DNA of 20,531 nucleotides from a virus, in the IMG/VR virus record IMGVR_UViG_3300017971_000862, positions 1 to 20,531 of that record; one strand, 5' to 3'. Each line of letters starts with the position of its first letter. Positions within the stretch are counted from its first letter, which is position 1. Positions 1 to 20,531 of the stretch are shown in pieces. Below the pieces are notes generated by a model, which made no database searches, was not told where the DNA came from, and saw only the letters and a program-made list of their open reading frames with translations. Position numbers and translations under genes: made by a program.

Positions 1-2
1 TC

Positions 3-500
3 GAGCGGTTTCAGTATGCCCTGGAGATCATCGAAGGAACCGCACCAATGCCAAGCGAACGCGGAAATTCCGCGCTCCCAGACACACCTGTGGATAAAAA
101 CCAAAAATCTGTGGATAACTACGGTTTAGAGATTGACGAAATGGTCGCCAAAATTATCGCAGAAAACCCCGCCAAAGAAGCCATCTTAAAAGAGTTGCTC
201 GCTTGCAGAATTGGAATGAACTGGAAAACGCTCGCCCTACTACACGCCGATGATTTGACCGTCACAGAAATCCGCTCACAATATCACTTTTTAGAAAAGA
301 AAGGGAGGGAAAACGAAACCGGGATCTTGATCACCAATCTGCTCGCAGCATTCAAGCCCAAGGGAGCCGACTTCGATCCCGAAACCGGTCATCCTGTAGA
401 ATGCAATTGTTACAAATGCATCGGAGCCAGAAACAGCCGGTTTATGGAAAATATCCAAAGCCCAGAGCAAATGCAAAAATACGCAGAATGGGAGGACTAA
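3..500 (+). CDS. C-terminal part of a replication-initiator-like protein (partial at the window edge)
   Basis: The frame is open from the first bases of the window through the ATG at 48 to the stop, and the residues before that ATG (FQYALEIIEGTAP) look like real protein. I therefore take this as the C-terminal part of a longer protein. The alternative is a start at 48, which has AAGGA nine bases upstream. A charged linker (VDKNQKSVDN) is followed by a helical segment around NWKTLALLHADDLTVTEIRSQY, then LLAAFKPKG and a short CxCxxC segment (CNCYKC). This helical pattern resembles the tail of HTH/DnaD-type phage and plasmid replication initiators, recalled from family knowledge and not searched. 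The position ahead of other early genes fits. The function is an inference; that it is coding is much more secure. Confidence 0.6.
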   Translation, partial: ERFQYALEIIEGTAPMPSERGNSALPDTPVDKNQKSVDNYGLEIDEMVAKIIAENPAKEAILKELLACRIGMNWKTLALLHADDLTVTEIRSQYHFLEKKGRENETGILITNLLAAFKPKGADFDPETGHPVECNCYKCIGARNSRFMENIQSPEQMQKYAEWED

Positions 501-513
501 AGAGGAAAATCAA

Positions 514-867
514 ATGCCAATAACAATCGATTTATCGAACCCCACCAAGAAGGAAAACTATCTCAACAGAACCCCGATCATTGGACTGCCAGTATCCATC
601 ACAGCCGAAACAAGCGGAACGCTGATCGGAATCGCGCTGAAATATTACGCTAACACAGCCAATGAAAACGAACTGGATATTTTGATCAGATATTTACAAT
701 ATTTCATCCACGCCCCCTGCTGGTTGGAAACGGTCCCCTTTGATATACCCGCGGATCGGCTATCAGAAATTCAAGCGCTGCGAGCCTTATCGCTCACCCT
801 AAAAACAGCACAAGACATTCAAGCATTCACCCAACGCTTGCTTAATTACGGTCTTGACCCCCTATGA
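514..867 (+). CDS. Hypothetical early protein, 117 aa
   Basis: I do not recognise this protein. It starts 13 bases after the previous stop with AGAGGA seven to eight bases ahead of the ATG, a good ribosome binding site. The sequence is soluble and mostly helical in its second half (residues about 40-117), with no signal peptide, membrane segment or metal-binding cluster. Its stop (TGA) is part of the ribosome binding site of the next gene, so the two are probably translated together. It sits in an early operon with DNA-binding and DNA-modifying proteins. Confidence 0.8.
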   Translation: MPITIDLSNPTKKENYLNRTPIIGLPVSITAETSGTLIGIALKYYANTANENELDILIRYLQYFIHAPCWLETVPFDIPADRLSEIQALRALSLTLKTAQDIQAFTQRLLNYGLDPL

Positions 868-875
868 GGAAATCG

Positions 876-1361
876 ATGAATACCACCATAAACGAATTGC
901 CCAGAGGTATCAATTTTGTCGACAGTTACAAATTCAAAGGATATCTGGCCCGTGTTTATTACCCCGCTGGCAGAGTTGCCACCAAGGGATTCTCAATCAG
1001 CAGATACCCAAATGATGCCGCGGCGCTGAACGCAGCCCTGGCCTGGAGAAAAACGCAAATCCGCATTGACCCACCACCACCCAAAACCCCACACTTACAG
1101 ATTCTCTGCAGTACAAATACCAGCGGTCACAACGGGCTTAGTTTTACCCACGTTACCGAGCGCAACGGAAAGCGCATCGAGGTCATCAATGTCTCGTATT
1201 CATTAGAACCGAATAAGCCCCGCGGGAAGAAATTCAGATTGCACCTTTATGACACCCCCGAAGATGCCCTCGCAGAAGCCCTGGCATTTAGAAAGGAAAT
1301 GGAAGCCGAAGCCATCCGGATCCGCAAACAAAAATCATTATGGCCCTACGACAAGGAATAA
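876..1361 (+). CDS. Protein with two tandem AP2-like DNA-binding repeats, 161 aa
   Basis: The second half (about residues 80-145) has the layout of phage and bacterial AP2-type domains: NTSGHNGLSF, a basic turn (ERNGKR), a strand with NVSY, basic residues KPRGKKF, then an acidic helix ending DALAEALAFRKEME. The first half (about residues 10-62) shows a weaker version: GINFVDSYKFKGYLARVYY, then TKGFSISRYPNDAAALNAALAWRK. A proline-rich linker (DPPPPKTP) joins them. No HNH or other nuclease motif is present, so it is more likely a DNA-binding protein than a homing endonuclease. I chose the ATG at 876 because GAGGA lies five bases upstream; the ATG at 864 has no ribosome binding site. The domain assignment rests on pattern recognition only. 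Confidence 0.75.
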   Translation: MNTTINELPRGINFVDSYKFKGYLARVYYPAGRVATKGFSISRYPNDAAALNAALAWRKTQIRIDPPPPKTPHLQILCSTNTSGHNGLSFTHVTERNGKRIEVINVSYSLEPNKPRGKKFRLHLYDTPEDALAEALAFRKEMEAEAIRIRKQKSLWPYDKE

Positions 1362-1362
1362 A

Positions 1363-1581
1363 ATGGACCCCCTCAAAAAAGTAAAATCACTGGCTGTCGC
1401 CAAAGCCAAACTACTCATCGCGAGAACATTATTAAATTCCGCATTAGCCGAAATCATCGGAGGGCAAGATGAATTCTCGGCAGAATATATCGCCGTACAA
1501 ACCAGCTTTGACAAATGGATCGATGCCGCCCAATTACAAACCCAAGCCCAGGAAGCAAAAATCACCGATGGTGATCTATGA
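1363..1581 (+). CDS. Small hypothetical helical protein, 72 aa
   Basis: Not recognised. The ATG at 1363 lies one base after the previous stop and has AAGGA six bases upstream, so it is preferred over an in-frame ATG at 1249 deep inside the previous gene. The protein is alanine- and leucine-rich and predicted helical throughout (KVKSLAVAKAKLLIARTLLNSAL near the start), with no membrane segment. It is followed by a non-coding gap of about 100 bases that contains a hairpin. Confidence 0.7.
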   Translation: MDPLKKVKSLAVAKAKLLIARTLLNSALAEIIGGQDEFSAEYIAVQTSFDKWIDAAQLQTQAQEAKITDGDL

Positions 1582-1587
1582 AACATA

Positions 1588-1608
1588 GCCTTTACTTGGA
1601 GTAAAGGC
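1588..1608 (+). other. Hairpin in the 1582-1680 gap
   Basis: GCCTTTACT and AGTAAAGGC form a perfect nine-base-pair stem with a TGG loop, seven bases after the preceding stop. No T-tract follows, so it is not a typical intrinsic terminator. It may be an mRNA processing or stability element. A TAGGAG motif follows at about 1612 with no start codon at a useful distance. Nothing else is seen in this gap. Confidence 0.45.
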
Positions 1609-1680
1609 ATCTAGGAGCGATTTAACAGCAGAACAGCACAAATCTATGCCAGATAACCAGATAAAATTCTTAGAAACGAT

Positions 1681-2070
1681 ATGGATATAAACGCGATCGC
1701 CAACGGCTCCCCCATCCGACCCCATTTTAAAGGACATAGCGAAGTTGCATTTTTACTCAAACAATTACACCGCTATTACGATCTCTCCTGGCCCAAGATC
1801 GCCAATCTTCCCGCCATCAACCCCCCAGGATTAGAGAAAATCCCCATCGCAACGCTGGTGAAAATTTCCAACACTGGCGTGGTCCCCCAGAAATGGAGGG
1901 ATCACTTTCTGGGCGTCAGAGCAGTCGACAACCGCCCGCGCATCGCCATCCATAAAGAGGACATGGAAAGCGCAGCCGAAACCATCGTCAAGCATATAAA
2001 ACCAGAAAGCAAGATAGACGAACTGATTGCTTGGATTGAAGTCAAAAGAAATGAGAAAAATAAATCATGA
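1681..2070 (+). CDS. Small HTH-like DNA-binding protein (tentative), 129 aa
   Basis: The middle of the protein (about residues 34-75: YDLSWPKIANLPAI, then IPIATLVKISNTGVVPQKW) resembles small phage HTH proteins in which a tryptophan-containing helix is followed by an IPAGTLxxIxxG-type second helix. A basic stretch RPRIAIHKEDM and a helical acid/base C-terminus follow. The frame has a stop 25 bases upstream of this ATG, so the start cannot lie further upstream, but the ribosome binding site is weak. The last bases overlap the methyltransferase start (ATGA), which indicates translational coupling. The function is an inference from a short pattern. Confidence 0.6.
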   Translation: MDINAIANGSPIRPHFKGHSEVAFLLKQLHRYYDLSWPKIANLPAINPPGLEKIPIATLVKISNTGVVPQKWRDHFLGVRAVDNRPRIAIHKEDMESAAETIVKHIKPESKIDELIAWIEVKRNEKNKS

Positions 2071-2789
2071 ACTACCCTGGCGGGAAAGCGGGCTCCGGAG
2101 TTTACCAGAACATCATCAACCAAATCCCGCCACATAATTTATATGTCGAGGGCTATCTTGGAGGCGGTGCCATCCTACGCAAAAAAAGACCTGCAGCTCT
2201 AAATATAGGGATCGATATCAATCCACAGGTCATCAGCGCATGGCCAAATCAAAACCGCTGCATCTTCATCAATTGCGAGTTTTTGACTTTTCTGGACCAT
2301 ATAGAAAAATATTATAAATATGCTTCAGCTGAAACGTTCATATACCTGGACCCCCCATATTTGATCGAAACCAGACAAAACCAAAATCCGATTTATGAAT
2401 TCGAAATGACCCGAGAGGATCACGAGACCCTGCTCAAAGCCATTCGAAACCGGTCAGAAATGATTATGATTTCAGGCTATAAATCGCAGCTCTATCGTAA
2501 GCAGCTCGCCGGTTGGCGCTGCGAGACATTCCAGACGGTCACCCGCGGGGGGAATATCGCCATCGAACATTTATGGATGAACTACCCAGAACCGACCCAA
2601 CTCCACGATTACAGCTTCCTAGGAAAAGACTTTACCGATCGCCAGCGGATCGCGCGCAAAATAAGACGGCTCAAAAAGAAACTCGCCGCCCTACCAGCCC
2701 TTGAGCGCGCCGCCATCTTGGACGCCTTCGACGATAAAGACAAAATCGACTATATGAAAAGATGGGAGCAAATCAGGTTTGATTTATAA
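2067..2789 (+). CDS. D12-class DNA adenine N6-methyltransferase, 240 aa
   Basis: This enzyme transfers a methyl group from S-adenosylmethionine to adenine in a short DNA site. The D12 (alpha-type) signatures are all present: NYPGGK at residues 2-7, the SAM-binding motif VEGYLGGGAIL at about 27-37, an acidic residue for the SAM ribose in IGIDIN (D50), and the catalytic DPPY at 95-98. The length is typical of phage orphan Dam-like enzymes. A basic helical C-terminus (DFTDRQRIARKIRRLKKK) is common in phage members. No restriction endonuclease gene is adjacent, so it probably protects phage DNA or acts in replication or packaging control. The target site cannot be read from the sequence; GATC is common for the class. 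It overlaps the upstream gene by four bases and is the last gene before the first promoter cassette. Confidence 0.93.
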   Translation: MNYPGGKAGSGVYQNIINQIPPHNLYVEGYLGGGAILRKKRPAALNIGIDINPQVISAWPNQNRCIFINCEFLTFLDHIEKYYKYASAETFIYLDPPYLIETRQNQNPIYEFEMTREDHETLLKAIRNRSEMIMISGYKSQLYRKQLAGWRCETFQTVTRGGNIAIEHLWMNYPEPTQLHDYSFLGKDFTDRQRIARKIRRLKKKLAALPALERAAILDAFDDKDKIDYMKRWEQIRFDL

Positions 2790-2837
2790 GGATAAGACCT
2801 GAAAACAAACTCGATGCGGTAATGACTACACGAACAC

Positions 2838-2873
2838 AAACCCCCCATTTATACCGGTATAAATGGGGGGTTT
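2838..2873 (+). terminator. Perfect 36-bp palindrome, terminator-like, upstream of promoter 1
   Basis: AAACCCCCCATTTATACC is followed at once by its exact reverse complement, with no spacer. As RNA it would fold into a stem of about 16 base pairs with a CCGG loop, followed by a short U-run (TTTTCG). This would end transcription from the methyltransferase operon just before promoter 1. The element is nearly symmetrical, so it could also stop transcripts on the minus strand or act as a protein-binding palindrome. Confidence 0.7.
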
Positions 2874-2876
2874 TCG

Positions 2877-2915
2877 CTTGACTTTATCGCTTGATCTCGG
2901 TATACTGTAGTCAAG
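2877..2915 (+). promoter_or_regulatory. Sigma-70-type promoter 1 within a dyad
   Basis: TTGACT at 2878-2883 and TATACT at 2901-2906 are separated by exactly 17 bases, close to the housekeeping consensus. CTTGACT (2877-2883) and its reverse complement AGTCAAG (2909-2915) flank the core, with centres 32 bases apart, about three helical turns. CGCTTGA also occurs twice in direct orientation (2875-2881 and 2888-2894). The expected start of transcription is near 2913, inside the second arm. The arrangement looks like an operator overlapping a promoter. Confidence 0.85.
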
Positions 2916-2952
2916 ATTGAGCAACTAACCACTAACCAAAAAGGAACCGAAG

Positions 2953-3132
2953 ATGAAAATAAACAACACCGAAACCGACATCAGAATGCTCAGAGCCACC
3001 ATAAAAATGTGGGAGCGAAGATATAAAACAACGCAACCAAAAAACGGAACCGAAGCTCTAAGACTGCTCGAACTAATAGAACGATATACAACTCAATACA
3101 TCGAACTCACAAACGATTTACCAAATTGGTAA
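2953..3132 (+). CDS. Small hypothetical protein of the cassette array, 59 aa
   Basis: First gene behind promoter 1. The start ATG follows AAAAAGGAACCGAAG, the shared ribosome binding site module. The 59-residue product begins MKINNTETDIRMLRATIKMW and ends NDLPNW. It is charged and mainly helical, with no cysteine and no membrane segment. I do not recognise a family. Coding is supported by the precise fit between the promoter cassette upstream and the hairpin cassette ten bases after the stop, which is the same layout as for its neighbours. Confidence 0.75.
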   Translation: MKINNTETDIRMLRATIKMWERRYKTTQPKNGTEALRLLELIERYTTQYIELTNDLPNW

Positions 3133-3141
3133 ACCAACCAA

Positions 3142-3166
3142 CCTGGGGAGCAGCAAGCTCCCCAGG
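3142..3166 (+). other. Intercistronic hairpin 1 (AGCAA loop)
   Basis: CCTGGGGAGC and GCTCCCCAGG form a perfect ten-base-pair stem around an AGCAA loop. No T-tract follows, so it should not terminate. A/C-rich unstructured sequence (ACCAACC type) lies on both sides, then CCACGAAAGGAACCGAAA leads straight into the next start codon at 3190. The same module recurs at 3394, 4043 and 4891. Confidence 0.85.
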
Positions 3167-3189
3167 ACCAACCACGAAAGGAACCGAAA

Positions 3190-3378
3190 ATGAAAACAAA
3201 CAACTGGAACCCAAATAAAAAAGAAACAAAAATCACCACCCGAGAATTAAGAAATTTTTTATTCAATATAGAAAATCAAGATTTGACTGTAAGAGAATTA
3301 AGAAACCTTCTTTTTGAAGTAACAAATCAAGATCACCCAATCGAAGATCCTAACTTTATAAACAACCTGACCAAATAA
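3190..3378 (+). CDS. Small hypothetical protein with an internal 17-residue repeat, 62 aa
   Basis: Starts after the shared module CGAAAGGAACCGAAA. Residues 18-31 (RELRNFLFNIENQD) are repeated at 35-48 (RELRNLLFEVTNQD), a 17-residue period. Each unit looks like one amphipathic helix with a leucine/phenylalanine face. The N-terminus is lysine- and asparagine-rich. The gene is more A+T-rich than most of the window. No known family is recognised. It is the second gene of transcription unit 1, between hairpins 1 and 2. Confidence 0.75.
   Translation: MKTNNWNPNKKETKITTRELRNFLFNIENQDLTVRELRNLLFEVTNQDHPIEDPNFINNLTK
3241..3342 (+). repeat. Two tandem 51-bp units inside the 62-aa gene
   Basis: Units at 3241-3291 and 3292-3342 encode the RELRN(F/L)LF repeats. 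GAGAATTAAGAAA begins each unit and AATCAAGAT occurs in each. The units have diverged between these anchors, so the duplication is not very recent. Confidence 0.7.
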
Positions 3379-3393
3379 CCCACCAACCACCAA

Positions 3394-3418
3394 CCTGGGG
3401 AGCAGCAAGCTCCCCAGG
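3394..3418 (+). other. Intercistronic hairpin 2 (AGCAA loop)
   Basis: Identical stem and loop to hairpin 1 (CCTGGGGAGC, AGCAA, GCTCCCCAGG), again followed by GACCAACCACGAAAGGAACC and the start codon of the next gene, here with CAAACA in place of CGAAA before the ATG. Confidence 0.85.
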
Positions 3419-3442
3419 ACCAACCACGAAAGGAACCAAACA

Positions 3443-3691
3443 ATGATTAAAAAAGGACCCGTCTCTAGACTAACGAAACAAAACGCAATCGCGAAACTCG
3501 AGATCGCAAACAAAAAGATTGCACTCGCAATCATCGCCCTCCAAGAAATCGAAGCCGATCCAGAAATGAACCGCTTCATCGGACCTGATGCCGCCCATTT
3601 TAGATCCGAACTCGAATATATAAATGATCCTAACCCAGAGGAAGCCGGAATCGGAGGATTTATTAAATTATTAAAACAAAGATACTTATAA
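3443..3691 (+). CDS. Small hypothetical helical protein, 82 aa
   Basis: Third gene of transcription unit 1. AAAGGAACC lies six to eight bases before the ATG. The N-terminal half is basic and helical (LTKQNAIAKLEIANKKIALAI), the middle is acidic, and the C-terminus is basic (IKLLKQRYL). No family is recognised and no membrane segment is predicted. A shortened version of the intercistronic hairpin (GGGG, AGCG, CCCC at 3700-3711) follows the stop and leads into promoter cassette 2. Confidence 0.8.
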   Translation: MIKKGPVSRLTKQNAIAKLEIANKKIALAIIALQEIEADPEMNRFIGPDAAHFRSELEYINDPNPEEAGIGGFIKLLKQRYL

Positions 3692-3712
3692 ATCAACCAG
3701 GGGAGCGCCCCG

Positions 3713-3748
3713 AAACCCCCCATTTATACCGGTATAAATGGGGGGTTT
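3713..3748 (+). terminator. Perfect 36-bp palindrome upstream of promoter 2
   Basis: Same palindrome as at 2838, followed by TTTTCG. It would end transcription unit 1 immediately before promoter 2 and so insulate the two units. Confidence 0.7.
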
Positions 3749-3751
3749 TCG

Positions 3752-3790
3752 CTTGACTTTATCGCTTGATCTCGGTATACTGTAGTCAAG
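3752..3790 (+). promoter_or_regulatory. Sigma-70-type promoter 2 within a dyad
   Basis: TTGACT at 3753-3758, a 17-base spacer, TATACT at 3776-3781. It has the same flanking CTTGACT and AGTCAAG arms as promoter 1, and is identical to it throughout this stretch. Confidence 0.85.
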
Positions 3791-3827
3791 ATTGAGCAAC
3801 TAACCACTAACCAAAAAGGAACCGAAA

Positions 3828-4025
3828 ATGAACCCCGAAATTATAGAAACCACCCAAATGCCCTACATAACAGCCAGCGAACTCGAGAACGGCGATGAAG
3901 TATTTATACAAGATGGACGCCTGATGCGCCTCATTCGCAAGATGAACGCCGAAGGCACAACCTGGATCGCCGAAGAGGTAACCGACCTGGATAATTTTGA
4001 TTTAGCCGAATACCTCAACCAGTAG
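3828..4025 (+). CDS. Small acidic hypothetical protein, 65 aa
   Basis: First gene behind promoter 2, with AAAAAGGAACCGAAA before the ATG. The product is strongly acidic. It has a short beta-like segment (GDEVFIQDGRLMRLIRKM) followed by an acidic tail (EEVTDLDNFDLAEYL). The small size and acidity are seen in some phage inhibitors of host proteins and DNA mimics, but nothing here identifies a target. No family is recognised. Confidence 0.78.
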   Translation: MNPEIIETTQMPYITASELENGDEVFIQDGRLMRLIRKMNAEGTTWIAEEVTDLDNFDLAEYLNQ

Positions 4026-4042
4026 AACCCAACCACCAACCA

Positions 4043-4060
4043 GGGGAGCGCAAGCTCCCC
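4043..4060 (+). other. Intercistronic hairpin 3 (GCAA tetraloop)
   Basis: GGGGAGC, loop GCAA, GCTCCCC: a seven-base-pair stem closed by a GNRA-class tetraloop. It is flanked by ACCAACC-type sequence and by CCACGAAAGGAACCGAAA ahead of the start at 4084. No T-tract follows. Confidence 0.85.
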
Positions 4061-4083
4061 ACCGACCACGAAAGGAACCGAAA

Positions 4084-4278
4084 ATGAACACTAGAAAAGA
4101 TAAAGGCAAAGAACTGGCCATCAACCGCATCGCAGAAGAAGTCCTCAACCTTGAAACTTTGGAAACCAGAATGAGCGACAGTTTAGACTTTAGCGATCAG
4201 GCAGTCTGGACACTCAAAGCCGCACTCGAGGCCGCATTCGAAGCCGGACAGAATAACCCAAAAAGAGAAACAACATGA
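4084..4278 (+). CDS. Small hypothetical helical protein, 64 aa
   Basis: Starts directly after hairpin module 3. It is basic at the N-terminus (NTRKDKGKE), then acidic and helical (AEEVLNLETLETRMSDSL, LKAALEAAFEAG). It has no membrane segment or cysteine and was not recognised. Its stop overlaps the start of the next gene by four bases (ATGA), the only gene pair of the array joined by direct overlap instead of a hairpin module. Confidence 0.75.
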   Translation: MNTRKDKGKELAINRIAEEVLNLETLETRMSDSLDFSDQAVWTLKAALEAAFEAGQNNPKRETT

Positions 4279-4484
4279 CAGAAAATATCGCAATCGCCAT
4301 CGAAAGAGAATATAATGATTATAAAAGTTTATCCAAGGTCGATCTCGCAGCCACATGGAAACGATTCAACAGAGTCAGCAGCCTAAAAATCTCAGAAGTA
4401 TCCAAAGATCAACTGATAACCGATATTCTTACTTTCAGATTTGGAAAGGCTAAGATGGACATCTGGCGTGAATATATAAATTAA
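4275..4484 (+). CDS. Small hypothetical protein, 69 aa
   Basis: Overlaps the upstream gene by ATGA and is probably translated by coupling; no shared start-associated sequence precedes it. The product is helical (REYNDYKSLSKVDLAATWKR) with a C-terminal aromatic and basic stretch (FRFGKAKMDIWREYIN). Not recognised. It is the last gene of transcription unit 2, followed by promoter cassette 3. Confidence 0.75.
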   Translation: MTENIAIAIEREYNDYKSLSKVDLAATWKRFNRVSSLKISEVSKDQLITDILTFRFGKAKMDIWREYIN

Positions 4485-4510
4485 TTTTGAACCAAGCCCC
4501 GAGCGCCCCG

Positions 4511-4546
4511 AAACCCCCCATTTATACCGGTATAAATGGGGGGTTT
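4511..4546 (+). terminator. Perfect 36-bp palindrome upstream of promoter 3
   Basis: Same palindrome as copies 1 and 2, followed by TTTCCG. The shorter T-run suggests weaker termination than in the other two copies if it works as an intrinsic terminator. Confidence 0.65.
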
Positions 4547-4549
4547 CCG

Positions 4550-4588
4550 CTTGACTTTATCGCTTGATCTCGGTATACTGTAGTCAAG
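4550..4588 (+). promoter_or_regulatory. Sigma-70-type promoter 3 within a dyad
   Basis: TTGACT at 4551-4556, a 17-base spacer, TATACT at 4574-4579, flanked by CTTGACT and AGTCAAG exactly as in promoters 1 and 2. Confidence 0.85.
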
Positions 4589-4625
4589 ATTGAGCAACTA
4601 ACCACTAACCAAAAAGGAACCGAAA

Positions 4626-4880
4626 ATGAGCCGCAAATTACAAAACATCAAAAACAGAGTGAACCGCCGGAAAGCCAACCAAGAGACAGCCATTGATGCC
4701 TATATTGACCACCTCGAAACCGCCCGAGAAGCCCTGGACCGGATTAACGCTTATATAGCCGATAACGGCGAAGTTGGACCCGAAGACGTAACCTGGGCGC
4801 ATACGGGCAGCATGGCCAGAATAGCCAACGAACTCAAAGAAATCCAAGACCGCATCGATGAGACTGGCGAATACGCATAG
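4626..4880 (+). CDS. Small hypothetical protein with an arginine-rich N-terminus, 84 aa
   Basis: First gene behind promoter 3, with AAAAAGGAACCGAAA before the ATG. The first 18 residues are strongly basic (MSRKLQNIKNRVNRRKANQ); the rest is acidic and helical (IDHLETAREALDRINAYI, IANELKEIQDRIDE) and could form a coiled coil. A short basic N-terminal helix could bind nucleic acid, as in arginine-rich RNA-binding phage proteins, but that is an inference from composition. No family is recognised. Confidence 0.8.
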   Translation: MSRKLQNIKNRVNRRKANQETAIDAYIDHLETAREALDRINAYIADNGEVGPEDVTWAHTGSMARIANELKEIQDRIDETGEYA

Positions 4881-4890
4881 AAACCAACCA

Positions 4891-4908
4891 GGGGAGCGCA
4901 AGCTCCCC
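4891..4908 (+). other. Intercistronic hairpin 4 (GCAA tetraloop)
   Basis: GGGGAGC, GCAA, GCTCCCC, identical to hairpin 3. It is followed by TACCACGAAAGGAACCGAAG and then a second, stronger ribosome binding site (AGGAG) before the start at 4944, so this module carries two ribosome binding sites in a row. Confidence 0.85.
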
Positions 4909-4943
4909 ACCTACCACGAAAGGAACCGAAGAGGAGAATTAAC

Positions 4944-5132
4944 ATGAAAAAAAATACACATGGCGGTCGGCGCAAGGGCGCAGGATTAAAACCAAAGCAC
5001 ACCAACCCAGAAGTGAAAGTCAGAACTAAGAAATTCCGAGCAACCGATGAGTCCTGGAAGCGCTTTCAGCAACTTCTACCCACAGATTCTGAGGAGGCAT
5101 TTGATCTTTTACTTGAACTACTAGATGCCTGA
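4944..5132 (+). CDS. Small basic protein with a GGRRKGAG motif, 62 aa
   Basis: The N-terminus has HGGRRKGAGLKPK, a version of the GGxRxGAGRPK motif common in small phage and plasmid DNA-binding proteins. It is followed by a strand-like segment (VKVRTKKFRATDESW) and a helical acidic C-terminus (SEEAFDLLLELLDA). The overall layout is compatible with a ribbon-helix-helix-type or related DNA-binding protein, but this is not proved. It is the last gene of the plus-strand array and is followed by a strong terminator. It could regulate the promoter dyads, being the most DNA-binding-like gene of the array. Confidence 0.8.
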   Translation: MKKNTHGGRRKGAGLKPKHTNPEVKVRTKKFRATDESWKRFQQLLPTDSEEAFDLLLELLDA

Positions 5133-5163
5133 CGCCGGCAACATAGACAAAACCAACTATACA

Positions 5164-5195
5164 AAAACCGGATCCCGAGCCTGGGATCCGGTTTT
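5164..5195. terminator. Bidirectional intrinsic terminator between converging operons
   Basis: AAAACCGGATCCC and GGGATCCGGTTTT form a perfect 13-base-pair stem with a six-base GAGCCT loop. Reading plus, TTTT ends the stem; reading minus, TTTTT does. It lies 31 bases after the last plus-strand stop and about 150 bases beyond the last minus-strand stop, as expected for a shared terminator at a convergent junction. Confidence 0.9.
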
Positions 5196-5346
5196 ATAGT
5201 AGCAATTCCACTTGCATTTTTTTTGCACCGGCCTCAATGCGCATTGCACCAACCGCTCCCCAGGCATCGCAACTATTGACCAGCCGCCCACCAAGGATCC
5301 CAAAGATTTGTTTCGACTATAGGGACCACAACCAGATCAAAACAGC
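5196..5346. other. Convergent intergenic spacer
   Basis: No gene is seen. A run of eight T at 5217-5224 follows a weak four-base-pair hairpin (GCAA and TTGC) and could be a backup terminator on the plus strand. CAATGCGCATTG at 5235-5246 is a perfect 12-bp palindrome of unknown use. Confidence 0.5.
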
Positions 5347-5991
5347 CTACTTAGAATCTTCAAACTCAGACCCCAGGGAGTCCATTTTATAATGGCCATC
5401 GGTAAAGACCAAATAGACCTCGGGGGAATAATCGCTCACAGTCGCCGCGATGCGGGTCAGCTTGATCACGTACCCCGATGAAACCGTTGTATTAACCCCA
5501 TCCATCTCGGCGACATCTAACAATTTATGTTTGCCAGATTCAGACCCATCCAGAATATATTCAGCCGTAAACGGGCTCCCAGGCACTACCGCCCATGTGC
5601 CATCGATACCCGCGGCGATCGCGTCAACCTGGAACCGAATGCGATCGCCGGTCGAATTCGATGGGATTGACCAGTGGATGTGATAATCTAAAGCCGACTG
5701 CAGCTCCATCGCATGCGCAGTCTGAATGAAGACATAGACCAGCTCATTAAGATCAAATCCTAAAATCGGGAAAAGGACCCCACTAACAATCCCATAATCC
5801 CAAGTGCGCCAAGTGGGAGCCTGTGATGGTGGTATCCGCAACTGAGCGATCGATACACGAATGTCCTCATAACCGAAGGAACCCAAGTCAAAACCAGACT
5901 CGACCTCCTCGAGCAACGCAACCCGCTCCTCGAGCGCCGCGATATGCGCATTCACGCGGCGCATAAAATCGTCAAAATCTTTAGGACCCAT
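5347..5991 (-). CDS. Virion-associated protein at the end of the late operon, 214 aa
   Basis: The N-terminus (MGPKDFDDFMRRVNAHIAALEERVALLEEV) is a coiled coil, which suggests a trimer as in tail fibres. The rest is beta-rich, with ALDYHIHWSIP near the middle. That HxHW motif is found in a family of beta-sandwich phage structural proteins that I recall but could not search. I chose the ATG at 5991 because GAGAGGTGG lies upstream and because translation from further upstream would run through the end of the previous gene. The overlap with that gene is 11 bases. It is likely a tail-tip or fibre component, or a head-fibre protein; the role is uncertain. Confidence 0.75.
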   Translation of the reverse strand: MGPKDFDDFMRRVNAHIAALEERVALLEEVESGFDLGSFGYEDIRVSIAQLRIPPSQAPTWRTWDYGIVSGVLFPILGFDLNELVYVFIQTAHAMELQSALDYHIHWSIPSNSTGDRIRFQVDAIAAGIDGTWAVVPGSPFTAEYILDGSESGKHKLLDVAEMDGVNTTVSSGYVIKLTRIAATVSDYSPEVYLVFTDGHYKMDSLGSEFEDSK

Positions 5992-7147
5992 CCAGCACCA
6001 CCTCTCTGGTTGTGATATCAACAATAAAAGCATCTTCAGCACTAGGATCGGACCAATAGACATTAACCGCTTCGATTTTCACGACTCGGTCATCCGGATA
6101 AACCGCCAAAGCCAAATCGCCCGGTTTAAACGTTTTGCGCCCCGCAATCTCAATGGGAGAATAGAACTGGTCCCCCGTTTGGATGATCTCGAATTCTAGC
6201 CTTTCCTGAATTCGCTTATCGGCTAATTTTAAGTTACCCCGATAAACGCGACCGGCTGCTGTTTTTTCTTGACGGGCATCCACAAAAGTCTCGATGTCAT
6301 AATTCAGCGCGTAATCATCACCGAAGACAGTCGAGGTCTCGCGCTGATTGCCGCGCCCTTCCCCTGCAGAAATAGCGACTGATGCCTTAGCACCGGTCCG
6401 AAATAAGCGAGGATTTCGCATGGTATTTTTTTCGAGCGAGAAGACAACCTGATCCGATCCGCTCGATTTATCCACCCCCAACTGGCCAGGGTAAAACTCA
6501 AAAAGCCAATCGTCTCCACCAAGCCAAGTCAGCCCAAAGTCACCCCCCGCCTTATTGATAACTTTCTGGAGCGAGGCCAGAAGCCGCCCCCCCCGAAAGC
6601 TGATCGATGAAATATTACCCGCGCCGTAATCATAGCCAAGCTGAATGTCATAACCCATCCCAGGCAATAAATCACCATTCCGAAGCCGCCCATTCGAAAT
6701 CGAAGCCAGCGCGGTGCAATTATAAGCAACCAGCAATTTAAGAATGGTTTCAGCAGCAACATTCTCAAAAGTTGAGCGGTTCACAGTTCCAGAATACCAC
6801 TCGATCGAGCGCAAATCTAAAATGTGATTGATCCCTGGAGCGGTAAATTCAATAAAGGAAACCCCATTCTCATCCGTTGACAAAACCCAATCGCGCAGGA
6901 TCGCCAGATAGGACCGGACAAAGCCACCCTCCGCACTGGCCAGATTCAAGGATAGATTCCTAATCATAACTTCGATAATATCGAATTCAGCAAAATCAGT
7001 CGCACCATCCGTCTCCACATTCATCGCAAAGACCAACGGCTCTGCCGAATTCACCTCATCGGTATAACGCGCCCAAATAACAGGGACAAAACCCTTCTTC
7101 AGTACCCCCGCTCGATCATAGACTCGCAAATAAAGCTCATATGCCAT
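5981..7147 (-). CDS. Gp37-like tail hub or baseplate protein, 388 aa
   Basis: Resembles the siphovirus ReqiPepy6 Gp37-like family: an N-terminal domain of beta strands (YELYLRVYDRAG, VIWARYTDEVN) binding short turns, a middle segment with ETILKLLVAYN, then a C-terminal region with RRVYRGNLK-type strands and GRKTFKPGDLALAVYPD before a final ITTREVVLD. Genes of this family lie directly downstream of the distal tail protein and are thought to form the tail-tip hub that links the tube to receptor-binding parts. The position here, two genes after Dit, fits. The start at 7147 has no strong ribosome binding site. Family identity comes from recalled patterns. Confidence 0.75.
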   Translation of the reverse strand: MAYELYLRVYDRAGVLKKGFVPVIWARYTDEVNSAEPLVFAMNVETDGATDFAEFDIIEVMIRNLSLNLASAEGGFVRSYLAILRDWVLSTDENGVSFIEFTAPGINHILDLRSIEWYSGTVNRSTFENVAAETILKLLVAYNCTALASISNGRLRNGDLLPGMGYDIQLGYDYGAGNISSISFRGGRLLASLQKVINKAGGDFGLTWLGGDDWLFEFYPGQLGVDKSSGSDQVVFSLEKNTMRNPRLFRTGAKASVAISAGEGRGNQRETSTVFGDDYALNYDIETFVDARQEKTAAGRVYRGNLKLADKRIQERLEFEIIQTGDQFYSPIEIAGRKTFKPGDLALAVYPDDRVVKIEAVNVYWSDPSAEDAFIVDITTREVVLDGS

Positions 7148-7153
7148 GACAGA

Positions 7154-8122
7154 TCAAAAACGGATCGCAATGAACGAAAAACCCAAATCCGTCAAGGATC
7201 CGGCAGATCTGGTCGTTACATCAAAATAATTATTACTCTGAGGATTCCACTGACAATCATAATCACCCGCAATGCCGTTTATAGTAGCAACCACAACCAT
7301 CGCAGAATCGTTTAAATTATGCGTAACGCGAAAACGACCGATCGAAACCCTGGATGAAGACCACCCCGAAGGCAATATAACTGACAATCCGGTATCATCG
7401 ACCTCGCCCGCATAAATACCACTATCAGAATTAAAAACATTGAAAAACGATGCCTTTGCAGGAAGTACCGCATCATCGGCAATTTGAGCAGTATCAACCG
7501 CATCATCGGCAATTTGAGCAGTATCAACCGCATCATCGGCAATTTGAGCAGTATCAACCGCATCATCGGCAATCTTGGAATTCGTAACCGCATCATCGAC
7601 AATTTCTTCAGTATTGACCACCGCGGTCGACCTTCGAAAAACCCGCGTATCCGTAATTGAGATCACACCCCCAGTTGTAATCGTAAAAGTTGCGAGGGAA
7701 ATCTCCCAGGTTGTGCCGAAGGCTTGCACAACCGCAGGAATTGCAGCCACCCCATCTGCGCTGATTTTGTAAGCGATCCGAGTGCGCGCTTCCAAAGCAC
7801 CACCACCGGTCCCCGCCCAATTGGTCTGCAAAACTACCCGCCCCCCCGTTGTACCGATGGCCGGAGTAGAGATGGCAATATTCACCGCGGCATCATTAAA
7901 ATATAAACCATAACAAACCCCTGAACCTGTATCGACCTGGATGGGGGAAGCCACACCGGTCACTTCCAGCTCATTTAAAACACCCTTGGAAATCCCCTCG
8001 AGGGTCGGATCCTGAATCTTGAAATAAGCAGCCAACATATATCTGGCATCGGCCTCACCCAACTCACTCGCCCCATCACCCAAGCCCGCAACGGTCGACC
8101 ACGGCCATGATTTCTCGGTCAT
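7154..8122 (-). CDS. Tail fibre-like protein with ADDAVDTAQI repeats, 322 aa
   Basis: Begins MTEKSWPWSTVAGLGDGA, a type of N-terminus common in phage proteins that attach to the tail tip. A beta-rich region follows, then repeats of ADDAVDTAQI (about residues 168-217), each ten residues, as in the repeat shafts of trimeric fibres. The C-terminal part (VTHNLNDSAMVVVATING and on) looks like a beta-sandwich tip that would contact the host surface. AGGAG lies six bases before the start and overlaps the stop of the distal tail gene. Receptor binding is an inference from position and repeat architecture. Confidence 0.8.
   Translation of the reverse strand: MTEKSWPWSTVAGLGDGASELGEADARYMLAAYFKIQDPTLEGISKGVLNELEVTGVASPIQVDTGSGVCYGLYFNDAAVNIAISTPAIGTTGGRVVLQTNWAGTGGGALEARTRIAYKISADGVAAIPAVVQAFGTTWEISLATFTITTGGVISITDTRVFRRSTAVVNTEEIVDDAVTNSKIADDAVDTAQIADDAVDTAQIADDAVDTAQIADDAVLPAKASFFNVFNSDSGIYAGEVDDTGLSVILPSGWSSSRVSIGRFRVTHNLNDSAMVVVATINGIAGDYDCQWNPQSNNYFDVTTRSAGSLTDLGFSFIAIRF
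7471..7620 (-). repeat. 30-bp tandem repeats encoding the fibre shaft
   Basis: Three exact 30-bp units at 7471-7500, 7501-7530 and 7531-7560, then two degenerate units at 7561-7590 and 7591-7620. Each unit is ten codons, so any change in copy number keeps the frame. The identity of the three central units at nucleotide level indicates recent expansion. Confidence 0.95.
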
Positions 8123-8131
8123 AATAAACTC

Positions 8132-9079
8132 CTAAATAGCAAAATAACGATCATAATAACGCAACGAAACCTGCGTCTCAGAATCCACCGATGAACCTAC
8201 TACCAGAATATTGTTCTGGCCTGTAGCATAAGCACCGGTTGAGAGCCGCTCACCCGCGGGAGCCAAATGCCAACTCGCCAAATCGGAATCAGTACTCAAG
8301 TACTGATCAACAGCAACGCCATCTTGATCCCGAATCGTTTTAGAATCGCGCCTGGGTGCATTCGACAAATCGATCTCGACCCACTCCGCACTGCTGGAAA
8401 GTACCAGGCCGCCATTGGAGCGCAAATCGATGATCTCGCCCGTGGTCGCATTCATAATATAAAAATCTGAGATTGGACCAACCACTCGGATGACCGGATA
8501 CTCTGGAGCCGCCAACCACGAGAGATCGGCATAATTGATGGTCTTTGTTAAATTAAGCGTATCGGTCCCAATACCCCATGGAATAGGCCAAGGGATCGCC
8601 CAACCCAGATTTGAGCCTGATGAACCCGCCAAATCAAAAATCTCAGTTATCAGAGTGGGATTATATAAACGCGGGTCGGAGGCCTTAAAAATTCCAGAAA
8701 CTTGTTCAACCCGCCCGGCACGATCATGCCAGGATAACTCGCCATCGATAACCACATCGAGAGCGCGCACCCGATCAACAAAATCAAAAACAAGCTGGAC
8801 CGGGTCATCAACCCGCGGGATGAAGACCGATATCAACTCAGACCTCAAATCTCGATAATCGGCCAAATCCGAGCCTTTGATGGTCCAACTGAAATCACAA
8901 TAGCGGGGATTCATACGAAAGCCCAAATCCGTGTCACCATAAACCTGCAGGGGAGTGCGCTGCGCTAACCGGTCAATTTGAGCCATACCCAGATCATAAT
9001 TGTTCAAGCGAATTTGATCCCGATTTAAATCAAATGATTGATTGGCTATGTTTGCAGTCAGGCCAGGAATATCGCTCAT
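8132..9079 (-). CDS. Distal tail protein (Dit-like), 315 aa
   Basis: Located between tape measure and fibre genes, the usual Dit position. The N-terminal third has the Dit pattern of an early beta domain (LNRDQIRLNNYDLG, RMNPRYCDFSWTIKGSD), then ELISVFIPRVDDPVQLVF, IDGELSWHDRAGRVEQVSGIFKASDPRLYNP; SDPRLY before a C-terminal domain is typical. Proteins of this family form a hexameric ring at the tail tip that joins the tube to hub and fibres. GGAG lies about eight bases before the ATG; the start overlaps the tape measure stop by one base (TAATG). Confidence 0.85.
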   Translation of the reverse strand: MSDIPGLTANIANQSFDLNRDQIRLNNYDLGMAQIDRLAQRTPLQVYGDTDLGFRMNPRYCDFSWTIKGSDLADYRDLRSELISVFIPRVDDPVQLVFDFVDRVRALDVVIDGELSWHDRAGRVEQVSGIFKASDPRLYNPTLITEIFDLAGSSGSNLGWAIPWPIPWGIGTDTLNLTKTINYADLSWLAAPEYPVIRVVGPISDFYIMNATTGEIIDLRSNGGLVLSSSAEWVEIDLSNAPRRDSKTIRDQDGVAVDQYLSTDSDLASWHLAPAGERLSTGAYATGQNNILVVGSSVDSETQVSLRYYDRYFAI

Positions 9080-11253
9080 TAGGGGATCTCCGAAAGCCGA
9101 TCTAAATGACGGGAAGCGCGCAGCACCCGCAATGGGTCTTGATTTGTATGTACATTCGTAACTGGGCTGTAATTGGTAGTCGAGCCGCTCTCAGATGTCA
9201 AACCACCCATCATGGGGTTTAGAGCCGGATTAAGACTCATCGATGGAGAACCGATCAAACCATTCTGATCGAGCAACGTATTAAAACCCTTCAGCGCCTT
9301 ATTGATACCCAGAAGACCCAATTCAAATGGAGTGGGGGAGCCTGGGGTGAACGCAGATGGAAGCTCTAGCTTTTTCAATTTGCTAATCAACGATTGCACC
9401 GCTGACGTTACGAATTGGATCGCGCTCTTGATATTATCGAAGGCATCCTTCAAACCCGACAAAACCGTTTCAGACAAATATTTTAACGGAGGTTCCATGT
9501 CTTCTTTGACTACCCGAACCAAGCTCTCGAAGATAGGAATGATATTATTTTGAACGAATTCCCAGACAGTCCGCAATGCGGGCTCAAGGGTATTCTCCCA
9601 AATACCAGCCAGCGCCTGCAGCGCCAATGTTCCAGCCACATTAAACAAATCCCAGAGCGACTCAAAGAGTGGCATTAGATCCCCATCGATGAAGGACCAC
9701 ACCGCATCGAGCGCAGGCTGAAGGGTATTAGTCCAAAAATCAGACAGAGTCTGGATGGCTGCGGTCAGTTTTTCCTGAATAAAAGGAATTAAAGTATCTC
9801 GCACAAACGGGATGAGGACCGTAGACAACCAAGACCACACTCGCTCAATTGCAGGCAGTAATGTGTTTTCCCAGAAAGCCTTTAATACATTGATGGCCGC
9901 GGGGATATTGACTTGCAACCAAGCCTTGAGTTGATCAAAAATGGGCTTACCGGTTCCTTCCCACCATTCAGTCAATGCAGTGCGGATCCCGCCCCAATCA
10001 TTCTCCCAGGCATTTCTCAAGAGAGCCACAATCGCAATGATCGCACCAATCGTCAGAATGATGGGAGCCAGGGATGCCACAAAGCTCACGATAATCGGAA
10101 TAATAACGGACAGAACGGTCAGCCCCAAAGCGATCAGAACATCATTCATCGAAACAAATCCGGAAATTGACTCCCAGATGGGCGCAAGCGCCTCGGTCAC
10201 TTTATCGATAATACCCTGGAAGCCAGCAACCAACTCCTGAAACTTAATCGTTAGCAAAGCAGCTTCAACCGCATTCATCCCCAGCGCCTGACCAATTTCA
10301 AAGATTAGCAGCTTGAAACTTTCTAACGGGTCAGCACCCGAAGCAAGCGCCTCGATGAAACCAGCAAACGATTCGCCAATCACAGTCACCACTTCAGCCA
10401 CTGGCGCAACCGCCGCAATGACCAGCGGGAATACCGATTCGGCCAGATCCATGAATAAGCCCTGGAAGGTTTCTAAAATGGGCAGCGCAAAACCGCCCAA
10501 CATCGCTATGAAATTCTCCCAACGCGCAGATTGGACCCGGCTCGCATTGGCAAGCTGGTCATTAGTATTCACGAAATCCCCCGCAATTGCATCGGTCTGC
10601 TCCATCAACAAAGCCAGACGCGCCTGAGTCAAAGCCGCCTGATCTAATTCGCCAGTTGTATCGGCTAATCCTAATGCCAGAGCCTTAGCCTCAACCGCGG
10701 CAGCATTCATTGAAACACCATACCGCTCAATCGGGTCAGCTTCCCCCCGCAAAGCCGCATTGACCGCGGTCATCGCATCATCAACATCCGTGTTAAATAT
10801 AGACGCCATATCCGCGGCTCGGGAAGCCAGATCGATGGTCGCATCCGCGGCCGCATTCGCCTCGAGGCCATAGTTCTGGAGCATCGCCCCCGTTTGTGCA
10901 GCAAGCTGATTAAATGCCGCCTCCGATAAACCAGCCGAATCAGCCGCGGTTTTACCAAAAGCCTGAATTTCAGCCGCGGCATCGCCAAAAACCACCGTGC
11001 TGGCATTCAGCGCCTCGTTAAGATTCGAGGCAGCCGGGATCGCTTGCGAGGCGATCGCAGCCACACCAACCCCAACAGCCACAACTCCAGCAGCCAAGCC
11101 AGCAGCGACAACCTTGCCAGCCTTTTTTACATTAGCAGAAATCCCGTCTAACGCCTTCGAGACTTTACCCCGCGCAGAAGCCAAATCACCATCTAATTTG
11201 TCCAGAGTTGCTCGAATAGGGATGAACGCTTCGCCCAATGGCTGACTGGTCAT
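9079..11253 (-). CDS. Tape measure protein, 724 aa
   Basis: The largest gene here, after the tail chaperone, in the standard position. The N-terminus is helical with a long glycine/alanine hydrophobic segment (about residues 47-70). A typical tape-measure block follows: FGKTAADSAGLSEAAFNQLAAQ at 99-120, GEADPIERYGVSMN at 170-183, ARWENFIAMLGG at 243-254. Strong hydrophobic segments at about 372-412 could cross the host membrane during DNA injection. Three repeats of the type WENTLLPAIERVW occur at about 461, 507 and 552. Tape measure length sets tail length. ATGA overlap with the chaperone reading frame upstream. No peptidase or lysozyme domain is seen. Confidence 0.95.
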   Translation of the reverse strand: MTSQPLGEAFIPIRATLDKLDGDLASARGKVSKALDGISANVKKAGKVVAAGLAAGVVAVGVGVAAIASQAIPAASNLNEALNASTVVFGDAAAEIQAFGKTAADSAGLSEAAFNQLAAQTGAMLQNYGLEANAAADATIDLASRAADMASIFNTDVDDAMTAVNAALRGEADPIERYGVSMNAAAVEAKALALGLADTTGELDQAALTQARLALLMEQTDAIAGDFVNTNDQLANASRVQSARWENFIAMLGGFALPILETFQGLFMDLAESVFPLVIAAVAPVAEVVTVIGESFAGFIEALASGADPLESFKLLIFEIGQALGMNAVEAALLTIKFQELVAGFQGIIDKVTEALAPIWESISGFVSMNDVLIALGLTVLSVIIPIIVSFVASLAPIILTIGAIIAIVALLRNAWENDWGGIRTALTEWWEGTGKPIFDQLKAWLQVNIPAAINVLKAFWENTLLPAIERVWSWLSTVLIPFVRDTLIPFIQEKLTAAIQTLSDFWTNTLQPALDAVWSFIDGDLMPLFESLWDLFNVAGTLALQALAGIWENTLEPALRTVWEFVQNNIIPIFESLVRVVKEDMEPPLKYLSETVLSGLKDAFDNIKSAIQFVTSAVQSLISKLKKLELPSAFTPGSPTPFELGLLGINKALKGFNTLLDQNGLIGSPSMSLNPALNPMMGGLTSESGSTTNYSPVTNVHTNQDPLRVLRASRHLDRLSEIP

Positions 11254-11600
11254 GAATTGGAAACCTTTTTCATTTGTTGGTTAATTATTTCTAAATTAGA
11301 CGGGGAAGCCATCGCCTTAAATTCTTCTTGGCGGTTTTGTAATTCACGACCCGTCAACGGCTTCGCCGGTCTTGCCGCTAGTAGAGTGTGCAAAGCCGGT
11401 ATTCTTTTCTGACGGGATAACATCGCAATATCCCAGGCCAGCTTAAGATTGACGCGCTGTTTACGCTCCGAACGCCAAAGGTAAGCATCGATCGCCAAAT
11501 GAGTCTCTTTCGGCGTAAGATCCCAGAACTCAGCCACTGAGATCCCCGCACGCAATGCCTCAATGAGGAGCCGCTCAAGATCAAACGGCTCCCCGTTTAG
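11250..11600 (-). CDS. Tail assembly chaperone T extension, read by -1 frameshift
   Basis: This frame has no good start codon of its own; the first candidate is a TTG at 11555 without a ribosome binding site. It continues the upstream chaperone in the -1 frame from the slippery site at 11600-11606, adding 116 residues (LNGEPFDLERLLIEAL, then RAGISVAEFWDLTPKETHLAIDAY). The frameshifted product would be 239 residues. GISVAEFWDLTPKE is typical of the T part, which binds tape measure or tube proteins during tail assembly in lambda-like phages. The stop overlaps the tape measure start (ATGA). Confidence 0.85.
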   Translation of the reverse strand, partial: LNGEPFDLERLLIEALRAGISVAEFWDLTPKETHLAIDAYLWRSERKQRVNLKLAWDIAMLSRQKRIPALHTLLAARPAKPLTGRELQNRQEEFKAMASPSNLEIINQQMKKVSNS

Positions 11601-11606
11601 TTTTTT
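11565..11606 (-). promoter_or_regulatory. Programmed -1 ribosomal frameshift signal
   Basis: On the minus strand the heptamer A AAA AAC (11600-11606) sits in frame at the last two codons of the G-like gene, directly before TAA. Five bases downstream GGGGAGCCG (11586-11594) pairs with CGGCTCCTC (11565-11573), nine pairs with one G-T wobble, around a 12-base loop. Heptamer, spacing and stem-loop are those of canonical -1 sites, and the following open frame is the -1 frame. Confidence 0.92.
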
Positions 11607-11968
11607 GAATCTTCATCCTCGAACTCGGCATCAATCGACTCGTCACCTTTGGCGATAACTTCACCGATCGCTTCGAAGACATTCGAGGCAATGATCGTGA
11701 ATCCATATTTATCTAGAATTTCATAAGCATCATCCATGGTCACTCGTTTACCGCCCGAGCGATGATACCGCCGCGCCGCTTCCATACCAGCCTGCAGCAA
11801 TACCGCCACCTCGAAGATGCCAGAGCCACCATCTTGAAAACCATTCAAAACACCGATGATGCCCTTCTCCATAACGCGCTCCGCATTCGCAATCGCCCGG
11901 TTGGAATAAAGCAGCTCGATCTCGCGGTCCGAAGTGATAATCGTTTTTTGCCCAATTTTATTTACCAT
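11597..11968 (-). CDS. Tail assembly chaperone G-like protein, 123 aa
   Basis: Lies between the tail tube gene and the tape measure, like gpG of lambda. The sequence (REIELLYSNRAIANAERVMEKGI, AVLLQAGMEAARRYH, MDDAYEILDKYG) matches the helical pattern of small tail assembly chaperones in which a tube of helices coats the tape measure. An acidic C-terminus (DAEFEDEDSKN) leads into the frameshift site. Start overlaps the tail tube stop (TAATG), with GAGGTGG about seven bases upstream. Most ribosomes would make this short product and a few the GT fusion. Confidence 0.9.
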   Translation of the reverse strand: MVNKIGQKTIITSDREIELLYSNRAIANAERVMEKGIIGVLNGFQDGGSGIFEVAVLLQAGMEAARRYHRSGGKRVTMDDAYEILDKYGFTIIASNVFEAIGEVIAKGDESIDAEFEDEDSKN

Positions 11969-12369
11969 TACGAACCCACCTCAACCCAGAATCCATCCAG
12001 AGTCAGAGAGATCGAAATGGTACTCTCCGCTTGATCGGGGAAGGTTTCAGAAATAGAGTCAACCTTCGCCGTTGCGGTTTCAACAACTACATCTTCTTCT
12101 TGGCGCGCAATCAAGATTAAATCGCCATTCCGATTAGCATCTCTTAAAGCCAGATAACCAGCATCCGATGAAACATAAACCGCATCCAACGAAACGGTCG
12201 AAGAATACCGACCGGGCTCCACGCGCTGAGCGCGGGAATCTTTACAGGAATTATCGATCGTATCCGAGGTCTCTTCGATGGTCGCATCGCGCTGACAACC
12301 GACCGCCTCATAGGATGGGACCGATGGCGTCCCCGTATTAACCAAAAGTAACAAATCTGCACCGTTCAT
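11968..12369 (-). CDS. Tail tube protein, paralogue 1, 133 aa
   Basis: Major tail protein of the siphovirus tube type. Conserved motifs GCQRDATIEETSDTID, SCKDSRAQRVEPGRYSST and FPDQAESTISISLTLDG are typical of tube subunits that stack in rings. I chose the ATG at 12369 because TTTGGAGG lies five to seven bases upstream and because its paralogue begins at the same residue (MNG). Position directly before the chaperone genes is the usual place for the main tube gene, so this is the more likely principal subunit. About 77 of 126 aligned residues are identical to the second copy, counted by hand. Confidence 0.88.
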   Translation of the reverse strand: MNGADLLLLVNTGTPSVPSYEAVGCQRDATIEETSDTIDNSCKDSRAQRVEPGRYSSTVSLDAVYVSSDAGYLALRDANRNGDLILIARQEEDVVVETATAKVDSISETFPDQAESTISISLTLDGFWVEVGS

Positions 12370-12384
12370 TTCAGCCTCCAAAAA

Positions 12385-12798
12385 TTACAATTTCCGAGCA
12401 AGTACGCTCACCGATACAATCCGACCATAATAATCCGTTTCATTTGCGACAACTGGACCACGCGCATCGGATACTTCCACATTATAACCAACCATTACAA
12501 ACGGCTTACGATGAAATAAAAACCGCACCCGCCATGCCATCGCCTCAACCACATCGGATGAACCCGCGGCCGGAGCATAGCATCGCACATCCCGAATGGC
12601 ACTGACCGCCTCGCCGTTTTTGGTGTCTTGGGGGATTTGAGAAGGTTCACCACACGAAACAATCAAGGGATAAACCGCATCGCCGGGAACCGGATCGATC
12701 GTGAATATTCCAGGCTCGCCATTGTAGGGCTTCAGCATCGCAACCAATACAGCATCAGCCACCAAAACATCATAGATGGGAGTTGTAAAGATGCTCAT
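12385..12798 (-). CDS. Tail terminator (DUF3168-like), 137 aa
   Basis: The pattern IYDVLVADAVLVAMLKPYNG, IFTIDPVPGDAVYPLIVSCGE, then VVEAMAWRVRFLFHRKPF matches DUF3168-type proteins, which cap the tube and join it to the head. It sits between a gp10-like gene and the tube gene, in accord with the HK97-type order. ATGA overlap with the upstream gp10-like gene and GAGG four bases before the ATG. Length is typical for the family. Confidence 0.85.
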   Translation of the reverse strand: MSIFTTPIYDVLVADAVLVAMLKPYNGEPGIFTIDPVPGDAVYPLIVSCGEPSQIPQDTKNGEAVSAIRDVRCYAPAAGSSDVVEAMAWRVRFLFHRKPFVMVGYNVEVSDARGPVVANETDYYGRIVSVSVLARKL

Positions 12799-13169
12799 TT
12801 GCCCTCTAACAAATTAACGATCGCTTTTGCATTGGAAAACACCGCTGGCCTGAGAAACGGATGCGCTGGAGCCGTTGCAGATCCAAGCTCAATATAAAAG
12901 CCATGATGATCGCCGCTCCGAGACTTTCCCACACCCACCAATGTGGTGACTTCATTTTTTCCAACTTCCACCCGATTCATCAGCAGCCGAGCCACCACCT
13001 GCTCACGATAGGCTCGCCCCCACTCAGGATCAGAGATCGACAATAAGCGCTGCCGCGCATCGGCCTCCACAAACTCGCCCACAATCTCAGAATTCGAAAC
13101 TAAATCCTTCACGATTTGAGCCTTAAAATCGGCTGCGTTCCATATCAACACCGGTCGATTACTAACCAA
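12795..13169 (-). CDS. HK97 gp10-like tail completion protein, about 124 aa
   Basis: C-terminal ...GFYIELGSATAPAHPFLRPAVF is the signature of the gp10-like family, which works at the head-tail joint. The start is uncertain: no ATG is available in the right place. TTG at 13169 has GGGAG eight bases upstream and gives an eight-base overlap with the second tail tube gene, so I chose it; TTG at 13193 is a possible longer start. The residues LIWNAADFKAQIVKDL early in the protein match the usual beginning of the family. Confidence 0.8.
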   Translation of the reverse strand: MVSNRPVLIWNAADFKAQIVKDLVSNSEIVGEFVEADARQRLLSISDPEWGRAYREQVVARLLMNRVEVGKNEVTTLVGVGKSRSGDHHGFYIELGSATAPAHPFLRPAVFSNAKAIVNLLEGK

Positions 13170-13599
13170 TGAACACACTCCCAATGACCCCAACGCCGAT
13201 CACCCATAAATTCAGAATTTCTCCATCAACAGTGAAACTCGAAGAAATCACCGATTCAGCCTGATCCGGAAAAGATGCGCTCATAGAGTCAATCTTAGCA
13301 TTAGCCCTTTGAACAATCACCCCATCTTCCTGACGTGCCAGAATAACCATCTCACCATCACGATTCGCATTTTTCAATTTCAGAAAATCCGATCGATTAG
13401 CAACATAAAGAAAATCAAGGGTAACCGTTGAACTGTAACGCCCCGGTTCAACTCGCATCGACCGTGAACTTTTACAAGAGTTGTCGATCGTATCCGAGGC
13501 CTCCTCGAAGGTAGCATCCCGCTGACAACCAACCACCTGATAATCGGGAACCAAAACAGTCCCCAGGTCCAACATTACGAGAAGTAATGAACCATTCAT
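13162..13599 (-). CDS. Tail tube protein, paralogue 2, 145 aa
   Basis: Second copy of the tail tube gene, separated from the first by the gp10-like and terminator genes. It shares GCQRDAT, EASDTIDNSCK, RVEPGRYSSTV and FPDQAES with paralogue 1. It departs only at the end, where the shared DG motif is followed by a hydrophobic tail (ILNLWVIGVGVIGSVFIG) instead of the short FWVEVGS of copy 1. The ATG has AGGTG seven bases upstream. It may form a minor ring at the tail ends or a decoration of the tube, or it may be a decaying duplicate; nothing broken is visible. Confidence 0.85.
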   Translation of the reverse strand: MNGSLLLVMLDLGTVLVPDYQVVGCQRDATFEEASDTIDNSCKSSRSMRVEPGRYSSTVTLDFLYVANRSDFLKLKNANRDGEMVILARQEDGVIVQRANAKIDSMSASFPDQAESVISSSFTVDGEILNLWVIGVGVIGSVFIG

Positions 13600-13607
13600 A
13601 AATTCAC

Positions 13608-14240
13608 CTATAAAGACAAAATCACCCGCACCAAGATGATGCCATTTTGAGAGTGCGAATAAATCACAGAGCCAGCAATCGCTGGAAACCCGGTCGGAGG
13701 GGAAGCATTGATCAACACGCCAGCCTCAACATCCGAAACATAAAGATCATCGCCAGCCGAAAAACCCGAAGTATCCACATCGCGCACCAAGCCAAAGCTC
13801 GTAATATAACCATCGGCATTATCCGCAATATCAGCAGTCGCCAAACCTAACAATCTTGATGATGCCAGAACATCAGCCTGAGCCAAGTCCACAGTCGGTC
13901 GATTGCCAAGCCCCCCGGTAATATAAACCGGCTGCCCATTCAAGATGGGAGCGCCCGAATTATTCCGGGCTTTCACATATTGCTCCTGGCCCACTTGTAA
14001 GACCACATCAGCCACATCGGTCACAAAAGCCATGGTCCCAGAATCTTCGTCCCAATAAAGTTTTCCCGTAACCAACGCCCCCACCGATGGAGAAACCTTA
14101 AAAGTCACATACTCCAAATTCTGGCCCAATTCAGAAATGGCTACCTTTTTATTTTCGCCAGCTTGGACCACCTCGATCAACTCAGATTGATCCAACGGAG
14201 TGGTCGCTGAATCCAATTCGGTAATCGCTTGATTTGTCAT
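13608..14240 (-). CDS. Fibre-like or decoration virion protein, 210 aa
   Basis: A beta-rich protein with the pattern ALVTGKLYWDEDSGTMAFV, then VLQVGQEQYVKARNNSGAPILNGQPVYITGG, GLATADIADNADGYITSFGLVRDVDTSGFSAGDDLYVSD. I recall this pattern from several phage virion proteins in head or tail fibre positions, without a clear role. The N-terminus (ITELDSATTPLDQSELIEVVQAGENKKVAISEL) is typical of phage fibre attachment regions. GGAG lies five bases before the ATG. It lies among head-tail joining genes, which suggests a head or neck fibre instead of a tail-tip fibre. Confidence 0.8.
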   Translation of the reverse strand: MTNQAITELDSATTPLDQSELIEVVQAGENKKVAISELGQNLEYVTFKVSPSVGALVTGKLYWDEDSGTMAFVTDVADVVLQVGQEQYVKARNNSGAPILNGQPVYITGGLGNRPTVDLAQADVLASSRLLGLATADIADNADGYITSFGLVRDVDTSGFSAGDDLYVSDVEAGVLINASPPTGFPAIAGSVIYSHSQNGIILVRVILSL

Positions 14241-14242
14241 AA

Positions 14243-14692
14243 TTACTCCAATAAACGAAAACCGCCATCTTCGAGCAGCCGCACGCCACCCGATTCAAGC
14301 AATCTATACTCGGTCAAGAATTGAGTAACAGAAGGCTGATACTCAATGCAATCGATCTCGAAATGATGATCCGCGGTCGAAGGTTCCCGATTGCCCTCAA
14401 TCTTTACGATGATATCAGATGAGCGCAAATCTTCGCCAGAGATCACAATTAACCCTGGGGAGATATAATCACCGCGCCCCAAATTTGCAGAGGTCTCAGA
14501 ATAAAATACATGCGTAATCACCCGCTGCTCTTGCGCGGCAACTTCGCGCTCCCGAGAGGTCGCCGGTCTCAACCTACCCAAAATCGAGGGAATTTCAATA
14601 AACCCAACTTCCCAACCGCCATGACCATCCGGATCCCTGGTCATCCGAACCGCATTAAAATCGAGATTCAAAAGCGAATTAAAAACCATCAT
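14243..14692 (-). CDS. Head closure protein (SPP1 gp16-like) with C-terminal repeat, 149 aa
   Basis: The middle has SILGRLRPATSREREVAAQEQRVITHVFY and a later RGDYI, the pattern of head closure or stopper proteins that bind between connector and tail. The C-terminus is three copies of an eight-residue unit (RLLESGGV, RLLEDGGF, RLLE), not part of the normal fold. The start overlaps the upstream connector gene by four bases (ATGA), and AAGG lies six bases upstream. Function rests on pattern and gene order. Confidence 0.8.
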   Translation of the reverse strand: MMVFNSLLNLDFNAVRMTRDPDGHGGWEVGFIEIPSILGRLRPATSREREVAAQEQRVITHVFYSETSANLGRGDYISPGLIVISGEDLRSSDIIVKIEGNREPSTADHHFEIDCIEYQPSVTQFLTEYRLLESGGVRLLEDGGFRLLE

Positions 14693-15294
14693 GAAGCCTT
14701 ATATTTATCTAGTAAATCTTTCTCGGACAAGAGCAGCACACGCGCCGCACTCACGCCCATGACACCATCTGAAGCAGAACCCGCACCCTCAAAACTCACC
14801 GCAAAATCGCCCAAACTTTTTGACGCGACCCCAGGAATACCATCATTCTCTTTTGATCTCAAACCAGCCTGAAAAATTCGACTGGCCATCCGCGCACAAA
14901 TCCCGTTGACGGTATCCGGAATGGGATCATATCCATGGGTATAAACAATGGCAATATTTTGGATGCCACAAGACCAAACCTGACCGATTCGATGCAAAAC
15001 ACCTAAATCGGTATCCAGCTTATAATCTTCATCTGCAACCAATAACACATCATCTTCATAAATTGAAGACACGCTAATTACGGGAATTTCAGGTAGATTA
15101 ATCGTGGTGGAATTTATCGGACCATTGACCACAATCGCATCATCCACAACCCGCTCAATATATTGTTCTACATAAACGCGAATGGCATCGGTTGAGACTT
15201 CGAGCGCATAACCGACCGCGGCGATTTCATCCGCCTCAGTGATTGAGTAAAGCAGAACATTCTCGACATCTTCCTGAACCGCAAAATCGGCCAT
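14689..15294 (-). CDS. Head-tail connector (adaptor) protein, 201 aa
   Basis: Helical N-terminus (QEDVENVLLYSITEADEIAAVGYALEVSTDAIRVYVEQYIERVVDD), then strands INSTTINLPEIPVISVSSIYEDDVLL and CGIQNIAIVYTHGYDPIPDTVNGICARMASRIFQ, the layout of gp6/gp15-like adaptor proteins that form a ring under the portal. It lies directly upstream of the head closure gene, as in related phages. The start is one base after the previous stop region; the ribosome binding site is weak, so translational coupling is likely. Confidence 0.82.
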   Translation of the reverse strand: MADFAVQEDVENVLLYSITEADEIAAVGYALEVSTDAIRVYVEQYIERVVDDAIVVNGPINSTTINLPEIPVISVSSIYEDDVLLVADEDYKLDTDLGVLHRIGQVWSCGIQNIAIVYTHGYDPIPDTVNGICARMASRIFQAGLRSKENDGIPGVASKSLGDFAVSFEGAGSASDGVMGVSAARVLLLSEKDLLDKYKAS

Positions 15295-15295
15295 T

Positions 15296-15691
15296 TCAAT
15301 CGCTCATTTTTGTGTAAACTTCAATACGCCATGCTTCAATGCTGGCATTGACTCTTGCGCTCAAATAATCCAGCTCTCCAGCCGCGGCCAATTGATCAAA
15401 AGTAAATATTTGATGCGCGTTGAGTGCGCGCGCAGATGCCACACCCAACCCCGCAATCTCATCAAACGGGTCTGACTGCACTGGATAATCGACCGGAGCG
15501 CTCGCCTTGTTTGCGCTCGCAGGTTTCAAAATTTTGTTATCAGCCGGGATTTTTGGTTTTTGTTTCAGGTCCGCTTCATAGACTTTCACGCCTTGACCTT
15601 GGCCTGTTTCAACCGTTACCAGCTTACCCTTTGCTAAACGGGATGCCTGATTGTCAACCGGAAATTGATCTTTAGATTTAATCACAGCCAT
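15296..15691 (-). CDS. Small protein with a helix-hairpin-helix-like C-terminus, 131 aa
   Basis: The N-terminal half is basic and low-complexity, with lysine-rich parts (KQKPKIPADNKILKPASANK). The C-terminal half (about residues 77-122) reads DEIAGLGVASARALNAHQIFTFDQLAAA, the pattern of a helix-hairpin-helix motif (IxGLGxxxAxxLxxxGIxTxxxL), which usually binds DNA without sequence specificity. Small proteins with such a domain occur next to capsid genes in other phages. AGGAG lies seven bases before the ATG. A role in DNA packaging or head assembly is a guess. Confidence 0.8.
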   Translation of the reverse strand: MAVIKSKDQFPVDNQASRLAKGKLVTVETGQGQGVKVYEADLKQKPKIPADNKILKPASANKASAPVDYPVQSDPFDEIAGLGVASARALNAHQIFTFDQLAAAGELDYLSARVNASIEAWRIEVYTKMSD

Positions 15692-15694
15692 AAT

Positions 15695-16333
15695 TCATCT
15701 CCTGCGCGAGCCTTGCTCTTGATAATAAGCCAGCACGCGCGCTTCATCGCCAGGATTGCATTTTACAGACCGCCCTGGGGCAATCTCGACTCTTGACATT
15801 TTGCGCTTACCCATTTTGCCAATGCGGGGATGCTTTGCTCGCATTCGAGAAGCATCCATCGCGCGAACATCAGCCGACCATGAAATCGGCAATACACATA
15901 AGAGCGGTTTATTCAAATAATACGCTCGCAAAAACGATAACCGGTCATCACTCCCCCGCGCACGCTCGGTTTCCCAGGTATCCAAAAACTCAACACCGGC
16001 TAAATTCTGCCGAATAAAAAGCATCTCATGGAAAAACAACAACACCCGCAAATCGCGCACAATCCCCTGCGTCAACTCACGCTCGGCTTCCGTACCCACG
16101 TCTGCAGCGATCACGCCATATTTCCACAATGGCACCGCGGCATCCCACCGATCCAGAAAACTCCACGCGGCAGGTAGTAAATCCCAGGGAACCCTGACGC
16201 CGCTTTTCACAATCAAAGTCTTGCTAAAAGGAATCTCATAATCATCTCCGGCTTGATACCCGAGCCTTTGAGATTTTGCCTTCCCTGCGACAGCAGCATC
16301 AGAATCGCCGATCAAGAGAATGCCCTGCTTCAT
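15695..16333 (-). CDS. Unrecognised protein coupled to the sugar-modification genes, 212 aa
   Basis: Not recognised. It is well supported as coding: GGAGG lies seven bases before the ATG, and it overlaps the methyltransferase upstream by four bases. The protein has a start IL(L)IGDSDAAVAGKA, a central WDLLPAAWSFLDRWDAAVPLWKYG, helical RDLRVLLFFHEMLFIRQNLAGVEFLDTW and a basic C-terminal tail (KMGKRKMSRVEIAPGRSVKC). It may be an accessory or a divergent transferase of the cassette. No metal, nucleotide-binding or membrane motif is obvious. Confidence 0.78.
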   Translation of the reverse strand: MKQGILLIGDSDAAVAGKAKSQRLGYQAGDDYEIPFSKTLIVKSGVRVPWDLLPAAWSFLDRWDAAVPLWKYGVIAADVGTEAERELTQGIVRDLRVLLFFHEMLFIRQNLAGVEFLDTWETERARGSDDRLSFLRAYYLNKPLLCVLPISWSADVRAMDASRMRAKHPRIGKMGKRKMSRVEIAPGRSVKCNPGDEARVLAYYQEQGSRRR

Positions 16334-16785
16334 TTACGGACCTCCAGAGTGCAATGGATTGAGGATTTAGCATCGTTCAAACTTGGCCCCTTGACAACTT
16401 TCCACTTGCGGTCCGTATAAAAATTGTATTGCTTGCCATAGGGCAACTCAGGATCAAAAACGGTTGGGGTTTCCAGCGCCGCAAACCAACGATGAGTGGG
16501 GTCCATATACGAATTATTATGCTTCCAATAGGGCAACTTCAAAACCAAACGACCGCCCGGTTTCACAATTCGCCAGATCTCATTCACAGAGGCAATCAAA
16601 TCGATATCCAGATGCTCGAGGACCGCCCGAGCATTGACCAAATCAAACCGCTCATCTTCCCATGGCCATGGCAAAACACTGAGATCCCAAACCACATCGA
16701 TCTCAGGCCGATGCTTAATACGATCATGATTCACCGCCCCAGGGATCAAACGATTACCACATCCGAGATTTATGATTTTTTTCAT
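16330..16785 (-). CDS. SAM-dependent methyltransferase, class I, 151 aa
   Basis: Short methyltransferase with the glycine-rich SAM site INLGCGNRL at 5-13, an acidic residue region, FDLVNARAVLEHLD at 48-60 and the post-motif KPGGRLVLKLPYW at 75-87. This is the Methyltransf_11 pattern, used for small molecules or sugars. Size is at the short end for the family and only the core fold is present. It lies between the GT8-like glycosyltransferase and an unknown protein, so it may methylate a sugar put on a virion or host surface component. The ribosome binding site is weak. Confidence 0.88.
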   Translation of the reverse strand: MKKIINLGCGNRLIPGAVNHDRIKHRPEIDVVWDLSVLPWPWEDERFDLVNARAVLEHLDIDLIASVNEIWRIVKPGGRLVLKLPYWKHNNSYMDPTHRWFAALETPTVFDPELPYGKQYNFYTDRKWKVVKGPSLNDAKSSIHCTLEVRK

Positions 16786-16828
16786 TTTTTATCCAATACA
16801 GCTCGCATAGACAAATATGACTATATGA

Positions 16829-17575
16829 TCACCGCGCTCTGCGGTTCCGGCTTTCAAAGACATCGACCGCGGCCCAAGCCGCCTTAGAATCAATGCGCCC
16901 TGGGATCATCCCCCGCCAACGCCTTGCCTTACCAGGATAATGCATGATCGCAGCCGGATCGATACCAGCCGAATATTTCTCAAAACAATTCCACTCATTG
17001 CCCAACAAATAGATACGCAATGGATCTTGATACATTGCACGTATCAAAGCGCCCTGGTCCCGTTGCGCATGCCGCTCCCACTCAATTAGCCAGCGATCGA
17101 AAAAATCCTGCACGCGCGCACTCCGACCGAAAGCCCAAACGCCACCGTTAAATTGTAACGTATGCAGTGTACAAAGCTCGGCCTCGATGGATTGCAACTC
17201 GATTAAATTATTACGCCGCCGAAACGAGTGCATTGTATCCATTAGATGCGGATCCTTACAAATCACGAACTCCCATCCATCTTCAATCAGCTCAAAATAG
17301 AACCGCAAATCCGATGAAATCACTTCGGTGTCAGCATCCAGATATAAAACCGCTTCCCAATCTGGGGGAGTCAGAGCATAAGCCGATAATTTAGCCCGCC
17401 GCGCCCCCACATCCGAATCCGGCTGCTCGATAAAATGATCTTCCGAACTGAGCGGTTCAGAACCACAAAATGCGATCGGGATCTCAGGCACAAATTCCCT
17501 GAGAGTTGCCAGTAAATCAAGCGCGCATTTTCTGGCCGGATCGCCGAACGCTACACAATAAATGCCACGTTTCAT
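16829..17575 (-). CDS. Glycosyltransferase, GT8-like (GT-A fold), 248 aa
   Basis: Pattern VLYLDADTEVIS with DxD metal site at D80-D82, NGGVWAFG at 143-150, RDQGALI at 172-178, NCFEKYS and MHYPGKARRW at 211-220 match GT8-type retaining enzymes. The start at 17575 begins MKRGIYCVAFG, overlaps the GT4-like gene by four bases (ATGA), and replaces a longer frame that runs into that gene. It transfers a sugar from a nucleotide donor to an unidentified acceptor. Donor and acceptor cannot be read from the sequence. The gap 16786-16828 before the methyltransferase is the widest in the cassette and shows no promoter. Confidence 0.85.
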   Translation of the reverse strand: MKRGIYCVAFGDPARKCALDLLATLREFVPEIPIAFCGSEPLSSEDHFIEQPDSDVGARRAKLSAYALTPPDWEAVLYLDADTEVISSDLRFYFELIEDGWEFVICKDPHLMDTMHSFRRRNNLIELQSIEAELCTLHTLQFNGGVWAFGRSARVQDFFDRWLIEWERHAQRDQGALIRAMYQDPLRIYLLGNEWNCFEKYSAGIDPAAIMHYPGKARRWRGMIPGRIDSKAAWAAVDVFESRNRRAR

Positions 17576-18447
17576 GAAACCAGCTCCTCGAAGGCAGACC
17601 GATGCTGATCGCACCAAGTAAAAATCGAATAAGGGATCGTCACATCGCGCAAAACCTGCCGATCAACGCTCGAACGCAACTCGAGCGCAGCCTTCAATGC
17701 CGCTTTGAGAGATTTATAATTCCCTTTCTTATAACGATGGATACCAACCACATCGGGCAATTCATCCAATAAACCGACCCCACGCGGGATGACTACCGAA
17801 ACACCACACGCCAACGCCTCGAGCGGAGGCATAGGAACCCCCTCGACAGTCGCAGTAATAACCAGAACATCCAAGGATTGATAAAACGCAGGCATCTCAG
17901 CCCACGGATATCGCACCGTTTTAACTGGCCATCCTCGCCCTGAAGCCTTCCAGGTAACCGCGCTCCCCAGTTTAGCCTTAACTAACTTCTGCGCCAAATT
18001 CTCACCCTTGCGCTGATTTGAATAAGTATAGCCAGAAAAACCAATTACCAAGCGCTGATTTTTATCTCTCGCCGGAATTACAAACCGATGCCGCTCAACT
18101 GGAGGATTAACCTGGACCGTATCGCCAAATTGCATCAATTCGCGGGCATACATTCCCGCGGTCGCAATTCGAAGATCTGCCTTGGCAGCCACGGCATCAA
18201 ATAGTTCTGATTTAGCATTCCCTGGGGGATCGATCTCTCGATGGGTGAAATAGGCAGCCAATGCACCTGGAACCGGATTCTTGCTCATTTGTATCTCGAA
18301 ATAACCTGACAAATAATAGACCTGCGCCCCTGGAACTGGACGCGGGGAGACTTGCCACCCGAGAAAATCGGAGAGATATCGAGAGAACCGCGGGATCACG
18401 CGGTCCTCCCGATAATTTCTGCAAACGACATTGACATCCAAAAGCAT
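17572..18447 (-). CDS. Glycosyltransferase, GT4-like (GT-B fold), 291 aa
   Basis: The C-terminal half has the GT4 signature: a Rossmann start LVIGFSGYTYSNQRKGENL, then YPWAEMPAFYQSLDVLVITATVEGVPMPPLEALACGVSVVIPRGVG with the EX7E pair E202 and E210 that binds donor nucleotide sugar. Length is below the usual 350 or more because the N-terminal half is short. Start overlaps the capsid stop by one base (TAATG) with no strong ribosome binding site, so it relies on coupling with the very highly expressed capsid gene. Target unknown; a virion protein is a plausible acceptor. Confidence 0.88.
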   Translation of the reverse strand: MLLDVNVVCRNYREDRVIPRFSRYLSDFLGWQVSPRPVPGAQVYYLSGYFEIQMSKNPVPGALAAYFTHREIDPPGNAKSELFDAVAAKADLRIATAGMYARELMQFGDTVQVNPPVERHRFVIPARDKNQRLVIGFSGYTYSNQRKGENLAQKLVKAKLGSAVTWKASGRGWPVKTVRYPWAEMPAFYQSLDVLVITATVEGVPMPPLEALACGVSVVIPRGVGLLDELPDVVGIHRYKKGNYKSLKAALKAALELRSSVDRQVLRDVTIPYSIFTWCDQHRSAFEELVS

Positions 18448-19748
18448 TAGGACCCAGAAGTCAAATCGATCTCGACAAACGCACTCGGACGAATCACACC
18501 CATCGCGGCGCGCATTTCTGCCAAAACAGCAACCATATTTCTGATGAAGAAATCAGCATGCGAATCCGTGGTCGCAATTGAGGCATCTTCACGGTCCCAA
18601 ACTACCATCTTTCGCCAATTAGCCAACCACCCGGTCCCTTGGGTTTGGAAGAAACTCTGCGCAACGGGAACTCCCCACAGAGTGCGCGGCCCTTGAGCCA
18701 CCGGACCGCCCCAATAGTAACGGCCATTCGAATCTTGCAGTAAATCGAATGTTTCCCAATCTTGGGGATTAAGCAAATAAGCGGTGGGGATTTGGCGTCC
18801 ATTAATCAACAGATTTGTGATGGCCTTACGAGCGGTAACCGCAATATCGGTCACATACGCCTGGGTCAAAACCCCGGCTGTGTTTGCCAAACCCGTGAAG
18901 TTTTCACCCACACCGGACCCGTTGAGCAATTGATTCTCAAATTCCTCAGCAAGATCCGCAAACAGCTCATCATTGATCAAACCAGACAACTGGCCCGCAT
19001 CCGAGAGCGCGCGCTTGGTAGCCGGGATCCACACCGCGAGGGTCTTAACCAATTCTTGCACACGCGAAAAGGTCATAGCACCCTCTGGTTTCTCGCCGGA
19101 AACTTCACCGGTTGCGCCGTTATATTCAGTCACATTAGATTCGGCCACGGGAGCCGCCTGGGTGACTTGGGTAACCTGACGCACGAACTCGACCGTGTCT
19201 GAAGTGGTACGCCGGATCGAAATCAAGCTCCGCAATGAAAGCGGATAACGACCCAAAGGTTCATAGATGCCGGTATCTTCAGGGACCACAAACGCCCCCG
19301 CGCTCGTTGCAGAAGACCCGGTCAGAACGGTCTTCATGAACAAATCGTTCATCTTCACCGCGGGAGAAGAGATGCCCTTGAAACTATCAGGGATTCGCCC
19401 CTCGGGAGCGATGGATTTCATATAATCGATCCATTGCTGAGAATTTACGAATTTATCACCGATGCTTTTACTAGACTTACGCACTTGGCGATCCATACGG
19501 TTAAGATCTGAGGCCTTGAACAGCCCATCCAAATCACCAATGGATTTGTGCAGCTTTTCCTGTTTGCGCTCTTTTTCGATTTCAATCTCGATTTCGCGCA
19601 CTTCATCCAGAGTTGCTTCAATCTGAACGGTTTCTTCTTCGGTAAATTCGCGGTCGTCTTCTAGCACCGCGGCATGAATTGTTTTGACTTCGCCCCACTT
19701 CTCACGCATAGATTCAACCAGAACTTGAGACTTCGACTTTTTAGCCAT
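18447..19748 (-). CDS. Major capsid protein, HK97 fold, 433 aa
   Basis: N-terminal about 100 residues form a charged coiled coil (EFTEEETVQIEATLDEVREIEIEIEKERKQ), the scaffold-like delta domain that the protease removes. The mature part begins near KSSKSIGDKFVNSQQWIDYM and includes SAGAFVVPEDTGIYEPLGRYPLSLRSLISIRRTTSDTVEFVRQ, TFSRVQELVKTLAVWIPATKRALSD and the C-terminal NMVAVLAEMRAAMGVIRPSAFVEID, all typical of HK97-type capsid proteins. GGAG lies six bases before the start. The gene overlaps the protease by eight bases. Confidence 0.95.
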   Translation of the reverse strand: MAKKSKSQVLVESMREKWGEVKTIHAAVLEDDREFTEEETVQIEATLDEVREIEIEIEKERKQEKLHKSIGDLDGLFKASDLNRMDRQVRKSSKSIGDKFVNSQQWIDYMKSIAPEGRIPDSFKGISSPAVKMNDLFMKTVLTGSSATSAGAFVVPEDTGIYEPLGRYPLSLRSLISIRRTTSDTVEFVRQVTQVTQAAPVAESNVTEYNGATGEVSGEKPEGAMTFSRVQELVKTLAVWIPATKRALSDAGQLSGLINDELFADLAEEFENQLLNGSGVGENFTGLANTAGVLTQAYVTDIAVTARKAITNLLINGRQIPTAYLLNPQDWETFDLLQDSNGRYYWGGPVAQGPRTLWGVPVAQSFFQTQGTGWLANWRKMVVWDREDASIATTDSHADFFIRNMVAVLAEMRAAMGVIRPSAFVEIDLTSGS

Positions 19749-20346
19749 TTTCTACTCCAATATTGATCACTGATATTTCAGCCAAATTAATTCTGGTCGC
19801 CAAATCGCCGCTCGGCTTATCGCCATCGATCTCACCTTCAGGATTTGCGCCAGCTTCATCAGAGCCATCAGCAGACGGCTCGTCATCTTTGCCTTTGATT
19901 GATTGCGTTCCGGTATCGATCCCCGCCCCCCGCGTAACTGGAGAAACACCAACCGTGTCCAGCAATTGCAAAAATTGCACATTTTCGCCTTCAAACTCAC
20001 CCATCTTAGATTCTTCGATAACGAAGGTATAAGACCACTCGGCCAAAGGACCCAAGTTTTTAACAGTACGATAATTTTCACGCCCCGCAACGGTATCCAA
20101 AAAGAACTTACCAGCGATCCAAGCCTGCTGGCCATCGGAATGAATCCGCCCCTTTCCGGCAGGCAGATCCCAAGAATGATTCCACGGTTCAACAATCGCT
20201 TCTTGCCCTTCACGAAAAGCCCCAGGAAGGGTCACATCGCCATCGTGATCTTTGACATTCAAAGTGGCAAATACAGCTTTAAATTGACCCAAATCATTTG
20301 GGTCTTCTTTGAATTCCATCGCGGCCTTATACTTTTTCCTGAGCAT
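19741..20346 (-). CDS. Prohead protease (HK97-like, S78 type), 201 aa
   Basis: The pattern DHDGDVTLPGAF (34-44), catalytic histidine in WNHSW (H57) and catalytic serine in EWSYTF (S105) is that of the HK97-type prohead serine protease. It cuts the delta domains from capsid proteins in the immature head. A glutamate- and aspartate-rich C-terminus follows the domain. I chose the ATG at 20346 because GGAG lies six bases upstream; the ATG at 20358, four codons earlier, has no such site. Confidence 0.93.
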   Translation of the reverse strand: MLRKKYKAAMEFKEDPNDLGQFKAVFATLNVKDHDGDVTLPGAFREGQEAIVEPWNHSWDLPAGKGRIHSDGQQAWIAGKFFLDTVAGRENYRTVKNLGPLAEWSYTFVIEESKMGEFEGENVQFLQLLDTVGVSPVTRGAGIDTGTQSIKGKDDEPSADGSDEAGANPEGEIDGDKPSGDLATRINLAEISVINIGVENG

Positions 20347-20366
20347 ATCAATCTCCATTTGTAAAA

Positions 20367-20531
20367 CTAAAAATCACTATTTTTGAACCAGTTTTCAATA
20401 TAAGCATGCCAAACTTCCGGTCGTTCGTCAAGATCGGCCCGTTGATGGGCATCGGCCAAGGATACACTTAACAGCACTAACTCAGCACTCAAACGATTCG
20501 CCAGCGCCTCGACTTCAGCTCGCCTGGGAGA
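20367..20531 (-). CDS. C-terminal end of a late gene, probably portal (partial)
   Basis: An open frame runs from the right edge of the window to TAG at 20367 without interruption (54 codons): ...EVEALANRLSAELVLLSVSLADAH...PEVWHAYIENWFKNSDF. It is helical and ends 20 bases before the protease start. The gene next to the protease is normally the portal gene in this type of phage, but only the tail is visible and nothing in it proves this. Confidence 0.55.
   Translation of the reverse strand, partial: SPRRAEVEALANRLSAELVLLSVSLADAHQRADLDERPEVWHAYIENWFKNSDF

Follow-up and report, generated by a model that had tools for sequence, protein, structure and literature searches.

The window (the whole stretch of DNA that was analysed, a 20.5-kb fragment of a metagenomic virus record) carries an array of eight small + strand genes, encoding proteins of 59-84 aa and arranged as three operons of 3, 3 and 2 genes, with a D12-class adenine methylase gene, recognised by family search, directly 5' of it. 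The order is cassette 1, gene A, a type A hairpin-leader module, gene B, a second type A module and gene C; cassette 2, gene D, a type B module and the overlapping genes E and F; cassette 3, gene G, another type B module and gene H; and then an end hairpin. Family matches are not significant for genes A (2953..3132, 59 aa), B (3190..3378, 62 aa, GC 28.6%) and D (3828..4025, 65 aa), and none is found for gene C (3443..3691, 82 aa). Gene E (4084..4278, 64 aa) matches DUF6900 (PF21841, E 4e-21), and gene G (4626..4880, 84 aa) matches phrog_14596 (E 7e-14), a family with no function assigned. Gene F (4275..4484, 69 aa) has a start that overlaps the gene E stop, and is the sole array gene without the leader common to the others. 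Gene H (4944..5132, 62 aa) gave no match in family searches, DNA-binding families included; its structural model (pLDDT 66, helices at 35-44 and 50-61) suggests with low confidence a strand-helix-helix protein with the look of a ribbon-helix-helix fold. After gene H, a terminator-like hairpin found by folding (5164..5198, its stem flanked by an A-run and a U-run) closes the array and separates it from convergent - strand tail genes. The original prediction held the genes between the repeats to be unrelated; there are indeed no close paralogues, but genes A and H do resemble each other weakly, at 35% identity along 45 aa (E 0.002).

Each operon opens with a + strand cassette. Cassette 1 lies at 2838..2955 (palindrome 2838-2873, TTGACT 2878-2883, TATACT 2901-2906, leader, AAAGGA, ATG at 2953), cassette 2 at 3713..3830 (palindrome 3713-3748, TTGACT at 3753, TATACT 3776-3781, leader, ATG at 3828), and cassette 3 at 4511..4628 (palindrome 4511-4546, TTGACT at 4551, TATACT 4574-4579, leader, ATG at 4626). 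The three near-identical 118-bp units of the original prediction are real, each spanning 118 nt with palindrome and ATG included, and the few differences noticed between them come down to two variable positions, 37 (T, T and C in copies 1, 2 and 3) and 115 (G, A and A), an identity well beyond chance. The other predicted parts are also present in every copy: the perfect 36-bp palindrome, AAACCCCCCATTTATACCGGTATAAATGGGGGGTTT (38 bp in copy 3), the TTGACT-17-TATACT promoter returned by a promoter scan, a leader that folding predicts to be unstructured between promoter and ribosome site, and the ribosome-binding site AAAGGA with the unit ending at ATG. The next longest palindrome anywhere in the window is 12 bp. 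The cassette palindrome folds into a hairpin of -23.8 kcal/mol, a value equalled or bettered in 0 of 200 shuffles, and 4 nt separate its end from TTGACT in all copies. The promoter hexamers match the sigma-70 pattern (TTGACA-16/18-TATAAT-like) at 10 of 12 positions; since the scan overall lists 24 sites in the window vs 23.4 in shuffles, repetition rather than the hexamer match is the argument for a promoter.

Inside the operons, genes are separated by a second tier of repeats, which the original inventory, correct as to the three cassettes, had missed. These four hairpin-leader modules, all on the + strand, have a GC-rich stem of 7-10 bp, no U-run and no promoter, and then the common leader end. 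The first copy of type A (3137..3192) precedes gene B and reads CCTGGGGAGC-AGCAA-GCTCCCCAGG followed by ACCAACCACGAAAGGAACCGAAAATG (-22.7 kcal/mol, z -5.7); copy 2 (3389..3445) precedes gene C and matches it at 98%. Type B has a hairpin with a GCAA loop. Its first copy (4035..4086) precedes gene E and reads GGGGAGC-GCAA-GCTCCCC followed by the leader; copy 2 (4883..4946) precedes gene H and matches it at 94%. The leader consensus over all seven units (three cassettes and four modules) is ACCAACCACGAAAGGAACCGAAAATG, and because the modules repeat the leader end of the cassettes, 7/8 of the small genes start from it. The window has AAAGGAAC at 7 places, each just 5' of an array gene, and at none on the other strand; the ribosome sites of the structural (head and tail) genes are different. 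All seven leaders have an upstream hairpin, with a promoter additionally at three. Every unit had been thought self-contained, and the part order does fit an insulated, restartable cassette, but each cassette serves an operon of 2-3 genes.

Several features of the array may be traces of a modular history. The GC content of its genes spans 28.6 to 51%, and the relatives of gene E are mainly in Streptococcus phages, those of gene G in proteobacterial phages. Sequence comparison finds a 15-nt remnant of the type B hairpin, CAACCAGGGGAGCGC (3694..3712, + strand), joined to cassette 2 at its 5' edge. It also finds an upstream edge common to cassettes 2 and 3, GAGCGCCCCG (4501..4510, + strand), which lengthens their repeat by 10 nt. 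Gene H, after type B copy 2, has an extra Shine-Dalgarno of its own, GAGGAG, as might result from the insertion behind the module of a gene that already had a ribosome site. This second Shine-Dalgarno and the remnant at cassette 2 look like recombination joints; together with the GC spread they would be footprints of exchange, short of proof.

The virus is, by its gene matches, a siphovirus-like genome fragment: family searches of the window find a siphovirus-like tape measure, an HK97-type major capsid protein and a protease. The closest isolates by capsid are actinobacteriophages (~51%), and the nearest cellular matches are a contig of an Anaerolineales MAG (56%) and a prophage in another Anaerolineales genome, here G231 (G231:C223:17332-37621; L042, L043). 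Eleven window proteins match one gene block of G231 in essentially the same order, beside an integrase-like gene, with a gene order like that of the window's head and tail genes. The block also adjoins host genes that we take, from reading their translations, to be rpoC, gyrA, metG, uvrC and mutL. Given the block order, the integrase-like gene and the host-gene neighbours, a host from Anaerolineales (Chloroflexota) and a partly temperate lineage are likely, though not certain. The large terminase ORF of the G231 prophage has an apparent intein-like insert.

We interpret the locus, with a probability of roughly 0.7, as an accessory and probably early array built from terminator-promoter-RBS cassettes and hairpin-leader modules, whose repeats allow gene exchange. 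The anatomy, the repeat identities, the folds, the common leader and the link to a host lineage are observed directly. From the sequence we infer that the promoters and terminators are active, when the genes are expressed, what the short hairpins do, and that the repeats recombine. The palindrome, once in RNA, would stop transcription arriving from the preceding gene, a host sigma-70-type RNA polymerase would restart at TTGACT-17-TATACT, and the unstructured leader would offer AAAGGA to the ribosome. Within an operon, the hairpin-leader modules would divide the cistrons and give each its own copy of the common ribosome site, while their short hairpins would act on the mRNA between cistrons, perhaps in stabilising or processing it. 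Recombination between repeats could then lead to small genes being gained, lost, exchanged or duplicated with expression retained, since one and the same sequence leads into the start codon of almost all of them. Termination is the least certain of these steps because only a few U residues follow the stem (UUUU, and in copy 3 UUUC). A consensus terminator scan does not list the palindromes on the + strand, its stem counting absorbing A-U pairs.

The 36-bp palindrome might instead be mainly an operator, through which a dimeric host or phage protein (e.g. that of gene H) co-regulates the three promoters, termination being secondary or absent. Such a role would suit the perfect symmetry retained in all copies at a site near upstream of the -35 box, and the ribbon-helix-helix look of the modelled gene H protein. 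It would also suit a 7-bp inverted repeat, CTTGACT/AGTCAAG, that spans the promoter at 2877-2915 and at the equivalent place in copies 2 and 3, a possible candidate operator that could equally have arisen by chance. The palindrome nevertheless has the A-run, GC stem, U-run order and the energy of the hairpin that closes the array, and it follows a stop codon by 21-48 nt, a usual position for a terminator. Gene H, for its part, has a low-confidence model and no DNA-binding family match. We consider a mainly operator function unlikely, though it is the leading alternative, and note that the operator and terminator roles are compatible. Similarly doubtful is an elaborated form of the array reading, a two-tier regulatory grammar for a gene array open to acquisition, in which a cassette would open each operon and a promoterless hairpin-leader module would serve every later cistron, the repeats being homogenised by gene conversion and possibly co-controlled by a gene H ribbon-helix-helix protein binding the palindrome.

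Gene exchange is a hypothesis, and the high identity of the copies could also reflect recent duplication only. A tandem duplication of the promoter neighbourhood, with the genes then diverged or replaced and with neither a functional module nor selection, would account for near-identity that extends over spacer and leader positions expected to be free to vary, for the weak A-H match, and for the 10 nt more that the flanks of copies 2 and 3 have in common. We think it rather improbable, since the repeat ends at functional borders (the palindrome and the ATG) although the genes are unrelated, and since the short modules independently repeat the same leader end. Least probable by far is an assembly artefact in which mis-joining at the repeat made the three copies or their order: the window is a metagenomic fragment with exact repeats near the short-read limit, but the longest exact stretch common to two copies, 114 nt, is shorter than a typical read of 150 bases, so that mis-joining is possible without being required, while assembly normally collapses repeats instead of multiplying them, each copy has private differences at positions 37/115 and distinct flanks, and the short modules are arranged in the same way although their sequence differs.

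The original prediction pointed to phage and metagenome genomes as the place to look for further copies, but searches of phage, plasmid and viral-contig collections found no relative with the cassette. Most of these searches require near-exact matches, and the absence of the cassette elsewhere is therefore weak evidence. Exact and degenerate patterns for promoter, leader and hairpin-leader found no second cassette in viral contigs, one hairpin-leader pattern run over 84,980 genomes gave 0 matches, and the cassette had short chance-level matches only in 400 Anaerolineales genomes. With no relative found to carry it, we continue to infer the mobility and function of the cassette. The leader pattern had 79 matches; most of these, and L018, are single ordinary gene starts or gene-internal. 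Just upstream of 5/58 distinct leader-pattern sites there is a stem of 9 bp or more, vs 2.4% of other RBS-preceded starts, an excess that is suggestive only. We reject the view that host genes commonly start with this leader: it has 6 sites in 400 genomes vs 4 for a reversed control, all at ordinary genes. The Dam gene and one tail gene have no relatives in the viral contigs, and genes E and G are absent from the 380 Anaerolineales genomes searched. An Rfam search gave one snoRNA match, attributable to chance, and a PADLOC search detected nothing.

The nearest precedent is the PeSL of T4-type phages, described, as cited in PMC4503421, as promoter-terminator composites with proposed gene shuffling (Arbiol 2010, 10.1093/gbe/evq006; Comeau 2014, 10.1093/gbe/evu129). 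As characterised there, PeSLs resemble the present cassettes in placing a stem-loop terminator, then a promoter and a ribosome site, before small accessory genes. T4 itself has a PeSL-like site with the same part order and the promoter GTTTAC...TATACAA, which we located ahead of mobD.5 at about position 58,780 of its record. T4 is a myovirus with an early promoter type (GTTTAC...TATAAT-like), whereas the window has a plain TTGACT-17-TATACT, an HK97-type capsid and a siphovirus-like tape measure. There is no sequence similarity between the two, and here the copies are near identical right up to the ATG and are joined by a promoterless hairpin-leader tier.

The original prediction named not PeSLs but the start-associated repeats of Cluster K mycobacteriophages, a likeness that is apt, and closer than it knew given the hairpin-leader modules it had missed. 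The Cluster K SAS is a 13-bp sequence, GGGATAGGAGCCC, tied to start codons, and the ESAS are imperfect 17 bp repeats overlapping putative SigA-like promoters, at non-structural genes only (PMC3203893; PMC11373665). What the two systems share is a repeated element at start codons, preceded at some of the genes by an inverted repeat, and confinement to non-structural genes. Unlike the Cluster K elements, however, the present array has ACCAACCACGAAAGGAACCGAAAATG as its leader, the 13-bp SAS being absent, and a perfect 36-bp palindrome placed upstream of the promoter. By sequence, host and promoter type, the array belongs neither to T4 PeSL nor to Cluster K SAS/ESAS. In the haloarchaeal virus HGTV-1, most genes of one arm follow a conserved motif of TATA-box/promoter-like sequence and inverted repeat, which its authors likened to PeSLs (PMC3950731). 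HGTV-1 is an archaeal virus with an archaeal promoter, and its motif has no sequence relation to the array. Morons of tailed phages are small genes inserted singly with their own promoter and terminator, the signals being unrelated from one to the next, whereas here identical signals are reused serially.

A viral contig (L104) has two identical 35-bp units, GGTATACACTGGTATTACCAACCAAGAAAGGAACC, at 5118-5152 and 6705-6739, before two small genes that flank its capsid gene. Like the array units, these place a -10-like box and a leader, ACCAAGAAAGGAACC, with a similar ribosome site before small genes; unlike them, they lack a terminator palindrome, and the virus is unrelated. Such duplicates make it probable that reuse of start-linked units is more widespread. 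The array suggests that tiny accessory genes are served by reusable terminator-promoter-RBS cassettes not only in T4-like phages but also in an Anaerolineales virus lineage with almost no isolates. Its near-identical copies make cassette-driven gene exchange testable by strain comparison, and the cassette may offer a phylum in which genetic tools are scarce a compact, naturally occurring expression part that is insulated.

Other features of the window lie outside the array. The protein encoded at 864-1361 has weak similarity to the AP2 domain, which also occurs in some phage homing endonucleases; the match, at E 1e-5, falls below the curated cut-off. Within the tail gene 7154-8122, a 30-nt tandem repeat (7458-7589) encodes repeated ADDAVDTAQI motifs. 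The genes at 11968-12381 and 13162-13599, with two genes between them, are 71% identical as DNA along 163 nt and encode paralogous proteins of the tail region; G231 likewise has two copies of such a protein, there adjacent. Amid the head genes, methyltransferase-like and glycosyltransferase-like genes occupy 16330-18447 on the - strand, and relatives at ~60% identity occur in another locus (L020), also after the capsid gene.
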